A stretch of 64,000 nucleotides of DNA, taken from Prevotella sp. GTDB lineage: Bacteria; Bacteroidota; Bacteroidia; Bacteroidales; Bacteroidaceae. Position 1 is the stretch's first letter; each line of letters begins with the position of its first letter. The stretch is taken from assembly GCA_017651265.1 (NCBI GenBank), contig JAGCDO010000059.1, positions 41,249 through 105,248 of the forward strand, written 5' to 3'. This document shows, piece by piece, positions 1 through 64,000 of this stretch. Made by a program: the position numbers and the translations under genes. The notes beneath the pieces are model-generated. The model saw nothing but the letters and a program-made list of their open reading frames with translations. It made no database searches and had not been told where the DNA came from.

Positions 1-191
1 GTAATGAGTCTTGCGGTGGTCACTTCCGCGAGGAGTACCAGACCGAGGAAGGCGAGGCTAAGCGCGATGATGAGAACTACTTCTACGTAGGCTGCTGGGA
101 GTACAAAGGCAAGGGCAACGAGCCCGAGCTCATCAAGGAGCCGCTGGAGTACGAGGCTATCAAGGTACAGACACGTAACTATAAAAACTAA
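1..191 (+). CDS. frdA: Fumarate reductase/succinate dehydrogenase flavoprotein subunit, C-terminal end
   Basis: Only the last 63 codons are in the window, read from base 3 to a TAA at 189-191. The visible peptide starts [19 protein letters not shown] and carries the acidic, Tyr-rich tail ([10 protein letters not shown]) seen in Bacteroidota fumarate reductase flavoproteins, where the NESCGGHFR stretch belongs to the conserved substrate and FAD region. The next gene, the iron-sulfur subunit, starts six bases after the stop, so the two are one operon. The FAD-binding N-terminus and the probable cytochrome b subunit lie outside the window. The enzyme reduces fumarate to succinate at the inner membrane as the final electron sink of anaerobic fermentation. 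Identity rests on the short peptide plus the neighbour. Confidence 0.88.
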
Positions 192-197
192 GGAATT

Positions 198-956
198 ATG
201 GCTAAGAATATAAGCTTTACAATAAAGTTCTGGCGCCAGAATGGCCCCAAGGACCAGGGACACTTCGATACCCATGAAATGAAGGACATCCCCGATGATA
301 CCTCGTTCCTTGAAATGCTTGACATTTTGAACGAGGAACTCATCAACGAGGGCAAGGAGCCCTTCGTGTTCGACCATGACTGCCGCGAGGGTATCTGCGG
401 TATGTGCTCACTCTACATCAACGGTACACCTCATGGACTCACTGAGCGTGGTGCTACCACCTGTCAGCTCTACATGCGCCGCTTCAATGATGGTGATGTC
501 ATCACCGTTGAGCCTTGGCGTTCAGCTGCCTTCCCAGTGATTAAGGACTGTATGGTTGACCGTAATGCCTTCGATAAGATCATCCAGGCTGGTGGTTATA
601 CTACCATCCGCACCGGTCAGGCTCAGGATGCTAATGCTATCCTGATTCCGAAGGAAGATGCTGATGAAGCTATGGACTGCGCTTCTTGTATCGGTTGTGG
701 TGCTTGCGTAGCAGCTTGTAAGAATGGTTCAGCCATGCTCTTTGTATCGTCTAAAGTTTCTCAGCTCGCCCTGCTTCCTCAGGGTCGTGTAGAAGCAGCC
801 AAGCGTGCAAAAGCTATGGTCATGGCTATGGAAGAGGCCGGCTTTGGTAACTGTACCAATACTCGTGCCTGTGAGGCTGTTTGTCCGAAGAACGAGACCA
901 TTGCCAACATCGCTCGCCTGAACCGCGAGTTCATCAAGGCAAAGCTTGCTGACTAA
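198..956 (+). CDS. frdB: Fumarate reductase/succinate dehydrogenase iron-sulfur subunit
   Basis: A 252-residue protein, normal for the family. The N-terminal ferredoxin-like domain holds the [2Fe-2S] ligands C62, C67, C70 and C89 (motif CREGICGMC). The C-terminal domain has the cluster motif [14 protein letters not shown] starting at C161, and a second set, C219, C225 and C229, followed by PKN, which together bind the [4Fe-4S] and [3Fe-4S] centres. It passes electrons between the membrane anchor and the flavoprotein encoded just upstream. The start ATG sits six bases after the flavoprotein stop, with GGA upstream as the only hint of a ribosome site. A strong hairpin terminator follows, so this is the last gene of the operon. 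In Prevotella this enzyme runs mainly as fumarate reductase; that direction is known biology, not shown by the sequence. Confidence 0.96.
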
Positions 957-977
957 TCGTCGTAAGACCTTTATATA

Positions 978-1014
978 AATAGGTGAGTCCAATCGGGCTC
1001 ACCTATTTTGTTTT
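978..1014 (+). terminator. Rho-independent terminator after frdB
   Basis: The arms AATAGGTGAGTCC and GGGCTCACCTATT pair over 13 bp with one G-T wobble and a four-base loop (991-994), followed by a T-rich run. It ends the fumarate reductase operon and also lies beyond the 3' end of the opposing murQ gene. Confidence 0.88.
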
Positions 1015-1018
1015 CCTA

Positions 1019-1828
1019 TCATTTATTCTTCAGTGCCTTATCCACGCTGCCTGTTGTCAGGAGGCGTTGGCGGGCTTCTTCGTAATCCAAACCTAACGAC
1101 TCCTGAATCATTCGTGTTCCGCGATCAATGAGCTTAGCGTTGGTTAACTGCATCTTCACCATACGGTTTCCTTCCACACGACCCATACGAATCATCAGCG
1201 AGGTTGAAATCATGTTCAGTACCATTTTTTGTGCTGTTCCACTTTTCATACGACTCGAGCCGGTCACGAATTCCGGTCCGACAATGGTTTCAATGGGATA
1301 ATCGGATGCCTCAGCCAATGGCGTATGCGGATTACTGGTGATGCAACCTGTTAGTAATCCGTGCTGTTTAGCTTCCAGGATAGCACCAACAACATAGGGT
1401 GTAGTGCCCGAAGCGGCAATGCCAATCACAGAATCATCTTCCGAAGGCTGGTAGTTCAGCAAGTCTTGCCACCCCTGCTCTGTAATGTCTTCTGCCTTCT
1501 CAACAGCATGTCGCAAAGCCTTGTCTCCCCCTGCAATAACACCCACAACCCAATGGTCAGGCACACCAAACGTAGGCGGCAATTCGCTTGCATCCAGTAC
1601 ACCCAATCGTCCACTGGTGCCTGCACCGACATAGAACAGTCTGCCCCCACGTTTCATCCTCGGCTCAATGGCCTCTACCAGTCGTGTTATCTGAGGAAGA
1701 ACCCGTTTCACAGCCTTTGCCACCAGCGCATCCTCTTCATTGATGTGCTGCAACAACTCGGCTACCGACATTTGCTCCAGGTGGTCGTAGTGTGATGGTT
1801 GTTCGGTAATTCTTGTTTCTAAATCCAT
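1019..1828 (-). CDS. murQ: N-acetylmuramic acid 6-phosphate etherase
   Basis: MurQ cleaves the lactyl ether of MurNAc-6-phosphate to give GlcNAc-6-phosphate and D-lactate, recycling peptidoglycan sugar in the cytoplasm. The protein is a single SIS (sugar isomerase) domain; the phosphate loop reads GAGTSGRLG and the conserved DASELPPTFG contains the likely acid/base Glu (about residue 82). A second conserved segment reads GSSRMKSGTAQK. About 269 residues, slightly short for the family (near 300). The open frame can be extended to a GTG at 1840, but a promoter -7 box covers 1840-1847, so translation must start at the ATG at 1834 or, as chosen here, at 1828. The mRNA leader would then be only a few bases. 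The gene is divergent from the DMT permease pair. Confidence 0.93.
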   Translation of the reverse strand: MDLETRITEQPSHYDHLEQMSVAELLQHINEEDALVAKAVKRVLPQITRLVEAIEPRMKRGGRLFYVGAGTSGRLGVLDASELPPTFGVPDHWVVGVIAGGDKALRHAVEKAEDITEQGWQDLLNYQPSEDDSVIGIAASGTTPYVVGAILEAKQHGLLTGCITSNPHTPLAEASDYPIETIVGPEFVTGSSRMKSGTAQKMVLNMISTSLMIRMGRVEGNRMVKMQLTNAKLIDRGTRMIQESLGLDYEEARQRLLTTGSVDKALKNK

Positions 1829-1839
1829 TGACATCGCCA

Positions 1840-1847
1840 CAAAGATA
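1840..1847 (-). promoter_or_regulatory. Promoter -7 box for murQ
   Basis: TATCTTTG on the minus strand matches the Bacteroidetes -7 consensus TAnnTTTG. It is only 5 bases from the ATG at 1834 and 11 from the ATG at 1828, implying a leaderless or nearly leaderless message. Confidence 0.7.
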
Positions 1848-1889
1848 CAAATTTTTCATTACATTATTCTTTTCTTCGAGAAGATTTTG

Positions 1890-1897
1890 TAATTTTG
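1890..1897 (+). promoter_or_regulatory. Promoter -7 box for DMT permease pair
   Basis: TAATTTTG matches TAnnTTTG. It lies 57 bases before the ATG at 1955, and a TTG that would extend the frame upstream falls inside this box, which rules that start out. Confidence 0.6.
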
Positions 1898-1954
1898 CCG
1901 CCTGAAATACAATTAACACGAAGTGTAATAGCTTTTATACCCGATAAACCATCC

Positions 1955-2893
1955 ATGGCATATATAGGTGAACTGATATCAATAGGTGTAGCGTTCTCGT
2001 GGACAGCTACAGCGTTGCTGAGTGAGTTTGGCTCCAAACGACTGGGCAACCTGACGCTGAATGTGCTGCGAATGGGACTGGCACTGTTGTTTTCGCTGGT
2101 GCTGTTCGGTGTGGTTACCGGGAATCCCTTACCAGCTGGTGTTCCCGCCGATGCCTGTGGTTGGATGCTCTTGTCGGGATTGGTGGGCTATGTCATCGGC
2201 GATTACTGTCTTTTCCAGTGTTATATCCTCATCGGTTCGCGTTTCGGTCAGCTCTTTATGACCCTCGCTCCACTTTCTGCCGCCTTGATGGCCTGGATAA
2301 CACTGGGGCAGCAGATGAAACCCATGAGTATTGTGGCGATGTTGGTTACCCTCTTCGGTATTGGCATCTCTGTGTTAGGTCGAAATGAGCACCACATGGT
2401 CTCCTTGAAACTACCCCTCAATGGCGTGCTGTTTGCCATTGGTGCAGCTATGTGTCAGGGCATTGGCTTGGTGTTGAGTAAGATCGGCATGGACCATTAC
2501 GATATGACAGCCATGGCAAAGGCAGGCGTATCCGAATGGCTGATACCCTTCAGTGCCAATTTCTACCGTTGCATTGCGGGTATCATCGGCTTTACGATAT
2601 TACTCTATTTCCGCGATGGAATCGGTCATTTACGCGAGGCCATGCACGACCGGAAGGGTCTTTCTGTTGCTATAGCCACCACTATCTTCGGTCCTTTCGT
2701 GGGCGTCGGCTTTTCTTTGATGGCTGTCCAATACACCGCTGCAGGCATTGCCTCTACGCTCATGGCCATGACGCCGATTATTATCCTCCTTCCTTCTTAT
2801 TGGCTCTTCCACGAGAAGATAACATGGAAAGCCGTTTTGGGTGCTTTCATCTCTGTGATTGGTGTCAGCTTATTCTTCTTTGGTGGTGAGTAA
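1955..2893 (+). CDS. EamA/DMT-family inner-membrane transporter
   Basis: About 312 residues with roughly ten hydrophobic segments in two EamA repeats, the layout of drug/metabolite transporters. The first helix begins right after MAYIGELISIGVAFSW. The second repeat includes the usual small-residue pattern AAGIASTLMAMTPIIILLPS close to the end, where the family carries a conserved Pro. The substrate cannot be read from sequence; DMT proteins export amino acids, nucleosides or other metabolites. The start at 1955 is chosen because the only upstream alternative is a TTG inside the promoter. The downstream gene, also an EamA protein, begins 16 bases after this stop, so the two are probably co-transcribed. 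Confidence 0.85.
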   Translation: MAYIGELISIGVAFSWTATALLSEFGSKRLGNLTLNVLRMGLALLFSLVLFGVVTGNPLPAGVPADACGWMLLSGLVGYVIGDYCLFQCYILIGSRFGQLFMTLAPLSAALMAWITLGQQMKPMSIVAMLVTLFGIGISVLGRNEHHMVSLKLPLNGVLFAIGAAMCQGIGLVLSKIGMDHYDMTAMAKAGVSEWLIPFSANFYRCIAGIIGFTILLYFRDGIGHLREAMHDRKGLSVAIATTIFGPFVGVGFSLMAVQYTAAGIASTLMAMTPIIILLPSYWLFHEKITWKAVLGAFISVIGVSLFFFGGE

Positions 2894-2909
2894 ATCAGTG
2901 AAAAGACCG

Positions 2910-3788
2910 ATGAACGAGACAAGAAAAGGATTTGTTCAGTTGCACCTGAGTGTGCTCTTGGCAGGCTTTACGGGCTTGTTCGGACGACTGATTACGCTCA
3001 ACGAAGTAGATATCGTATGGTATCGTATGCTCTTTACCAGTATGATATTATTGGTCTTTACGGGTCTGCCAAGGGTAGGGTGGCGTAGGTTCCTACAGCT
3101 CTGCGGTTGCGGAGCCCTGTTGGGATTCCATTGGATCCTGTTCTATGGCAGCATCAAGGCCTCGAATGTCTCTATCGGTGTGATTTGTTTCTCGCTCATC
3201 GGTTTCTTTACAGCCGTATTTGAACCGCTGTTGTTCAAGAAACGCTTTTCGTGGCTTGAGCTGCTTTTCTCGCTGATTACCGTGGCAGGTGTGCTTTGCA
3301 TCTTCTCGCTTGATGCCCGCTACCGTTATGGTATAGCCATTGGTATTGCTTCTTCAGCGGTTTGTGCCCTGTATGCCATCTGTAACAAGAAGGTGAGTAA
3401 AGGCATTCGGAGTCGTACCGTACTGATGTATCAGATGTCAGGAGGTCTTTTGGCCGTATCAGTCATCATTCCCATCTATCTCATCTTCTTCCCTTCATCG
3501 CAACCCGTCATGGTTGTTCCAGAAGGAGCTAACCTTTGGTTCATGCTCTGTCATTCGTTGTTCTGTACCGTTTGCATGTATCTCTTGCAGATCCAAGCCC
3601 TGAAGCGTCTTTCGGCCTTTACCGTCAACCTTACCTATAATCTGGAGCCCTGCTACACCATCATCTTAGCTTTTCTCATCTTTGGCGAAGGCCGTGAAAT
3701 CAACTTCTCCTTCTACATCGGCATTACATTGATTCTCCTCAGCGTTCTTCTTCAAACGCAAAGGGTATGGAAGAAGAAAGAATCATGA
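2910..3788 (+). CDS. Second EamA/DMT-family transporter
   Basis: About 292 residues, ten predicted helices, two EamA repeats. The N-terminal repeat contains GLFGRLITLNEVDIVWYRM, and the second contains the family-typical NLTYNLEPCYTIILAFLIFGE, in which a conserved Pro and Glu sit at the last helix pair. Start choices are ATG 2910 or GTG 2898; the frame also runs back into the previous gene, but those codons have no support. Being directly after another DMT gene suggests co-expression and perhaps a shared role; the two sequences are clearly different and may have different substrates. There is no strong terminator after the stop; the next 90 bases are AT-rich and hold the promoter of the structured leader. 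Confidence 0.84.
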   Translation: MNETRKGFVQLHLSVLLAGFTGLFGRLITLNEVDIVWYRMLFTSMILLVFTGLPRVGWRRFLQLCGCGALLGFHWILFYGSIKASNVSIGVICFSLIGFFTAVFEPLLFKKRFSWLELLFSLITVAGVLCIFSLDARYRYGIAIGIASSAVCALYAICNKKVSKGIRSRTVLMYQMSGGLLAVSVIIPIYLIFFPSSQPVMVVPEGANLWFMLCHSLFCTVCMYLLQIQALKRLSAFTVNLTYNLEPCYTIILAFLIFGEGREINFSFYIGITLILLSVLLQTQRVWKKKES

Positions 3789-3877
3789 TATATCCTTTTT
3801 ATTGAAGAGTCTTGACAGATTTGCAACTTGCAATACAACTTTTTTACCACATTATTCTTTTATTCAAAAAGATTTTG

Positions 3878-3885
3878 TATATTTG
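3878..3885 (+). promoter_or_regulatory. Promoter -7 box for the structured leader RNA
   Basis: TATATTTG matches TAnnTTTG. The 35 bases upstream resemble the region before the -7 box at 1890 (shared ACATTATTCTTTT and AAGATTTTGTA). It would start an RNA near 3890, about 360 bases before the LRR gene. Confidence 0.55.
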
Positions 3886-4245
3886 CCCTCAGAAAGAATG
3901 TTTTAATTGAAGTAATAACTTTTAATAGATTAGTTAATGATATAGAAACAGAACGAAAAGAACGCTAACCGGCTTATGATGAGACTCAGTCTCACAAAGC
4001 TACAGAGACTTTACAATTAATATTAACTTACAGAATAGCGTTTCTGTTCGTACTTATACATAGATATTGAGCTTTTAGCTCTTTGTTCTTTAATCTCGAA
4101 ACCGCCAAATCTTCGAAACGGAAAGAACAAGTTGTTGAAGGTTCACGCTTAATAGGCGTGAGCTATTCATGCTTGTTTCCGTTCATGGTTACTTGGCGGT
4201 ACCAGAGATTAGATAAGCATCGAATGGTTCCGCCTTTATTTTTCT
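3886..4245 (+). ncRNA. Structured leader or small RNA with possible attenuator
   Basis: A gene-free 360-base stretch that folds strongly. Domain 1: 3953-3957 with 4047-4051 and 3961-3966 with 4037-4042, enclosing a hairpin 3980-3985/3989-3994. A small hairpin follows at 4069-4073/4077-4081. Domain 2: 4092-4097 with 4205-4210, 4101-4108 with 4193-4200 (ACCGCCAA/TTGGCGGT), 4117-4131 with 4172-4183, and apical hairpin 4143-4148/4156-4161. The 3' arm of domain 2 also pairs with 4226-4234 to make a terminator, so the two folds exclude each other. The LRR gene starts six bases downstream. It may be a regulated mRNA leader or a stand-alone RNA of the 6S or Bacteroidales-1 kind; I could not match either by eye. 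Confidence 0.5.
4195..4243 (+). terminator. Putative intrinsic terminator just before the LRR gene
   Basis: GGCGGTACC (4195-4203) pairs with GGTTCCGCC (4226-4234) with one T-T mismatch and a 22-base loop, then TTTATTTTT. Its 5' arm is shared with the competing ACCGCCAA/TTGGCGGT helix. The large loop weakens the call. Confidence 0.45.
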
Positions 4246-4250
4246 TCGCT

Positions 4251-5540
4251 ATGAAACAAATAATTGTTTTATTAACTTTGGTGGCATTTGCTATTAATGT
4301 GAATGCCTATGATTTTTCAGTGAAAAATGCTGATGGAATTAATATTTACTACAACTATATTAATAATGGAAAAGAAGTCGCAGTTACTTATGAAGGATAC
4401 TATAAAACATGGAGTTCAAGTAAACTGGATTACATTTATTGGTATGGTGGTTATAGAGGAATAGGGGATTGTTTAGTTGTTCCTGAGACAGTCACGTATA
4501 ATGATCGTACATACCCTATTACACAAATTGCAACTAATGCTTTTCGCGATTCTCACGTTGAGACAATTATTCTTCCTAACAGCATAAAATATCTTGGTAG
4601 TTATTCGTTTACAGATAGTTGGATAGAGGAAATAACGATACCAAATGGTATCAAAGAACTAAAAAGTGGTGTTTTTTCAGGATGCACAGATTTAAAGAAG
4701 GTTTCTCTTCCAGAAGGTCTTGAGGTGATTGATAGTTATGTTTTTGATGGTTGCAAGTCATTAACTTCAATTTCTATTCCAGAAAGTGTTACTGTTTTAA
4801 AAGGTTTTACAGACTGTACAGGATTAACTTCAATAACTATACCAAAGAATGTTACTGATGTCTATTTTTCTGGTTGTGACAATTTGTTGAAGATATATTC
4901 TTATATTGAAGATCCTAGAGATATCTCTTATCCGTCAATTGCATTTTCAAAGAACACATATTATAGTGGTACATTATATGTACCTAAAGGGACAATAGAG
5001 AAATATAAATCAAAAGAAGGTTGGAAATCATTTACTTGGATTGAAGAGATGTCAAGTTCTGGTGATAACAGGTGTGCTACTCCTACATTGTCATATTCAT
5101 ACAAAGAGATAAAATATGATTGTGAAACAAGCGGCGCTACTATTCATGAAACGATAAAGTGCTCCGACGCTGCAACTACAACTTTTTCAGGTTCCCATAA
5201 ACTCAATGCTGTCTATGAAATAACAGCTTATGCTACTGCAGATGGATATTCTCCATCAGAGACAATCAATGCAAAGCTATTCTGGATAGATGGTTCATTA
5301 GAATCTACCAGTATAAATAGTATTAGAGCAAACACCAGAGGCATCTTAATTCAAAATGATGATGGCTTCTTAAAAGTATCTGGACTGAATAACAATGAGC
5401 AAGTAACCATATTTGATATTAGTGGCACACAATTGGGTACAGCTAAATCAATTGATGGAACCGCTGTTTTCAACATTAATTCGATAGACAAAGTTATTGT
5501 AGTCAAAGTAGGAAACGATTCTGTAAAGGTTCAGTTATAA
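4251..5540 (+). CDS. Secreted leucine-rich-repeat (BspA-like) surface protein
   Basis: About 429 residues. A signal peptide (MKQIIVLLTLVAFAINVNA) is followed by LRR_5/BspA-type repeats: units such as VETIILPNSIKYLGSYSF, IEEITIPNGIKELKSGVF and LKKVSLPEGLEVIDSYVF recur about every 23 residues. Next comes a segment like the chitobiase C-terminal repeats (ATPTLSYSYKEIKYD... YEITAYATADGYSPS) and a C-terminal tail of the secretion-tail type (VTIFDISGTQLG). BspA-like proteins of oral and gut Bacteroidota bind host or bacterial surfaces; that role is inferred. The frame is open back to 4083, but that part lies inside the structured RNA, and the signal peptide fixes the start at 4251. It is visibly more AT-rich (AAT, ATA, GAT codons) than its neighbours, which suggests transfer or fast divergence. 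Confidence 0.85.
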   Translation: MKQIIVLLTLVAFAINVNAYDFSVKNADGINIYYNYINNGKEVAVTYEGYYKTWSSSKLDYIYWYGGYRGIGDCLVVPETVTYNDRTYPITQIATNAFRDSHVETIILPNSIKYLGSYSFTDSWIEEITIPNGIKELKSGVFSGCTDLKKVSLPEGLEVIDSYVFDGCKSLTSISIPESVTVLKGFTDCTGLTSITIPKNVTDVYFSGCDNLLKIYSYIEDPRDISYPSIAFSKNTYYSGTLYVPKGTIEKYKSKEGWKSFTWIEEMSSSGDNRCATPTLSYSYKEIKYDCETSGATIHETIKCSDAATTTFSGSHKLNAVYEITAYATADGYSPSETINAKLFWIDGSLESTSINSIRANTRGILIQNDDGFLKVSGLNNNEQVTIFDISGTQLGTAKSIDGTAVFNINSIDKVIVVKVGNDSVKVQL

Positions 5541-5584
5541 AACTATTAAAAAGATAATCAAGGTACAGCTAGTAAATAGATATC

Positions 5585-5614
5585 ATGTGGAAGCCATGCG
5601 GCTTCCACATTTTC
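5585..5614 (+). terminator. Terminator after the LRR protein gene
   Basis: Perfect 11-bp stem ATGTGGAAGCC/GGCTTCCACAT with a four-base loop (5596-5599) followed by TTTT. Confidence 0.88.
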
Positions 5615-6170
5615 TTGCCCTATTATGCTTTTTGTGACGTAAAGAATCACGGAGACAGGTTTTGATACCAGAGTGCTGAAATAGAACAATTTCTCGTTTT
5701 TAACGTATAAGCTAAAGACGAAAAATATTGGTAACTAATTCTCCGCCAGATGGTGTAGTCGTTTGAGTTACAGAGAGATGACGGTGGAGGATTATTGTTG
5801 TAGCGCTATTGCAAAGAGTATGGAAGCATAAAGAAGACAAATAAGAAAGTTAGTAATTCGTATGGAGTTAAGATGTAGTTGTGGGTGAAATTGGGGGACA
5901 GTGCGCGTTGAGGTAAAGAGAGAGGTGTAGCTCTTGCGAAAGATTTCGCAACGTAAAATTTCGCATAAGTTTTGAATTTGTTTGTTAGTTAAAATAAAAT
6001 GTGTTTCAAAACGGGTATAGGCACACAATCGTTTGGGTATAGGCGAACAATCGTTTGCGTATAGGCAATCGATGGAAAAGATGCTGTTTTCTCCCTTAAT
6101 CAATGGCATTTTGTACTTCTATACGATATTTCTTGACCTGTTATCTGACATATTTATCATTCTTTTTTCG
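5615..6170 (+). other. Gene-free stretch upstream of the GH30 gene
   Basis: About 550 bases without a credible gene on either strand; open frames present are short and lack family features or a promoter. It holds a small perfect hairpin at 5934-5951 (TTGCGAAA, two-base loop, TTTCGCAA) and the first 22-bp array at 6013-6075. It could be the remains of a decayed gene, but no recognisable protein fragment was found. Confidence 0.5.
6013..6075 (+). repeat. 22-bp tandem array A
   Basis: Units GGGTATAGGCACACAATCGTTT (22 bases, 6013-6034, given here once) and a copy at 6035-6056 differing at one base, then a partial unit from 6057 with GCGTATAGGC and ATCG. No spacers, so not a CRISPR. Confidence 0.85.
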
Positions 6171-6178
6171 TATATTTG
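6171..6178 (+). promoter_or_regulatory. Promoter -7 box for the GH30 gene
   Basis: TATATTTG matches TAnnTTTG. Transcription from here would place the four palindromes of array B within the 5' untranslated leader, about 125 bases before the ATG. Confidence 0.6.
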
Positions 6179-6193
6179 CAAACGTAATCATCA

Positions 6194-6274
6194 TTCCCAT
6201 GCTGGGAATAAAATGTTCCCATGCTGGGAATAAGTTGTTCCCACGTTGGGAATAAAGTGTTCCCATGTTGGGAA
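6194..6274 (+). repeat. 22-bp array B of four palindromes in a 5' leader
   Basis: Four copies of a 15-base palindrome TTCCCA-NNN-TGGGAA begin at 6194, 6216, 6238 and 6260, an exact 22-base step. The centres read TGC, TGC, CGT, TGT and the linkers are AT-rich. In RNA each makes a 6-bp hairpin; in DNA they place four dyad sites on one helix face. Confidence 0.9.
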
Positions 6275-6302
6275 TAAATGGAAACTCGTAAAGAAAGATA
6301 TA

Positions 6303-9113
6303 ATGAAACAGAAAAGACGTTGGTTTCTTGCAGTCGTTTGCTGTGTGATGAACAGTGCTTTGTGGGCCCAGTCAAATGTATTACAAGACACGCTGCGCTA
6401 TGAGGTCAACCCGTTGCAGGTGCGACAGCACTTCGATGGCTGGGGCGTATCGTTGTGCTGGTGGGCAGGACAATGCGGCAAGTGGGATGACGAGAAGATA
6501 GATGAGATTGTCACCTGGCTCGTCAGTCCTGAAGGTCTTAACTATAATCATTTCCGTTATAACATCGGTGGAGGTGATGATCCCTTGAACCGTCATTGCA
6601 CTCCCCACCACATGGGGCGTGGAAAAGGGTTGCGGGCCGAGATGGAAGGATTCAAGGATTCCCTCGATGATGTTTACCATTGGGACAGAGATGCAGCCCA
6701 ACGTAAGATAATGCTGAAGATTAAGGAGAAGCGACCAGATGCCGTATTCGAGGCTTTCAGTAACTCTTGTCCTTACTATATGACCTATAGCGGCTGTGTT
6801 GGCGGTCATGAAGACGGTGGTAAGGATAACCTCCGCCCGGAGTATTATGAGGCGTTTGCCCACTATCTGGTAGATGTGTGCAAGCATTATAAGGATACAT
6901 ACGGCATTGAGTTCAAGACATTGGCACCTTTCAACGAGTCGGCTGCCAACTACTGGCACGCCAATGGCTCACAAGAAGGCTGTCATTTCGACTACGAGTC
7001 GCAAATCAAGTTCATCCAAGTGCTTGAGCCCATTCTCCGTCAGTCGGGTTTGAATACCGTCATCTCTGCCGCCGATGAGACCAATGTGGGGCAGGCCATT
7101 GCAGGACTGAACCGTTATGTCTCGGCAGGCATTGACAAACACATCGGTCAGTGGAACACCCATACCTATGGAGGAAACAATGAAGAACGAATACGCTATG
7201 GAGAACTGGCCCGTAAGACCGGCAAACACCTTTGGATGAGTGAAACAGGAGCAGGTGGCAATGGAATAGCCGGGAACCTCAGTCTGACACAACGCCTCTT
7301 TGACGATATGCGTTACATTCAGCCGGAGGCCTGGATAGACTGGCAATATATGGAAGAGGCCAACGATCAATGGTGTACCATCCGTGGTAGCTTTGCCAAT
7401 CAGACATACGCGAAGGTGAAGAACTACTATGTACGACAGCAGTGTTCACGTTTCATCAAGCCAGGTTATACCATTATCACCTCCGATTGTAGGCAGTCGT
7501 TGGCTGCCCTCAATGCCCATTGTGACACATTAGTGGTGGTTGTTCTGAACCAAGGTAAGGCGAACACCCATGATATCGATCTATCCTATTTCCCCAACTA
7601 TATAAGTAGCATCAGCGCCTATCGTACTTCTGAGAACGAGAATCTTGCCGATGCAGCCAACAGTGTCGCACTTAATGAGAGTCATCTCTTCGTCGATATG
7701 CCTTCACAGAGTATTACCACCTTGGTGATTCACTTTGATGATACCCATGCTGTGACTGCAAAGATGGATAGGAGTCTGGCTAAAAAGACCGACGGGAAGC
7801 CAAGACTTGTGGTGTGTACAGACATTGCCCCAGCAGATGTTGAGCCAGACGACATGGAATCGATGGTCAGACTGATGTCCTATGCCGACCAGTTCGAGAT
7901 CGAGGCTCTTATCACCACGGTGGGATGGAACTGCGATCCCTATCCTGTTGAATGGGCGAATTATCTGCAGCGGGTGATTGATGCCTACCGAAAGGATGTA
8001 CCGAAGCTGATGAAACGCTCAGGACAGCGCGTTTTTCTCTCGTTAGAGAAAGAAAATGGAACGCAGCGCATTGGCTATTGGCCCAGTGCCGACTATCTCA
8101 AGAGTCGTGCCGTCATGGGTAGTGTGCATGGTGGAATCAAGGTGATAGGCGAGGGCAATGATTCGCAGGGCAGCGACTTACTCATCCGTTTGGCCGATGA
8201 AGACGACCCCCGACCGATCTATGTGGCAGCATGGGGTGGGGCGAACACCTTGGCCCAGGCTATCTGGCGGGTAAAGCAGACTCGTTCGCCAGAGGAACTG
8301 AAACGATTCGTGCAGAAGTTCCGTATCTATACCATTACCGATCAGGATATGCAGTACAATATGCGTATGAATCGTGCCTATAGCTCTCATCAATGGCTGC
8401 GACAAGTCTTTCCATACGACCTTCAGTTCGTTTGGGATGAGGGTACGTGGCAGGAACAATGCGAGTTGGGTAAGCAAAACTGGCAGCTGCATAAGAATCA
8501 TATCCAGGGAAAAGGTGCATTGGGAAAGGAGTATCCCGACTACAAATGGGGAGTGGAAGGCGATACATCCAGTTTCCTCTATGTGTTACCTAACGGACTC
8601 AATGATCCTGAAGATCCAAGACAGGCTGGATGGGCGGGTTATCATGAACGCGGACTTTGTGCTGATTCGCTCACAACAGCCTGGACCAGTTGGCAAGAGC
8701 CTGTTTACAGTACTTCCGTTGCCTACAAGAGACGCTTCTATCCCGATGAAATCGCCGATTTTATGGCTCGTATGCAGTGGGCTGACGAAGGTAAAGGAAA
8801 CAGAAATCCAAAGGTAATCGTAAACAACAGTAAAGGACTTCAGCCTCTTGTCATCCATGCGAAAGCAGGATCGACCGTACGACTTAATGCCTCGAAATCG
8901 AAGGATCCCGATGGAGATGCCCTTTCTTTCCATTGGTGGCAGCAACCTGAGATCGGGAAGACGAAAGTGACGATCAATCCTTCTGATGGACCTAAAGTGT
9001 CGATACAGATTCCTGATTCCATCGGTGATACCATTCATCTTGTTTGTGAAGTACACGACAACGGACCATTCCATCTGGTGTCGTATCGTAGAATTATCAT
9101 ATATATCGAATAG
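6303..9113 (+). CDS. Secreted GH30 glycosidase fused to a DUF1593 domain
   Basis: About 936 residues. A signal peptide ends near ALWAQ. Residues 25-490 form a GH30 barrel and side beta domain resembling endo-beta-1,6-galactanases: the acid/base Glu is E212 in LAPFNES and the nucleophile E314 in WMSETGAGG. Residues about 500-770 form a DUF1593 (nucleoside-hydrolase-like) domain, with the acidic DIAPADVEPDDMESMVRL motif at its start and VAAWGGANTLAQA inside. The last 150 residues are an Ig-like C-terminal domain as seen in DUF1593 proteins (DASKSKDPDGDALSFHWW-like). The frame extends upstream through array B to a TTG, but the signal peptide places the start at 6303. It probably attacks a plant galactan-type polymer outside the cell; the DUF1593 substrate is unknown. 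A glycosylase-like gene follows after 19 bases. Confidence 0.85.
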   Translation: MKQKRRWFLAVVCCVMNSALWAQSNVLQDTLRYEVNPLQVRQHFDGWGVSLCWWAGQCGKWDDEKIDEIVTWLVSPEGLNYNHFRYNIGGGDDPLNRHCTPHHMGRGKGLRAEMEGFKDSLDDVYHWDRDAAQRKIMLKIKEKRPDAVFEAFSNSCPYYMTYSGCVGGHEDGGKDNLRPEYYEAFAHYLVDVCKHYKDTYGIEFKTLAPFNESAANYWHANGSQEGCHFDYESQIKFIQVLEPILRQSGLNTVISAADETNVGQAIAGLNRYVSAGIDKHIGQWNTHTYGGNNEERIRYGELARKTGKHLWMSETGAGGNGIAGNLSLTQRLFDDMRYIQPEAWIDWQYMEEANDQWCTIRGSFANQTYAKVKNYYVRQQCSRFIKPGYTIITSDCRQSLAALNAHCDTLVVVVLNQGKANTHDIDLSYFPNYISSISAYRTSENENLADAANSVALNESHLFVDMPSQSITTLVIHFDDTHAVTAKMDRSLAKKTDGKPRLVVCTDIAPADVEPDDMESMVRLMSYADQFEIEALITTVGWNCDPYPVEWANYLQRVIDAYRKDVPKLMKRSGQRVFLSLEKENGTQRIGYWPSADYLKSRAVMGSVHGGIKVIGEGNDSQGSDLLIRLADEDDPRPIYVAAWGGANTLAQAIWRVKQTRSPEELKRFVQKFRIYTITDQDMQYNMRMNRAYSSHQWLRQVFPYDLQFVWDEGTWQEQCELGKQNWQLHKNHIQGKGALGKEYPDYKWGVEGDTSSFLYVLPNGLNDPEDPRQAGWAGYHERGLCADSLTTAWTSWQEPVYSTSVAYKRRFYPDEIADFMARMQWADEGKGNRNPKVIVNNSKGLQPLVIHAKAGSTVRLNASKSKDPDGDALSFHWWQQPEIGKTKVTINPSDGPKVSIQIPDSIGDTIHLVCEVHDNGPFHLVSYRRIIIYIE

Positions 9114-9132
9114 ACAATAGGAGGAAACAGTA

Positions 9133-9714
9133 ATGAACCAAGCAGACAAGGTGGAAATCCACCCCTTTGAACCCTTCCTGCCCGACGGAGCGAAACTGCT
9201 GATGCTGGGTACGTTTCCTCCTGCAGAGAAGCGGTGGTCGATGCCTTTCTTTTACCCGAACTTCACCAATGACATGTGGCGCATTGTGGGATATTGTTTC
9301 TTTGGCGATAAGCTGCATTTCGTGGAAGACGATGGGAGGCACTATCGGTTGGAGGAGCTTAAGGAGTTTCTCACTTCCCATGGCATTGCCCTGTATGATA
9401 CTTGCACACAAATCATCCGGACAAAGAACACAGCCAGCGACAAGGATCTGAAGGTGGTGCAGCAGACCGATATTAAAAGTATGCTGAGGCGCTTGCCGAA
9501 ATGCACAACCATCGTCACGGCAGGTCAGCTGGCCACTTCACTTTGCGCCCAGCAGATGGGCGTGGAGGAGCCTAAGGTGGGAACTTTCGTCGCCATAGAC
9601 TTTGAAGGACGAGCGTTGCGACTATACCGTATGCCGAGTTCATCACGTGCTTATCCGATGAGTATAGAGAAGAAGGCAGCGTTCTATCAGACGGTTTTCG
9701 ACTCGTTAGTATGA
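9133..9714 (+). CDS. Uracil-DNA-glycosylase-superfamily protein
   Basis: A 193-residue cytoplasmic protein. The N-terminal motif LMLGTFPPAEKRWSMPFFYP and the following NDMWRI correspond to the water-activating and base-pocket motifs of the UDG fold, and the C-terminal RMPSSSRAYPM matches the position of the leucine-loop motif (typically LPSTSPAN). Such proteins excise uracil or other lesions from DNA; some members of this Bacteroidota subgroup are annotated only as UDG-family, and activity is not proven. The gene starts 19 bases after the GH30 gene with a good AGGAGGA-like site at 9119-9125, so it is read as part of the same transcript despite the unrelated function. Confidence 0.75.
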   Translation: MNQADKVEIHPFEPFLPDGAKLLMLGTFPPAEKRWSMPFFYPNFTNDMWRIVGYCFFGDKLHFVEDDGRHYRLEELKEFLTSHGIALYDTCTQIIRTKNTASDKDLKVVQQTDIKSMLRRLPKCTTIVTAGQLATSLCAQQMGVEEPKVGTFVAIDFEGRALRLYRMPSSSRAYPMSIEKKAAFYQTVFDSLV

Positions 9715-9764
9715 TCCATGTGTATTTTCTTTGTCTTGATAAGTGAAATATGTAATAAAAGTTG

Positions 9765-9772
9765 TATCTTTG
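9765..9772 (+). promoter_or_regulatory. Promoter -7 box for the GH97 gene
   Basis: TATCTTTG matches TAnnTTTG and lies 25 bases before the ATG of the GH97 gene. Confidence 0.7.
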
Positions 9773-9797
9773 TCCCATCATTTAAAACCAAAAACCC

Positions 9798-11804
9798 ATG
9801 AAGAGACTATTCGCTATTGCAGCGGCTTTACTGACAACCATCTCATTGATGGCAGAGACAAGAACCTGGCCTTCGTCGAACGGACGACTGGCACTGACAG
9901 TTAGTGATGATGGTGGAATAGCCACCTACAGCGTAGAATATGATGGTGTACAGGTAATGGCACCATCGCGCTTGGGCTTTGAGGCCGATTTCGGGGATTT
10001 CACAAAAGACCTGAAGATGGGCGAATCAAAGATGGAGTTCAGGGATGTCACCTTTTATGCCATACCGCCGTATTTGAAGAAGTCGGAAATCAAGAAGAAT
10101 GCAGAACGTTTCACCGTAGAGTTCACGAATGCCAGGAAGCAGCTGATGAAGGTGGTGTTCCAGATAACCAACAACAGCGTGGCTTACTGTTATGAGATTC
10201 CTCGACCTAGCGAGAATCCTAAGTGTGCCGTTATCCGTCGCGAGGTTTCTTCATTCAACTTCCCCGAAGGCACCAGCACCTTCCTTTGTCCGCAGATTGG
10301 TCCTATGACTGGCTGGGAGCGCACTAAGCCCAGCTACGAAGAGGATTATAAGGCGGATGCGCCGATGACCGATCGTTCGCGTTTCGGACAGGGATATACT
10401 TTCCCTTGTCTGTTCCGTGTGCCAGTGACTATTGAGAGTAAAGGTGGAAAGAAAGCGAAGACTGCTGACACCTTCAATGCTTGGGTACTGGTTAGCGAGG
10501 TGGGCGTTGATGGTAGCTATGTGGGTTCACATCTGAGCGACTATCAGTCGGAAACGGGTTATACCATTGCTTTCCCGCAGGCTGGTGAAAACAATGGAAA
10601 TGGAACGCCGTTTGCGGGCATTCCTCTTCCTTATACCACTCCGTGGCGTACCATCGTTGTTGGTGCCTCCCTGAAACCGATTGTAGAGGATATGACGGGT
10701 ATAGGACTGGTGTCGGAGAAGTACAAAGCCTCACAGGAATACAAGCCGGGTAGATACACTTGGTCATGGCTCGTGTGGCAGGATGAATCCATTAACTACG
10801 ACGATCAGGTGCAGTTCATCGATCTTGCTGCAGCCATGAACTTCGAATACTGTCTTGTGGATAACTGGTGGGATCAGCGTATCGGTCGTGACAGAATAGA
10901 GGAACTGTCGAAATATGCACAGTCGAAAGGTGTTTCACTGATGTTGTGGTATAACTCCAATGGTTATGAGAATGATGCCCCACAGACGCCACGCGACTGT
11001 TTGTCAACGGCTATTGCCCGCGACAAGGAGATGGCTTGGCTTCAGAAGATTGGCGTGAAGGGCATCAAGGTGGATTTCTTTGGTGGCGACAAGCAGCCCA
11101 CGATGCAGCTCTATGAGGACATCCTGTATGATGCAAACCGTTATGGTCTGCAGGTCATCTTCCACGGTTGCACCATGCCTCGTGGCTGGGAGCTGATGTA
11201 TCCCAACTATGTGGCCTCCGAAGCTGTGCTTGCTTCAGAGAATGTGTTCTTCTCTGAGGGCCATGCCAAAGGCGAGGCTTTCGAACTTTGTCTGCATCCC
11301 TTTATCCGTAATGCCGCAGGACCGATGGATTGGGGAGGCACTATCATGAACAAATACCTGTCGAGAGATAATAAGAGCAGGCATCGCCGATACACTACTG
11401 ATATCTTTGAGATGGCTGTAGCCATTGTTACACAGACTCCCATACAGTGTATTGCCATCCAACCCAATAACCTGAAGGAACTGCCGCAGTTCGAGCTTGA
11501 CTTCCTGAAGAAGGTTCCTACAACGTGGAACAACACCCGTTTCCTTGACGGCTATCCTGGAAAGTACGTGGTACTAGCTCGTCAGCATGGTGATAACTGG
11601 TATGTGGCTGGTCTGAATGCTGAGTCGCAGGCTAAGACACTGACCATTAAGATGCCTGAATGGAAAGGTAAGACCGTTAACTACTATGTGGACGATGCTC
11701 TTGAAGGTCCGCAACTGCGTCAGCTGAAGTTCGACAAGACAGGTCAGGCGAAGGCTACGATACAGCCTAATGGCGGTATCATCCTGACAGATATGGCACC
11801 TTAA
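9798..11804 (+). CDS. GH97 glycoside hydrolase, retaining type
   Basis: A 668-residue secreted enzyme with signal peptide MKRLFAIAAALLTTISLMAE. The N-terminal beta-super-sandwich (about 20-290) is followed by the catalytic barrel with YTWSWLVWQDES, VDNWWDQRIG and GVKGIKVDFFGGDKQ. D426 in KVDFF aligns with the nucleophile of retaining GH97 alpha-galactosidases, while the inverting SusB-type enzymes carry a different sequence here and a Glu in the HEA segment, where this protein reads FHGCTMPRG. An alpha-galactosidase-like, retaining activity is therefore more likely than the SusB alpha-glucosidase role. The C-terminal beta domain is complete. It sits between a GH30 gene and a peptidase gene; no SusC/SusD pair is nearby. 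Confidence 0.9.
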   Translation: MKRLFAIAAALLTTISLMAETRTWPSSNGRLALTVSDDGGIATYSVEYDGVQVMAPSRLGFEADFGDFTKDLKMGESKMEFRDVTFYAIPPYLKKSEIKKNAERFTVEFTNARKQLMKVVFQITNNSVAYCYEIPRPSENPKCAVIRREVSSFNFPEGTSTFLCPQIGPMTGWERTKPSYEEDYKADAPMTDRSRFGQGYTFPCLFRVPVTIESKGGKKAKTADTFNAWVLVSEVGVDGSYVGSHLSDYQSETGYTIAFPQAGENNGNGTPFAGIPLPYTTPWRTIVVGASLKPIVEDMTGIGLVSEKYKASQEYKPGRYTWSWLVWQDESINYDDQVQFIDLAAAMNFEYCLVDNWWDQRIGRDRIEELSKYAQSKGVSLMLWYNSNGYENDAPQTPRDCLSTAIARDKEMAWLQKIGVKGIKVDFFGGDKQPTMQLYEDILYDANRYGLQVIFHGCTMPRGWELMYPNYVASEAVLASENVFFSEGHAKGEAFELCLHPFIRNAAGPMDWGGTIMNKYLSRDNKSRHRRYTTDIFEMAVAIVTQTPIQCIAIQPNNLKELPQFELDFLKKVPTTWNNTRFLDGYPGKYVVLARQHGDNWYVAGLNAESQAKTLTIKMPEWKGKTVNYYVDDALEGPQLRQLKFDKTGQAKATIQPNGGIILTDMAP

Positions 11805-11858
11805 TAAGTATTGGCAAACGAACCATCATAGCGAACTAAAAACTAAAAACCCGATAAC

Positions 11859-13994
11859 ATGAAGAAGAAACTGATGACATTAGGAATCTCGGCAGCAGTG
11901 CTGTCAACCTCCATGATGCAGCTCACCGCTTGTCAGGAGACCCAACGTGAAAACCCATTGCTGCTAGAGAGCACTCTACCCTTTGGTGCTCCCGACTTCA
12001 GTAAGATCAAACCGTCTGACTATCTGCCTGCCTTTGAGGTGGCTATCCAGCAGACAAAGGATGAGATTGCTCAGATTACAGAGAACAAGGATTCGGCTAC
12101 TTTCGAGAATACCATCCTTGCCTATGAGGAGAGTGGAAAGACTCTTGACCGCGTGACACGCACCTTCTTTGCTTTGGTAGAGGCTGATAAGACGCCTGAG
12201 ATTGGTGAGACAGAAAAGAAGGTGACGCCCATGCTGACGGATCTTGAGAATGAGATCTCATTCAACAAGGCCTTGTTTGAACGTATCCGACAAGTATATG
12301 AACGGGAACATGATTCTCTTCAGGGCGAAGACAAGAAGTTGCTGGAAGAGACTTACAAGGAGTTTGTAAGAAAAGGTGCCCTGTTGCCGGAAGACAAGAT
12401 GACACGGATGAAGGAAATCAACATGCGCATCTCTGATCTGCAGCAGCAATGGGGTGAGATGTTACCTGATGCCACCAATGATGCGGTGGTTTGGGTTGAC
12501 AGTAAAGAACAGTTGGCCGGACTTAGCGAGGCTGATATCGCCCAGTGTGCCAAGGATGCGGAGAGTCGTGGAAAGAAAGCACCTTATGCCATTGTCATCG
12601 TCAACACCACGCAGCAGGCTCCTTTGGCCAGTCTCGACAATCGTGAACTGCGCAAGAAGGTCTATGAGGCTTCTATCCATCGTGCTGACGGAACGGGTAA
12701 GTACAATACCTTCCCCATCGTGGTGGAGATTGCCAAACTCCGCGCTGAACAGGCTGAGATCATGGGTTATCCTAACTATGCTTCCTACTCGCTTGAGAAG
12801 ACCATGGCAAAGACCCCCGAGAATGTCTATGACTTCCTGATGAACCTGATTAAGGCCTATGTGCCCAAGGCTGATGCCGAGACAAAGGCCATCGAGGATT
12901 TTGCCCGTAAGAGTCAGGGTGCCGAATTCCAGTTGCAGGCCTACGACTATTTCTACTATTCTGCCAAGATGAAGAAGGAACTGCTTGATATCTCTGAGGA
13001 CGAGGTGAAGCCTTATTTCAATGTGGATAGCGTGCTCACCAATGGTGTGTTCTATGCAACCAATCGTGCCTATGGACTGACGTTCAAGGAACGTACCGAC
13101 ATCCCGACATACCATCCCGACATGAAAGTCTTTGAGGTGTTCGATAAGGATGGAAAGTCGAAAGCCCTTTTCTATTGCGATTATTTCCGTCGCCCCACCA
13201 AGCGCGGTGGTGCATGGATGGACGGCTTCCAGAAACAGAGTCGTCAGCGCCAGCAGCTGCCCATCATCTTCAATGTGTGCAACAACGCCAAGGCTCCTGA
13301 GGGACAGCCCTCATTGCTTACATGGGACGAGGTGACCACGATGTTCCATGAGTTCGGACATGCGCTGCATGGCATTCTTTCCGACTGTCAGTACAACAAA
13401 CTGAGCGGTACTTCTGTGGCTCGTGACTTCGTTGAAATGCCCTCACAGTTCAACGAGTCGTTTGCTGCTATCCCAGAAGTGTTCGATAATTATGCCCGTC
13501 ATTACAAGACTGGAGAGCCCATGCCTGCCGATCTGAAGGAGCGTATGCTGAAGAGCATCAATTTCCAACCGTGCTATGCCTTGGGTGAGAATCTCGCTGC
13601 CACCTGTGTCGATCTGGCTTGGCACATGCTTTCATCGAAGGATATCCCAACGGCTGAAAAGGCTATTGAGTTCGAGACAGAATCGTTGCGTAAGGTAGGA
13701 CTTCTGAATCCTTTTATTCCAATTCCGCCACGTTATCACACTAGTTACTTCAATCATGTGTGGGGTGGTGGTTATGCAGCAGGTTACTATAGTTATCTGT
13801 GGACCGAGGTGCTGGCAGATAATATTGCCGACGTCTTTGCAAAGCGTGGTCCGCTGCTTCCTAAAACAGGACAGGATTTCCGCGATAAGATCTTAAGTCG
13901 GGGTAACACAGGCGACCTGATGCAGATGTTTACTGATTTTACTGGAATGAAGAGTCCCGATGTTTCCAGCTTACTCAGGGCAAGGGGATTATAA
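11859..13994 (+). CDS. dcp: M3-family peptidyl-dipeptidase lipoprotein
   Basis: A 711-residue zinc peptidase of family M3 (Dcp/oligopeptidase A type), which removes C-terminal dipeptides or cuts short peptides. The zinc motif HEFGH spans H497 to H501, with E498 catalytic; the third ligand should lie in FNESFAAIP about 27 residues on. The N-terminus MKKKLMTLGISAAVLS leads to a lipobox LTAC, so it is probably a lipoprotein anchored in the periplasm or outer membrane, as in other Bacteroidota Dcp proteins. The rest is the helical M3 fold. It begins 54 bases after the GH97 stop and is followed 18 bases later by the SH3 gene, so the three could share a transcript. Confidence 0.92.
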   Translation: MKKKLMTLGISAAVLSTSMMQLTACQETQRENPLLLESTLPFGAPDFSKIKPSDYLPAFEVAIQQTKDEIAQITENKDSATFENTILAYEESGKTLDRVTRTFFALVEADKTPEIGETEKKVTPMLTDLENEISFNKALFERIRQVYEREHDSLQGEDKKLLEETYKEFVRKGALLPEDKMTRMKEINMRISDLQQQWGEMLPDATNDAVVWVDSKEQLAGLSEADIAQCAKDAESRGKKAPYAIVIVNTTQQAPLASLDNRELRKKVYEASIHRADGTGKYNTFPIVVEIAKLRAEQAEIMGYPNYASYSLEKTMAKTPENVYDFLMNLIKAYVPKADAETKAIEDFARKSQGAEFQLQAYDYFYYSAKMKKELLDISEDEVKPYFNVDSVLTNGVFYATNRAYGLTFKERTDIPTYHPDMKVFEVFDKDGKSKALFYCDYFRRPTKRGGAWMDGFQKQSRQRQQLPIIFNVCNNAKAPEGQPSLLTWDEVTTMFHEFGHALHGILSDCQYNKLSGTSVARDFVEMPSQFNESFAAIPEVFDNYARHYKTGEPMPADLKERMLKSINFQPCYALGENLAATCVDLAWHMLSSKDIPTAEKAIEFETESLRKVGLLNPFIPIPPRYHTSYFNHVWGGGYAAGYYSYLWTEVLADNIADVFAKRGPLLPKTGQDFRDKILSRGNTGDLMQMFTDFTGMKSPDVSSLLRARGL

Positions 13995-14012
13995 TATATA
14001 TTTATAATAGGT

Positions 14013-15236
14013 ATGAAAAAACGTGTATACTGCCTGATGGCAATGATGGTGATGCTAAGCACTGCCATGGCGCAGAAACTGGTTCTCGTTGGTCGTTACG
14101 GTAAAGTCTGGAAGACGGAAAGTGTGTCTAACAAGAATAAGCCTAATGGTAACATGTTCCGACTTCGTCAGGATGTGCAGCGCACCGATCTGCCTCGAGT
14201 GCCTGAGACCGAAGGCTTGGAGTTGTATATCTCGGAACCGATAGATATGGGATGGCTGGGGTTCTATAGACTGCCGACAAGTGACGATAACTATAACTTT
14301 GTGGTGGTGATTTATAATAACGACCTGAAGCCGATACATGTGCTGAACCTGTGTGATATAGCCAACAACCGCTATTGCGAGGTGCAGGATGTGCGTTGGG
14401 ATGCCGATAACCACAACCTGCTGTTCAATATGGCTTGTCCGAGTTATGCTGAGTTGATTAACGGTAAAGGCAGTAAACTTTATTGTTATAGCGTAGCCGA
14501 CCAGCGTATTGTCTGGGAAACGGATTATCTGGTAAGCAATGATATCTTCATCCTCAATGATAAATATGTGTTCTGCTCGTATGGCTTTACCTCGGAGAAG
14601 AAGTTCCTGTATATGCTCGACAAGCTGACGGGTAAGGTATATAGTAAGCTTCCCATGGTGTATAAGGTGGAGTATATGGAGCTGCAGGAGGTGAACGGTA
14701 AGGAGATGCTCTATGTTGTTGATTACAATGACAATCTCTATACTTACAACATCAGTAAAGGACAGACTGCTGCGAAAAGCAGCGGCGTGCAGAAACCGAA
14801 AGTGTTTACAGTGGTCTATGCTACATCTAATGACGGTTTCCTGAATGTCAGGGCAGGGGCTTCAACCAAGTCGAAGGTCTTGACAAAGCTATATGGACAG
14901 ATGCATGGTCTTGGCTCTGGCGTATTACTGGAGAAGGGAAGCACATGGAGTAAGATCAGTGTGGATCGTGTGACAGGCTGGGTATATAATAAATACCTGG
15001 GATCTCAGAACTGGTATGATGGCAGTGGCAAGACGGTCTTGATTGCCAATCGCAACAACATGCCTATCTATGGGGAGAACTATGTGGGTGAAGGCGATGA
15101 TCCAGTGTTCACCACTGTTCCTAAAGGAACTGTCATAGCCGACCAATATGATGAACATGGTGATTACTATGAACTGAAGACAGGGCATGATTATCTGTTC
15201 ATCAAGAAGAATGATGTGAGGATTGAGAAGAAATGA
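14013..15236 (+). CDS. Secreted protein with a bacterial SH3 domain
   Basis: A 407-residue protein with signal peptide MKKRVYCLMAMMVMLSTAMA. Residues 20-260 look like a beta-propeller-type or WD-like read-out of unknown family (KLYCYSVADQRIVWETDY, YMLDKLTGKVYSKLP suggest repeated beta blades). From about 270 there is an SH3_3 domain (GFLNVRAGASTKSKVLTKLY ... WSKISVDRVTGWVYNKYL), which commonly binds peptidoglycan, and a final 60-residue beta segment. Its stop overlaps the start of the LD-carboxypeptidase gene (ATGA), which points to a joint role in the cell wall, for example positioning or sensing during peptidoglycan turnover. That role is inferred from context only. Confidence 0.7.
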   Translation: MKKRVYCLMAMMVMLSTAMAQKLVLVGRYGKVWKTESVSNKNKPNGNMFRLRQDVQRTDLPRVPETEGLELYISEPIDMGWLGFYRLPTSDDNYNFVVVIYNNDLKPIHVLNLCDIANNRYCEVQDVRWDADNHNLLFNMACPSYAELINGKGSKLYCYSVADQRIVWETDYLVSNDIFILNDKYVFCSYGFTSEKKFLYMLDKLTGKVYSKLPMVYKVEYMELQEVNGKEMLYVVDYNDNLYTYNISKGQTAAKSSGVQKPKVFTVVYATSNDGFLNVRAGASTKSKVLTKLYGQMHGLGSGVLLEKGSTWSKISVDRVTGWVYNKYLGSQNWYDGSGKTVLIANRNNMPIYGENYVGEGDDPVFTTVPKGTVIADQYDEHGDYYELKTGHDYLFIKKNDVRIEKK

Positions 15237-16231
15237 GAAAGCAGGTAACCAGACTTCTCTTGATGGCATTGCTGACTTCATTCACTTTATGTGTTGAGGC
15301 TCAACAAAGGATAGTGATGCCTACGCCATTGAAGACTGGTGATACCATTGCTGTAATCTCTCCTTCGAGCGTTCCTGATTCTGCTACGGTGGCAAAAGGT
15401 TGCGCTACGCTTCGCTCATGGGGCTATGTGCCTGTGGTGGGAGCTCATGCGTTAAACAGTTATCATGGCTTTGCAGGAACGGCAGATGAACGGGCTGCAG
15501 ATTTGCTATGGGCCTTGAGGGAAACGTCCGTCAAGGCCATCATCTGTAGTCGAGGGGGTGATGGTGCCGTACAAGTACTACAGCGCATTCCCTTAAAGGA
15601 GTTCCGTGATCATCCAAAGTGGGTGATGGGGTTCAGTGATGTAACGGCTTTACATAGTGCTGAGGTAGCAGCGGGCGTGATGAGTATCCATAGTTCGATG
15701 TGTGACGGCATAGCCATGAGAGGGGAACGCGACTCGGTGAACATGATTCTTCGTAAGCTGTTACAAGGTGAGCTTCCTACTTATCAGGCACCTGCCCATC
15801 CCTTGAACCAACAAGGGGAGGCCACAGGAATACTCGTTGGTGGTAACTTCTCTGTGTTTTGCGGTTTGGCTGGTTCGGAATATGATTTCCTGAATCGGGC
15901 GGATGAGGGTCTGATACTCTTCATCGAAGATACTGATGAGTCGATGACAAAAGTTGACCGGATGCTACATCAGTTAGAGATCCGTGGTGTTCTCTCCAAG
16001 CTCAATGGCATCATTGTAGGACATTTCTCCAAATACAAATCTCCAGAGAATGGTTTTGCCGATATGTACGAGATGCTTCACGAGTACTTACAGCACTACC
16101 ATATCCCTGTCTGCTATGATTTCCCTGTTGGTCATCATAGCGGCAAGAACTATCCGATGGTGGAAGGTTGTAGGATAAATCTAAAAGTAGGTCAGGATGG
16201 TACGCTTATTCAGTTCGTACATCCTGAATGA
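15233..16231 (+). CDS. LD-carboxypeptidase (peptidase family S66)
   Basis: A 332-residue S66 peptidase that removes the terminal D-alanine from murein tetrapeptides in recycling. The signal-like N-terminus MRKQVTRLLLMALLTSFTLC with a following AQQ cleavage site suggests a periplasmic location, unlike the cytoplasmic E. coli LdcA. The nucleophile is S135 in GFSDVTAL; the Glu and His of the triad should be in LFIEDTDE and VGHHSGKNYP. KTGDTIAVISPSS near the N-terminus is also family-typical. The start overlaps the upstream SH3 gene by four bases, which implies translational coupling. It converges with the oxidoreductase gene, only nine bases away. Confidence 0.93.
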   Translation: MRKQVTRLLLMALLTSFTLCVEAQQRIVMPTPLKTGDTIAVISPSSVPDSATVAKGCATLRSWGYVPVVGAHALNSYHGFAGTADERAADLLWALRETSVKAIICSRGGDGAVQVLQRIPLKEFRDHPKWVMGFSDVTALHSAEVAAGVMSIHSSMCDGIAMRGERDSVNMILRKLLQGELPTYQAPAHPLNQQGEATGILVGGNFSVFCGLAGSEYDFLNRADEGLILFIEDTDESMTKVDRMLHQLEIRGVLSKLNGIIVGHFSKYKSPENGFADMYEMLHEYLQHYHIPVCYDFPVGHHSGKNYPMVEGCRINLKVGQDGTLIQFVHPE

Positions 16232-16240
16232 TGAGAGGAA

Positions 16241-17266
16241 TCAGAACTCATCGTCCATGGGGTAGTGTACACCCCATTTCTTCCGGAAGTCATCCATCAG
16301 CTGCATGATATAAAGTGTTTCCTCATGCGGCATTTCGCGAGGTTCCAGGAGTCCTTCAATCAGTGCTTCACGACAAGCTAAGAACTGGTATTCATACCCA
16401 GTGATCTGCTTTGGTACATGGATATCCTCTACGAACTCTCGATCGTGGGTGTTCACGGTAATCTTCTGCGGATTATTGATGTTGTCGATAATCAGATTTC
16501 CGTCGGTACCTGCAATCACACCGATGTTATCACCTACACAGGCAGCACTCGACTGCAGGTTACACAGTAAGCCGTCCTCGAGTACAAGACTGATGGCATT
16601 CGTCAGATCCATGCCCGTTTTGCTCTTCACGCACTGACTCTCTATCTGAACAATGTTCGCAGGGAAGAACATACGTACGAAATTCAGGGCATAAACACCT
16701 AGATCCAACAAAGCACCGCCACAGAGGTCAGCCCGCATGATGCGAGGCTTATCGCCCATGGAATAGCCTAAGGTGGCTGTAACGAGTCGTGGCGTTCCAA
16801 TGCGACCGCTGTTAATCAGATCACGCACCATCTTGACCACTGGCTGATAACGTGTCCAGATGGCCTCAGCCAGGAACACCTTCCGTTCGTGAGCCAATTG
16901 GATAATCTCTGCCGACTGCCGGTAGTTTGCCATGAAAGCCTTCTCCACCAGACAAGGCTTATCATTCAGCAATGCCTCTTTGGTAACATCAAAATGATGC
17001 GAATGAGGCGTGCCCACATATACAAGGTCGACCGCCTCATCCGCAATCAGTTCGCTATAGGAACCATACGCCTTCTTCACCTTCCATTGCTTGGCAAAAG
17101 CCTCAGCCTTTTCCAAGGTGCGTGAAGCGACGGCATAGCATTCACATTCTGTAAGTCCGTTCAGTGTGATGGCTGCCTTCTCGGCAATCCATCCTGTTCC
17201 AATAATGCCAACCCGCAACACTTTTTGTGAGCTGACAGGATACTGTTGGTTGTTATTCTCCTTCAT
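16241..17266 (-). CDS. Gfo/Idh/MocA-family oxidoreductase
   Basis: A 341-residue NAD(P)-dependent oxidoreductase. The Rossmann motif VGIIGTGWIAEKAA is near the N-terminus, and the family motif EKAF (here VEKAFMANYRQS) carries the catalytic Lys; YVGTPHSHHFDV is the conserved cofactor-side stretch. The C-terminal half is the alpha/beta substrate domain. Related proteins oxidise sugars, inositols or dihydrodiols; the exact substrate is not readable. It is encoded 20 bases downstream of a DUF3237 protein and after a xylanase, in the same direction, so it may process a sugar released from xylan or a side chain. No signal peptide, so it is cytoplasmic. Confidence 0.87.
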   Translation of the reverse strand: MKENNNQQYPVSSQKVLRVGIIGTGWIAEKAAITLNGLTECECYAVASRTLEKAEAFAKQWKVKKAYGSYSELIADEAVDLVYVGTPHSHHFDVTKEALLNDKPCLVEKAFMANYRQSAEIIQLAHERKVFLAEAIWTRYQPVVKMVRDLINSGRIGTPRLVTATLGYSMGDKPRIMRADLCGGALLDLGVYALNFVRMFFPANIVQIESQCVKSKTGMDLTNAISLVLEDGLLCNLQSSAACVGDNIGVIAGTDGNLIIDNINNPQKITVNTHDREFVEDIHVPKQITGYEYQFLACREALIEGLLEPREMPHEETLYIMQLMDDFRKKWGVHYPMDDEF

Positions 17267-17286
17267 TTGTTATTCCTTTTTAATCG

Positions 17287-17799
17287 TTATTTTACTCTCC
17301 AAACATTCAGTACGATACCTTGGAAGCCCTGTGAGAAAGAGGGTGCGCAGAGGAAGAGCGAGTTGTTCAGCCAGGCATACTTACTATCTGAGGGTGCCTC
17401 AAACTGAGGGGCACATCTGAAATAGAAAGACGGTCTGCCTTCTTCTGCTTGACCAGAGGAGATGATTCCTCTGTTGCGGATATGGATATAGATACCATCA
17501 TCGGTCTTGATGCTGTAGATGGCCTCAATCTCCGTTCGTCCTCCATTTGCCAACTGATAGTCGGCTCCACCATTCAGGATGGTTCCTTTGATGTTAGGAC
17601 CTTCAAAGGTGCCGCCAGTAATAGGGATAACGGTACGTCGTCCATGTTGTGTCTCACCGCAGGAGTAGGTTTCTCCCAATGTCACTTTCAGTTGCATGAC
17701 AAACTCCAATTGAGGAGCGTCAGCACCCACCTGATTCTGTGCGCTGACATTCAGTACGAATGCCAGCAGCACAGCGATCAATGTTATAGTCTTTTTCAT
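17287..17799 (-). CDS. Secreted DUF3237-family protein
   Basis: A 170-residue protein with signal peptide MKKTITLIAVLLAFVLNVSA. The rest is one DUF3237 beta-barrel: GETQHGRRTVIPITGGTFEG, NIKGTILNGGADYQL and IEAIYSIKTDDGIYIHIRN are characteristic stretches. The family has no assigned activity. Its ATG follows directly on the stop of the xylanase gene (TAA then ATG, no gap), so the two are translated from one message and probably act together in the periplasm or outside. A link to xylan or its phenolic side groups is plausible but only inferred. Confidence 0.8.
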   Translation of the reverse strand: MKKTITLIAVLLAFVLNVSAQNQVGADAPQLEFVMQLKVTLGETYSCGETQHGRRTVIPITGGTFEGPNIKGTILNGGADYQLANGGRTEIEAIYSIKTDDGIYIHIRNRGIISSGQAEEGRPSFYFRCAPQFEAPSDSKYAWLNNSLFLCAPSFSQGFQGIVLNVWRVK

Positions 17800-20427
17800 T
17801 TACTTATTGATGATTTTCTTACCGTTCTGGATGATGATGCCCTTATAGCTGTCGTTCACCTTACGTCCGAAGAGGTCGTAGCTGCCCTGCTGTGAGGCAG
17901 CATCGTTGTTGATGTCAATGATGCCAGTGGCTGTATTGCTGAACTGGATCTTGTCGATATTACAGTTAGAACCTGTAATCACGATACGAAGAATCTGCTC
18001 TCCGGCCTCCAGTGGTTCACTCAGTGTTCCCTCCACTACTCTGTAGGTATCCCAGCTGTTATTACCAGTCTGAGGAACCCTGATGTCAGCCAGCTTCGTA
18101 ATCTTACCATTCTTATTCAGGTTGATAGAGAAGCCTGAATTGTTAACACCAGAAGAGACGGTGGCCTTGAAGGAATAGTTTCCTGCTTCCTGTACATCGA
18201 TGGTGTATTCCACCCATTCGCCAGTACTTGTATAACCGAGGGCCCTGCCGTTATTACCATTTACGATATCCACGCCTTCGCTGGCTCTGTAGTTGGCATC
18301 GCCTTGGTTCTGAGTATCGTTATCATGATAAGCAGCGCCTTCACCACCCTTGTCATAATACTCAGTCTGAAGAGTTCCAGGAAGAGTAGCGGGCTTACCA
18401 GCTGTGAACGGCTCACGCTTAGCAGTCACTTTCAGTGTATAGGATGCAGAATTAGAATGACCTTCAGCATCTGTAGCGATTGCCGTAACGGTAACTTTAC
18501 CATTTCCTGTAGGTTCATATTCAACGGTGTAAGGAGCTTCAGTCAGCGTGGCAACCAGCAGGTTGTTGATATACACCTTCACGTTATTGATGGTACTTGT
18601 CTTTGAAGAAGCATCCACTGTGATAGTGGCTTTCTCGCCTCCAAGTATTTCAACAGGTGAATCAACAAAGCTAACACTGATATTCTCATCCTGTTCTTCT
18701 TTCTGGAACGCTATACTCTTGATATAGAAACCACCCTTGTCGATATTCAGACAGATTCTGTGTTGACCAGCAGTCAACGGCATCTTCAATTCTCCATGCA
18801 TCACCTGGAAGTCGGTTGTACTACCTGTATTTGGCACTGCAATGAAATCAGAAAGATACTTCAGTCCGTCGAGAGAATACTCTGCCAGGTGGAAGACACC
18901 AGATGAGCTTGTTGAGGCAACCTCAGCATCGAACGAATAGATGCCATCTTCCTTCACGTTAACCGTATATTCCATCCAGCCGTCTGATTGCATGGATGAT
19001 GTGCCAGTGCGAGATGCTTTGTTGTAAGAAACAGTTTGAGCACCTTTATCGAATTCAGTCACATTAATAGTACCAGGCAGTTCAACCGGAGCTCCATTGA
19101 AAGGCTCTCTCAGCTCGGTTGAATTGAGTACGTTGAAGCGTGAGTAACGCTCGTAGGTAGAGCCATCGGTAGCTGTAATGACAGCCTTCAGCTCCTTCCA
19201 TCCTGCTTCAGCATCTGCGGGAACAGCATATTCCGTCAGATAAGGAGCCTCTGTCAAGGTGGCAATCAGCTCTTCACCCACATAGAGGTCGATCTTTTCG
19301 ATAGTCTTGGTGGCCATGCTTGCACGAAGTTTGATAGGCAGCTTGTCGCCTTTTGCCACATTCATGTCTGCCGGTCGGATATAAACAGAAGCCTCTTTCT
19401 TCATTCCAGGGAACGGACTCTTGGCATTCTTGGCTGCATCACTTTGCATATACTCACGCAACCAAGTCATGGCAGGACGGTCCTTACCGTTCTTGATGAT
19501 ACCCGAGTTGCTTACCCATGTAGCACCATGGATATATCCCCAGATGGTGACACCGGCACACTGCTCAGCTTCCCACATAATAGGGAAGATATCTTCATAT
19601 TGTTTCTTTTGTTTATTGTCATCAGCGATGTCAATATCCAACTCCGTGATATACATCGGCATCTTCAATCCGTCATTCAGCGTTTTCATCGAGCTTTTCA
19701 GTTTATCCACGCTGATATCATTCACATCATGCGACTGGTTTCCGTAGGCATCAATAGGAGCTCCGAAATCACGCAACGTCCTGACAAGTTCAAGATAGCT
19801 ATTGGTGTCATGCTGGAAGGTGTTGAAGTCGTTGTAGATCAAGATAGCATCGGGATAGCGCTCATAAGCCATTTCAAAGGCCCTGATAAGCCAGTCGTAA
19901 CCGGTTTTGCCACCACCGCCCAACGACTCCTTCATCAAGGGGTTGCCCTGCTGGTGCATACCTACTGCTTCGTTCACCACATCAATCATGGGCAGCTCAG
20001 GATACTTTTTCTTCACGGCATCAAACCATGTGACAATGGCTTTATAGCGCTCGCTGATGGACAAGCTGTTACTAAACCAATTGGGATACTGTGCTCCCCA
20101 AACGAAAGCATGGAACTTATAGGTGAACCCATATTTCTTAGCATAGTTAAAGGGAGTGTCGCATCCCCAGTTGAAACTACCTCTTGTTCCTTCAACCGAT
20201 CCCCACTTTGATTCGTTCTCAGGGGTTACTTGGTTCCAGAGCTTGTAATACGGATCTACTCCGCCTCCAGCATCCATCTGGTACCTTGTTGTGATGTTCC
20301 CAAGGAACTTATCAGGGTTAGACGACAACTGGGCATTGACTTTCATCGGAGAAAGGCAAGCCAACATGGTTACGAAACAAAGAGTTCTCTGTTTTCGAGA
20401 GCGTAGTAAGGTAGAAATTTTCATCAT
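17800..20427 (-). CDS. GH10 endo-1,4-beta-xylanase with two CBM6-like modules
   Basis: An 875-residue secreted xylanase. After the signal peptide (to about VNAQ), residues 35-335 form the GH10 barrel with acid/base E153 in DVVNEAV and nucleophile E262 in ITELDID; the substrate-binding WGSVEG and FHAFVWG are present. An Ig-like linker is followed by a CBM6/35-like module around residues 440-570, a second Ig-like segment (VSFVDSPVEILGGEKATI), a second such module at about 675-810, and a short C-terminal tail (YDLFGRKVNDSYKGIIIQNG) of the Bacteroidota surface-protein kind. Two start ATGs are adjacent (20427, 20424). It is first in an operon with the DUF3237 and oxidoreductase genes. No SusCD pair accompanies it. 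Confidence 0.95.
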   Translation of the reverse strand: MMKISTLLRSRKQRTLCFVTMLACLSPMKVNAQLSSNPDKFLGNITTRYQMDAGGGVDPYYKLWNQVTPENESKWGSVEGTRGSFNWGCDTPFNYAKKYGFTYKFHAFVWGAQYPNWFSNSLSISERYKAIVTWFDAVKKKYPELPMIDVVNEAVGMHQQGNPLMKESLGGGGKTGYDWLIRAFEMAYERYPDAILIYNDFNTFQHDTNSYLELVRTLRDFGAPIDAYGNQSHDVNDISVDKLKSSMKTLNDGLKMPMYITELDIDIADDNKQKKQYEDIFPIMWEAEQCAGVTIWGYIHGATWVSNSGIIKNGKDRPAMTWLREYMQSDAAKNAKSPFPGMKKEASVYIRPADMNVAKGDKLPIKLRASMATKTIEKIDLYVGEELIATLTEAPYLTEYAVPADAEAGWKELKAVITATDGSTYERYSRFNVLNSTELREPFNGAPVELPGTINVTEFDKGAQTVSYNKASRTGTSSMQSDGWMEYTVNVKEDGIYSFDAEVASTSSSGVFHLAEYSLDGLKYLSDFIAVPNTGSTTDFQVMHGELKMPLTAGQHRICLNIDKGGFYIKSIAFQKEEQDENISVSFVDSPVEILGGEKATITVDASSKTSTINNVKVYINNLLVATLTEAPYTVEYEPTGNGKVTVTAIATDAEGHSNSASYTLKVTAKREPFTAGKPATLPGTLQTEYYDKGGEGAAYHDNDTQNQGDANYRASEGVDIVNGNNGRALGYTSTGEWVEYTIDVQEAGNYSFKATVSSGVNNSGFSINLNKNGKITKLADIRVPQTGNNSWDTYRVVEGTLSEPLEAGEQILRIVITGSNCNIDKIQFSNTATGIIDINNDAASQQGSYDLFGRKVNDSYKGIIIQNGKKIINK

Positions 20428-20470
20428 GTTGTTTTTAAATGATAATTGTTAGTAAGTACATATTACGTTG

Positions 20471-20478
20471 CAAAGATA
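20471..20478 (-). promoter_or_regulatory. Promoter -7 box for the xylanase operon
   Basis: TATCTTTG on the minus strand, 43 bases before the ATG, matches TAnnTTTG. Confidence 0.68.
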
Positions 20479-20544
20479 TAAAAAACTTGTTATAGTTGTT
20501 TTGTAAATCGTAATAAAAATGTTATTCTGTGAATCATTTCTTAC

Positions 20545-20565
20545 TGAAAAAGCCCGATAACGGGC
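20545..20565 (-). terminator. Terminator after the CoA-transferase gene
   Basis: On the minus strand GCCCG-TTAT-CGGGC is followed by TTTTTC. It separates the CoA-transferase transcript from the xylanase promoter. Confidence 0.75.
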
Positions 20566-20584
20566 ATACATGATAAAAAAACTA

Positions 20585-20690
20585 CGAGAGAATTTATGAG
20601 GAAGTGGCATACTTTCTGATGGAAAGTGCCATAGTTTCTCACAAATTCTCTCGAGAATGATTCAGTAAGTGCGCCACTTGGTGGTAGTAT
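20585..20690. repeat. 22-bp repeat family inside a large inverted repeat
   Basis: CGAGAGAATTTATGAG (20585-20600) and its near-perfect inverse at 20638-20653 (15 of 16) enclose two related 22-base units, AGTGGCATACTTTCT at 20603 and AGTGCCATAGTTTCT at 20625. A further related piece, TTCAGTAAGTG, is at 20661. The units match those at 33826-33910 and 46273-46316. Confidence 0.7.
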
Positions 20691-20713
20691 CTTACTTGCT
20701 ATGTTTTGCCAAC

Positions 20714-22219
20714 TTACTTCACATACTCTGCAAAGTCGGTCAGCTTCATGTCGCCCTTGCGAGCCAATGTGTCGTGCATAGCGAAGGCGGCAGGCAGGTT
20801 ATGACGCGTCTGTCCCATCTTCGCAATCTTCAGGTAATCCCACAGCAGCTGCTTGTAGTCGGGATGTGCACAGTTTTCGATAATGGTTTCTGCGCGCTGG
20901 ATGGGGCCCTTACCACGAAGGTCGGCTACACCCTGCTCGGTTACGATAATGTTCACATCGTGCTCTGAGCTGTCCTGATGAGAGACGAACGGAACGATGG
21001 AAGAGATGACACCGCCCTTGGCCACTGACGGACAAGTGAAGATGGACAGATAAGCGTTGCGGATGAAGTCGCCTGAACCGCCAATACCGTTCATCATCTT
21101 CGTTCCACTGATATGGGTGGAGTTCACATTACCGTAGAGGTCGGCCTCGATGGCAGTGTTAATGGCAATAACACCTAATCGGCGAATAATCTCAGGACTA
21201 TTGGAGATCTCGCTCTGACGCAGGGTGAGGTGGTTCTTGAAGTAGTCCATATTGTCGTATACCTGCATCAAACACTCGTTGCTTACTGTCAGAGAGCAGG
21301 CAGAAGCATCCTTTACTCGTCCGCTAAGCATCATGGCCACCACGCTGTCCTGCAGCACTTCGGTGTAGATATTGAAGTCGGGCACATGCTTATCCTGTCC
21401 AAGTGCGCCGAGGATGGCATTGGCTGTAGAACCCACACCACTCTGCAGCGGCAGGAACTCCTTGGGGATACGACCCTTGTGCATCTCCTCTACGAGGAAC
21501 TCAGCTGTAAGAAAACCAATCTTATCAGTAACAGGATCAGAATCCTTGAAAGCGCGAGCCTCATCGGGGATATTACATTCTACCACGCATACCACCTTCT
21601 CCTTGGGGATGGAAACGTAGGGTACACCGATGCGATCGCTTACATGCTCAATGGGAATAGCCTTGCGGTAAGGCGGATCGAGTGGTTCATATACATCATG
21701 GATGTGCTTTGCGTTCGGATTGTGGAATGAGTTCAGCTCCAGAATCACATGCTTGGCCAGACGGGCAGCAGTAGGAGAGATACCACCTGCAGCAGTCAGG
21801 TATACATGATAGTCGTTACCTACTTCCTCAATGTCGCAAACCTCAAGGATAGCCCAGTCAACATCTCCATAGAAGCCATAGCGAAGCTCCTGTGCCATAT
21901 GACTCAGGTGCAGGTCGTTATAGGGAATCTCACCCAAGTTGACGTGCTTGCGGAAATCGGGATTGGTGGTGTAAGGAGCACGATAAAGAATAGCCTGGGC
22001 ATTGGCCAGGTCGCCATCAGTGCTCTGTCCTGTTGAGGCTCCAGTAAAGATTGCTACTTTGAATTCCCTTCCAGCCTCATGTTCGGCAACGGCGATTTTT
22101 GCTAACTCCTTTGTAGTGGCTTTGGCAACACCTGCAGGTGTGAAGCCACTCATGGCGATATGGTCACCATTTTTAATCAGTGCTGCAGCTTCGGCAGCGG
22201 TCATACGTGTATAAGCCAT
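20714..22219 (-). CDS. Succinyl-CoA:acetate CoA-transferase / acetyl-CoA hydrolase family
   Basis: A 501-residue class I CoA-transferase of the acetyl-CoA hydrolase/transferase family. It moves CoA between acetyl-CoA and succinate (or propionate), a step in acetate and propionate formation. The N-terminal half starts MAYTRMTAAEAAALIKNGD and holds the CoA-side AIFTGASTGQSTDG; the catalytic Glu is in IYTEVLQDSVV, and the C-terminal GIGGSGDFIRNAYLSIF and VTEQGVADLRGKGP are strongly conserved. It has its own promoter with a full -33/-7 pair and its own terminator, so it is monocistronic. Together with fumarate reductase, KorAB and PckA in this window it fits succinate-type fermentation. Hydrolase versus transferase activity cannot be settled by sequence alone. 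Confidence 0.93.
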   Translation of the reverse strand: MAYTRMTAAEAAALIKNGDHIAMSGFTPAGVAKATTKELAKIAVAEHEAGREFKVAIFTGASTGQSTDGDLANAQAILYRAPYTTNPDFRKHVNLGEIPYNDLHLSHMAQELRYGFYGDVDWAILEVCDIEEVGNDYHVYLTAAGGISPTAARLAKHVILELNSFHNPNAKHIHDVYEPLDPPYRKAIPIEHVSDRIGVPYVSIPKEKVVCVVECNIPDEARAFKDSDPVTDKIGFLTAEFLVEEMHKGRIPKEFLPLQSGVGSTANAILGALGQDKHVPDFNIYTEVLQDSVVAMMLSGRVKDASACSLTVSNECLMQVYDNMDYFKNHLTLRQSEISNSPEIIRRLGVIAINTAIEADLYGNVNSTHISGTKMMNGIGGSGDFIRNAYLSIFTCPSVAKGGVISSIVPFVSHQDSSEHDVNIIVTEQGVADLRGKGPIQRAETIIENCAHPDYKQLLWDYLKIAKMGQTRHNLPAAFAMHDTLARKGDMKLTDFAEYVK

Positions 22220-22255
22220 GATCTGATATTAAAATTGTATATTGATTATTTGGTG

Positions 22256-22286
22256 CAAAGGTACTTCAAATCAGCGGGATTACAAA
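22256..22286 (-). promoter_or_regulatory. Full -33/-7 promoter of the CoA-transferase gene
   Basis: On the minus strand TTTG (22283-22286), a 19-base spacer, then TACCTTTG (22256-22263): a textbook Bacteroidetes promoter. The ATG is 36 bases downstream. Confidence 0.85.
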
Positions 22287-22356
22287 ATTTCTATATATTT
22301 TTTTAGAATATCATGTCACAAATTCCGTTATATTACGTAATAAGGGTAAACAAGTC

Positions 22357-22830
22357 ATGATGACGCAAGAGGAATTCAAACAGGAAGTGAAACGGATCAG
22401 ATCCCATCTGGTGACAACCGCCCAGCGGTATCTCCATGATGCCGACGAGGCGGAAGACATCGTACAGGATGTGCTGCTGCAGCTTTGGCAGATGATCGAT
22501 ACCTTGCGGATTCCTTTTGATTCCCTGGCTGGAATCCTAGTGCGAAACCGCTGTATTGACAAGGTGAGACGGCAAAAGCCCGTTGTACGGATGGAACAGC
22601 TGGTGGATGCTTATGAGGAAGATGTTGATCAAGACCTGCTGGAACGTACCATGCGCATGGTGGAAACATTGCCTGATATGCAGCAGACCATTATCCGGCT
22701 CCGCCATATGGAGGGAATGCAGATGAGTGAGATAGCGCAGCTAACAGGCTCTACAGAGGTGGCAGTGCGGAAAGCTTTAAGTCGGGCACGTAAGGCCTTG
22801 GCGGAGAAGGTTAGAGGATTAGACTATTAG
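22357..22830 (+). CDS. ECF-type RNA polymerase sigma factor
   Basis: A 157-residue sigma-70 factor with only region 2 (about 10-80; YLHDADEAEDIVQDVLLQLW is the classic 2.1-2.2 segment) and region 4 (about 105-155; MQMSEIAQLTGSTEVAVRKALSRA-type helix-turn-helix, split here for brevity). It directs polymerase to a small regulon, often under an anti-sigma partner. The next gene encodes a one-pass membrane protein that fits that part. The C-terminal VRGLDY and stop lie in an AGATTAG-rich repeated stretch (22815-22864) like the repeat tracts found at other gene ends here. Start ATG 22357 or 22360. Confidence 0.93.
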   Translation: MMTQEEFKQEVKRIRSHLVTTAQRYLHDADEAEDIVQDVLLQLWQMIDTLRIPFDSLAGILVRNRCIDKVRRQKPVVRMEQLVDAYEEDVDQDLLERTMRMVETLPDMQQTIIRLRHMEGMQMSEIAQLTGSTEVAVRKALSRARKALAEKVRGLDY

Positions 22831-22865
22831 AAATTTAGAGGATGGATTATTAGAAGATTAGAGAT

Positions 22866-23294
22866 ATGAGTAATATATTGAGAATACGGACATTGACCGA
22901 TCGTTTCTTGGAAGGAGAGACGACACTGGAAGAAGAGCGTGAGCTGTATGCGTTCTACCGCAGTGAGGAAGTCCCTGACGACCTGCTGTCTTTACGACCG
23001 CTGTTCGTTGGTCTGGAAGAGATACAGTTGGAAACTCCCTCCGTCACTCCAAAGAAAAAGATGGGTGACTGGCGTAAGTGGGTGATGATTGCTGCATCTG
23101 TTCTCGTGCTTTTCCTCCTTGGTGGCAGCTTCCTCTGGCAGCAACAGCAGAACGAATGTGTGGCTTATGTCTATGGTGAAAGAGTAACCGATCGTGACTT
23201 GATCATGCAAGAATTGGAACGAAGCATCGGAACCATGACCGAAGGTCAGAACGATATAGAGAATCAGTTAAACGATATGTTCAATATAAACTAA
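22866..23294 (+). CDS. Single-pass membrane protein, probable anti-sigma factor
   Basis: A 142-residue protein. Residues 1-65 are cytoplasmic and acidic (FLEGETTLEEERELYAFY resembles the short helical N-terminus of Bacteroidota anti-sigma factors), one transmembrane helix spans about 71-91 (KWVMIAASVLVLFLLGGSFL), and about 50 residues lie in the periplasm (YVYGERVTDRDLIMQELERS). No zinc-binding HxxxCxxC motif is seen. Position 35 bases after an ECF sigma gene supports the role; there is no direct domain proof. The periplasmic part is probably the signal-sensing end. Confidence 0.65.
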   Translation: MSNILRIRTLTDRFLEGETTLEEERELYAFYRSEEVPDDLLSLRPLFVGLEEIQLETPSVTPKKKMGDWRKWVMIAASVLVLFLLGGSFLWQQQQNECVAYVYGERVTDRDLIMQELERSIGTMTEGQNDIENQLNDMFNIN

Positions 23295-23301
23295 GTATAG
23301 C

Positions 23302-23748
23302 ATGAAAAGAATAGGTATCATACTTGTCATATTACATGTTGCGCTTTTGGTACATGCGCAGCAAGGATTGCCGATAGATAAGCTGTTTCAAGGACAGGTG
23401 ATTCCTCAGGAACGGATGATGGAGACAAAGGTACGTGGGAAGATGGTTGCCAAATACCAACTGTCGTACTTCCATAGTCTGAGGTTCTTTGCTACCCCCC
23501 GCGAAGCGCAACTCATCATGACCCTTGTAGATATGGGTGACCCCACCAAAGAAAACAAGCAGGAGAAGAGCGTGATGAGTACCAATACCGCAGAAACTCG
23601 TATGCTTCGCTTGGAACCGCAAGGGAAACAGAACCGTTATCTTTGTGCGAAAATGAACAAGAAAAACTCGAAGAGGGTAGAGATGGTGGTCATCTACATG
23701 GAAGGCACCCTCTCATCGTTGGAGAAAATGAAGGAGATTCTAAAGTAA
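23302..23748 (+). CDS. Small secreted protein of the sigma operon, function unknown
   Basis: A 148-residue protein with a signal peptide (MKRIGIILVILHVALLVHAQ). The mature part is basic and rich in Lys and Met, with LPIDKLFQGQVIPQERMMET and YHSLRF-like beta segments (YQLSYFHSLRFFATP). It resembles the short DUF proteins that Bacteroides carries after sigma/anti-sigma pairs (DUF6108-like), but that name is from memory and not checked. The start is seven bases after the anti-sigma-like gene, so they are co-translated. It may be a periplasmic partner of the anti-sigma protein. Confidence 0.6.
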   Translation: MKRIGIILVILHVALLVHAQQGLPIDKLFQGQVIPQERMMETKVRGKMVAKYQLSYFHSLRFFATPREAQLIMTLVDMGDPTKENKQEKSVMSTNTAETRMLRLEPQGKQNRYLCAKMNKKNSKRVEMVVIYMEGTLSSLEKMKEILK

Positions 23749-23792
23749 AACGTAAATAACGTAATATAGTAATAACGAAAAAGATCAATAAT

Positions 23793-24671
23793 ATGGAAAG
23801 GTTTTTTATTTTGATGGCAGCAGCATTACTGCAAACATCGGCTTATGCCCAGTCGAACAACAATACCGTAGTGATTAACAATCCGAAACAGGTAACCATC
23901 GTCACAGGTGATTCTATCCAAAAGGTCATTGTGAAAGGTAAGGAGGGTGATGATAACTACGAGTATAGCAGCTCGATCCAGTTGGTGGACAGTAACTATG
24001 TGAGTAAAGAGGAAATCAACAAGGATAGTTGGTTCTTGAAGGATATCATTCCTTCTGTTAGCATGACAGGCAACTATGAGCAGAAAGGTAGAGCAGAGGT
24101 GATTCTCGGCGGACCCCTTATGATTGGTTTCACAGCGCCCACTCATACCGATTCAGGCACAGACTTCAGTACGTTCCGTTCTTGGGAGTTTGCCTTGCCG
24201 TTCATTGAGGCCACGGCCTTTTTTGATAAGAGTCATAGGAACGCCATTTCTGTTCAGACCTTCTTCAACTGGAGAAACTATCGTATGACGGGTGATACAC
24301 GCTTCGTGAAGAACGAACATGGAAATGTGGAATTAGCGCGCTATCCAGAAGGATCTAAGCCCAAGTTCTCGCGTGTTAAGGTATTCAGCTTCTCTGGTGC
24401 ACTTCTCTACTCCTACAGTAACAAAAACTGGGGATTCTCCATCGGACCGGTTGTCAACTTCAACACCTATGCCAGTCTGAAGACCCGCTATAGAATCGAT
24501 GGTGGAAAATACAAGGATGTGGATAAGCATATCAACCAGCGGAAGGTTACCTTTGATATCATGGGTATTCTTGAGACGCCCGAGATTGACCTGTACCTGA
24601 AGTACAGTCCGAATAACGTATTGAAAGATGGCGTAAAGTTCCGCTCACTTACTTTTGGTATAGCATTATAA
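23793..24671 (+). CDS. Probable outer-membrane beta-barrel protein of the sigma operon
   Basis: A 292-residue protein with signal peptide MERFFILMAAALLQTSAYA. After about 90 residues of periplasmic beta structure (VVINNPKQVTIVTGDSIQKV) it shows alternating hydrophobic strands ending in an aromatic or hydrophobic residue (SWEFALPFIEATAFF, AISVQTFFNWRNYRM, VKVFSFSGALLYSY, NWGFSIGPVVNFNTY), closing on FRSLTFGIAL, typical of small outer-membrane barrels. No named family was recognised. It is the last gene before a strong terminator and probably the membrane or effector component of the sigma operon. The set of sigma factor, membrane inhibitor, secreted protein and barrel suggests an envelope-stress circuit. 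Confidence 0.6.
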   Translation: MERFFILMAAALLQTSAYAQSNNNTVVINNPKQVTIVTGDSIQKVIVKGKEGDDNYEYSSSIQLVDSNYVSKEEINKDSWFLKDIIPSVSMTGNYEQKGRAEVILGGPLMIGFTAPTHTDSGTDFSTFRSWEFALPFIEATAFFDKSHRNAISVQTFFNWRNYRMTGDTRFVKNEHGNVELARYPEGSKPKFSRVKVFSFSGALLYSYSNKNWGFSIGPVVNFNTYASLKTRYRIDGGKYKDVDKHINQRKVTFDIMGILETPEIDLYLKYSPNNVLKDGVKFRSLTFGIAL

Positions 24672-24704
24672 AAATACCTCTCGTTCTATTGTTTGATTCA
24701 TGAT

Positions 24705-24734
24705 GCCTTCGGATTCATTCCGAAGGCTTTTTTA
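24705..24734 (+). terminator. Terminator of the sigma-factor operon
   Basis: GCCTTCGGA/TCCGAAGGC stem (24705-24713 with 24719-24727), five-base loop, then TTTTTTA. Confidence 0.9.
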
Positions 24735-24787
24735 TCTATAACTTGTTGAAGTTTCTTCGTCTCGGCATAAAAAAAGAATAAATTCTT

Positions 24788-24818
24788 TTTGTTCTGCCCT
24801 CTACTTTTATTACCTTTG
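24788..24818 (+). promoter_or_regulatory. Full -33/-7 promoter of cysS
   Basis: TTTG (24788-24791), 19-base spacer, TACCTTTG (24811-24818). The leader to the ATG is about 15 bases. Confidence 0.85.
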
Positions 24819-24838
24819 CACCCAAAATGTAAAGGATT

Positions 24839-26329
24839 ATGGAACAGACATTATTGATATACAACACCCTTCATCGTCAGAAGGAGCGTTTCGAACCCCT
24901 TCATGCCCCCAATGTGGGCATGTATGTATGTGGCCCTACCGTGTATGGTGATCCCCATTTGGGACATGCCCGTCCGGCCATCACCTTCGATATCCTTTTC
25001 CGTTACTTGAAGCATCTGGGCTACAAGGTGCGCTATGTGCGTAACATTACCGATGTGGGTCACTTGGAGCATGATGCTGACGAGGGTGAGGATAAGATTG
25101 CCAAGAAGGCACGATTGGAGCAGCTGGAGCCGATGGAGATTGCACAGTACTACACCAACCGCTACCATCAGGCCATGGAGGCTCTGAATGTGTTGCCACC
25201 AAGTATTGAGCCACATGCCACAGGACATATCATCGAGCAGCAGCAATTGGTGCAGGAGATTCTCGACAATGGCTTCGCCTATATCAGTAATGGTAGTGTG
25301 TATTTCGATATTGAGGCATATAACAAGAAATATCACTATGGTAAGCTGTCTGGTCGTTCCTTAGAGAACGTCATCAACGAGAGTCGTGCCCTTGATGGCA
25401 TAGGTGAGAAGCGCAACCAGGCCGACTTTGCCTTGTGGAAGAAAGCTTCACCCGAGCATATCATGCGCTGGCCGAGTCATTGGAGTGAGGGTTTCCCTGG
25501 CTGGCACTGTGAATGTACGGCCATGGGACGAAAGTATCTGGGCAATCATTTCGATATTCATGGCGGAGGAATGGATCTGGTATTCCCTCACCATGAATGT
25601 GAGATTGCACAGGCCACAGCTTCACAAGGCGATGACATGGTGAAATACTGGATGCACAATAACATGATTACCATCAACGGACAGAAGATGGGTAAGTCTT
25701 TGGGCAACTTCATTACCTTGGAGCAGTTCTTCACAGGTAACCACGAGCTGTTGAGTCAGGCTTATTCCCCCATGACCATCCGTTTCTTCATCCTCTCTGC
25801 CCACTATCGTAGCACGGTAGATTTCTCGGATGAGGCTTTGAAGGCCAGTGAGAAAGGATTGGAACGATTGATGAACGGCATCAACGACCTGCAGCGTGTT
25901 CCTGTATCTGATAAGTGTGACCCAGAAACCGAGCAGTTCGTGAAGTCACTGCGTCAGAAGTGCTACGATGCGATGAACGATGATTTCCTGACACAGATTG
26001 TGATCAGTCATCTGTTCGAGGCTTGTCGTGTGGTGAATACCTTGCTCGACCATAAGGCACAGATCTGCGCGGATTGCTTGAAGGAACTCTCCGACACCAT
26101 GCATCTCTTTGCCATCGACCTCTTAGGACTCCGCAATGACAAGGGTTCTAACAACGATGCCCGTGAGGAGGCCTATGGTAAGGTAGTGGATATGGTTCTC
26201 GACCTGCGTTCAAAGGCCAAGGCAGCCAAGGATTGGGCCACCAGCGACCAGATCCGTGATGCCCTTGCAGCCGCGGGATTCGAGGTGAAGGACACCAAGG
26301 ATGGTGTGACGTGGAAATTGAACAAGTAA
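24839..26329 (+). CDS. cysS: Cysteinyl-tRNA synthetase
   Basis: A 496-residue class I aminoacyl-tRNA synthetase that charges tRNA-Cys. The HIGH motif is PHLGHAR at residues 39-45 and the second signature is KMGKS at 283-287 (a common variant of KMSKS). Zinc and cysteine selection use C31 ([10 protein letters not shown]), the CECT segment ([11 protein letters not shown]) and the H/E pair in [10 protein letters not shown]. The anticodon-binding DALR-like domain occupies the C-terminal 150 residues and ends in [14 protein letters not shown]. It has its own promoter and shares a bidirectional terminator with the convergent rnr gene. Full length and intact. Confidence 0.97.
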
Positions 26330-26342
26330 TATCTTTTAATAG

Positions 26343-26377
26343 AAAAAAGTGTATCTTTGGCAGATACACTTTTTTTG
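26343..26377. terminator. Bidirectional terminator between cysS and rnr
   Basis: AAAAAAGTGTATCT and AGATACACTTTTTT pair over 14 bp around a five-base loop; the A and T ends serve as U-tracts on either strand. Confidence 0.9.
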
Positions 26378-28606
26378 TTAATCAGCAATCGTAAAATCAA
26401 GCTGTCGTTTTTCGATATTCGCTCTGGCTACCTTAATACGAATGGGGTCGCCTAACATGTATTTGTTATGACGGCGGCGGCCTACCAATTGGTAGTTCCG
26501 CTCATCAAAGTCGTAGTAGTCATCATCGAGGTCGTGCAAAGGAATCATACCCTCGCAATGGTTCTCATCGATTTCCGCATAGATGCCGAAGGCGGTGATA
26601 CCGCTGATATGAGCATCGAACTCTTCGCCGATGAATTCCGACATAAACTCCACCATCTTATATTTAATGGAGTCGCGTTCTGCATTCTGTGCAATCTGCT
26701 CCATGTCACTGCTGTGCTCGCAGAGCTCCTCATAATGGTCGCGGTTAGCACTTCGTCCTCCTTCCTGATAGCGGGTAAGCAAACGGTGAACCATCGTGTC
26801 AGGATAACGACGTATAGGAGAAGTGAAATGTGTATAGTAATCAAAGGCCAGTCCGTAGTGCCCGATATTGAACACGCTGTACTTTGCCTTCATCATGGCC
26901 CTCAGAGCCACACTCTCAATCACATTCTGTTCCCGTTTACCGTTCACATCGTCCATCAGCTTGTTCAGACTCTTCGAGATATCCTCTTTAGAGCCTGTGG
27001 TCTTCACCTTATAGCCGAAATGAGTGATGAACTCACGCAGTCGTTCCAGCTTGGTGGGATCCGGCTGGTCGTGTATTCGGTAGGGTAGTGTCTTGGCTTT
27101 CTCGCCTTTATTCACCTTACCTATTGACTCTGCCACCTGACGGTTGGCCAAGAGCATGAACTCCTCGATGAGCTTGTTAGCATCTTTCGACTTCTTGAAA
27201 TAAGCGCGTGTGGGCTTACCGTTCTCATCTACATCGAAGTGCAGCTCCTCTCGGTCGAACTTCACCGATCCGTTCTTGAAACGTTTCTTGCGCAACTCTT
27301 TGGCGAGTGCATCCAAAGTAATCAATTCTTTAGCGTATTCACCCTCATAGGTCTTGCGGGCAGGAGCAGGTTCGCCTGTTCCATCTTTCACGCCATTCTT
27401 CTCCAAGATCTCCTGAACCTCCTCGTAGGCAAAGCGGCGGTTACTCTTGATGACCGTATGAGCCAAGTGCCAATCCTTGATGTTCGCCTCGCCGTCGAGA
27501 ACGAAGATTACACTATAGCACAACTTCTCCTCATCAGGGCGCAAGGAACAGATAAAGTTACACAGACGTTCAGGCAACATCGGAATGGTGCGGTCAACGA
27601 GATACACACTGGTAGCCCTCTTCTGTGCTTCCTTGTCGATAACGGAGCCTTCCTTGACGTAGTGGGAGACATCAGCGATATGAACACCTACCTCCCACAG
27701 TTTCGGGGGTGCGGAGGTGCGGGGGTGCGGGGGTACGAGATTACCTTTGTACTCCCGTATAGACAGCGCATCATCAAAGTCCTTGGCATCCTTGGGGTCG
27801 ATGGTAAAGGTGGTAACATCACGGAAGTCCTCTCTTCGGGCAATCTCCTGCTCAGTGATGCCTGGATCGATTCTATTGGCCGCCTCCTCCACGTTCTTCG
27901 GGTACTTATACGGCAGTCCGTATTGAGCAAGAATAGCATGCATCTCAGCATTGTTCTCGCCAATCTTTCCCAATACGTCAATCACTTCGCCCACAATGTT
28001 CTTCGACTCCTTCGAAGGCCATTGTGTAATCTTTACCACCGCCTTATCATCAGTCTTACCCCCCTTGAGTTTCTTCTTGGGGATGAAGATATCGTGAACG
28101 AACAAGTTCCCATCGGGAATCAGGAAGGCGAAATCGCGCTCCACCTGCAGTCTTCCAACCACCTGGTCATGCGCCCTGCGAATAATCTCTGTGACCATAG
28201 CCTCTTTGATATGCTTCTCACGTCGTGCCATCATCGTAACCTTCACACGGTCGCCATTGAGTGCAAACATCGAGTTACGTTCTGCGATGAACACAGGCTT
28301 ATCACTTCCATCGGCAAGGAACGAGTTCTTTCCGTTGGCCTTACGGATGAAAATACCTTCGGCCACCTGTCCTCTTAAGTTCAGTCGGTAGCTATGCTCA
28401 GAGGGCTTACTTAAGAAATCGTCCCAGCTCATATCCTCGAGGATGTCCATGGCAAGCATCTTCGAGGGATGGTTGTCAAGGTGCAGGGTCTTGAAGATCT
28501 GCTTGATGGTGTATGTTTCGTTAGGGTTCTGCTGGAATAAGGTCTGGAGCATTTCGCTCAGCTTATTCTTGGTGAGGCGTTTGCCTTTGTTCTTACCTTT
28601 TGCCAT
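26378..28606 (-). CDS. rnr: Ribonuclease R with a repeat-derived peptide insert
   Basis: A 742-residue 3'-5' exoribonuclease of the RNase II/R family. It has a helix-turn-helix N-terminus, two cold-shock domains (about 60-230), the RNB catalytic domain (about 260-600) and an S1 domain (ITAFGIYAEIDENHCEGMI). The active-site Asp cluster is in TIDPKDAKDFDDALS and the later YTHFTSPIRRYPD is the usual RNB end. Between GNL and KLWEVGVHIADVSHYV, residues about 290-301 read VPPHPRTSAPP, encoded by a G-rich tandem repeat; RNase R normally has only a short loop there. The frame opens back to 28645, but the MAKGKNKGKR start at 28606 follows a promoter box at 28635-28642. Processes structured RNA and rRNA fragments. 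Confidence 0.95.
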   Translation of the reverse strand: MAKGKNKGKRLTKNKLSEMLQTLFQQNPNETYTIKQIFKTLHLDNHPSKMLAMDILEDMSWDDFLSKPSEHSYRLNLRGQVAEGIFIRKANGKNSFLADGSDKPVFIAERNSMFALNGDRVKVTMMARREKHIKEAMVTEIIRRAHDQVVGRLQVERDFAFLIPDGNLFVHDIFIPKKKLKGGKTDDKAVVKITQWPSKESKNIVGEVIDVLGKIGENNAEMHAILAQYGLPYKYPKNVEEAANRIDPGITEQEIARREDFRDVTTFTIDPKDAKDFDDALSIREYKGNLVPPHPRTSAPPKLWEVGVHIADVSHYVKEGSVIDKEAQKRATSVYLVDRTIPMLPERLCNFICSLRPDEEKLCYSVIFVLDGEANIKDWHLAHTVIKSNRRFAYEEVQEILEKNGVKDGTGEPAPARKTYEGEYAKELITLDALAKELRKKRFKNGSVKFDREELHFDVDENGKPTRAYFKKSKDANKLIEEFMLLANRQVAESIGKVNKGEKAKTLPYRIHDQPDPTKLERLREFITHFGYKVKTTGSKEDISKSLNKLMDDVNGKREQNVIESVALRAMMKAKYSVFNIGHYGLAFDYYTHFTSPIRRYPDTMVHRLLTRYQEGGRSANRDHYEELCEHSSDMEQIAQNAERDSIKYKMVEFMSEFIGEEFDAHISGITAFGIYAEIDENHCEGMIPLHDLDDDYYDFDERNYQLVGRRRHNKYMLGDPIRIKVARANIEKRQLDFTIAD
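27704..27737 (-). repeat. G-rich tandem repeat inside rnr
   Basis: Units of GGGGGTGCG/GGAGGTGCG on the plus strand, about four copies of 8-9 bases, make the codons for PPHPRTSAPP in RNase R. The insert keeps the frame. Confidence 0.8.
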
Positions 28607-28634
28607 AGTCGTAGCGTTTAATAGAATCGTGATG

Positions 28635-28642
28635 CAAATATA
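28635..28642 (-). promoter_or_regulatory. Promoter -7 box for rnr
   Basis: TATATTTG on the minus strand, 28 bases before the ATG at 28606. Confidence 0.65.
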
Positions 28643-28704
28643 CATAAAATCTGCGAAACATACTATTTTCGTTACGTTTATTTTGCATTTCGTTCACTTA
28701 TTCG

Positions 28705-28712
28705 TACCTTTG
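28705..28712 (+). promoter_or_regulatory. Promoter -7 box for the epimerase gene
   Basis: TACCTTTG with only eight bases to the ATG at 28721; the message must have an extremely short leader or none. Confidence 0.72.
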
Positions 28713-28720
28713 CATGTTGA

Positions 28721-29746
28721 ATGGACAGGATACTGATTACAGGCGCCTCTGGATTCATCGGTAGCTTTATCGTGGAAGAGGCATTGAAACGCAACATGGA
28801 AGTATGGGCAGCCGTCAGGAGAAGCAGTTCTCGCGAATGGCTGCAGGATGAACGTATCCATTTCATTGAGCTGAATCTTTCTTCTGAGGACGATTTGAAG
28901 AAACAGCTTCAAGATCATGTCTTCGATTATGTAGTGCATGCCGCTGGTGTTACGAAATGTCTTCGTAAAGAGCAATTCTTTAAGGTGAACACCGAGGGAA
29001 CAAAACATCTGGTGATCGCCTTGCTCGCTTTGCAGATGCCCTTAAAGAAGTTCATCTACCTGAGTAGTCTGAGTATCTTCGGAGCCATTCGTGAACAACA
29101 GCCCTACGAGGCCATCCGTGAAACTGATACGCCGCAGCCTAACACGGAATATGGCAAGAGTAAGTTAGCCGCAGAAGCAATCCTCAAGGGTTGCAGTAAG
29201 CCCCTCCCTATGGAGGGGTTGGGGGTGGCTCTCCCTTACGTCATCTTGCGCCCCACAGGTGTTTATGGCCCTCGCGAAAAAGACTATTTCCTCATGGTGA
29301 AGAGTATCCAGTCGCATTCGGATTTCTCCGTAGGTTTCAAACGTCAAGACATCACCTTTGTTTATGTCAAAGATGTGGTGCAGGCCGTCTTTTTAGCCAT
29401 GGAGCGCGGTAAGAGCGGCAGGTGTTATTTCCTGAGCGACGGACAGGTGTATCAGTCGGCTACGTTCAGTAATCTGCTTATCCGCGAACTCGGCAACCCC
29501 TGGTGCCTACGCATCAAAGCCCCCATCTGGTTACTGCGCATTGTTACCTTCTTTGGCGAGCAGGTGGGTAGGATAACAGGAAAGATATCCGCGCTGAACA
29601 ACGATAAGTATCATATCCTGAAGCAGCGCAACTGGCGTTGTGATATTCAGCCGGCAATCGATGAACTGGGCTATCAGCCGGAATACCAGCTGGAGCGTGG
29701 GGTAAAAGAAACGGTTGCGTGGTATAAGGAGCAAGGGTGGATTTAG
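28721..29746 (+). CDS. NAD-dependent epimerase/dehydratase with a repeat-derived insert
   Basis: A 341-residue extended short-chain dehydrogenase. NAD is bound through GASGFIGSF at residues 8-16; the catalytic Ser and Tyr-Lys lie in YLSSLSIFG and YGKSK, and ILRPTGVYGP is the conserved substrate-side motif. Related proteins act on nucleotide sugars, sterol-like compounds or dihydroflavonols; the substrate is not readable. Residues about 160-171 (SKPLPMEGLGVA), between the helix after YGKSK and LPYVILRP, come from a palindromic CCCCTCC...GGAGGGG repeat and look like an insertion of a dozen residues. The PAP2 gene follows after an AATTGA-rich repeat. Confidence 0.85.
   Translation: MDRILITGASGFIGSFIVEEALKRNMEVWAAVRRSSSREWLQDERIHFIELNLSSEDDLKKQLQDHVFDYVVHAAGVTKCLRKEQFFKVNTEGTKHLVIALLALQMPLKKFIYLSSLSIFGAIREQQPYEAIRETDTPQPNTEYGKSKLAAEAILKGCSKPLPMEGLGVALPYVILRPTGVYGPREKDYFLMVKSIQSHSDFSVGFKRQDITFVYVKDVVQAVFLAMERGKSGRCYFLSDGQVYQSATFSNLLIRELGNPWCLRIKAPIWLLRIVTFFGEQVGRITGKISALNNDKYHILKQRNWRCDIQPAIDELGYQPEYQLERGVKETVAWYKEQGWI
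29199..29230 (+). repeat. Palindromic repeat inserted in the epimerase gene
   Basis: CCCCTCC-CTAT-GGAGGGG followed by TTGGGGGTGG. It is palindromic, very G/C-rich against its surroundings, and keeps the reading frame. Confidence 0.8.
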
Positions 29747-29749
29747 TGG

Positions 29750-29796
29750 AATTGAGAATTGAAAATTGACAATTGACAATTGAGAATTGGAATTGA
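29750..29796 (+). repeat. AATTGA-type degenerate tandem repeat at a gene start
   Basis: Repeated GAATTGAAAATTGACAATTG-type units fill the space between the epimerase stop and the PAP2 reading frame and supply the TTG start of the latter. A sister tract is at 40190-40222. Confidence 0.8.
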
Positions 29797-30743
29797 AAAG
29801 ATTGTTTGCGATAGAGAAGAAGCCCTGTAAGGGGTTGTTTGCGTATGAGTGGGTGGTGGCAGCTTATCTGTTGCTCACCCTGATCGTCATCTTCTTTTGC
29901 TATACCAAGATGCCGAATGCGCAGGCAATGATCTGGGGACGAGTGCGTGTGGTTGTCACAACGGCAGCTATGATTCTTGTCTATCGACTGATTCCTTGTC
30001 GTTTTACCCGTTTGGCGCGTGCCACCCTTCAGTTGGCAATGCTTTCCTGGTGGTATCCCGATACCTATGAAATCAACCGCATCTTTCCCAACCTCGATCA
30101 TCTTTTTGCCCAGTGGGAACAGCAGCTTTTCAGCTGTCAGCCAGCTTTCCACTTCTCGCAGCTGATGCCTTGGCCGTGGTTCAGCGAACTGATGGACTTA
30201 GGTTATGTGTCGTATTTCCCCATGATCGTCACGGTGGTCATCTTCTATTTCTTCTTCCGCTACGAAGAGTTCCATCGCACCGTATTCATCATCTTAGGTG
30301 GCTTCTTCATCTATTATATCATCTTCATCTTCCTGCCAGTAACGGGTCCGCAATATTACTATGGAGCCATTGGAATGGATCAGGTGGCGCAAGGCGTTTT
30401 CCCTAACATACACGACTATTTCAACTTCTCGATGGAGCGAATGACGAGTCCTGGATATGCCAACGGTATTTTCTACCAGATGGTGGAAGATGCGCATAAT
30501 GCAGGCGAACGCCCAACAGCAGCCTTCCCAAGCAGTCATGTGGGCATCACTACCATACTCATGTTCCTTGCTTGGCACAGCAAGAGCAAGCGTCTGTTCT
30601 TTATCCTATTACCCTTCTTCATCCTGATGTTCTTTGCCACGGTTTATATCCAGGCGCACTATGCCATTGATGCCATTGCCGGATTGCTTACAGGAGCCTT
30701 ATTATATGGCGTTTTGAGCAGATTTTGTACCTACAAATGGTGA
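29787..30743 (+). CDS. PAP2-superfamily membrane phosphatase
   Basis: A 318-residue protein with about six transmembrane helices and the PAP2 active-site motifs: PTAAFPSSHVGIT (C2) and QAHYAIDAIAG (C3, with the catalytic His). Such proteins dephosphorylate lipid phosphates, for example undecaprenyl or lipid A phosphates, at the inner membrane. The reading frame has an in-frame stop at 29781 and no ATG before the first helix, so translation has to begin at a TTG (29787 or 29793), which lies in the AATTGA repeat. Either the repeat replaced the original start or the true start is a rare codon. It follows the epimerase gene by 40 bases and is probably co-transcribed. Confidence 0.82.
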   Translation: MELKRLFAIEKKPCKGLFAYEWVVAAYLLLTLIVIFFCYTKMPNAQAMIWGRVRVVVTTAAMILVYRLIPCRFTRLARATLQLAMLSWWYPDTYEINRIFPNLDHLFAQWEQQLFSCQPAFHFSQLMPWPWFSELMDLGYVSYFPMIVTVVIFYFFFRYEEFHRTVFIILGGFFIYYIIFIFLPVTGPQYYYGAIGMDQVAQGVFPNIHDYFNFSMERMTSPGYANGIFYQMVEDAHNAGERPTAAFPSSHVGITTILMFLAWHSKSKRLFFILLPFFILMFFATVYIQAHYAIDAIAGLLTGALLYGVLSRFCTYKW

Positions 30744-30803
30744 TATAGGGTTAATAAATCTTAATTTCTTGAATAATTAGGTATAACGTACGTAAATATA
30801 ATG

Positions 30804-30811
30804 TATATTTG
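30804..30811 (+). promoter_or_regulatory. Promoter -7 box for the large surface protein
   Basis: TATATTTG, 43 bases before the ATG at 30855, in an AT-rich stretch. Confidence 0.65.
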
Positions 30812-30854
30812 TGCGTTCTATCAAATATAATTAATTCAAGAAATCGACTTTCCT

Positions 30855-33356
30855 ATGAGCAAGAAGAAGCATTATTGTATATTCCTTATTGTCCTATTCC
30901 TGAGCACTTTACCGCTTTGCAAATTGGCTGCACAGCAGACAGAAGATACGCATGCCCACTCTGAAAGTCATAAGTGGAAAGGTATCGATGTGAATAATAC
31001 AGTGATTGGCAATGATGATTATGCTCCTAATCCCGGTTCCTATAAAAATTATACTCCTTATATAGATAAATACCCCTTTAATAAAGGAAAGACCATCTTT
31101 CTGTATAATGTAGGCACAGGTAAATTTCTTATTGAAGGTGGTAACTTTGGAATGGAGGGCAGACTCTTCCATGAAGACTTTGGGCGCCCTTTATATTTGT
31201 TCTCTGATGGATACATATTGAGTGGCATCAAAGAGAAAGTTGATGATACGAGTACTAAGTTTATATTTGGTTGTAACGTCCCGGGAGTATTTCATTCACA
31301 GTCAAACTGGACTAATTGGAATCAATACAGTTTTACTATTATGATGGACGCTGATTTATCCAGACGCTCTAAAGGATGGCAGTTCCAACGGGTGCCAGGT
31401 GAAACAGGCGACACCTACACTTACTACATGTATGAAGAAAAGAGAGTTAATAATAAAGATGTTCAATATTATCTCGGTGCTGCTTATGGTGAATGTCATG
31501 CTTCCGCTTGGAAGGGTGATGGACAGCTTGTGTATATGGATGATGACCGAGCCACTTGGACAACCTATAACCCTCAAAATGACACAAGTAAAAAGAATGT
31601 AAATGGCGAAGGAATCGCCTTGAATGAACTTTACCAATGGCGTGTTGTATCGATAGAGCAGTTCTATGAAGTGCTTAGTGAAGAGGTGACAGGACTGAAT
31701 CCCAGCGTCGCTGCATTAATACTCGACCGTGACTTTACACGTAATGCCAACGACTTCGACACAAACTGGGTGATGGAGGAAAAAGCAGACGCTGATTATA
31801 CTCAGAAAGGAAGATGGGGTTATACTTCCGGCAGATATCTTAATAATGCTGAACAGAATAGCGCTACTTATCCCAATGATGCCTGGAACAAGCCAATACG
31901 ACTGAAAAACGTATTTGATGGAGATCTCGCTTATGGCTGGGAGAATGCAAAATACGGCTTTTTGACCTTTGAGGGAATTGGTCGGACATATACTGAGTTC
32001 GAAGTACCCCAACCAGGGTGGTACATGATTCAATGTTATGGTTTCATACAAAGCGATAACAATGATGCCTACATTTTTGCCAAAGTGAAGGACAGCACAA
32101 TTGATGGCATTGAAGGCGGCGAATCGAAAAATAATTTGGTAAGAGTACCCTCGGGCACATTTCCGAGCAAAAACTCAAAAGCCAATTGTCTTGAGGTAGG
32201 TAAAACCCTTACAAGATCAGACAAGGATAAAGAGTCATATAAGAACACTGTGTGGATTCTGGTAACTGAAGAGCAGTTCCCAACAAATGGGCCAAAGCCT
32301 GTGCTACAAGTAGGCGTAGGTAAGGACGCTGCGACCAAGAGCACTAATAAAAAGAATAATTGCTACTACGATACCGACTGGGTGTGCGTGGATGACTTCC
32401 GTGCATCATATTTAGGACTGGGTCCTTGTTTCTTCTACGAGGATGAGGAAAATCTGGACTACTTGCTCTTTGATGAAGAACATATCAAAAAACAGCATCA
32501 GAGTGCGGTGCCGAATGGACATTATAGCGGAGCGGTTTGCTTGGAACGAACCTTCAAGAAAGACCAATGGAACTCGTTCTCGTTCCCGTTGCCACTCACA
32601 GGCGAGCAGGTGCGCTTTGCTTTTGGCGAGGATGCAAAACTGGCAAGAATACATAGTGTCGGTAATATGTCACAGAATCCCAACGTCATTGATTTCAAGA
32701 CAGTGACTCTATTTACCACTGATGTAGTGGTGGAACCAGGAAATTTCTATCTACTGAAACCAACAAAGGAACCGACATCAGGTATTGACCCACTGGAACA
32801 ACAAGCCACCTACTATGAATTGGGACGTATGTTCTTCTCTGTGAATGAAAGCGAACCAGATAGTTATACCCATGATAGGATGTCTGTAAATGTGTTGATG
32901 AAGAATGAACAAAGCATAGTTTCGCGCGATGGCAACCACGACGGAATAGCATCGGTGAACTATGTGAGAACCCCTGGCTATAAAAGCTTCAGCGTGAGTG
33001 GCGGTGTTCATTATGGGGATGAAGCCAATGGCATCTATGCTACCAAGGGTTCCTATGCCGTCAGCAACAACACCATCTATCATCTGGCAAAAGATACTCC
33101 TCTCAAAGGCTTCCGAGGCTGGATTACATTGCAAGAACCCGTTGGTCAGCAGGCAAAAGATTTCACGATGGAAGTCTTTGGAATCTTCGACAAGGAGCCT
33201 GTTTCTATTGCTACCGACGTGGATTTGCCGCGCATACAGATTCTTAATAATGATGAGGCCGTATACGACCTCTCAGGTCGTAAGGTGGGCAATCTGGGCT
33301 CCTCTTTACCGAAAGGACTGTATATCGTGAGAGGCAAGAAGTATTTGGTGAAGTAG
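30855..33356 (+). CDS. Large secreted surface protein, unknown family
   Basis: An 833-residue protein. The signal peptide MSKKKHYCIFLIVLFLSTL ends near KLAAQ. The mature part is beta-rich and aromatic with no family I recognise: segments such as GKTIFLYNVGTGKFLIEGGN (lectin- or ricin-like in flavour), TYTEFEVPQPGWYMIQCYGF (a carbohydrate-binding-module-like strand pair) and ERTFKKDQWNSFSFPLPLTG. The last 40 residues (YDLSGRKVGNLGSSLPKGLY, then IVRGKKYLVK) are the Bacteroidota C-terminal tail that directs type IX secretion or surface sorting. The gene is AT-rich and is followed three bases later by a small acidic peptide gene. Likely surface-exposed; function unknown. Confidence 0.7.
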   Translation: MSKKKHYCIFLIVLFLSTLPLCKLAAQQTEDTHAHSESHKWKGIDVNNTVIGNDDYAPNPGSYKNYTPYIDKYPFNKGKTIFLYNVGTGKFLIEGGNFGMEGRLFHEDFGRPLYLFSDGYILSGIKEKVDDTSTKFIFGCNVPGVFHSQSNWTNWNQYSFTIMMDADLSRRSKGWQFQRVPGETGDTYTYYMYEEKRVNNKDVQYYLGAAYGECHASAWKGDGQLVYMDDDRATWTTYNPQNDTSKKNVNGEGIALNELYQWRVVSIEQFYEVLSEEVTGLNPSVAALILDRDFTRNANDFDTNWVMEEKADADYTQKGRWGYTSGRYLNNAEQNSATYPNDAWNKPIRLKNVFDGDLAYGWENAKYGFLTFEGIGRTYTEFEVPQPGWYMIQCYGFIQSDNNDAYIFAKVKDSTIDGIEGGESKNNLVRVPSGTFPSKNSKANCLEVGKTLTRSDKDKESYKNTVWILVTEEQFPTNGPKPVLQVGVGKDAATKSTNKKNNCYYDTDWVCVDDFRASYLGLGPCFFYEDEENLDYLLFDEEHIKKQHQSAVPNGHYSGAVCLERTFKKDQWNSFSFPLPLTGEQVRFAFGEDAKLARIHSVGNMSQNPNVIDFKTVTLFTTDVVVEPGNFYLLKPTKEPTSGIDPLEQQATYYELGRMFFSVNESEPDSYTHDRMSVNVLMKNEQSIVSRDGNHDGIASVNYVRTPGYKSFSVSGGVHYGDEANGIYATKGSYAVSNNTIYHLAKDTPLKGFRGWITLQEPVGQQAKDFTMEVFGIFDKEPVSIATDVDLPRIQILNNDEAVYDLSGRKVGNLGSSLPKGLYIVRGKKYLVK

Positions 33357-33386
33357 TGTATGAACAAGAGCGTGGAGAAACGGAAT

Positions 33387-33614
33387 ATGAAAAGACAATA
33401 CATAGCACCGGAAACATGGATAACCCCTTATGAGGCTATCGATATTCTTGCGTACTCTCGTTTTGGCTATGCTATTGATAACGATCCTCCCAAGGATAGT
33501 AATATCATCAACATCGAGGAAGAAGATGAGAACTGGCCAGGAGAAGGCCAGTGGGGAGATACTTGGTCAGGTGAAGATTGGACAGATACTGGATTCTATC
33601 TGGATCTGGATTGA
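33387..33614 (+). CDS. Small acidic, Trp-rich peptide
   Basis: About 75 residues from the ATG at 33387 (or 84 from an ATG at 33360, three bases after the upstream stop). The start MKRQYIAPETWITPYEAIDI followed by LAYS recalls the short 'MKKxYxAPxxE' peptides that Prevotella often encodes downstream of surface proteins; the rest is acidic, Gly/Trp-rich (NWPGEGQWGDTWSGEDW) and ends TGFYLDLD. There is no clear signal peptide or transmembrane helix. It is too regular in context and composition to be chance, but the function is unknown; a ribosomally made peptide precursor or an accessory to the surface protein are options. No modification enzymes are next to it. Confidence 0.65.
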   Translation: MKRQYIAPETWITPYEAIDILAYSRFGYAIDNDPPKDSNIINIEEEDENWPGEGQWGDTWSGEDWTDTGFYLDLD

Positions 33615-33632
33615 TCGCCATTTTCTTACATT

Positions 33633-33819
33633 CTTACATTCCAACTTTCTTACATTAAGGTGGTTTTGAAGTGCGGAAATCAATGGCCTATATTATATAT
33701 AAATATAGAATAATAATAATTATAATCACTTCAATTTGACGTTCCAATTTTGACAATCTGCAACCGCAAAAAGTGAGAAGGTGCTTAATGTAAGATTGTT
33801 GGAAAGTTGGATTGTAAGA
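33633..33819. repeat. Nested inverted repeat before miaB
   Basis: Outer arms: CTTACATTCCAACTTTC (33633-) with TTACATTAAG to 33659 is inverse to 33784-33819, which has a few extra bases in the middle. Inner arms TTGAAGTG (33666-33673) and CACTTCAA (33727-33734). The centre is AT-rich. It is the size and shape of a small non-autonomous mobile element. Confidence 0.55.
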
Positions 33820-33825
33820 TTTTGA

Positions 33826-33910
33826 TAGAAAGTGCCACACTTCGCGTTTGAAACTATGGTACTTTGCGTTTGAAACCATGGTACTTTTCAATTGAAAGTG
33901 CCTCAAACGC
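33826..33910. repeat. 22-bp tandem array C before miaB
   Basis: Units at 33844-33865 and 33866-33887 (GCGTTTGAAACYATGGTACTTT-like, 21 of 22 identical; the motif is split by one variable base) are flanked by GAAAGTGCC copies. The second unit with the 3' flank folds: GCGTTTGA (33866) with TCAAACGC (33903-33910) and GGTACTTT with GAAAGTGCC. The same family is at 20600-20690 and 46273-46316. Confidence 0.85.
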
Positions 33911-34015
33911 TGATAGCGGGAACGTCATTCTCTGGTAGCGTTTACGGCGTTCAGTGTTTTTTAACGTTAGAATCTTGTTTGTTAAAGGATTTTCACGCGC
34001 TGTAGGGGGTCGATA

Positions 34016-34047
34016 TTTGGTGGTTACAATAATTATACGTACCTTTG
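34016..34047 (+). promoter_or_regulatory. Full -33/-7 promoter of miaB
   Basis: TTTG (34016-34019), 20-base spacer, TACCTTTG (34040-34047). A TTG that would extend the miaB frame falls inside the -7 box, which decides the start at 34066. Confidence 0.82.
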
Positions 34048-34065
34048 TCACCAAATAACAGAATA

Positions 34066-35472
34066 GTGAAGAAACTCTATATAGAAACATATGGGTGCCA
34101 GATGAACGTGGCCGACTCAGAGGTTGTTGCCTCTGTGATGCAGATGGCCAATTATGAGGTCACCACAGATATTCAGGATGCAGATGCGGTATTCTTGAAC
34201 ACCTGTTCGGTAAGAGACAATGCCGAACAGAAAATCTACCACCGCTTGGAAGAGCTGAATGCGATGCGCAATAAGCGTGCCAGCGACTCTTCAAATGTCA
34301 CTCCACACTCCTCACTCCACACTCCTCGATTGATCATAGGTGTTCTCGGCTGTATGGCCGAACGGGTAAAGGATGATCTGATCAAGAACCACCATGTGGA
34401 TCTGGTGGCAGGACCGGATGCTTATCTTTCTTTGCCCGACCTGATTGCGCAGTGCGAACTGGGGCAGAAAGCCATCAATATCGAACTCTCTAATACCGAA
34501 ACCTACCGTGATATTCTTCCGCAACGACTGCATACTGCCAAGGTGGGCGGCTTCGTGAGTATCATGCGCGGCTGTAATAACTTCTGTCATTACTGCATCG
34601 TGCCCTATACCCGAGGAAGAGAACGCTCAAGAGATGTGGAGAGTATTCTGCGTGAGGTTCAAGACTTGCAACAGCGGGGATTCAAAGAGGTGACTCTGTT
34701 GGGACAGAATGTGAACAGCTATGGATTATCTCCCAGTGGAAAACCGCTGCCCGACGGAACGAGCTTTGCTGAACTGCTGAGAAAGGTGGCAAAGGCTGTT
34801 CCTTCGATGCGCGTGCGTTTCACGACATCCAATCCCGAGGATATGAGCGAGGACATCCTCCACGCCATTGCCGAGGAACCGAATCTCTGTCGGCATATCC
34901 ACTTCCCAGCTCAAAGCGGAAGTAATCATATCCTGAAACTGATGAACCGTAAATATACCCGTGAGGACTATCTGAGTAAGGTGGAGGCCATCAGAAGGAT
35001 TATCCCTGATTGCGGTCTTTCAACAGATATCTTTGTGGGCTACTGCGATGAAACGGAAGAGGACTTCCAGCAGACGCTCTCGTTGGTGCGTGAAGTGCAG
35101 TTCGATTCGGCGTTTATGTTCAAATACTCGGAACGACCGGGTACCTATGCTGCCAAGCACTTGGCGGATAATGTGCCCGAGGAGGAGAAGATTCGCCGAC
35201 TGAACGAGCTGATCACGCTGCAGACACAGATCTCAGCCGACCGCAACAAGCTGGATGTGGGAAAGGTGTTCGACGTGTTGGTGGAAGGTTTCAGTAAGCG
35301 CTCTCGTGAGCAGCTGATGGGACGCAACGAGCAGAACAAGGCCGTGGTGTTCAACAAAGACGGGCATCATATCGGTGAAACGGTTCGGGTAAAGATTACA
35401 GAGAGCTCCAGCGCCACGCTGAAAGGAACGATTATCGAGGAAGGAGGAAGGAGGAAGGACGAAGGAGAATAG
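34066..35472 (+). CDS. miaB: tRNA-2-methylthio-N6-isopentenyladenosine synthase
   Basis: A 468-residue radical-SAM methylthiotransferase that adds the methylthio group to i6A37 of tRNAs. The UPF0004 domain binds a cluster via C11, C47 and C96 (YGCQMN, NTCSVRDNA, GCMAER); the radical-SAM cluster uses C170, C174 and C177 (RGCNNFCHYC). A TRAM domain ends the protein. The start is a GTG at 34066; a TTG upstream lies in the promoter. Two oddities: residues 74-87 (DSSNVTPHSSLHTP) are encoded by a perfect 14-bp tandem duplication at 34299-34326 in a region where relatives have a short loop, and the last dozen residues (EEGGRRKDEGE) are read from one arm of a G/A-rich inverted-repeat element. First gene of the envelope cluster. 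Confidence 0.95.
   Translation: MKKLYIETYGCQMNVADSEVVASVMQMANYEVTTDIQDADAVFLNTCSVRDNAEQKIYHRLEELNAMRNKRASDSSNVTPHSSLHTPRLIIGVLGCMAERVKDDLIKNHHVDLVAGPDAYLSLPDLIAQCELGQKAINIELSNTETYRDILPQRLHTAKVGGFVSIMRGCNNFCHYCIVPYTRGRERSRDVESILREVQDLQQRGFKEVTLLGQNVNSYGLSPSGKPLPDGTSFAELLRKVAKAVPSMRVRFTTSNPEDMSEDILHAIAEEPNLCRHIHFPAQSGSNHILKLMNRKYTREDYLSKVEAIRRIIPDCGLSTDIFVGYCDETEEDFQQTLSLVREVQFDSAFMFKYSERPGTYAAKHLADNVPEEEKIRRLNELITLQTQISADRNKLDVGKVFDVLVEGFSKRSREQLMGRNEQNKAVVFNKDGHHIGETVRVKITESSSATLKGTIIEEGGRRKDEGE
34299..34326 (+). repeat. Perfect 14-bp tandem duplication inside miaB
   Basis: CACTCCACACTCCT occurs twice head to tail (34299-34312, 34313-34326). The insert adds codons for TPHSSLHTP between the UPF0004 segments. 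Confidence 0.85.
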
Positions 35473-35555
35473 TACAGAGATACAAATAAGGAGTATAGAG
35501 GTCTTGTTGCATGATGCAAATCTCCTTCCTCTTTCCTCCATCCTCCTTCCTCGAT
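35434..35555 (-). repeat. Inverted-repeat element E, diverged copy at the miaB end
   Basis: Left arm 35434-35470 (TCGAGGAAGGAGGAAGG...) and right arm 35519-35555 (ATCTCCTTCCTC...CCTCGAT) surround about 48 bases. Read on the minus strand the spacer matches part of the 45603-45748 copy (TTATTT-GTATCTC-GTA). The left arm codes the MiaB tail. Confidence 0.8.
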
Positions 35556-35570
35556 ATAACATAATAAAGC

Positions 35571-37406
35571 ATGAAAGAATTCTTAAAGGTATTAAAACGC
35601 TTCATACCGCCCTATAGGAAATACTTGTTCCTAACGGTGCTCTTCAATATCCTCAGTGCGGTATTGAATATCTTCTCATTCATGACCATCATCCCCTTAC
35701 TCAACATCCTCTTCCAGACGGAATCGGGTATGCGACAGACGGAATGGATAGAGTGGGGCGAGATGAACTTGAAGAACTGCACCGAGGTGGTAAGCAACAA
35801 TGCGAACTGTCTGGTGCAGGATATGGTATTGAACTTAGGTGCTACCACGTCGTTGCTGGTTATCGGACTCTTCCTGGCGTTCATGACCTTCCTGAAGACG
35901 GGTGCTTACTTCCTATCGTCGGCTACCATCATCCCCATTAGAACAGGTGTGGTGCGTGATATCCGCAACCAGCTATACCAGAAAATCACATCGCTGCCTT
36001 TAGGTTTCTTCAGCGAGGAACGTAAGGGTGACATCATTGCTCGTATGAGTGGTGATGTTCAGGAAATAGAAACATCCATCATGGCGAGTCTTGATATGTT
36101 GTTCAAGAATCCCATCCTGATCATCGCCTATTTCACCACATTGCTCATCGTTTCATGGAAACTCACGCTCTTCACCATTATCTTTGCACCGCTTTTCGGT
36201 TGGTTCATGGGCTTTGTGGGCAGGAAACTGAAGGCCAAGAGCATCAGGGCACAGTCGTTGTGGAGCGACACGATGAGTCAGGTGGAGGAGACCTTAGGCG
36301 GCTTGCGTATCATCAAGGCTTTCAATGCCGAGGAGAAGATGAACCGCAGGTTCGACCATGTGAACTCTTCGTATCGTAACGATATCATGCGCGTGAATAT
36401 CCGTCAGCAGATGGCGCACCCCATGAGTGAGTTCTTAGGAACGGTAATGATTGTTATCGTGCTCTGGTTCGGTGGTATCCAGGTATTGAACAATGCCTCC
36501 ATCAGCGGACCAACCTTTATCTACTACCTCGTCATTCTCTATAGCATCATCAATCCGCTGAAAGAGTTCTCCAAGGCGAGCTATAACATCCCCAAGGGAT
36601 TGGCTTCTATGGAGCGTGTGGATAAGATTCTGCTGGCCGAGAACAATATCAAGGAACCCGAGAATCCCAAGCATATCGATAGTTTCGAACATCAGATAGA
36701 GTTCCGCAACGTGTCGTTCAAATATGCCGACCAATGGGTGCTGCGCGACATCAATCTGGTTATTGAGAAAGGTAAGACCATCGCCTTGGTGGGACAGAGT
36801 GGCGGCGGAAAATCTACATTGGTGGATCTGATTCCGCGCTATTACGATGTGCAGGAAGGTGAGGTGCTGATAGATGGTATCAACGTGAAGGACTTGGGTA
36901 TTCACGACCTGCGTAAGTTGATTGGTAATGTGAATCAGGAGGCCATCCTCTTTAACGACACCTTCTTCAATAATATCTCCTTCGGCGTGGAAAATGCTAC
37001 ACGAGAGGAGGTGGAGCATGCGGCAAAGATTGCCAATGCCCACCAGTTCATCATGGCAGCCGAACAGGGGTATGATACGAATATCGGTGACCGTGGCGAC
37101 CGCCTCAGTGGCGGTCAGCGCCAACGTGTAAGTATTGCTCGTGCCATCCTGAAAAACCCGCCGATATTGATTCTTGATGAGGCTACATCGGCTTTGGATA
37201 CGGAAAGTGAACGACTGGTGCAGGATGCGCTTGAACGACTGATGAAGACGCGTACCACTGTGGCCATTGCGCACCGTTTGAGTACCATTAAGAACTCGGA
37301 TGAGATCTGCGTGCTCCATGAGGGACGAATCGTTGAACGTGGCTCGCATGAGCAGTTGCTCAACAGCGACGGCTATTACAAGAAACTCCATGAGATGCAA
37401 TCGTAG
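35571..37406 (+). CDS. ABC exporter of the MsbA/lipid-exporter type
   Basis: A 611-residue fused ABC exporter: six transmembrane helices in residues 1-330, then an ATPase domain. Walker A is GQSGGGKST at about 407-415, the signature LSGGQRQR at about 511, and Walker B ILILDEATSALD at about 531-542. A long periplasmic loop after the first helix (QTESGMRQTEWIEWGEMNLK) is unusual for MsbA and typical of Bacteroidota relatives. It may flip lipid A core or another glycolipid across the inner membrane. The next genes encode an acyltransferase and a Kdo-kinase-like protein, which supports a lipopolysaccharide role. The gene starts 15 bases after element E. Confidence 0.9.
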   Translation: MKEFLKVLKRFIPPYRKYLFLTVLFNILSAVLNIFSFMTIIPLLNILFQTESGMRQTEWIEWGEMNLKNCTEVVSNNANCLVQDMVLNLGATTSLLVIGLFLAFMTFLKTGAYFLSSATIIPIRTGVVRDIRNQLYQKITSLPLGFFSEERKGDIIARMSGDVQEIETSIMASLDMLFKNPILIIAYFTTLLIVSWKLTLFTIIFAPLFGWFMGFVGRKLKAKSIRAQSLWSDTMSQVEETLGGLRIIKAFNAEEKMNRRFDHVNSSYRNDIMRVNIRQQMAHPMSEFLGTVMIVIVLWFGGIQVLNNASISGPTFIYYLVILYSIINPLKEFSKASYNIPKGLASMERVDKILLAENNIKEPENPKHIDSFEHQIEFRNVSFKYADQWVLRDINLVIEKGKTIALVGQSGGGKSTLVDLIPRYYDVQEGEVLIDGINVKDLGIHDLRKLIGNVNQEAILFNDTFFNNISFGVENATREEVEHAAKIANAHQFIMAAEQGYDTNIGDRGDRLSGGQRQRVSIARAILKNPPILILDEATSALDTESERLVQDALERLMKTRTTVAIAHRLSTIKNSDEICVLHEGRIVERGSHEQLLNSDGYYKKLHEMQS

Positions 37407-37409
37407 GAA

Positions 37410-38381
37410 ATGAAGGGGGGGATAGGATATAAGTTGCTATATGGTTGTGCCTATGCGGTATCGTTGTTGCCGTATAGCATCTTGTATGTGGTCTCTGATT
37501 TCTTCTACCTGTTGGTGTATCATGTTGTGGGCTATCGTAAGAAGGTGGTGAGAAAGAATCTCTCTTCGTCGTTCCCCGAAAAGGATAAGCAGGAACTGAA
37601 GAAGATTGAGAAGGCTTTCTATCACTGGCTGTGCGACTACTTCGTTGAGACGTTGAAACTACTGAGTGTATCGGATGAGACACTGCTGAAACATATTGAG
37701 TTTCGCAATGCCGAAGAGATAGAGCAGTGCTTCGACAAAGGACAGTCGTGCGCGGCCTTCCTGGGTCATTACTGCAACTGGGAACTGCTGTCCACAACAG
37801 CTTTGGCCATGACGCGCTGGAAGGAAACCACCAACGAACATCAGTCGGCTGTAATGGGCCTGATCTACCATCCGCTCCGGAACAAAGCGTTCGACCGTCT
37901 GTTCATCCAGTTACGACAGAAGAAACAAGGTACTTGCATTCCCAAGAAGGAGATTCTTCGCTATCTGGCTAAGTACAGAAAGGAGCAGCGGATGTCGCTG
38001 TTCGGCTATATTGCCGATCAGAATCCGAAGTGGGAGAATATCCATCTGTGGCTACCGTTCCTGAATCATGACACTCCTGTGTTTACAGGCGCAGAGAGAA
38101 TCGTGCGGAAAATGAACAATGCAGTGTTCTATGTCGATATGGAACGGCCAGAACGAGGGAAGTATATCTGTACTTTCAAGCGGATGAGTAATGAGCCAGG
38201 ACAACTGGAGGAATATGCGCTGACGCGACAGTTCTTCCAGATGCTCGAGGAAACGATTCGTCGGGCACCACAATACTACCTCTGGACGCATAACCGATGG
38301 AAGCGGACGCATGAGGAGTTTGATAGGAGGAAGGACGAAGGAGGAGGGAGGAAGGATTCCCTCCGGGAAGGACGAAGTTGA
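37410..38381 (+). CDS. LpxL/HtrB-family lipid A acyltransferase with repeat-derived tail
   Basis: A 323-residue late acyltransferase that adds a secondary fatty acid to lipid A. One N-terminal membrane helix (LLYGCAYAVSLLPYSILYVV) is followed by the acyltransferase fold with the catalytic dyad H120 and E125 in GHYCNWE, and the conserved GYIADQNPK. The last 18 residues (RRKDEGGGRKDSLREGRS) are encoded by element-E-like G/A repeat DNA (38325-38376) and are not part of the family fold. The gene starts three bases after the exporter stop and ends base-to-base with the kinase start (TGA then ATG). Confidence 0.92.
   Translation: MKGGIGYKLLYGCAYAVSLLPYSILYVVSDFFYLLVYHVVGYRKKVVRKNLSSSFPEKDKQELKKIEKAFYHWLCDYFVETLKLLSVSDETLLKHIEFRNAEEIEQCFDKGQSCAAFLGHYCNWELLSTTALAMTRWKETTNEHQSAVMGLIYHPLRNKAFDRLFIQLRQKKQGTCIPKKEILRYLAKYRKEQRMSLFGYIADQNPKWENIHLWLPFLNHDTPVFTGAERIVRKMNNAVFYVDMERPERGKYICTFKRMSNEPGQLEEYALTRQFFQMLEETIRRAPQYYLWTHNRWKRTHEEFDRRKDEGGGRKDSLREGRS
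38325..38376 (+). repeat. Element-E-type G/A repeat at the acyltransferase 3' end
   Basis: GGAGGAAGGACGAAGGAGG and a second GGAAGGACGAAG around TTCCCTCCGGGAA. It encodes the last 18 residues of the upstream protein. Confidence 0.75.
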
Positions 38382-39137
38382 ATGAGTAGAAAACTGATTC
38401 TTAGGGAGAAATACAAGGACCTCAAGGAGTTTGTGGCACAGATTCCCAGAAGGTTTGAAGACGAGGGGCGGACCGTTTATCAAGGTCGGAACCTCATCAA
38501 GGTGTTCGATGGACCTAACGACATGCTGATGAACGTAAAACGCTATCGTATTCCTAAGGGCATCAACCGCCTTGTCTATTCCCTCGGCATCCGCAAGGCC
38601 AAGGGTTTGCGGGGCTATCAGTATCCGCGGGTATTATTGGAAAAGGGGATAGATACCCCAGAGCCTATTGCCTATATCGAGGATAGGAAAGGTGGACTCA
38701 TCACCTATTCTTATCTGATTACCGTGCAAAGTAAGCTGCAACACACCTTGTATGAGTTCGGGAATGCCCCGAAAGAGCAATGGCTGCCGATGGTGGAGCC
38801 CCTTGCTGCCTTTGCAGCCAAGATCCATGAGCAAAACCTCATGCACCGCGATTTCTCTCCAGGCAATGTGCTGTGGGATGTGATTGACGGTACTTATCAG
38901 TTCTCAGTGGTGGATATCAACCGTATGTATTTCGGTGAGGTGGACATGAAGCAGGGATGTGAGAACTTCGCACGTCTCTGGGGACCGAAGGAGTTCTTCT
39001 GTGAGTTGATACGCGCCTATGCCAAAAACCGCCATTTCAACGAGGATGAGGCTATATGCATAGCCCTGTCTGCCAGGGAACGCTTTTGGACAAGATACCG
39101 GAAAAGGCACGAGGTGATGTTTGATCTGGAACTGTAA
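38382..39137 (+). CDS. Kdo/lipopolysaccharide kinase-family protein
   Basis: A 251-residue protein-kinase-like fold of the WaaP/KdkA group. The catalytic loop HRDFSPGNVLW has H155 and D157 and the metal-binding DINRMYFG follows about 20 residues later, as DFG would in other kinases. Such enzymes phosphorylate Kdo or heptose in the inner core of lipopolysaccharide, in the cytoplasm at the membrane. Its start is immediately after the acyltransferase stop, so the two are coupled. The Bacteroidota core has phosphorylated Kdo, so Kdo is a plausible substrate (known for the family, not shown here). Confidence 0.82.
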   Translation: MSRKLILREKYKDLKEFVAQIPRRFEDEGRTVYQGRNLIKVFDGPNDMLMNVKRYRIPKGINRLVYSLGIRKAKGLRGYQYPRVLLEKGIDTPEPIAYIEDRKGGLITYSYLITVQSKLQHTLYEFGNAPKEQWLPMVEPLAAFAAKIHEQNLMHRDFSPGNVLWDVIDGTYQFSVVDINRMYFGEVDMKQGCENFARLWGPKEFFCELIRAYAKNRHFNEDEAICIALSARERFWTRYRKRHEVMFDLEL

Positions 39138-39156
39138 CGATGATTTGTATTGAGCG

Positions 39157-40191
39157 ATGATGAACCGACTGTGTTTTATTTCAAGGAACTACCGTGGCAC
39201 GAGTAGTGCGGGTAACAAGGCAAAGACCGATTACGAACAGATTCTGCGTGATTTGGGGGCAACGAATCTCGGCTTAGAGACAACGTTCTATACCAGTCAG
39301 GTGGTTTCGTTTGTGCGTAACCTGATGGGCATCATCCATATGTCCTCCAAGGTGCAGAAGGGAGATATCATCATCCTTCAGTACCCCGTCAAGAAATATT
39401 TCAGTCTGATTTGCCGCATTGCCCATCGTCGTGGAGCGAAAACCATTGCACTCATCCACGATCTAGGTTGCATGCGCAGGAAGAAGCTTACCGAACAGCA
39501 GGAGATTAACCGACTGATGCATGCGGATGGTGTGATAGCCACCAATGCGGTCATGATGCAATGGCTCAAGGAGAAAGGATATACGAAGACGTTAGATTAC
39601 TTAGGGTTGCATGACTACCTCTCGGATTCTGTTTCACGGCCGCCTGTTCAGCACTCGCCCTTAAAGGTTGTCTATGCCGGAACGCTTGCCCTGCGCAAGA
39701 ATGCCTTCTTGATGGATATGGCCAAGCAGGTGGGTAATTACGAGTTGGTGATCTATGGAATGCACAAGGGCTTACCGCGCCTTCAGACCCGCGGTCTTGT
39801 GAAGGTGAACCCCTTCCTCTCTGCCGATACGTTCATCCGTGAGGTGGAAGGTGACTTCGGTTTGGTGTGGGATGGTGATTCCATAGACACATGCAGCGGT
39901 CATTTCGGGGAGTATCTTCGTTGGAACACGCCCCATAAGGTGTCGTTCTATATACGTGCCGGATTGCCCATGATCGTGTGGCGACAGTCGGCTGTTGCCC
40001 CCATTGTGCAGCAGGAAGGAATCGGTTTCTGCATTGATTCGATAGAAGAGCTGAACACCCTTCTTCCTACCATCACTCCTGAACAGTTATCCGAGATGCG
40101 CCAGCGGGTGGTAAACGTGAGTTCACGAATGGCCCAAGGCTGCTATCTCAAAGAGGCGGTCGGAAGAATTCTTCAAACAATGAGAACCTAA
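39157..40191 (+). CDS. Glycosyltransferase (GT-B, galactofuranosyltransferase-like)
   Basis: A 344-residue glycosyltransferase-like protein. Residues 1-160 resemble the N-terminal Rossmann half of beta-1,6-galactofuranosyltransferases (FISRNYRGTSSAGNKAKTDY, GDIIILQYPVKKYF, IALIHDLGCMRR), and from about 170 there is a second Rossmann half with LKVVYAGTLALRKN and the donor-side FGLVWDGDSIDTCSG. The sugar is not readable. It closes the operon of exporter, acyltransferase and kinase genes, which makes an outer-membrane glycolipid target likely. The stop at 40189-40191 abuts an AATTGA-type repeat shared with the convergent gene. Confidence 0.8.
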   Translation: MMNRLCFISRNYRGTSSAGNKAKTDYEQILRDLGATNLGLETTFYTSQVVSFVRNLMGIIHMSSKVQKGDIIILQYPVKKYFSLICRIAHRRGAKTIALIHDLGCMRRKKLTEQQEINRLMHADGVIATNAVMMQWLKEKGYTKTLDYLGLHDYLSDSVSRPPVQHSPLKVVYAGTLALRKNAFLMDMAKQVGNYELVIYGMHKGLPRLQTRGLVKVNPFLSADTFIREVEGDFGLVWDGDSIDTCSGHFGEYLRWNTPHKVSFYIRAGLPMIVWRQSAVAPIVQQEGIGFCIDSIEELNTLLPTITPEQLSEMRQRVVNVSSRMAQGCYLKEAVGRILQTMRT

Positions 40192-40222
40192 TTCTCCATT
40201 TTCAATTCTCCATTCTCAATTG
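40190..40222 (-). repeat. AATTGA-type repeat between convergent genes
   Basis: TTCTCCATTTTCAATTCTCC-type units; on the minus strand they encode the last residues (QLRMEN) and stop of the LtaS-like protein. Confidence 0.75.
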
Positions 40223-42130
40223 TCTAAATAAGAACTCCGCTGTCTGTTCCATGGCAAACACATAACGGCGCAGCGAAGCAAAAGGCTCTTCGTTGTGCGT
40301 CTGGATGAGCTGTCCGTCCTGTCCGATATCATAGCAGAAACTCTTTTTCATCTGCGGATGATAGAGGAAACAGCGGGTGGAATCCCTTGCCACAATCTGG
40401 TTATCGGCAGAATAGAACACCATCTGTCGCTGCTGGTGTAACAGATCCGTACCGAAGCCGTTGTAGTCGTAGTCGATACCTAACATATTTAATAAGGTAG
40501 GCATCACATCTACCTGCATACCCAGATGTGTATATTCCTGCGATGGGATGCCTGCGCCGAAGATCATCAGTGGGATATGGTTATACGACTGCGGTAGCTC
40601 GGAGTCGGTCGTCCCTACAAGCTTACCATGATCAGCCAGCACAACAAACACCGTATTGTCGTACCAACTCTCCTTCTTTGCCTTCTTAAGGAAATCCCCG
40701 ATACACCAGTCGGCATACTCCACAATCTGTGTTTCAGGCTCTTTCGACGAAGATTTGAACCAATTGGGTATGATATACGGCGGATGGTTACTGATGGTGA
40801 GCAGGGTGGCCATGAACGGCTGCTGCTGTTTTGCTATGTTGTTCAGTTTCCCTAAGGCAAAGTCAAAGAGGAAATGATCCGACACCCCGAAGCTGTTCAC
40901 GATTTCCTCCTTGGGATAGTCCTCCTGTGCATAGATCTCGTCGTAGCCATTGGTGCGGAAGAACGCGTTCATGTTATCATACTGCGCCTCATGCGTCATG
41001 AAGAACAGGTTATGCCAGCCGTTTTGTTTCAGCACCGTGGGCAATCCGTCACGTTTAGGTGTAACCGTTCCCTTCATCAGGTTCCTTTTCATCAGGGCGG
41101 GGAACGAATACAGCGTGGCGGTCATGCCATGGTTGGTATGAATGCCTGCCGAGTAGAAGTTACTGAAGTAGAGCGATTGGGTCTTCAGACTGTCGAGTAC
41201 GGGTGTATAACCCTTTCCTAAGAGTGCCGACGACATCGATTCCATGAGGATGATCACGATGTTCGGCTTTGTGACGGTCAATATCTTCTCCTCTTCACGG
41301 TCACCGTTCCTCATCTGTCGGAACAGGATTTTAGTAGAGTCAGCAGGTCCTGTGATATTCAAAGAATTGCGCACATAGGTAATAGCCTCGTCATACGGCA
41401 TCAGCATCAGCTCCGCATTCTCTTTCCGCATGTCATCCAGCGCACTGGTAAGCAGGTTAAAGGCAGGATTGATGCCCAGCTGATTCAGGAACGGGTCGTT
41501 GCAGTAGTACGCCTGACTGATCTTGATGGGGTTGTAACCCATTCTGCCACGAATGCCGAACAGACAGAGTGCCACTAAAGCCACTGTTATCAGTAGCGAG
41601 GGTAGCCAGTGTTTCCTGCTCACTGTCGTAAGGGTGGTTCTTTCCATGATTCTCCACACCAACCAGCAGAACACTGCCGTCAGCACGAAATACAGGGCGA
41701 TATACACCCACCACGTCTTCTCCTGGAACACCATCCCCGCTGTTGTTCCCGTATAGCCGAACCACTCGAAGATCGACGAGTTGATGTTCTTGAAGAAATA
41801 GGCAAAGTAAGGGATATTTGCGGCCGAGGCCATCATCAGCAGTGCATACAGCACACAGAACCACACAGCCACAGTCCGCAGTATCCACCGTCGGCAGTAG
41901 CCAAAGCAGGCTGCCAATAACACCAGTGCCAGCGGAACAATCATCACATAGCAGCCCATCACATTGTCGAACCACAATCCCCTGATAAAGGCAGGGGCAA
42001 CGGCGGTTGTCTGGTCAGTAATCATGCCCCGCAGCACGAAGAACTCCATGCAGCGGTAGAAGGAGAGGAACAGTAAGCCCAGCACATGAATGCCCAGTAA
42101 ACTCCCAAGTATGCGTAAAAACTGTTTCAA
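40202..42130 (-). CDS. LtaS-like membrane phosphotransferase (sulfatase fold), first paralog
   Basis: A 642-residue protein with five N-terminal membrane helices and a periplasmic alkaline-phosphatase/sulfatase domain from about residue 270. The metal site starts at NIVIILMESMSS (Glu), the likely nucleophile Thr is in AGIHTNHGMTA, and VFVVLADHGKL and YNHIPLMIFGAG supply other ligands. Gram-negative relatives transfer phosphoglycerol or phosphoethanolamine to glycans or lipids; lipoteichoic acid is not expected. No ATG precedes the first helix: an in-frame stop lies upstream, so the start is a TTG (42128-42130) next to an ATCTTT-type repeat. The C-terminus is also repeat-encoded. A related protein is at 48006-49940. 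Confidence 0.82.
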   Translation of the reverse strand: MKQFLRILGSLLGIHVLGLLFLSFYRCMEFFVLRGMITDQTTAVAPAFIRGLWFDNVMGCYVMIVPLALVLLAACFGYCRRWILRTVAVWFCVLYALLMMASAANIPYFAYFFKNINSSIFEWFGYTGTTAGMVFQEKTWWVYIALYFVLTAVFCWLVWRIMERTTLTTVSRKHWLPSLLITVALVALCLFGIRGRMGYNPIKISQAYYCNDPFLNQLGINPAFNLLTSALDDMRKENAELMLMPYDEAITYVRNSLNITGPADSTKILFRQMRNGDREEEKILTVTKPNIVIILMESMSSALLGKGYTPVLDSLKTQSLYFSNFYSAGIHTNHGMTATLYSFPALMKRNLMKGTVTPKRDGLPTVLKQNGWHNLFFMTHEAQYDNMNAFFRTNGYDEIYAQEDYPKEEIVNSFGVSDHFLFDFALGKLNNIAKQQQPFMATLLTISNHPPYIIPNWFKSSSKEPETQIVEYADWCIGDFLKKAKKESWYDNTVFVVLADHGKLVGTTDSELPQSYNHIPLMIFGAGIPSQEYTHLGMQVDVMPTLLNMLGIDYDYNGFGTDLLHQQRQMVFYSADNQIVARDSTRCFLYHPQMKKSFCYDIGQDGQLIQTHNEEPFASLRRYVFAMEQTAEFLFRQLRMEN

Positions 42131-42187
42131 TCTTTTATCTTTAATCTTTTATGTTTAATCTTTCATCTCTCATCTCTCATCTCTCAT
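42129..42187. repeat. ATCTTT/ATCTCTC degenerate tandem repeat
   Basis: Units of ATCTTTTATCTTTAATC then CATCTCT x4. It lies between the LtaS-like start and the TerC stop and encodes the last few residues of TerC. Confidence 0.8.
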
Positions 42188-43214
42188 CTTTATTATTCTC
42201 CCTCCTTGTCGCAATGGTCGATATAACCATGGCGAGCAGTAGTGTTCCAAAGATGATGCATAAGGAAAGACCAGTTGAGATCTCCACATGCGGCATGGTA
42301 ACAGGAATGCCCATCCATGCCAGCACCGCATTCACATATTCGTTCATGGCCAACAGCATCTTCACTCCCACGAAGATCAGGATGATGCCCAATCCATATT
42401 TCAGATACTGGAAATACTTGGCGATGGCAGCTAAGGCGAAGTAGAGTGCTCGTAAGCCGAGAATAGCGAAGATATTACTGGTGAGCAGGATAAACGGATC
42501 GCGCGACACGCTGAACACCGCAGGGATGGAATCCACAGCAAAGGCCACATCCGAGGTCTCTATGGTGATCAAGGCAATCAGCAGTGGTGTCACCATCAGC
42601 TTTCCGTTCTCCCTTACCGTAAAGCGGTCGCCATGCAGTTGCATGGTTACGGGAAACAGTCGGTTGCACCATCTCACAATCACGTTCTTAGACAGATCAT
42701 TAGTCTGCTCCTCCTGATGTGTGAACATCTTTGCTCCGGTATAGAGTAGGAAGAGTCCGAAGATGCCCAGCACCCATTCAAAGCGTTGCACCACGGCCAC
42801 GCCCGCAAAGATGAAGATGCTGCGCAATACTAAGGCCCCGAAGATTCCCCAGAAGAGCACCTCGTGCTGGTATTTGCGTTCAATGCCGAAGAAAGAGAAC
42901 AGCATCAGGAACACGAAGAGGTTATCCATCGATAGCGACTTCTCGATGAGGTAGGCCGACAGGAACTCCATGGCTTTCTCATGACTGTCCACGGGATAGA
43001 ACAGATAGATGCCTGCGCAGAAGATGAGTGAAACGATAATCCATACCGCCGTCATCTTCAGGGCTTCGCCCACGTTCACCTCATGCTGTCCTTTCCGCCC
43101 GAACATCTTCAGGTCGGCCACCAGCATCAGGATGACCAATATATAGAAAAGCACCCATCCCCATGTGGGAATCACTTCCGAGTGGAATGCACTTGTTGCT
43201 AATAGGTTTATCAT
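42177..43214 (-). CDS. TerC/Alx-family integral membrane protein
   Basis: A 345-residue protein with eight to nine helices. The family's paired acidic residues are visible in IEKSLSMDNLFVFLMLFS and ETSDVAFAVDSIPAVFS. Members export manganese or other metals, or assist tellurite resistance and metalation of exported proteins; Mn export (Alx/MntP-like) is the best guess. The last residues (NNKDER) come from the ATCTCT repeat. The next gene upstream is divergent-oriented by a repeat element; the TerC start at 43214 is a normal ATG. Confidence 0.93.
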   Translation of the reverse strand: MINLLATSAFHSEVIPTWGWVLFYILVILMLVADLKMFGRKGQHEVNVGEALKMTAVWIIVSLIFCAGIYLFYPVDSHEKAMEFLSAYLIEKSLSMDNLFVFLMLFSFFGIERKYQHEVLFWGIFGALVLRSIFIFAGVAVVQRFEWVLGIFGLFLLYTGAKMFTHQEEQTNDLSKNVIVRWCNRLFPVTMQLHGDRFTVRENGKLMVTPLLIALITIETSDVAFAVDSIPAVFSVSRDPFILLTSNIFAILGLRALYFALAAIAKYFQYLKYGLGIILIFVGVKMLLAMNEYVNAVLAWMGIPVTMPHVEISTGLSLCIIFGTLLLAMVISTIATRRENNKDER

Positions 43215-43230
43215 CTTATTCTATTATTAT

Positions 43231-43376
43231 CGAGGAAGGAGGAAGGAGGAACGAGGAAGGAGAATACCTTTGTGTACAATATTCATTCCTTCGATTCCTA
43301 TTTCCTATTCTTCCACTTTTTTATCTTGTGTATAAGTTCAAATCTCCTTCCTCCTTCGTCCTTCCTCCTTCCTCGA
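43231..43376 (+). repeat. Element E, full 146-bp copy between terC and dus
   Basis: Left arm 43231-43264 (CGAGGAAGGAGGAAGGAGG...) and inverse right arm 43341-43376 (AATCTCCTTCC...CCTCG) enclose a 76-base spacer that begins ACCTTTGTGTACA. A copy of exactly the same length is at 45603-45748. The right arm and 19 bases of spacer encode the C-terminus of Dus. TACCTTTG at 43265-43272 would be a promoter -7 box on the plus strand. Confidence 0.88.
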
Positions 43377-44403
43377 AATACTTCTCACGGCAGTGAGAAA
43401 GTATTCCCTCCAGTTCCTCCAGCGTATTTGCCCGCAGCATGGCGATGCGCGTTTGGCGGAAGTCGGGAATGCCTTTGAAGATAGGTGTGGCAGCCAGGTG
43501 CCGACGGGTATGCAGGATACCCCGATACTCGTTCTCGCTAATATCCTTACCCTTAATGGCATGGATGCGTTCGATGTTGATATGCAGCTGCTCAATCAGG
43601 ATATCCAGCTTCTCAGAGTTCGTCAGTGGATGAGGAATTCCTTCCTCCTTCGTCCTTCCTCCTTCCTCCAGATAATCCCTGATTTCCTGGAATATCCACG
43701 GTCTTCCGAAGGTGGCACGTCCAATCATCACCGCATCCACCCCATAGCGTTCAAACGCCTGTTTGGCCTGCTCGGGGGTGGTGATATCACCATTGCCGAT
43801 GATAGGGATATGGATGCGCGGGTTCGCTTTCACCTCACCTATCAAGGTCCAGTCGGCCTCGCCTGTGTACATCTGCGAACGCGTTCTGCCATGAATCGTC
43901 AGTGCCTGTATGCCGCAGTCCTGCAGCTGTTCAGCCAGCGTGGTAATCACCAGTTGCTCCTTGTTCCACCCCAGTCGTGTCTTTACCGTTACGGGCGTCT
44001 TCACCGCCTTCACCACCTCGCGTGTGATGTCCAGCAGCAGCGGAATGTTTTGCAGCATGCCAGCCCCAGCGCCCTTGCCCGCTACCTTCTTCACCGGGCA
44101 TCCGAAGTTCAGGTCGATCACGTCCGGGTGTGCCTGTTCTTCCACAATCTGCGCCGCCTCCACCATCTGTGGTACATAACGTCCATAGATCTGTATGCCC
44201 ACAGGTCGTTCCGCATCATCGATAGTCAGCTTACTAATGGTGCTCTTCACCGATCGCACCAACGCCTCGGCGCTCACGAACTCCGTATATACCATAGCTG
44301 CGCCGAAGCGTTTGCATAGCTGTCGGAATCCGATATCCGTCACATCCTCCATCGGTGCGAGGAACAGCGGTCTGTCTCCAAACTGTATATTACCAATCTT
44401 CAT
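43321..44403 (-). CDS. dus: tRNA-dihydrouridine synthase with repeat-derived insert and tail
   Basis: A 360-residue flavoenzyme of the DusB type that reduces uridines in tRNA D-loops. The TIM barrel starts RPLFLAPMEDVTDIGFRQL; the catalytic Cys is in LNFGCPVKKVAGKGAG, and TIHGRTRSQMYTG and IIGNGDI hold the FMN site. Two stretches are foreign to the family: residues about 245-255 (EEGGRTKEEGI) from a G/A-rich element-E arm at 43639-43669, and residues about 343-360 (EEGGRTKEEGDLNLYTR), encoded by the right arm and spacer of the adjoining element. Both use the same reading frame of the repeat. A core of barrel plus C-terminal helical domain is otherwise intact. Confidence 0.94.
   Translation of the reverse strand: MKIGNIQFGDRPLFLAPMEDVTDIGFRQLCKRFGAAMVYTEFVSAEALVRSVKSTISKLTIDDAERPVGIQIYGRYVPQMVEAAQIVEEQAHPDVIDLNFGCPVKKVAGKGAGAGMLQNIPLLLDITREVVKAVKTPVTVKTRLGWNKEQLVITTLAEQLQDCGIQALTIHGRTRSQMYTGEADWTLIGEVKANPRIHIPIIGNGDITTPEQAKQAFERYGVDAVMIGRATFGRPWIFQEIRDYLEEGGRTKEEGIPHPLTNSEKLDILIEQLHINIERIHAIKGKDISENEYRGILHTRRHLAATPIFKGIPDFRQTRIAMLRANTLEELEGILSHCREKYFEEGGRTKEEGDLNLYTR
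43639..43669 (-). repeat. Element-E arm inserted in the dus coding region
   Basis: CCTTCCTCCTTCGTCCTTCC repeated on the plus strand (G/A-rich on the minus strand), 31 bases, coding GGRTKEEG-type residues in Dus. Confidence 0.85.
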
Positions 44404-44410
44404 AACACAA

Positions 44411-44457
44411 TCTTAGCATCATATCTCCTTCGTCCTTTCTCCTTCGTCCTTCCTCGA
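44411..44457. repeat. Half copy of element E between dus and dprA
   Basis: TCTTAGCATCATATCTCCTT and further CTCCTTCGTCCTTCCTCG match the right half (spacer end plus right arm) of the 45603-45748 copy; no left arm. Confidence 0.75.
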
Positions 44458-44471
44458 GAGCCTTCGGGCTC

Positions 44472-45596
44472 TCACATCAAATGATATCCTCCTCCTGCTA
44501 ACGTCCTTACCACACCCTTCATCTCCATTTCGAAGAGGAGGGAGGTGAGGCGCCCCACGGGGATATTCGTGTTCACAGCCAGTCGGTTCACCGGCTGATC
44601 ATTCTGTTTCTTTAGCGCTTCAAAAACCGCGGTTTCATCGGGAGACAGCTCTGGAAATAGACTGCGTTCTATTCCCTGTTGCTGGGCATTGATCAGTGCG
44701 GCATCCTCCTCCCATCCCATGGCCCTTATGAAATCCTCCGCATTATTGATCAAGGCTGCTCCATTATCGCGTATCAGGTTATTACAGCCCTCCGAGTAAC
44801 GATCGTTCGTTCGTCCAGGGAAGGCGAACACATCGCGGTTGTACTCGCGTGACAGACGACAGGTAATAAGACCTCCACCTCTGGCAGCACTCTCCACGAG
44901 GATGCAGGCGTCGCTCATTCCCGCCACGATGCGGTTACGTCGCACGAAGTTCATCTTCTCCGCATTCGTCTGCGTGAAATGCTCCGTAAGTAGTCCGCCC
45001 TGTGTCAGCATTTCCTTGGCCGTTACCTTGTGCTGATGTGGGTAGAGGTAGTCGAGACCATGAGCGAGTACAGCCACTGTCTCATACCCATTCTGCAGTG
45101 CCTCGCGGTGTGCGTGGATATCCACGCCATAGGCCATTCCGCTCACGATGAGCACATGTGGACATCGTTGTTTCAATTCCTGCACAAACCGTCGTATAAC
45201 ATCCTGTCCGTAGGTCGTGCAATGCCTTGTTCCCACGATGTTGATCACCCTTTGCTGATTCAGGTCGGCTGTACCCATGTAGAACAGCACCAGTGGAGCA
45301 TCTTCACATTCCTTCAACCGTTGCGGGTAACGACTGTCGTTCATGGTAATGGCTTGTATGCCATATTGCTGGTCGTACTCCCATTCCGTTTCCGCCCGTT
45401 TCATCGCTTCCCCGAGGTCCTTCAGTCCGCTTAGCAGTCGCGGTGATGCCTCGGGCACCATCTCCTTTAGGTGTTCCCGGTTCTCTATGATAGCCGTGGC
45501 ACTACCCATCTCCTTGTAGAGCTGCAACAACCCCGCCAGACTATAGTAGTTGGTGCGGGTGAGTGCCATGGTATAAATTATCTCCTGTTCGTTCAT
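44472..45596 (-). CDS. dprA: DNA-processing protein A
   Basis: A 374-residue DprA/Smf protein that loads RecA onto incoming single-stranded DNA. The Rossmann-like core (about 70-290) has INIVGTRHCTTYG, VSGMAYGVDIHAHREAL, EKMNFVRRNRIVAG and RGGGLITCRLS, all DprA hallmarks; a winged-helix end (about 300-374; PVGRLTSLLFEMEMKGVV) follows. Natural transformation genes are not seen elsewhere in the window. An intact element-E copy lies within seven bases of the start codon, on the upstream side, so it could carry or disturb the promoter. Confidence 0.94.
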   Translation of the reverse strand: MNEQEIIYTMALTRTNYYSLAGLLQLYKEMGSATAIIENREHLKEMVPEASPRLLSGLKDLGEAMKRAETEWEYDQQYGIQAITMNDSRYPQRLKECEDAPLVLFYMGTADLNQQRVINIVGTRHCTTYGQDVIRRFVQELKQRCPHVLIVSGMAYGVDIHAHREALQNGYETVAVLAHGLDYLYPHQHKVTAKEMLTQGGLLTEHFTQTNAEKMNFVRRNRIVAGMSDACILVESAARGGGLITCRLSREYNRDVFAFPGRTNDRYSEGCNNLIRDNGAALINNAEDFIRAMGWEEDAALINAQQQGIERSLFPELSPDETAVFEALKKQNDQPVNRLAVNTNIPVGRLTSLLFEMEMKGVVRTLAGGGYHLM

Positions 45597-45602
45597 TGTT
45601 TT

Positions 45603-45748
45603 CGAGGAAGGAGGAAGGAGGAACGAGGAAGGAGAATACCTTTGTGTACAGTATTCATTCTCTCGATTCCTATCTCCTATTCTTCCACTATTATTTCTTG
45701 TATCTCAGTATCATATCTCCTTCGTCCCTCCTCCTTCCTCCTTCCTCG
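45603..45748 (+). repeat. Element E, full 146-bp copy upstream of dprA
   Basis: Left arm 45603-45636 and inverse right arm 45713-45748 enclose a 76-base spacer. The first half of the spacer (ACCTTTGTGTACA..TATTCATTC..TCGATTCCTAT) is nearly the same as in the 43231-43376 copy; the second half is less alike. Equal length (146) and spacer conservation mark it as a discrete element. Confidence 0.88.
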
Positions 45749-45757
45749 ATATGCGCG

Positions 45758-46150
45758 TCAGCGCAGCAGCGCTTGATCGTATTCCTCGCTCTCCCCCAGC
45801 TTTCCATTCACCAGGCACACCAGTTCCACAGTTGCACGGAAGCACAGTTTATTGTCTGAAGCGCGGTTGATTTGCTGGTAGAAGATATACTTAATGCCCT
45901 CTTTCTTTAAGGAAAGTCGTGAGTAGAACTCATCATCGCAGCGCAAGGGGACCTTGAACTGCATGTTGATTCTGGCCACCACGGCATCATGCCCCTTCTG
46001 GTGCATCTCCGCAAAGCTCAGTCCGCGCTCCTTCAGGAAGAGGTGGCGTGTGTGTTCAATGTAATGCAGGTAGTTGGCATTGTTCACAATGCCTTCGATG
46101 TCGCACTCATAGTCGCGAACCATCATCTTTGTTTCAAATATATACTCCAT
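45758..46150 (-). CDS. Acyl-CoA thioesterase (4HBT hotdog fold)
   Basis: A 130-residue hotdog protein of the YbgC/FadM group. The N-terminal YIFETKMMVRDYECDIEGIV and NANYLHYIEHTRHLFL contain the catalytic Asp of YbgC-type enzymes at the D-x-x-G-I/V motif, here DIEGIV. It hydrolyses short or aromatic acyl-CoA or acyl-ACP thioesters in the cytoplasm; some relatives act with the Tol-Pal system. An upstream TTG would add two codons; the ATG at 46150 is preferred. Its promoter box at 46167 implies a leader of about 10 bases. Confidence 0.9.
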   Translation of the reverse strand: MEYIFETKMMVRDYECDIEGIVNNANYLHYIEHTRHLFLKERGLSFAEMHQKGHDAVVARINMQFKVPLRCDDEFYSRLSLKKEGIKYIFYQQINRASDNKLCFRATVELVCLVNGKLGESEEYDQALLR

Positions 46151-46166
46151 AATCAAAAATATGGTG

Positions 46167-46174
46167 CAAAGATA
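46167..46174 (-). promoter_or_regulatory. Promoter -7 box for the thioesterase gene
   Basis: TATCTTTG on the minus strand, 16 bases before the ATG at 46150. Confidence 0.7.
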
Positions 46175-46272
46175 CTATGTTTTTCATGGGAAACCAAAAA
46201 AACGGGGGTATGCATCGCGTAAAATTCTGTTAACAAATTAAAGAGATTCCGTTAAATAATATTTAGTGCATC

Positions 46273-46322
46273 ACTTACTATCACAAAGTATGGCACTTAC
46301 TGAAAGAAAGTATGGCAGTTTT
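46273..46322. repeat. 22-bp tandem array D between thioesterase and rbfA
   Basis: Two 22-base units (46273-46294, 46295-46316), ACTTACTATCACAAAGTATGGC-like (18 of 22 match), then AGTTTTTT. On the minus strand AAGTGCCATACTTT matches the units at 20603 and 33844. Confidence 0.8.
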
Positions 46323-46357
46323 TTCTATAAAAATGTGGAATATTGCGCGTTTTTCAT

Positions 46358-46365
46358 TACTTTTG
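46358..46365 (+). promoter_or_regulatory. Promoter -7 box for rbfA
   Basis: TACTTTTG, 22 bases before the ATG at 46388, matches TAnnTTTG. Confidence 0.65.
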
Positions 46366-46387
46366 CATTCAAAAATAGGAATAGAAC

Positions 46388-46723
46388 ATGCAAGAGACAA
46401 GACAAAATAGGATATCCCGTCTGCTGCAGAAGGAGCTGAGCCTCATCTTCCAAAGTCAGACACGCATGATGCATGGGGTGATGGTGAGTGTGACGAGAGT
46501 GAAAATCTCGCCCGACCTGAGCGTCTGCACCGCCTATCTCAGCATCTTCCCCAGCGACAAAGGGGAGGAGCTTCTGAAGAATATCCAAACGAACGAGAAG
46601 ACCATTAGGTACGAATTGGGAACACGAGTAAGGAATCAGTTGCGCATCATTCCCGAGTTGCGTTTCTTTATTGATGACTCGCTCGACTACATCGAGCATA
46701 TCGATGAACTGCTCAAGAAGTGA
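46388..46723 (+). CDS. rbfA: 30S ribosome-binding factor A
   Basis: A 111-residue KH-fold protein that helps 30S maturation and cold adaptation. Family hallmarks are RQNRISRLLQKELSLIFQ near the start, VSVTRVKISPDLSVCTAYLS in the middle and LRIIPELRFFIDDSLDYIEH at the end. Its stop is 10 bases before the LolC/E-like gene, an arrangement also common in Bacteroidota. Full length. Confidence 0.95.
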   Translation: MQETRQNRISRLLQKELSLIFQSQTRMMHGVMVSVTRVKISPDLSVCTAYLSIFPSDKGEELLKNIQTNEKTIRYELGTRVRNQLRIIPELRFFIDDSLDYIEHIDELLKK

Positions 46724-46733
46724 GAAGTGATTC

Positions 46734-47963
46734 ATGAATTTCCCGTTCTACATAGCCAAACGGTATTTATTCTCGAAGAAGAGCACAAATGCCATTAACC
46801 TGATCAGTGCTATCAGCGTGATTGGTGTGGCGGTTGCCACCATGGCATTGGTGGTAACATTGAGCGTGTTCAATGGGTTTCATGACATGGTGGCTACGTT
46901 CTTTACGGCCTTTGATCCGCAACTGAAGATAACCCCTGTAACGGGAAAGACGGCTCCTGCCGATGATCCTATTCTTACGCAGATAAGGCAACTGCCACAA
47001 GTGGATGTAGCTACGGAGAGTCTGGAAGATAATGCCCTTGCCATGTATCACGACCGACAGGCCATGGTGGTGGTGAAAGGTGTGGATGATAACTTCGCAG
47101 AGCTTACACACATCACCGAGATTCTCTATGGCGATGGAGAGTTTGAGCTTCAGGCTGCCAACCTGCAGTATGGTGTATTGGGTTTAAGACTGGCTGCGGA
47201 ACTGGCCACAGGTGCCCGATGGAATGGCTATCTGAAGGTATATGCACCGAAACGTGAAGGACAGTTGGATATGTCGAACCCTGAAGAGGCCTTTGTGGAG
47301 GACTCGTTACTCTCGCCAGGAGTGATCTTCTCGGTGAAGCAAGCGAAATACGATAAGAACTATATGATCGTTCCCATCGCCTTTGCACGCAACCTGTTCT
47401 GGCAGGAGGGGATGATTTCCTCGCTGGAACTGCGACTGAAACAAGGCAGCGACATTGATGCCGTGAAGAAGCAGATGCAGAAAATAGCAGGGGATAAATA
47501 CAAGGTGGAGGACCGCTATGAGCAACAGGCTGACACTTTCCGTATCATGGAGATCGAGAAGTTCATCGCCTATATCTTCCTCACCTTTATCCTGGTGGTG
47601 GCCTGCTTCAATATCATCGGTTCACTCTCGATGCTCATCATCGACAAGAAAGATGATGTGGTAACGCTGAGGAATCTGGGGGCGAGCGATAAGCAGATTA
47701 TCAGGATCTTCCTTTTTGAGGGGCGACTGATTTCGTTCTTCGGGGCAGTGATTGGTATTGCGGTAGGATTACTTCTGTGCTGGCTGCAGCAAACCTTCGG
47801 ATTGGTGAGTTTAGGACAGTCGAGTGGTTCCTTTGTGGTGGATGCCTACCCCGTAAGTGTTCATCCTACGGATATCATCCTGGTATTCATCACCGTACTC
47901 GTTGTGGGATTCCTTGCAGTTTGGTATCCTGTGCGGTATTTTGCAAGAAGACTGCTGGAGTAG
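46734..47963 (+). CDS. LolC/LolE-like FtsX-type ABC permease
   Basis: A 409-residue membrane protein with one N-terminal helix (NAINLISAISVIGVAVATMA), a large periplasmic domain and three C-terminal helices, the topology of FtsX/LolE permeases. IMEIEKFIAYIFLTFILVVA and LSMLIIDKKDDVVTLRNLGA are typical of LolC/E. It should extract lipoproteins for transfer to the outer membrane together with a LolD ATPase; no LolD gene is adjacent. It is co-transcribed with rbfA. Confidence 0.9.
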   Translation: MNFPFYIAKRYLFSKKSTNAINLISAISVIGVAVATMALVVTLSVFNGFHDMVATFFTAFDPQLKITPVTGKTAPADDPILTQIRQLPQVDVATESLEDNALAMYHDRQAMVVVKGVDDNFAELTHITEILYGDGEFELQAANLQYGVLGLRLAAELATGARWNGYLKVYAPKREGQLDMSNPEEAFVEDSLLSPGVIFSVKQAKYDKNYMIVPIAFARNLFWQEGMISSLELRLKQGSDIDAVKKQMQKIAGDKYKVEDRYEQQADTFRIMEIEKFIAYIFLTFILVVACFNIIGSLSMLIIDKKDDVVTLRNLGASDKQIIRIFLFEGRLISFFGAVIGIAVGLLLCWLQQTFGLVSLGQSSGSFVVDAYPVSVHPTDIILVFITVLVVGFLAVWYPVRYFARRLLE

Positions 47964-48005
47964 GGGTGAATGGAGTAAATGTGAAACGTAAAAAGAAATA
48001 CAGAT

Positions 48006-49940
48006 ATGAAGGAAAGGATTTTTTATTTGATTAGGATTTACGTCTTCATGGTATTGATGCTGATTCTGGCCAAGCCGGCATTCATGCTTTATCACCATGC
48101 TAATCATTCGTTTACTTTCGGCGACGTGATGCAGGTTATCGGTCATGGACTCACGCTCGATTTGTCAACGGCATTGTATCTGATCATCGTTCCTTTCCTT
48201 ATCATCCTCCTCTCCATCTGGCTTTGGAGCTGGAATGGTCTTTACCGGTTGCTGAAGGTTTATTATGTGCTTGCTGCCTTTGTGCTGGCACTGGCATTCG
48301 TATCAGATACCAGTCTGTATGAGTTCTGGGGCTTCAAACTGGATGCTTCCGTGCTTCCTTATCTGTCAACGCCCAAGGAAGCTTTTGCCAGCGTGTCTGT
48401 ATGGTATTTGTTGATACGCGGACTGATCATCCTTCTTCTCACATTCATCTTCTATAAAATAATGGTTTGGCTAACGCCAGTACAACGAGAAAGGCGCCGT
48501 AGTATCAGTCAGATCGGCTACTCCGGAAGGAGTCAGAGGCAGCATGGATTATTCTTCATCAGTCCTGTAAAACCCATAGGTACTCGTCTGCTCAGCACCC
48601 TTATCGGAATCTTGCTCATTCCGTTGTTTGTAGTAGGAATGCGGGGTGGAACCAGTGTATCAACCAGTAATGTAGGACAGGTTTATTTCTCACAGGATCA
48701 GTTCTTGAACCACTCTGCTGTAAACCCGATCTTCAGTTTCCTCTCATCGATAGGTAAGACGACTACGGCTGTGAAGACGAATAAAGTCGAAAAGGGTGAA
48801 TATGAATACTTCAGTCAGAAAGCGCTGAAGAAACAGCTCAAAGGTATCTTCGATACGCAAAGCGTTGATCCTGATACGCTGCTGAACACCAAGCGTCCCA
48901 ATGTCTTGGTGATTATCATGGAGAGCTGCGGTAGTATCTTTACCGAGGCGAATGGTAACGGACATGTAACGCCAAACTTGACAAAGCTGATGCAAGAGGG
49001 TGTATATTTCACCAATTGCGTGGCTAATAGTTGGCGAACCGACCGCGGTATGGTTAGCATTCTGAGCGGTTATCCAGCCTTCCCTGATAAGTCGGTCATG
49101 AAGATGGCACAGAAATGTGAGACACTTCCTTCTATTGCCCGCACACTGAAAGCGAACGGCTACTCCACCACATTCCTTTATGGCGGTGATGCTAACTTCA
49201 CCAATACCCGTGGCTATCTGATGAGTACAGGCTACGAGAAGATCATCAGCGAGGATGATTTCTCGAAGAAGGAAAGGGGCGACTCGAAATGGGGCGTGAA
49301 CGACTGGGTGGTATTCGGTCGTTTGTTAGATATCATTAAAGAGAAAACAGCAGCAGAACTGGCTGAATCAACGGCTAACCCTTGGTTTACCACGATGCTC
49401 ACCCTGAGCAGTCATGAGCCTTGGACGGTTCCGATGAAGAAGAAGTTCGATGATCCGATCTTCAACGCCTTCTACTTCCTGGATATCTGCTTGGGCGACT
49501 TCATCAACAAACTGAAGAAAACTCCTGCATGGGAGAACACACTCGTAGTAATTCTGCCCGACCATAGTGTGCAGTACAAGGATATTGATCAGACCAAGCC
49601 TATGCGCCATATGATTCCGATGATCTGGACGGGTGGTGCTGTGAAGACGGCTAAGCGCATCGGAATGGCATGTAACCAAACCGACCTGCCTGCTACGCTG
49701 TTCGGACAGATGGGCATCAAGCACGACGATTTCACTTTCAGTCGTGATATCCTCAGTAAGACTTATCAACGGCAGTTTGCCATGACCAACTGGACAGAGG
49801 GCTTTGCTACTTATGATGCTTCGGGCTTCAATGCCTATAACCTGAAGAGCAACCAGGTGGTTGCAGGTAAGGATGGTGAAGCCATCGAGATTGGAAAGGC
49901 TATCTTGCAGATCACCAATGAGGATCTGGCAAATAGATAG
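48006..49940 (+). CDS. LtaS-like membrane phosphotransferase (sulfatase fold), second paralog
   Basis: A 644-residue protein with five N-terminal helices and a periplasmic sulfatase-fold domain from about residue 290. NVLVIIMESCGSIFTEANG gives the first metal ligand, WRTDRGMVSILSGYPAFP the likely nucleophile Thr, and NTLVVILPDHSVQYK the Asp-His ligands. The same layout as the gene at 40202-42130 but with a different active-site edge (RTDRG here, HTNHG there). It probably adds a phosphorylated group, such as phosphoethanolamine or phosphoglycerol, to an envelope glycan. It follows the LolE-like gene and precedes a patatin gene, all on the plus strand. Confidence 0.85.
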   Translation: MKERIFYLIRIYVFMVLMLILAKPAFMLYHHANHSFTFGDVMQVIGHGLTLDLSTALYLIIVPFLIILLSIWLWSWNGLYRLLKVYYVLAAFVLALAFVSDTSLYEFWGFKLDASVLPYLSTPKEAFASVSVWYLLIRGLIILLLTFIFYKIMVWLTPVQRERRRSISQIGYSGRSQRQHGLFFISPVKPIGTRLLSTLIGILLIPLFVVGMRGGTSVSTSNVGQVYFSQDQFLNHSAVNPIFSFLSSIGKTTTAVKTNKVEKGEYEYFSQKALKKQLKGIFDTQSVDPDTLLNTKRPNVLVIIMESCGSIFTEANGNGHVTPNLTKLMQEGVYFTNCVANSWRTDRGMVSILSGYPAFPDKSVMKMAQKCETLPSIARTLKANGYSTTFLYGGDANFTNTRGYLMSTGYEKIISEDDFSKKERGDSKWGVNDWVVFGRLLDIIKEKTAAELAESTANPWFTTMLTLSSHEPWTVPMKKKFDDPIFNAFYFLDICLGDFINKLKKTPAWENTLVVILPDHSVQYKDIDQTKPMRHMIPMIWTGGAVKTAKRIGMACNQTDLPATLFGQMGIKHDDFTFSRDILSKTYQRQFAMTNWTEGFATYDASGFNAYNLKSNQVVAGKDGEAIEIGKAILQITNEDLANR

Positions 49941-49966
49941 AAGGACGAAGGGAAAGGAGTGACATC

Positions 49967-50821
49967 ATGAGGAAGGGACTAGTGTTGGAAGGTGGTGCCC
50001 TGCGGGGACTATTCTCTGCAGGCGTGATGGACGTCATGATGGAAAAGGGAATTTCATTCGATGGAATCATCGGTGTTTCTGCCGGGGCAGCCTTTGGCTG
50101 TAATTATAAGTCAGGACAGATAGGGCGCGCCATTCGTTATAACATGCGGTTTGCCCGCGACAAGAAATACTGTAGCGTGAAATCGTTCCTGAAAACAGGT
50201 GATCTCTTCGGGGCAGAATATGCCTACCATATCGTACCTGAGCAATACGACAAGTTCGACAACGAAGCCTTTGAACAGAACCCTACAGAGTTCTATGTCG
50301 TTTGTACAGACGTGGTGAATGGTATACCTATATATAAGAAATGTACGCGTGGAGGACATCAGACGTACGATTGGATACGCGCTTCGGCTTCCATGCCGGT
50401 GGTGTCACGCGTGGTGGAGTTGGAAGGATACCAGCTGTTAGACGGTGGAATGACCGACAGCATTCCTTTGGCCTATTTCCAACAGATTGGATTCGACCGC
50501 AATATCGTGATTCTTACACAGCCAGCAGGCTATCAGAAAACACCCAACCCGCTCATGCCGCTGATCAGCGCGAGTCTGCGCCGCTATCCCAAAACCGTTG
50601 AGGCCATGCGTAACCGACCGGAGATGTACAACAGTCAGTTGGCTTATCTTGAACAGGAGGAACAAAAAGGCAATACCCTCGTTATCCGACCGCAGGAGAA
50701 ACTGCCTATTGGTCATATATCACACGATCCAGAGGAAATGAAACGTGTTTATGATATCGGTCGTGAAATGGGGGAGCAGCGAATACAAGAAATCCACGAT
50801 TTCTTAATTGAGAATGGCTAA
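49967..50821 (+). CDS. Patatin-like phospholipase
   Basis: A 284-residue patatin-family lipase (RssA/YjjU type), probably cytoplasmic or membrane-associated. The oxyanion loop is LEGGALRGLFSAGVMDVM, the nucleophile is S38 in GVSAG and the partner Asp is D159 in LLDGGMTDSIP. It hydrolyses acyl groups of lipids. A purine-rich AAAGGAG stands before the ATG, unusually close to a classical Shine-Dalgarno site for this genome; the purine-rich GGACGAAGGG at 49943-49952 may be a small element-E-like remnant. The last codons (LIENG, then stop) again run into AATTGA-like sequence. Confidence 0.93.
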   Translation: MRKGLVLEGGALRGLFSAGVMDVMMEKGISFDGIIGVSAGAAFGCNYKSGQIGRAIRYNMRFARDKKYCSVKSFLKTGDLFGAEYAYHIVPEQYDKFDNEAFEQNPTEFYVVCTDVVNGIPIYKKCTRGGHQTYDWIRASASMPVVSRVVELEGYQLLDGGMTDSIPLAYFQQIGFDRNIVILTQPAGYQKTPNPLMPLISASLRRYPKTVEAMRNRPEMYNSQLAYLEQEEQKGNTLVIRPQEKLPIGHISHDPEEMKRVYDIGREMGEQRIQEIHDFLIENG

Positions 50822-50837
50822 TTGAAAATCAGGAAGA

Positions 50838-51773
50838 ATGAAGATACTAATTGTCATACCTTGTTATCATGAGGAAGAAGTACTGCCGCTCACGATGGAG
50901 AAGATGCAGGTAGTGATCGGCCGACTAAAGGATGAGCTGCAGGTTGAGGGCAGGATTCTGTTCGTTGACGATGGAAGCAAAGACCGTACCTGGCAGATCA
51001 TCTCGGCCTTTTGTGCGCAGAACGATGCCGTATCTGGTATTAAGCTTTCTCACAACCGCGGTCATCAGAACGCCCTTTGGGCTGGCATGGAAGAGAGCAT
51101 CGACAAATGTGATGCGATGGTTTCCATTGATGCCGACTTGCAGGATGATGAGCAGGTTATTGTTGATATGGCCCGTCAGGTGAAGGAGGGGTGTGACATT
51201 GTATATGGGGTAAGGAAAGAACGTAAGACAGATACCTTCTTCAAGCGGTTCACAGCACAGATGTTCTATCGTTTGATGCGAAGCACCGATAAGGAGATTA
51301 TCTATAACCATGCAGATTTCCGCATGATGAGTAACCGTACTGTGAAGGCGCTGATGGAATATCCGGAAAGGAATGTTTTCCTGCGAGGACTGGTGCGGCA
51401 ATTAGGATTCAAGGAGGGTTTCGTGTATTACGACCGGAAGGCTCGCGAGGCAGGAGAGTCTAAATACCCGTTGAAGAAGATGCTGAGCTTCTCTGTGGAT
51501 GGTATTACTTCTTTCTCTGTAGCTCCCTTGAAGTTCATTTCTGTGGCAGGTATCTTGATGACATTGGTTGCCCTTGTCGTGATGATCTATGCACTTATCA
51601 GCTATTCCCGTCACAATGTCATTCAAGGATGGACATCCATCCTCATCTCACTTTGGTTCATTGGTGGGGTGGTGACAACAGGTGTTGGCATCACAGGTAT
51701 TTATATCGGTAAGATCTACACCGAGGTAAAACGCCGTCCCCGCTATTTTATCGAAGAGCGGTTGAACCTATAG
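50838..51773 (+). CDS. Family 2 glycosyltransferase with two C-terminal membrane helices
   Basis: A 311-residue GT-A glycosyltransferase of the DPM1/GtrB/ArnC kind: ILFVDDGSKDRTWQII and VSIDADLQDD carry the DxD metal site, and two helices (FISVAGILMTLVALVVMIYA, WTSILISLWFIGGVVTTGVG) anchor it. It should load a sugar from a nucleotide onto undecaprenyl phosphate at the inner membrane. The gene at 51743-53404, convergent and overlapping by 31 bases at the stops, is an ArnT-like enzyme that would use such a lipid-linked sugar, so the two are probably a functional pair. Confidence 0.93.
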   Translation: MKILIVIPCYHEEEVLPLTMEKMQVVIGRLKDELQVEGRILFVDDGSKDRTWQIISAFCAQNDAVSGIKLSHNRGHQNALWAGMEESIDKCDAMVSIDADLQDDEQVIVDMARQVKEGCDIVYGVRKERKTDTFFKRFTAQMFYRLMRSTDKEIIYNHADFRMMSNRTVKALMEYPERNVFLRGLVRQLGFKEGFVYYDRKAREAGESKYPLKKMLSFSVDGITSFSVAPLKFISVAGILMTLVALVVMIYALISYSRHNVIQGWTSILISLWFIGGVVTTGVGITGIYIGKIYTEVKRRPRYFIEERLNL

Positions 51774-53404
51774 AAATACACCGTGTCTTTCATCTCCGAC
51801 ATCCGTCGTTTGGTTCGTTCAACAGGAACAAAAGAATAATCACTGAACCTGCTGAAGAACTCATCACGGTCTTTACCCACAATCATGAGTACTCCCTTAT
51901 CGGGCTTTGTACGCAGGAACTGTCCCATCTTGTCACCTGTATAGAAGTTCGTACCGAAGAAATGAAGCATATCAATAGAGGTGTACATATATACTTTCTC
52001 TCCCTGATCGATGAAGTCTTTCCTTACCCTGTTGGCTAAAGTCCTGTCGCTGCGAGTGTTCAACGCAGTGGGTTGGAAGAGTCCGTCAAGGGATGCAAAG
52101 ATAACAAAGATGACGAGTAAGGCAGACAATAGGGTACGTCTCCGCAAGGCATAGACTCCTGCAGCGAGCAGCGCAATCAATACTACCACCATCCAAACAC
52201 CCTGGGTGTTCTCCAAGGCGGAAAGCATCTGGATATTCTCAGCAGCATGCTTTCCGTGAAAAAGGGTATGAGGAACCCATCCCGCCTTGACGATGACGAA
52301 GGCCGCTGTGAGTAAAAGGGCAATCGCCCCCATGACACCAGCGAAGATTTTCATGGATAGGACATGGCGACGTACCAGCCACAAGACATATTGTGCCAGT
52401 AGATAGGCCATGAAGGGATATACAGGTAAGAGATACACGCTACGCTTACTCTTGGGGATGCAATAGAAGAACAGGATGAGCAGGAATGCCAACCAAGTAA
52501 AGAGTTGAACTGCCGACATCTTCTTCCACGAGAAATGACGGAGTGATGTACGTTTCGTATAGAGTACCGGCAAGGAGATGAGCAACAAGACTGTCCAAGG
52601 AAGCCATCCGGTAATCAACGTGATGAAGTTATAGTAGAACGGGTTTTCATGCGACTCATAGGTCATCTTCCCCATAAACCGTCCGAGGTTCTCTTCCTTT
52701 ACCAACTCGAGGAACGCATCTCCTCCCTGTTGCCAGGCAGCCACATACCATAAGGCAGGCAGGATACAGGCAAGTACAGCAAAGAGAAACAATTGTCCGA
52801 CAATGCCCCAGAAGCGTTCTTTCCGTAAGAGAAGGAAAACACCCATGACGAAGCAGGGAAGGATTATCCCCACAGGACCTTTGGTCAGCGTACCCATACT
52901 CATACAGAGGATGGCAAGCCAAGGTACACTGCTACGCCCCTTTTCATACCATTGATACAATAAGTAGAGGGCGCATACGATACAAGCGGTAAGTACCATA
53001 TCCACCCTGCAGTTCATTCCTGCACGATGCACCTCGAAGGCTGTCAGGGTGAGAAGAGAAGCAACAAAGGCCGTAGGTTCATCACCACGACGGGCAAAGA
53101 ACCGATAACCCATCACCACCATCACAATCAAGGCTAAAGCCGACGGTAATCGGGCTGTGAACTCACTCACATAACCAGGCAGTAACGAGAATAAGGCGAT
53201 GAGCCAATGAAAGAACGGGGGTTTGTAGGGTATATCACCACCGTTGTTGATAGGTAGGATCCAGTTCCCGTCGTTGATCATTGACAAGGCGACGACAGCC
53301 TCCCGGGGCTCACCCTTGGTATTAAACTCCGTTAATCCGATAAACGGCAATAAAGTGACTGCCGCTATGGCCAGAATCAGCCAGCATCGTTTGTTGTTCA
53401 TCAT
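51743..53404 (-). CDS. ArnT-like (GT39/GT83) membrane glycosyltransferase
   Basis: A 553-residue protein with about twelve membrane helices. The first periplasmic loop has the PMT/ArnT signature TEFNTKGEPREAVVALSM (the acidic residue before P is catalytic or metal-binding), then NNGGDIPYKPPFFHWLIALF. Such enzymes move a sugar from undecaprenyl phosphate to lipid A, proteins or glycans on the periplasmic side. It overlaps the convergent GT2 gene by 31 bases at the 3' ends. The C-terminal 120 residues are a soluble alpha/beta part (GEKVYMYTSIDMLHFFGTNF). Confidence 0.9.
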   Translation of the reverse strand: MMNNKRCWLILAIAAVTLLPFIGLTEFNTKGEPREAVVALSMINDGNWILPINNGGDIPYKPPFFHWLIALFSLLPGYVSEFTARLPSALALIVMVVMGYRFFARRGDEPTAFVASLLTLTAFEVHRAGMNCRVDMVLTACIVCALYLLYQWYEKGRSSVPWLAILCMSMGTLTKGPVGIILPCFVMGVFLLLRKERFWGIVGQLFLFAVLACILPALWYVAAWQQGGDAFLELVKEENLGRFMGKMTYESHENPFYYNFITLITGWLPWTVLLLISLPVLYTKRTSLRHFSWKKMSAVQLFTWLAFLLILFFYCIPKSKRSVYLLPVYPFMAYLLAQYVLWLVRRHVLSMKIFAGVMGAIALLLTAAFVIVKAGWVPHTLFHGKHAAENIQMLSALENTQGVWMVVVLIALLAAGVYALRRRTLLSALLVIFVIFASLDGLFQPTALNTRSDRTLANRVRKDFIDQGEKVYMYTSIDMLHFFGTNFYTGDKMGQFLRTKPDKGVLMIVGKDRDEFFSRFSDYSFVPVERTKRRMSEMKDTVYFYRFNRSSIK

Positions 53405-53517
53405 TCCACGCTTTTATTGTCTTCTTTGTTAGGCGACAAAGGTAACAAAAAAATGGGTGAAAACTAAAGAAATCCTTCTTTTTTTGCCAAAGAGTATCCT
53501 ATCATTGTTTTTTTTAC

Positions 53518-53525
53518 TATATTTG
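53518..53525 (+). promoter_or_regulatory. Promoter -7 box for the pantothenate kinase gene
   Basis: TATATTTG, 61 bases before the ATG at 53587. Confidence 0.65.
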
Positions 53526-53586
53526 CACATTCTTAGGATACTTGTATCCTGTGACGATGTCATAAACCTAACTAAAATAGTATAAA

Positions 53587-54402
53587 ATGGTTATTGGAAT
53601 AGACGTGGGCACCAGTACCACAAAGATTGTAGGACTACGTGACAATGAAGTGATTTCACCGATTCGCATCAGGGCTACCGACCCTGTGACTTCCCTTTAT
53701 GGTGCATTCGGTAAGTTCCTGCACGACAATGGTATCTCGCTCAACGAGATCAAACAGGTAATGCTGACAGGTGTTGGCAGTGCGTATGTCAACGAGCCTA
53801 TTTACGGACTGCCCACAAGCAAGGCTGAGGAGTTTATGGCTGATGGTCTTGGTGCACAGTTTGAATCGAAGCAGGACCGTATGCTGGTAGTGAGTATGGG
53901 TACGGGTACTTCCATCGTCAAGGTGGAAGGAAACGATATCAAGCACATCGGTGGTATGGGTATCGGTGGCGGTACATTGAAAGGTTTGGCTCAACTGCTG
54001 CTGAATACCGACGATATGAAACTGGTGGCACAGATGGCCGAAGGGGGCGATTTCAATAATGTCAACCTGAACATCGGTGATATTAGCAATGTACCACTAC
54101 CTGGTCTGCCCCTTGATGTGACAGCTTCTATTCTTGGTAAGGTAACCAGTAATTCCCGTCGTGAGGATATTGCAGCTGGATTGATCTGTACCGTGATACA
54201 GACCATCGGCTCAGCTACCTATCTTGCATCACTGGGCAGCGGCATCAAGGAATTCGTGATGATTGGTAATCTTACTCTGATGCCCCAATGCCACCAGATC
54301 TTCCCCATGATGGAAAAGCTCTACAATGTGCATTTCATTGTTCCTGAGTATGCTGAGTTCTGCACGGCTATTGGCGCAGCATTATGCTATAAGATCCTTT
54401 AA
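53587..54402 (+). CDS. coaW: Type II pantothenate kinase
   Basis: A 271-residue actin-fold kinase that phosphorylates pantothenate in CoA biosynthesis. The N-terminal GIDVGTSTTKIVGL is the phosphate-1 loop, LVVSMGTGTSIVKVEG and HIGGMGIGGGTLKGLA the phosphate-2 and adenosine regions, all as in type II (eukaryotic-like, Staphylococcus CoaW) enzymes. The conserved catalytic Glu expected between phosphate-1 and the middle is not obvious in this protein; the segment reads SKAEEFMADGLGA. The terminator immediately follows the stop, so the gene is monocistronic. Confidence 0.88.
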   Translation: MVIGIDVGTSTTKIVGLRDNEVISPIRIRATDPVTSLYGAFGKFLHDNGISLNEIKQVMLTGVGSAYVNEPIYGLPTSKAEEFMADGLGAQFESKQDRMLVVSMGTGTSIVKVEGNDIKHIGGMGIGGGTLKGLAQLLLNTDDMKLVAQMAEGGDFNNVNLNIGDISNVPLPGLPLDVTASILGKVTSNSRREDIAAGLICTVIQTIGSATYLASLGSGIKEFVMIGNLTLMPQCHQIFPMMEKLYNVHFIVPEYAEFCTAIGAALCYKIL

Positions 54403-54464
54403 GAGGGTATGTCTGAACACCATTGTATTGGCGTAAAGACACACCCTCTTAAAGGTGTTTTTTT
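54401..54464 (+). terminator. Terminator after the pantothenate kinase gene
   Basis: AAGAGGGT (54401-54408) and ACCCTCTT (54443-54450) form an outer stem extended by GTCT/AGAC; an alternative ACACC/GGTGT hairpin is followed by TTTTTTT at 54458-54464. Confidence 0.7.
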
Positions 54465-54471
54465 CATGGAA

Positions 54472-55167
54472 TCAGAAGTTCACACCCAGACTGAGCATCA
54501 GTGCTCCGTTCTTGCTGGTGTCGAAATCATCTTTGCAGATATTAGCAAGACCTAAGTCGTAACTGAGTTCGGCATAGAACATGTCTATCTGCAAACCGCA
54601 ACCTGTTCTCAATCCTGCATCCATACGACGGAAGGAGTAAGGACTATCGGAGAAGGAGTTATAGGCAGCCCGTTCACCAAAGTCCTTGATCTTACCACCT
54701 ATTCCGCAGGCAACATATCCTCCTAAGAACGGCTGGATAGAGCAATAGCGGTCGATGTCGATGTAATACTTCATCACCAGTGGCATTTCCAGATAGTTGA
54801 GGTTATAGGTAAACTTGTCGCCTGCAACATTTCCCTTACCACCTTTCTCGGTGTAGTACAATCCTGTTTCAAGATACAAAGGACCGCGAGGCATCACCGA
54901 GAAGCCTGCTGCCATTCCTACGTTCAGACCGGCTTTCACATCGCTTCCATCAAGATACTTGTCATCACTGTTCACTGTTGTGAAGGCAGGACCGAGTCGG
55001 AAGCCGAAAAACGCATCGTCGTTCCAATAGTAGCCACGGTGATTGCGGTGGCTGTAGTCAAGACGACCGCTACGCTGGTTGTAGTACTTACTATGGCGAT
55101 AGCTTTGCGCCTGTATGGGCATGACAGTCAGCAGACTGAGCATGGTCATGATAATGGTCTTTTTCAT
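54472..55167 (-). CDS. Outer-membrane beta-barrel protein (PorT-like porin family)
   Basis: A 231-residue protein with signal peptide MKKTIIMTMLSLLTVMPIQA and the outer-membrane beta-barrel (PF13568-like) pattern common in Bacteroidota: FFGFRLGPAFTTVNSDD, GLNVGMAAGFSVMPRGPLYL, ETGLYYTEKGGKG and a final strand ALMLSLGVNF ending in Phe for Bam insertion. The N-terminus after cleavage is His/Tyr/Arg-rich (SYRHSKYYNQRSGRLDYSHR), which is unusual. Function unknown. Its promoter region overlaps a bidirectional terminator. Confidence 0.82.
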   Translation of the reverse strand: MKKTIIMTMLSLLTVMPIQAQSYRHSKYYNQRSGRLDYSHRNHRGYYWNDDAFFGFRLGPAFTTVNSDDKYLDGSDVKAGLNVGMAAGFSVMPRGPLYLETGLYYTEKGGKGNVAGDKFTYNLNYLEMPLVMKYYIDIDRYCSIQPFLGGYVACGIGGKIKDFGERAAYNSFSDSPYSFRRMDAGLRTGCGLQIDMFYAELSYDLGLANICKDDFDTSKNGALMLSLGVNF

Positions 55168-55222
55168 TCTCTCTTCGGGTTTTAGTACAACAATCTTTTC
55201 TTTATAGGTGGCAAAGTAACGA

Positions 55223-55250
55223 AAAACCCCGCAAAAGTTTGCGGGGTTTT
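55223..55250. terminator. Bidirectional terminator after the Na/Pi cotransporter gene
   Basis: AAAACCCCGCAAA and TTTGCGGGGTTTT pair over 13 bp around AG. The tails give U-tracts on both strands; on the minus strand it ends the cotransporter transcript. Confidence 0.9.
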
Positions 55251-55278
55251 TTCCTAATTGTTAAGGGGAAATCCCTAT

Positions 55279-56991
55279 TTATGCCTCTCGTTGTTTGGTA
55301 CCCATACGAGCCTCAACAACGTTGATGATGTAGTCACCCAGTTTCTCGCACTCACTGATGATATCCATGTAGATGGTACCGATGCCGTAGGTATAGACAT
55401 GGTTGTTCACATCGTTGATGTTCTGACTCTTCAGCTGGTCACGGAAATTGTTGATCTCGTTCTCGATATTGAACGAACGGTTCACATTGAAACTCTCCTT
55501 ACGTCCGCCCATCAGGTTGTTCAACTGTGTGAGGGCGCTGTCGGTAAGTTCCATCATCTGGTGCATGTGCTCATATTGACGGGTGGTGAAGTGTTCGTTC
55601 TTACCCTGCACCTTTCGGTTAATGGTGCGAGCCATATTGTAGCAAGAATCACCGATACTCTCCAGTTCAGAGATCTCACGAAGCATGGCACGGATCTTAC
55701 CCTTTGTGTCATCAGATAGATGAGCATCCGACACCTGTTCCAGATAGGAGGCTATCTCTATCTCCATATTGTCGGAAATACTCTCATATTTCTCGATACG
55801 GGTATAGAGCTTGGTGAATTTCTGATCGTCTTTCTCGGTAAGCAGTTCACGCACCATATTGAACATGCGCTGCATACGCTCACTGAAACTGACAATCTCT
55901 TTCTGGGCCTCGAGCACGGAAAGCTCAGGGGTCTTCAAAAGACCAGCAGTAATGAAGTGCAGACGGAAGTCCTCTTCCTCTTCCATCTTCTTGGTTTTGA
56001 TGACCCAGCACACAAAGCGTTCAATCTGAGGAATCAACCAGATCAGGATGCCTGCATTGATGATATTGAAGCAAGAGTGGAAGGCAGCCAATACGAAGTT
56101 CAGCTTCTCGTTGGAATCCATATTGTTCATATCCTTACCCAGCAGGTTTCCTACATAGTCAACGAGCCAGACTACACCATCGATGAACCAATGGAAGATA
56201 AACAGAATCCAGATTACACCGAACACATTAAAGAACATATGGGCTAAAGCAGCTCGGCGAGCCTGGGTGTTAGCTGATAATGCAGCGAGGTTTGAGGTAA
56301 TGGTGGTACCGATATTCTCACCCAGCACCAATGCGATACCCTGATAGATAGGCATGGCGCCTGTGGAGCAGAGTAACATGGTGATGGCCATGACGGCAGC
56401 ACTTGATTGCACGCAGAAGGTCATGATACCACCTAAGAACAGGAAGATGATTGTTGTGAGGAACGAGTTAGGATCGAACGACCGGAAGAAGGCTGTTACT
56501 GCCTCATTATGACCTAAGTCCATGGCTGTGCCCGTGGCTTTCAGGGTTGTCAGACCCAGTAACAGGAAGGCCAGACCGAAGAGGAAATCACCAACATACC
56601 GGTGCTTCTTCAGATAGATCAGGATGATGCCGAGGAAGAAACCGGGATAGACGGCCACGCTGATATCGAACGAGGTTCCCAGCGCCATGATCCATGCCGT
56701 GAGCGTGGTACCGATATTGGCACCCATGATGACGGAGATGGCCTGCGCCAACGTGAGCAGTCCGGCATTAACAAACGATACAGTCATGACGGTCGTGGCC
56801 GTTGATGACTGTACGGAGGCTGTGACGACAGCACCTGTAAGGAGCCCGGTGAAACGATTGGTGGTCATGGCACCCAAGGCGTGTCGCAACTGCGGACCTG
56901 CCATCTTCTGCAGGGCCTCACTCATCGACTTCATACCGAACATCAGCAGAGCCAATGAGCCTAAAAGCTTAAAGACAATCCAAATAGACAT
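55279..56991 (-). CDS. Na/Pi cotransporter with PhoU-like domain
   Basis: A 570-residue protein. Residues 1-330 are the Na/Pi cotransporter domain with the two inverted QSS motifs (VQSSTATTVMTVSFVNAG and CVQSSAAVMAITMLLCS) and GANIGTT/GENIGTT repeats. Residues about 340-560 are helical and PhoU-like (RIEKYESISDNMEIEIASYL, ISELESIGDSCYNMARTI), probably regulating the carrier. It imports phosphate with sodium. No pho regulon genes are near. Monocistronic, with its own terminator. Confidence 0.95.
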   Translation of the reverse strand: MSIWIVFKLLGSLALLMFGMKSMSEALQKMAGPQLRHALGAMTTNRFTGLLTGAVVTASVQSSTATTVMTVSFVNAGLLTLAQAISVIMGANIGTTLTAWIMALGTSFDISVAVYPGFFLGIILIYLKKHRYVGDFLFGLAFLLLGLTTLKATGTAMDLGHNEAVTAFFRSFDPNSFLTTIIFLFLGGIMTFCVQSSAAVMAITMLLCSTGAMPIYQGIALVLGENIGTTITSNLAALSANTQARRAALAHMFFNVFGVIWILFIFHWFIDGVVWLVDYVGNLLGKDMNNMDSNEKLNFVLAAFHSCFNIINAGILIWLIPQIERFVCWVIKTKKMEEEEDFRLHFITAGLLKTPELSVLEAQKEIVSFSERMQRMFNMVRELLTEKDDQKFTKLYTRIEKYESISDNMEIEIASYLEQVSDAHLSDDTKGKIRAMLREISELESIGDSCYNMARTINRKVQGKNEHFTTRQYEHMHQMMELTDSALTQLNNLMGGRKESFNVNRSFNIENEINNFRDQLKSQNINDVNNHVYTYGIGTIYMDIISECEKLGDYIINVVEARMGTKQREA

Positions 56992-57063
56992 ACTGATAGT
57001 ATAATAATTCTTAATTCCTCATCCTTCATTCGAATTTTTGAAGGCTCTCCTCCAAAAAATCCC

Positions 57064-57071
57064 TATCTTTG
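57064..57071 (+). promoter_or_regulatory. Promoter -7 box for the nucleoside kinase gene
   Basis: TATCTTTG, 18 bases before the ATG at 57090. An upstream TTG of the frame is inside the box, which rules it out as start. Confidence 0.72.
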
Positions 57072-57089
57072 TCAAAAAAAAGATCGAAT

Positions 57090-58751
57090 ATGGCTAAAAC
57101 CATCCAAATTTTCTGCAAAAATAATAATAAAAAATTAGAAATCCCCATCGGAAGCACACTTTCTGATATTTTTTCTGCTTTCGGACTTGAAATGAAGTAC
57201 GGACCAATCTGTGCAAGAGTGAATAACAAGGTGGAAGGGATGCATTTTCGTGTCTATAATCCCAAAACGGTGGAGTTCCTCGACATCACCGCTCCCAGTG
57301 GGGCACGTACCTATACACGTTCGCTGTTCTTTGTGCTCTGTAAGGCCATGCACGACCTCTACGACGAATGTTCGGTGAGCATTGACACACCTGTGAGCAA
57401 TGGTTATTACGTGGATCTGGAGATTGGAAGGCCCGTCACCTTGAAAGATGTGGGTGATATCCGTGACCGTATGAACGAGATTATCCAGGCCGCGATGCCC
57501 ATCCACCGTCATGAGACCACTACCGAAGAGGCCATCAATCTGTTCGAGAAGATCGGTGCTACTTCGAAAGTAAAGCTTCTCAAGAGTACGGGCAAGTGCT
57601 ACACAGTGTTCTACGACATTGATGGTTACTACGACTACTATTACGGGGCACTGCTCACCAATACGTCACAGCTGTACCTGTTCGGTGTCGAGAAATACTT
57701 CGACGGTCTGCTGCTTCGCATCCCCTCGAACACTGAGCCTGATGAGTTGGGTGAGATTACCCATCAGGACAAGATGTTCAGCATCTTCCGTGAGCACCAT
57801 AGCTGGCAGAAGATTCTGGGTATGCGCACCATTGGCGATCTGAATGAGCTGATTGAAAAAGGATGGGCTTCGCAACTCATTCAGGTGTCGGAAGCCCTGC
57901 AGGAGAAAAAGATTGCCCAGATTGCCGATGAGATAGCCAACAGGAAGGGCATACGTATGGTACTGATTGCTGGTCCTTCGTCATCCGGTAAGACCACCAC
58001 CTGCAAACGACTGTCGGTGCAGCTGGTTACCAACGGTTACAAGCCGGTGCCCATCTCGCTTGACGACTACTTTGTGGATCGGGAGAAAACACCGCGTGAT
58101 GAAACGGGCGACTATGACTACGAGCATCTTCATTCACTGAATCTTCCTTTGTTGAACGAGCAACTCAAAGCCCTCTTTGCAGGAGAGGAGATTCAGTTGC
58201 CCAAATATAATTTCCAGACAGGTAAGAGCTCGATGAACGGACGGCGTCTGCAGTTGCACGACGATGAGATCCTGATTGTGGAGGGTATCCATGCCTTGAA
58301 CCCTGAGTTGACAGCAGAAATCCCTCGTAACCAGATATACCGCGTGTATGCCTCGGCCCTTACCACCTTGCTGCTCGATGCACATAATTATATCCCCACT
58401 ACCGACAACCGTCTGCTGCGCCGCATCATCCGCGATCATAAGTACCGTGGGGTAAGTGCTCGCGAAACCATCCACCGATGGGCAAGTGTCAGGGCGGGCG
58501 AGAACAAATGGATCTTCCCCTTCCAGGAGAATGCCGATGCTATGTTCAACACCGCTATGCTCTTTGAGCTGGCCGTGATTAAAGGACAGGCGGAGCCGAT
58601 GCTCGAACAGGTTCCTGAGAACTGTGTCGAATATGCAGAAGCCCATCGTCTGCTGAAGTTCCTGAAATACATCAAGCCGATTCCCGATTGCGATATCCCT
58701 CCCACCTCTTTATTAAGAGAGTTCCTTGGAGGATCATCATTTAAGTATTAA
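57090..58751 (+). CDS. TGS-domain nucleoside (uridine-like) kinase
   Basis: About 553 residues. The N-terminus is a TGS domain (IQIFCKNNNKKLEIPIGSTL), then a segment like the second additional domain of threonyl-tRNA synthetase (MPIHRHETTTEEAINLFEKI), and from about 280 a uridine kinase/phosphoribulokinase fold with Walker A GPSSSGKTT and the lid IFPFQENADAMFNT. Bacteroidota, clostridia and thermotogae share this three-part arrangement; it is annotated as nucleoside kinase or uridine kinase, and the real substrate is not certain. The ThrRS-like part may bind a nucleotide or RNA. The start at 57090 is set by the promoter position. Confidence 0.9.
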   Translation: MAKTIQIFCKNNNKKLEIPIGSTLSDIFSAFGLEMKYGPICARVNNKVEGMHFRVYNPKTVEFLDITAPSGARTYTRSLFFVLCKAMHDLYDECSVSIDTPVSNGYYVDLEIGRPVTLKDVGDIRDRMNEIIQAAMPIHRHETTTEEAINLFEKIGATSKVKLLKSTGKCYTVFYDIDGYYDYYYGALLTNTSQLYLFGVEKYFDGLLLRIPSNTEPDELGEITHQDKMFSIFREHHSWQKILGMRTIGDLNELIEKGWASQLIQVSEALQEKKIAQIADEIANRKGIRMVLIAGPSSSGKTTTCKRLSVQLVTNGYKPVPISLDDYFVDREKTPRDETGDYDYEHLHSLNLPLLNEQLKALFAGEEIQLPKYNFQTGKSSMNGRRLQLHDDEILIVEGIHALNPELTAEIPRNQIYRVYASALTTLLLDAHNYIPTTDNRLLRRIIRDHKYRGVSARETIHRWASVRAGENKWIFPFQENADAMFNTAMLFELAVIKGQAEPMLEQVPENCVEYAEAHRLLKFLKYIKPIPDCDIPPTSLLREFLGGSSFKY

Positions 58752-58773
58752 GGAATCTGTCGCACTAAAACGT

Positions 58774-58820
58774 ATTGCCATTCAAAAACTATTCATTTTG
58801 GGTGGCAATATGTGCATTTT
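58774..58820 (+). terminator. Long hairpin, probable terminator after the nucleoside kinase
   Basis: ATTGCCATTCAAAA (58774-58787) and TTTTGGGTGGCAAT (58796-58809) pair over all 14 positions with two G-T wobbles, loop of eight, followed after a few bases by a T-run at 58817-58821. Confidence 0.7.
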
Positions 58821-58906
58821 TATTCGAAAACGCTTGGCGTTCTCACAAAAAATAGCGAACTTTGCACCCGATTTTGCAAAAATATAGAATTCAAAGACAG
58901 ATACGT

Positions 58907-60754
58907 ATGGCAGAACAACTTGAAGTGAAAGAGCTCGACCAGGTGGTCGTACGCTTCTCTGGTGACTCCGGCGATGGTATGCAGCTTGCCGGTAACATTT
59001 TCTCTACGGTCAGTGCTACCGTAGGTAATGGTATCTCTACATTTCCCGACTATCCCGCAGATATCCGTGCCCCGCAAGGATCATTGACAGGTGTGAGCGG
59101 TTTCCAGGTGCATATCGGTGCCGGAAAGGTTTATACGCCTGGTGATTTGTGTGATGTACTGGTGGCTATGAATGCTGCAGCACTGAAGACTCAGTATCGC
59201 TACGCAAAGCCACAGGCTACCATCATCATCGATACAGACTCCTTTGGACCGAATGATCTCAAGAAGGCTGCGTTCCAGACAGAGGATTATCTGGGAGAGA
59301 TGGGTATTGATCCCGACCGTGTGATTCAGTGCCCGCTGACAACCATGGTAAAAGAGTGTCTTCAAGACAGCGGTATGGACAACAAGGCTGTCCTCAAGTG
59401 CCGTAATATGTTCGCCCTCGGATTGGTGTGCTGGTTGTTCAACCGCGACCTGAACCTGGTGGCTAATTTCCTTCGTGAGAAGTTTGCCAAGAAACCAGCT
59501 ATCGCCGAGAACAACATCAAGGTGGTACAGGCAGGTTTCGATTATGGTCATAACACCCATGCCAGTGTTCCCGCCACCTATCGTATTGAATCTAAGGAAA
59601 AGGTGCCTGGACGATATATGGATATCACAGGTAATAAGGCTACTGCCTACGGACTGATTGCTGCTGCTGAGAAAGCAGGACTCCGTCTGTATCTGGGTAG
59701 CTATCCTATCACTCCTGCCACCGATATTCTTCATGAATTGTCCAAGCACAAGAGCTGCGGTGTCATCACCGTTCAGTGCGAGGATGAGATCAGCGGTTGT
59801 GCCAGTTCTGTAGGCGCTGCCTTTGCAGGTGCCCTGGCTGTTACCTCTACCTCCGGTCCTGGTGTTTGTCTGAAATCAGAGGCCATGAACCTGGCAGTGA
59901 TCGATGAGTTGCCTTTGGTGATTGTCGATGTACAGCGTGGCGGACCTTCAACGGGTCTTCCCACCAAGAGTGAGCAGACCGACTTGCTGCAGGCGCTTTA
60001 TGGTAGAAATGGTGAGAGTCCGATGCCCGTGATTGCAGCTACCAGTCCTACCGACTGCTTCGATGCTGCTTATGAGGCTTCCAAGATTGCCTTGGAGCAT
60101 CTTACACCAGTAGTATTGCTTACGGATGCTTTCATTGCTAATGGCTCTGCCGCTTGGAAACTGCCGAAGATGGAAGAACTGCCAGTCATCAAGCCTCACT
60201 ATGTAACTCCTGAGATGAAGGGTAACTATACTCCGTATTTCCGTGATGAGGAGACCAAGGTGCGCTATTGGGCTATTCCTGGACAGGAGGGTTACACCCA
60301 CATCCTTGGTGGTCTGGAGAAGGACGGTAAGACTGGCGCTATCTCTACAGAACCTGAGAACCATGATATGATGTGCCGTCTGCGTGCAGAGAAGGTGGCA
60401 AAGATTCCTGTTCCCGACCTGACGGTTGAAGGCGACAAGGATGCCGACCTGCTCATTGTGGGCTTCGGCTCCACCTACGGTCATCTGCATGCTGCCATGG
60501 ACGAGCTTCGTGCAAAAGGCAACAAGGTGGCCCTGGCACAGTTCAAGTATATCAACCCGCTGCCGAAGAATACAGCAGAGGTGCTCTCTAAGTATAAGAA
60601 GGTAGTGGTAGCAGAACAGAACCTCGGACAGCTTGCCGCATACCTGCGTTCCAAGGTAGATGGTTTTGTTCCCTATCAGTTCAATCAGGTAAAGGGACAG
60701 CCTTTCGTGGTGAGTGAACTCGTAAATGCATTCGAACAGATAATCAAGAATTAA
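58907..60754 (+). CDS. korA: 2-oxoacid:ferredoxin oxidoreductase alpha subunit (gamma-alpha fusion)
   Basis: About 615 residues. Residues 1-190 are the gamma domain (VVVRFSGDSGDGMQLAGN), followed by the alpha pyrimidine-binding domain (GLRLYLGSYPITPATDILHE, VITVQCEDEISGCASSVGAA and TSTSGPGVCLKSEAMNLAVI) and a C-terminal domain with LIVGFGSTYGHLHAAM. This is the 2-oxoglutarate (Kor) type. It oxidises 2-oxoglutarate to succinyl-CoA, reducing ferredoxin, or runs reductively. The frame opens upstream to a TTG, but MAEQLEVKELDQ at 58907 is preferred. The beta gene starts right after the stop, so it is one operon. No promoter box of good quality was found; AACTTTG at 58858 is a weak candidate. Confidence 0.95.
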   Translation: MAEQLEVKELDQVVVRFSGDSGDGMQLAGNIFSTVSATVGNGISTFPDYPADIRAPQGSLTGVSGFQVHIGAGKVYTPGDLCDVLVAMNAAALKTQYRYAKPQATIIIDTDSFGPNDLKKAAFQTEDYLGEMGIDPDRVIQCPLTTMVKECLQDSGMDNKAVLKCRNMFALGLVCWLFNRDLNLVANFLREKFAKKPAIAENNIKVVQAGFDYGHNTHASVPATYRIESKEKVPGRYMDITGNKATAYGLIAAAEKAGLRLYLGSYPITPATDILHELSKHKSCGVITVQCEDEISGCASSVGAAFAGALAVTSTSGPGVCLKSEAMNLAVIDELPLVIVDVQRGGPSTGLPTKSEQTDLLQALYGRNGESPMPVIAATSPTDCFDAAYEASKIALEHLTPVVLLTDAFIANGSAAWKLPKMEELPVIKPHYVTPEMKGNYTPYFRDEETKVRYWAIPGQEGYTHILGGLEKDGKTGAISTEPENHDMMCRLRAEKVAKIPVPDLTVEGDKDADLLIVGFGSTYGHLHAAMDELRAKGNKVALAQFKYINPLPKNTAEVLSKYKKVVVAEQNLGQLAAYLRSKVDGFVPYQFNQVKGQPFVVSELVNAFEQIIKN

Positions 60755-61762
60755 ATGAGTATGTTTACAGCAAATGATTATAAAAAGGGACAACCCCGTT
60801 GGTGTCCCGGTTGCGGCGATCACTTCTTCCTTGCTTCGCTGCATAAGGCCATGGCCGAGGTAGGTGTTGCACCTCATGAGATGGCCGTGATCTCAGGTAT
60901 CGGTTGTTCCAGTCGTCTGCCTTATTATGTCAGCACATATGCCATGCAGACCATTCATGGTCGTGCTGCCTCTATTGCCACTGGTGCCAAGGTTGTCAAT
61001 CCCGACCTCACCATCTGGCAGATCTCCGGTGATGGTGACGGACTGGCTATTGGAGGTAACCACTTCATCCATGCCATGCGCCGTAATATCGACCTGAACA
61101 TGATTCTGCTGAACAACAGGATCTATGGTCTGACCAAAGGACAGTACTCGCCGACCTCTCCTCGCGGATTCGTCAGCAAGTCATCTCCTTATGGTACAGT
61201 AGAAGATCCGTTCCGTCCTGCTGAGCTCTGCTTCGGTGCCCGCGGAAAGTTCTTTGCTCGTTCGGTGGCTACTGATAATGCCGAGACAGTAGAGATCCTG
61301 AAGGCTGCATACAACCATAAAGGTGCCGCTGTGTGCGAGATTCTGCAGAACTGCGTGATCTTCAACAACGGTTGCTATGATCCGATCTATACCAAGGAAG
61401 GACGAAAGAAGAACTGTATCTATGTACGCCATGGCGAGAAGCTGGTGTTTGGCGAGAACAACGAGTTCGGTCTGGTACAGGATGGCTTTGGACTGAAGGT
61501 GGTGACTATCGGACAGGATGGCTATACCCTTGATGATGTATTGGTACATGATGCTCACTGCGAGGATGATACCCTGCAACTGAAGTTGGCCATGATGGAC
61601 AATGAGCATGGTTTCCCTGTAGCACTTGGTGTGATTCGCGATGTGGCTGCTCCTACTTATAACGAAGCTGTTCATGCACAGCTGGCAGAGGTAAGCGCAC
61701 AGAAGAAGTACCATAACTTCATGGAATTACTTGAAACAAACGATACTTGGGAGGTGAAATAA
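60755..61762 (+). CDS. korB: 2-oxoacid:ferredoxin oxidoreductase beta subunit
   Basis: A 335-residue TPP-binding subunit. PRWCPGCGDHFFLASLHKAM and GIGCSSRLPYYVSTYAMQT have the cluster and TPP Cys residues, and the TPP motif starts SGDGDGLAIGGNHFIHAMRR with NN about 18 residues on (LLNNRIYGLTKGQYSPTS). It joins the alpha subunit encoded directly before (stop TAA followed at once by ATG). The pair handles 2-oxoglutarate or a close 2-oxoacid. A strong terminator follows. Confidence 0.96.
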   Translation: MSMFTANDYKKGQPRWCPGCGDHFFLASLHKAMAEVGVAPHEMAVISGIGCSSRLPYYVSTYAMQTIHGRAASIATGAKVVNPDLTIWQISGDGDGLAIGGNHFIHAMRRNIDLNMILLNNRIYGLTKGQYSPTSPRGFVSKSSPYGTVEDPFRPAELCFGARGKFFARSVATDNAETVEILKAAYNHKGAAVCEILQNCVIFNNGCYDPIYTKEGRKKNCIYVRHGEKLVFGENNEFGLVQDGFGLKVVTIGQDGYTLDDVLVHDAHCEDDTLQLKLAMMDNEHGFPVALGVIRDVAAPTYNEAVHAQLAEVSAQKKYHNFMELLETNDTWEVK

Positions 61763-61771
61763 TCACCCCCC

Positions 61772-61807
61772 AAGTAAATAGATCTCTAAAAAACTATTTA
61801 CTTTTTT
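61772..61807 (+). terminator. Terminator after korAB
   Basis: AAGTAAATAG (61772-61781) and CTATTTACTT (61794-61803) pair over 10 bp, loop of 12, then T-run to 61807. Confidence 0.82.
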
Positions 61808-61828
61808 ACTAACTAACAATCCTTGCTT

Positions 61829-62470
61829 ATGAAGCGCTTGATCTTTACAACGGTTTTAATGCTGGCTATCCTCAAAGGAGTTGCCCAGCAGATCACATCA
61901 GCCCTTACTGTCTATCCGGATTTCCGGCCTGCTACTGTTCTTCTGGCTGATGGAGGAAAGCTGAAGGTTCCCTTGGCCAACATTTTCTTGAAAAACAGCT
62001 CACTTCTGTATATGAGTGATAAGCTGGTCAAAGAGGCTGACATGAACAGGGTGATGCAAGTCGATTTCGACGACCGCACCTATATCCGTATTGACAGTGT
62101 GTTGGCTTATCAGGTGGGTGCTGTTGGAGAGAATGCGCTCTATTGTGCCAATGTCATTGACATCAAATCCTATAAACAAACGATTGCCAATAGTGCGAAC
62201 ATCACGAACCTCGACCTTAGCAATCTCACCAACATGAACATGCTCAGCTTCAACACCATTGATGCTATCGGGAAGGATAGTGTGCAGTTCCCTGTTATCC
62301 CTATCTACTATTTCCGCATAGACAACAAGTTCGTGCTTGTTCATGAGCGGCATCTCAAGCGCTTCCTGTCCAAAGAGAAAGTCAGACTCATGGAGTCGGC
62401 CACGAATCTTCCGAAATTCAGCTGGACCGACGAGCAGTCGCTGATGAAGATGCTGGAGATGCTCAAATAG
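61829..62470 (+). CDS. Secreted protein of unknown function
   Basis: A 213-residue protein from the ATG at 61829 (a TTG six bases earlier is an alternative). The signal peptide MKRLIFTTVLMLAILKGVAQ is followed by beta-rich sequence: FRPATVLLADGGKLKVPLAN, LLYMSDKLVKEADMNRVMQV, YIRIDSVLAYQVGAVGENAL and FRIDNKFVLVHERHLKRFLS. It looks like a soluble periplasmic domain; no family recognised. It is short of conserved motifs and sits alone between korB and upp. The stop is seven bases from the convergent upp gene. Confidence 0.72.
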   Translation: MKRLIFTTVLMLAILKGVAQQITSALTVYPDFRPATVLLADGGKLKVPLANIFLKNSSLLYMSDKLVKEADMNRVMQVDFDDRTYIRIDSVLAYQVGAVGENALYCANVIDIKSYKQTIANSANITNLDLSNLTNMNMLSFNTIDAIGKDSVQFPVIPIYYFRIDNKFVLVHERHLKRFLSKEKVRLMESATNLPKFSWTDEQSLMKMLEMLK

Positions 62471-62476
62471 GATTTC

Positions 62477-63133
62477 CTATAGCTTTTCGCCGTAACACAG
62501 GTCACCTGCATCACCGAATCCAGGGACGATATACTTATGCTCGTTCATACCGGGATCGATAGCTGCGCACCAAACAATAGCGTTTTCAGGTAAGGTCTGT
62601 TTCACCATGTCTATGCCTTCCGGTGTGGCAATCACACAGGCCACATGAATCTGTTTGGGCTTGCCTGTTTTCACCAGGGCTTCAATGGCAGCAGCCATGC
62701 TTCCACCTGTGGCGAGCATGGGATCGGCAATAATCAGTGTCTTCCCCTTCACGCTGGGCGAAGCCATATATTCCGTATGGATTCCCACTTCCGTATGTTC
62801 ACGATTGGTGTACATACGATAGGCTGATACGAAGGCATTCTCAGCTTTGTCGAAAACCTGCAGGAAACCTTCGTGAAACGGTAATCCAGCCCTAAGTACT
62901 GTAGCCACCACAATCTCATCCTTTGGTAAGGGGATGTCGAGCGTTCCCAACGGAGTGGTTATGGTCTTCGACTTGTATTCTAATGTCTTCGACAGTTCAA
63001 AGGCCATCATCTCGCCAACCCGTTTGATATTGTTTCTGAAAAGCAGGCGGTTCTGCTGATACTTCTTGTCGCGCAACTCAGCCATGTACTGGTTCATGAT
63101 GCTGTTGCTTTCACTGAAATTGATTACTTGCAT
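62477..63133 (-). CDS. upp: Uracil phosphoribosyltransferase
   Basis: A 218-residue type I phosphoribosyltransferase that converts uracil and PRPP to UMP. The PRPP loop is LIIADPMLATGGSMAAAIEA, the flexible and base-recognition parts are LRAGLPFHEGFL and YIVPGFGDAGDLCYG. The start ATG at 63133 is preceded by its own -7 box. Full length; monocistronic. Confidence 0.95.
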   Translation of the reverse strand: MQVINFSESNSIMNQYMAELRDKKYQQNRLLFRNNIKRVGEMMAFELSKTLEYKSKTITTPLGTLDIPLPKDEIVVATVLRAGLPFHEGFLQVFDKAENAFVSAYRMYTNREHTEVGIHTEYMASPSVKGKTLIIADPMLATGGSMAAAIEALVKTGKPKQIHVACVIATPEGIDMVKQTLPENAIVWCAAIDPGMNEHKYIVPGFGDAGDLCYGEKL

Positions 63134-63153
63134 AGTTTATATGAAATTAAGCG

Positions 63154-63161
63154 CAAAGATA
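63154..63161 (-). promoter_or_regulatory. Promoter -7 box for upp
   Basis: TATCTTTG on the minus strand, 20 bases before the ATG at 63133. Confidence 0.7.
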
Positions 63162-63319
63162 CTTTCGCTCGACAAAGTTAGTAAAAGTTGAAACAATTTT
63201 GCAAAGTCAGTTTTGCAAAAGAGCGAAGTCGGTCGGAATTTTTAATTTCTTTAACCTAAAAAGAATTGTGTGCGCGCAAAATAATCTAATTTCTTGATTC
63301 TTAATTCTTAATAAATTCG

Positions 63320-63327
63320 TAACTTTG
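63320..63327 (+). promoter_or_regulatory. Promoter -7 box for pckA
   Basis: TAACTTTG, 80 bases before the ATG at 63408. The leader is AT-rich without obvious hairpins. Upstream at 63196 and 63211 are two TTTTGCAAA direct copies of unknown meaning. Confidence 0.68.
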
Positions 63328-63407
63328 CAGCCGTGATTAAAGGTATTAGGTTTTCCCTTCTACTGAAAGATTGATTGAGGATTCATAACTTAAATTTTAT
63401 AGATAAT

Positions 63408-64000
63408 ATGGCAAAGTTAGATTTGACACAGTATGGCATCACAGGTTCAACTGTGATTGCTCATAATCCGTCGTATGAGTACCTCTTCGAAGAGGAGACA
63501 AAGGCTGGGCTTGAGGGTTTCGACAAAGGTGTAAACACTGAGCTCAATGCCGTGAACGTGATGACAGGTATCTATACCGGCCGTTCGCCTAAGGATAAGT
63601 ACATCGTGAAAGATGCACAGAGCGAGGATAAGGTTTGGTGGACAACTGACGAATACAAGAACGACAACCACCCCATGAGCGAGGAGGTTTGGGCTAAGGT
63701 TAAGGAGATTGCCATCAAGGAGCTCTGCAACAAGGAGCTTTACGTAGTTGACGCTTTCTGCGGTGCTAACGAGGCAACCCGTCTGGCTGTTCGTTTCATC
63801 GTTGAGGTTGCTTGGCAGGCTCACTTTGTAAAGAACATGTTCATCCAGCCCACCGCTGAGGAGCTGGAGAAGTTCGAGCCTAACTTCGTTATCTATAATG
63901 CTTCTAAGGCAAAGGTTGAGAACTACAAGGAGCTGGGTCTGAACTCAGAGACTTGTGTTGCTTTCAATACTACTACTCGTGAGCAGTGCATCATCAACAC
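63408..64000 (+). CDS. pckA: Phosphoenolpyruvate carboxykinase (ATP), N-terminal part
   Basis: The first 197 codons are present and run off the window end. The peptide MAKLDLTQYGITGSTVIAHN, YEYLFEEETKAGLEGFDKG and the highly conserved VMTGIYTGRSPKDKYIVKD (substrate-side RSPKD) identify ATP-dependent PEP carboxykinase. VWWTTDEYKNDNHPMSEEVW and LYVVDAFCGANEATRLAVRF follow as in the family. In Prevotella it runs mainly towards oxaloacetate, fixing CO2 and making ATP, feeding the fumarate reductase route. The catalytic metal and ATP loops lie beyond the window. Confidence 0.95.
   Translation, partial: MAKLDLTQYGITGSTVIAHNPSYEYLFEEETKAGLEGFDKGVNTELNAVNVMTGIYTGRSPKDKYIVKDAQSEDKVWWTTDEYKNDNHPMSEEVWAKVKEIAIKELCNKELYVVDAFCGANEATRLAVRFIVEVAWQAHFVKNMFIQPTAEELEKFEPNFVIYNASKAKVENYKELGLNSETCVAFNTTTREQCIIN

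Follow-up and report, generated by a model that had tools for sequence, protein, structure and literature searches.

The window, a stretch of 64,000 nucleotides from a Prevotella genome, carries short repeats in and around the genes for RNase R, an epimerase, MiaB and Dus, some as single arms built of tandem heptamers or octamers and others as elements in which two arms enclose a core. Its features are as follows.

27704..27737, minus strand: single octamer arm of the CCCCCGCA family, inside the RNB domain of RNase R
29197..29230, plus strand: CCCCTCCCTATGGAGGGGTTGGGGGTGGC palindrome within the epimerase, from a repeat family of its own
29749..29789, plus strand: intergenic coreless heptamer array, AATTGAG family
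34299..34330, plus strand: single heptamer arm, ACTCCAC family, in frame inside miaB
35433..35468, plus strand: left E arm (GGAAGGA family) of a full element, coding for the MiaB C-terminus, with the stop codon just after
35469..35520, plus strand: core of the element downstream of miaB, AATAGTACAGAGATAC...
35521..35556, plus strand: inverted E arm to the right of that core
38325..38356, plus strand: E arm near the C-terminus of a 323-aa ORF, which we take to encode an acyltransferase
42130..42189, minus strand: heptamer array without core, AGAGATG/AAAGATT units
43228..43263, plus strand: outer E arm of a full element downstream of dus
43264..43342, plus strand: core of that element
43343..43378, minus strand: its other E arm, coding for the Dus C-terminus (EEGGRTKEEG...)
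43639..43669, minus strand: in-frame single E arm within dus, coding for residues 245-255
44424..44457, minus strand: single E arm upstream of dus
45600..45751, plus strand: full E element, arm-core-arm, between two genes

An earlier note on this DNA had claimed that short repeats run in frame into the conserved proteins MiaB, Dus, RNase R and the epimerase. All four inserts are indeed real, and the phenomenon is wider than claimed. The repeat unit is 7 bases in MiaB and Dus and 8 in RNase R, and the epimerase carries a separate palindrome. The perfect 14-bp duplication to which the MiaB insert had been ascribed was found at 34299-34326, with the frame kept, and the extra residues 74-88 fall at an alignment gap relative to the solved MiaB 7mjv. 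The assignment of Dus residues at about 245-255 to an element-E arm likewise held (43639-43669), and the outer end of the element arms is present in both the MiaB and the Dus insert. The RNase R octamer array codes for residues 290-302, falls at a gap relative to 8cdu and, as judged by eye, resembles the arms of full octamer-armed elements at both ends; the epimerase palindrome, CCCCTCCCTATGGAGGGG, codes for residues 160-170. When placed by alignment to solved homologues, the inserts sit in putative loops of housekeeping enzymes. The MiaB C-terminus, itself an E arm (35433-35468), had been absent from the earlier claim.

The expectation that such inserts occur only here was borne out for RNase R (0/29 relatives), the Dus loop arm (0/28 congeners) and the epimerase (0/29), and in part for MiaB, whose insert is common to one relative, L224. 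Matching repeats were also found elsewhere in the genome, as anticipated: the E pattern has 247 overlapping matches, octamer arms occur in L192 and L200, and the epimerase palindrome recurs at L130:5671. The opposing view, that these are ancient loops filled by unrelated DNA, is partly true, since loop lengths vary across the genus and many relatives fill the loops with unrelated DNA; some fill them with other heptamer arrays, and the MiaB loop holds different arrays in other species. Judged on sequence comparison, the first reading, that repeats may have invaded protein genes, is supported.

Around dus, the core at 43264..43342 shares 87% identity over 75 nt with the core at 45635. The G006 intergenic region orthologous to the site of the single arm at 44424..44457 holds CAAGAAG-family arms, and the element at 45600..45751 was not found in the orthologous G006 intergenic region. 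Elsewhere, an RluA-like synthase contains a whole in-frame arm-core-arm element that is missing from all 24 of the relatives retrieved; other gene-borne copies are mostly single arms. Beyond the proteins named so far, Pfam-domain arrays occur in SufS, RadA, GDP-mannose dehydratase, a sulfatase and a GH3 enzyme. In all, 17 proteins were scanned, and the repeat falls within a Pfam match in ten, of which six were compared with congeners. All 15 period-7 arrays of four proteins touch a site that is length-variable among the other rows, with Dus row L055 left out; in the 80-record MiaB set, 70% of columns scored variable, and the leave-one-out loop test carries no information there.

We analysed 355,607 bases of the same genome (69 contigs, 94% complete), in stretches partly picked from contigs with E matches. 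Lag-7 tandem arrays with a score of at least 14 numbered 82, against none in Markov-shuffled sequence, and the count peaked sharply at period 7, with two arrays at period 8 and none at period 6; the MiaB loci of 80 named records gave 28 arrays of period 7 and ten of period 8. Inverted arms account for 40/94 arrays in this sample, mostly arms of elements that measure 90-180 bp and have a short core. Adjacent arrays were inverted in 20 of 29 pairs, and these pairs span 92-182 bp in total, with one exception of 289 bp. Neither junction motif, as defined here, was present in 35/54 arrays outside inverted pairs. The core is absent from the families AAAGTTC, AATTGAG and AACTATG, and RadA, SufS and GDP-mannose dehydratase therefore fall outside the element part of our model.

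The elements have terminal inverted repeats, a length within 50-1000 bp and no transposase inside, as MITEs do. A MITE would also be expected to leave a target-site duplication, and here we saw no signal: of 14 elements tried, two were dropped for want of a clear outer end, and the remaining 12 gave one duplication, against 4 in 132 mismatched pairs. Homologous cores are flanked by different arm families within this genome. The 14 copies of core type c0 carry A/A arms in eight cases, E/E in two, O/O in one and mixed or single arms in three; in G006 the arms are K/K (2), R/R (3) and R/K (1), so that mixed-arm elements occur in two genomes. The core-end motif gave 42 matches in this genome and none in the control, at least one of them (L208) being a chance match; matches in G024 were rejected as element cores because they belong to an unrelated repeat. 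Predicted folding of four elements gave z scores of -7.6 to -12, and a scan of window positions 20000-50000 returned no Rfam match at gathering score. The two arms of one element are no more alike than arms of different elements, with likeness within and between elements of 0.929 and 0.930 for E arms and 0.888 and 0.865 for A arms (847/5000 permutations as high). Hairpin copying as the cause of matching arm pairs is thus unsupported. RAYT was rejected as the mover because G000, the window's genome, has no Y1 transposase (Y1_Tnp) match; 22/40 genomes have one at E <= 0.001.

The in-frame array phenomenon is spread over the genus and is not special to one strain, as comparisons between species revealed. 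In other species the same loops bear other heptamer arrays, and for two of these families the carrier genomes show strong amplification. The ATTAGGA pattern has 393 matches in G015, whose MiaB carries an ATTAGGA array, and 26 in the next best genome; its reversed control gave 1 to 3 matches in five genomes. The GGTGAGA pattern has 165 matches in G033 and 106 in G018, both with GGTGAGA-type MiaB inserts. High counts are seen in G009, G019 and G035 too, where MiaB has no GGTGAGA array, and the reversed control matched in 9/40 genomes, most in G034 (83) and none in G033 or G018. The E pattern reaches its maximum among the 40 genomes in our own and is at zero in 32 of them; its reversal is the identical word and hence offers no usable control. 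Pattern matches overlap, so all these counts overstate the number of arrays.

Taken together, we consider it probable that dispersed heptamer pools and MITE-like elements seed in-frame peptide inserts, the movement itself being inferred. Prevotella genomes contain pools of scattered tandem heptamer, sometimes octamer, arrays whose families differ by species. In the genome studied here several G-rich families make up the inverted arms of a small, MITE-like, non-autonomous element whose core is short, the same core type being joined to different arm families. Copies of an arm or of a whole element may reach new sites, where the survivors would be those in frame at a length-tolerant loop or at the C-terminus of a conserved protein. 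Movement would be by insertion, through an enzyme acting in trans or by ectopic copying; arms may grow by 7-base slippage and be exchanged between elements, and the inserts are probably tolerated rather than useful.

Movement could proceed with no transposase at all, by ectopic copying: dispersed arms would switch templates or undergo gene conversion while DNA is replicated or repaired. The missing duplication signal in the 12 elements, the lack of a Y1 transposase match in this genome, the mixed-arm elements in two genomes and arms that resemble a freely mixing pool are consistent with such copying, yet core sites are unlinked and their flanks unrelated, which leaves a first insertion to be explained, and we regard this transposase-free route as unlikely. 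Less likely still is an origin on the spot, in which polymerase slippage expands a chance heptamer in a length-tolerant loop with no import. In its favour, a perfect 14-bp duplication makes up the MiaB insert, the loops are length-variable anyway, and the available text of PMC4679880, citing Mrazek 2007, states that in the majority of bacterial genomes repeat units of 5-11 nt are most often 7 nt long, with a proposed role for polymerase-contact slippage. Slippage fits poorly, however, with the amplification of all three tested families in genomes with a gene-borne copy, the outer arm ends in the MiaB and Dus inserts, the arm-like ends of the RNase R octamer array and the whole element in the RluA-like gene.

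Neither ordinary transposition nor slippage readily accounts for different arms around one core type combined with so sharp a 7-base period. A dedicated process might write tandem 7-mers (8-mers in one family) from a few unit templates beside a fixed core, with arms replaced wholesale and single gene-borne arms as by-products; we think this improbable, and if true it would be a template-directed repeat-writing system unlike an ordinary MITE. That the inserts are kept as useful, for example as mRNA regulatory hairpins or interaction peptides, would agree with the arrays borne by the same loops in several species and the strong hairpins predicted for full elements, but their sequence and peptide vary by species and most relatives lack the insert, which makes usefulness very improbable. 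An assembly artefact is hardly credible: many of the compared genomes are metagenome-assembled, the window's genome is in 69 contigs, and 17/20 loci with strain-named records lack a period-7 array, but arrays, genic or not, occur in HUN156, S. copri iA622, tf2-5 and the single-contig genome G016, and gene-borne arrays preserve the frame and the flanking conserved blocks in many species.

REP/REPIN sequences with their RAYT are inverted repeats with a spacer and high copy number; the elements favoured in our reading share the inverted repeats around a spacer and the many copies but have tandem arrays as arms and no Y1 transposase match in their genome. Cyanobacterial STRRs are degenerate dispersed tandem heptamers, and arrays of that kind, as in heptanucleotide LSSRs, are present in this genome, but here they are partly inverted element arms and also lie inside housekeeping protein domains. 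Likened by pattern to the account in the available text of PMC4679880, they share with bacterial LSSRs degenerate heptamers genome-wide and a dominant period of 7. The Rickettsia palindromic elements (RPE) invoked in the earlier note are, in the description available from PMC10969869, small dispersed palindromes that lie in frame in unrelated protein genes; they fall into ten families, measure about 150 bp and have conserved peptides. The analogy holds for the in-frame location and not for the anatomy, the gene-borne copies here being mostly single ~30-nt heptamer arms, with one core type joined to several arm families. BrickBuilt of Porphyromonas gingivalis, as the available text of PMC4596501 describes it, is also a Bacteroidales MITE joined with tandem repeats, but its 23-nt units lie inside an always intergenic element, whereas 7-8-nt units make up the arms here and copies are also intragenic. 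Enterobacterial RU-1/2/3 are likewise MITE-like and intragenic with open frames, but have fixed units of 103-168 bp, and heptamer arms go unmentioned in the available portion of PMC2759123.

Neither heptamer inserts in Prevotella proteins nor elements whose shared core has different heptamer arms were reported in the open-access literature searched, which is weak evidence of absence. Our analysis suggests that, across the genus, dispersed repeats supply loop peptides to housekeeping enzymes such as MiaB, RNase R, Dus, SufS and the RluA-like synthase. Different arrays occupy the same loops across species, and insertion tolerance can therefore be studied as a natural experiment. The preference of bacterial tandem arrays for period 7, an old question, becomes testable here.

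The window (G000:C58:41249-105248) belongs to a Prevotella genome, G000, whose 69 contigs total 3.16 Mb, at 94% completeness. An earlier note had claimed that short repeats entered four of its proteins in frame, named here MiaB, Dus, RNase R and epimerase from Pfam matches; the labels dprA, thioesterase and acyltransferase are our own interpretation of the sequence. We indeed observed the tandem duplication in MiaB (CACTCCACACTCCT twice, at 34299-34326), as well as an arm of the GGAAGGA family (E) at Dus residues 245-255, an octamer array at RNase R residues 290-302 and, in the epimerase, a palindrome of a family separate from the other inserts, with a near copy elsewhere in the genome (L130:5671). 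The Dus C-terminus is another E arm. In alignments to solved homologues, MiaB residues 74-88 form a clean gap separating two conserved blocks (7mjv), the RNase R insert lies at a gap (8cdu), and the Dus alignment (6ei9) ends at residue 249, within the insert.

Relatives lack the Dus loop arm (0 of 28 usable relatives), the RNase R octamer array (0 of 29) and the epimerase palindrome (0 of 29), but in MiaB the relative L224 (91% identical) carries a same-family arm and a CCCCTCC palindrome within its insert. Among 81 sequences, the MiaB loop segment is 12-13 residues long in 42 and at least 20 in 33; it is short in L215 (92% identical), L217, L233 and L271, and L216 has an octamer array there. 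L215, L216, L217 and L224 are from uncultured Prevotella whose MiaB is 87-92% identical to that of G000; the titles of two of these records name ruminant hosts. The RNase R loop holds long unrelated inserts in L063 and L084 and a short one in L072. In G000 this insert starts with GGTAATCTCGTACC and ends with CCCCCGAAACT, and by eye its ends resemble both the right arm in elements with octamer arms (L192, L200) and a core end in L132. Other palindromic repeats (GTAGGGGCACCCC..., CCCTCCC...GGGAGGG) fill the Dus loop of L035 and the MiaB loops of L025 and L223.

Arrays were found in 31 open reading frames, of which 16, together with the epimerase, were scanned against Pfam, leaving out 15 short or antisense frames. 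The repeat lies within the Pfam match in 10 of the 17 proteins (MiaB, Dus, RNase R, epimerase, sulfatase, GH3 enzyme, RadA, GDP-mannose 4,6-dehydratase, RluA-like synthase and SufS), at its edge in TrmB, and outside it in WbqC, a TonB receptor, two M6 peptidases, an AMP-binding protein and a ResB-like protein. An E arm also lies at window positions 38325-38356, near the C-terminus of a 323-residue frame that extends to the next gene's start. The inserts of SufS (8d8s) and RadA (5lkm) align at gaps, residues 125-164 of the RluA-like protein are unaligned to 2i82, and the dehydratase gap against 1db3 is just 3 residues. The congener comparison covered six of the ten proteins: MiaB, Dus, RNase R, the epimerase, the RluA-like synthase and SufS. 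The strongest single case is the RluA-like synthase, in which a complete arm-core-arm element of 123 bp (L133:15341-15463) is read in frame within the pseudouridine-synthase domain, flanked by ENGKEAITDYY and LRPQTG. This element was present in none of 24 relatives retrieved, two of which (L311, L314) show, by eye, other heptamer arrays at the site. A second full E element lies upstream of the domain, in a part of the same long frame that may be translated (L133, 14820-14944). The SufS insert, (AAAGTTC)n, was likewise absent from 24 relatives; its loop holds CTCACCC-type heptamers in G006 (L334) and CAACTGT-type ones in G018 (L335), and L342 has CAACACC-type heptamers slightly beyond it.

The arrays have a preferred period. 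Our own-genome sample (355,607 bases) comprised the window and 15 stretches from contigs with E or other earlier hits, and is therefore biased towards E; counting lag-match scores from 14 upwards, it held 82 arrays of period 7, 45 of period 14, 16 of period 22, 9 of period 9, 2 of period 8 and none of periods 2-6, and its shuffled control held none at any period. G006 (98,845 bases) gave 10 of period 7 and none of period 8, and the miaB surroundings of 80 named records (492 kb) gave 28 of period 7, 25 of period 14, 20 of period 22 and 10 of period 8. The period-22 arrays are a separate class; at window positions 6194-6281, a 22-nt unit (TTCCCANNNTGGGAATAAA...) stands four times in tandem. At a score of at least 11, 28 of the 80 loci had at least one array, and their 47 arrays comprised 40 different units, which together with the period spectra indicates that units vary widely among species while the period is common to them. 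Some families are widespread, GGTGAGA having hits in 16 of 40 genomes.

Many arrays are arms of a modular element. In the own-genome sample, 40 of 94 arrays (score at least 11) form 20 inverted pairs, and adjacent arrays within 250 nt were inverted in 20 cases, direct in 2 and unrelated in 7. The cores measure 35-120 nt (one pair, 237), and many share related ends, AATAGYACTGAGATAC ... GTATCTCAGTRCTATT. This core-end motif had 42 matches in G000 (reversed control, 0; one or more of the 42, L208 included, lack arms), 13 in G006 (control, 3; four are G006's own variant) and 1-12 in each of the remaining 38 genomes. Homologous cores lie between arms of different families in both G000 and G006. 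Among 28 G000 cores, drawn from the E-biased sample and from loci selected for the motif, 14 were of one type, c0, with arms A/A (8), E/E (2), octamer/octamer, K/E, K/none and R/A (1 each, the last with R and A units mixed in its left arm); the remaining 14 were all E/E. The six G006 cores had K/K (2), R/R (3) and R/K (1) arms. Over 56 nt, identity to the c0 query was 95% in A-armed L196, L197 and L200 and 93% in E-armed L199. Arms of the same element were no more alike than those from different elements of a family. The folds of four full elements have long stems, with z from -7.6 to -12.0. Perfect direct repeats of at least 3 bases bordered 1 of 12 elements versus 4 of 132 mismatched pairs, and a Y1 transposase search gave no match in G000 (94% complete) and one or more in 22 of 40 genomes. 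At window positions 33624-33819, inverted arms of TCTTACAT-like octamers (36 nt, 83% complementary, 124 nt apart) belong to neither the E nor the A family, and contig C1 of G024 (L177-L182) has TATGTCAGTAACATTCTC in six near-identical copies of unrelated sequence.

The pairing rule left 54 of the 94 arrays unpaired, some being part of mixed or nested elements; 13 had the core-side junction motif, 15 the outer-end motif, 9 both and 35 neither. L193 and L204 have an arm plus the last part of the core only. Neither motif was found at AAAGTTC, AATTGAG or AACTATG arrays, which are a second heptamer-array class, without the element.

Arrays inside genes could arise by purely local slippage or by import from a genome-wide pool. 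Counting triple units (at most 2 mismatches), with hits that overlap within arrays, a few added by the in-gene insert itself and weak controls, we found 393 ATTAGGA hits in G015, a genome with such an array in its MiaB, with G009 next (26) and none in 29 of 40 genomes. GGTGAGA reached 165 in G033 and 106 in G018, both with such MiaB inserts, and none in 24 genomes, although G009 (107), G019 (103) and G035 (91) were also high without such a MiaB array. GGAAGGA gave 247 in G000, 104 in G022 and none in 32 genomes. On these counts, import from the pool is more probable than slippage acting purely locally. In the MiaB, Dus, RNase R and epimerase sets (119 rows), all 15 period-7 arrays with a score of at least 10 touch a place of variable length among the other rows, a class holding 10-24% of columns, although they are not 15 independent cases because several stand in one row; period 8 gave 4 arrays, and periods 4, 5, 10, 11 and 13 gave 2 in all. 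Eleven of the 80 named MiaB genes have such a period-7 array. At the locus level, arrays also occur in the strain-named records HUN156, S. copri iA622 and tf2-5 and in the single-contig genome G016, although 17 of 20 strain-named loci had none.

As far as the available portions of the sources go, Rickettsia palindromic elements (RPEs) are the nearest known system in effect (PMC10969869), BrickBuilt is nearest by taxonomic order and by joining a MITE with tandem repeats, its paper naming Prevotella just as weak hits (PMC4596501), and RU elements are an enterobacterial parallel (PMC2759123). The consulted part of PMC4679880 reports TAACTGA heptamer arrays in Bacteroidetes and cites Mrazek 2007 for heptanucleotides being, in the majority of bacterial genomes, the commonest of the units 5-11 nt long. 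In the portions consulted, none of these four descriptions has one core with different heptamer arms, or the same housekeeping loops being hit repeatedly. Taken together, our data demonstrate dispersal, the period, the modular anatomy, in-frame residence and amplification of the tested units in carrying genomes, and we infer that residence restricted to length-variable places is the remainder to be expected after selection on random arrivals.
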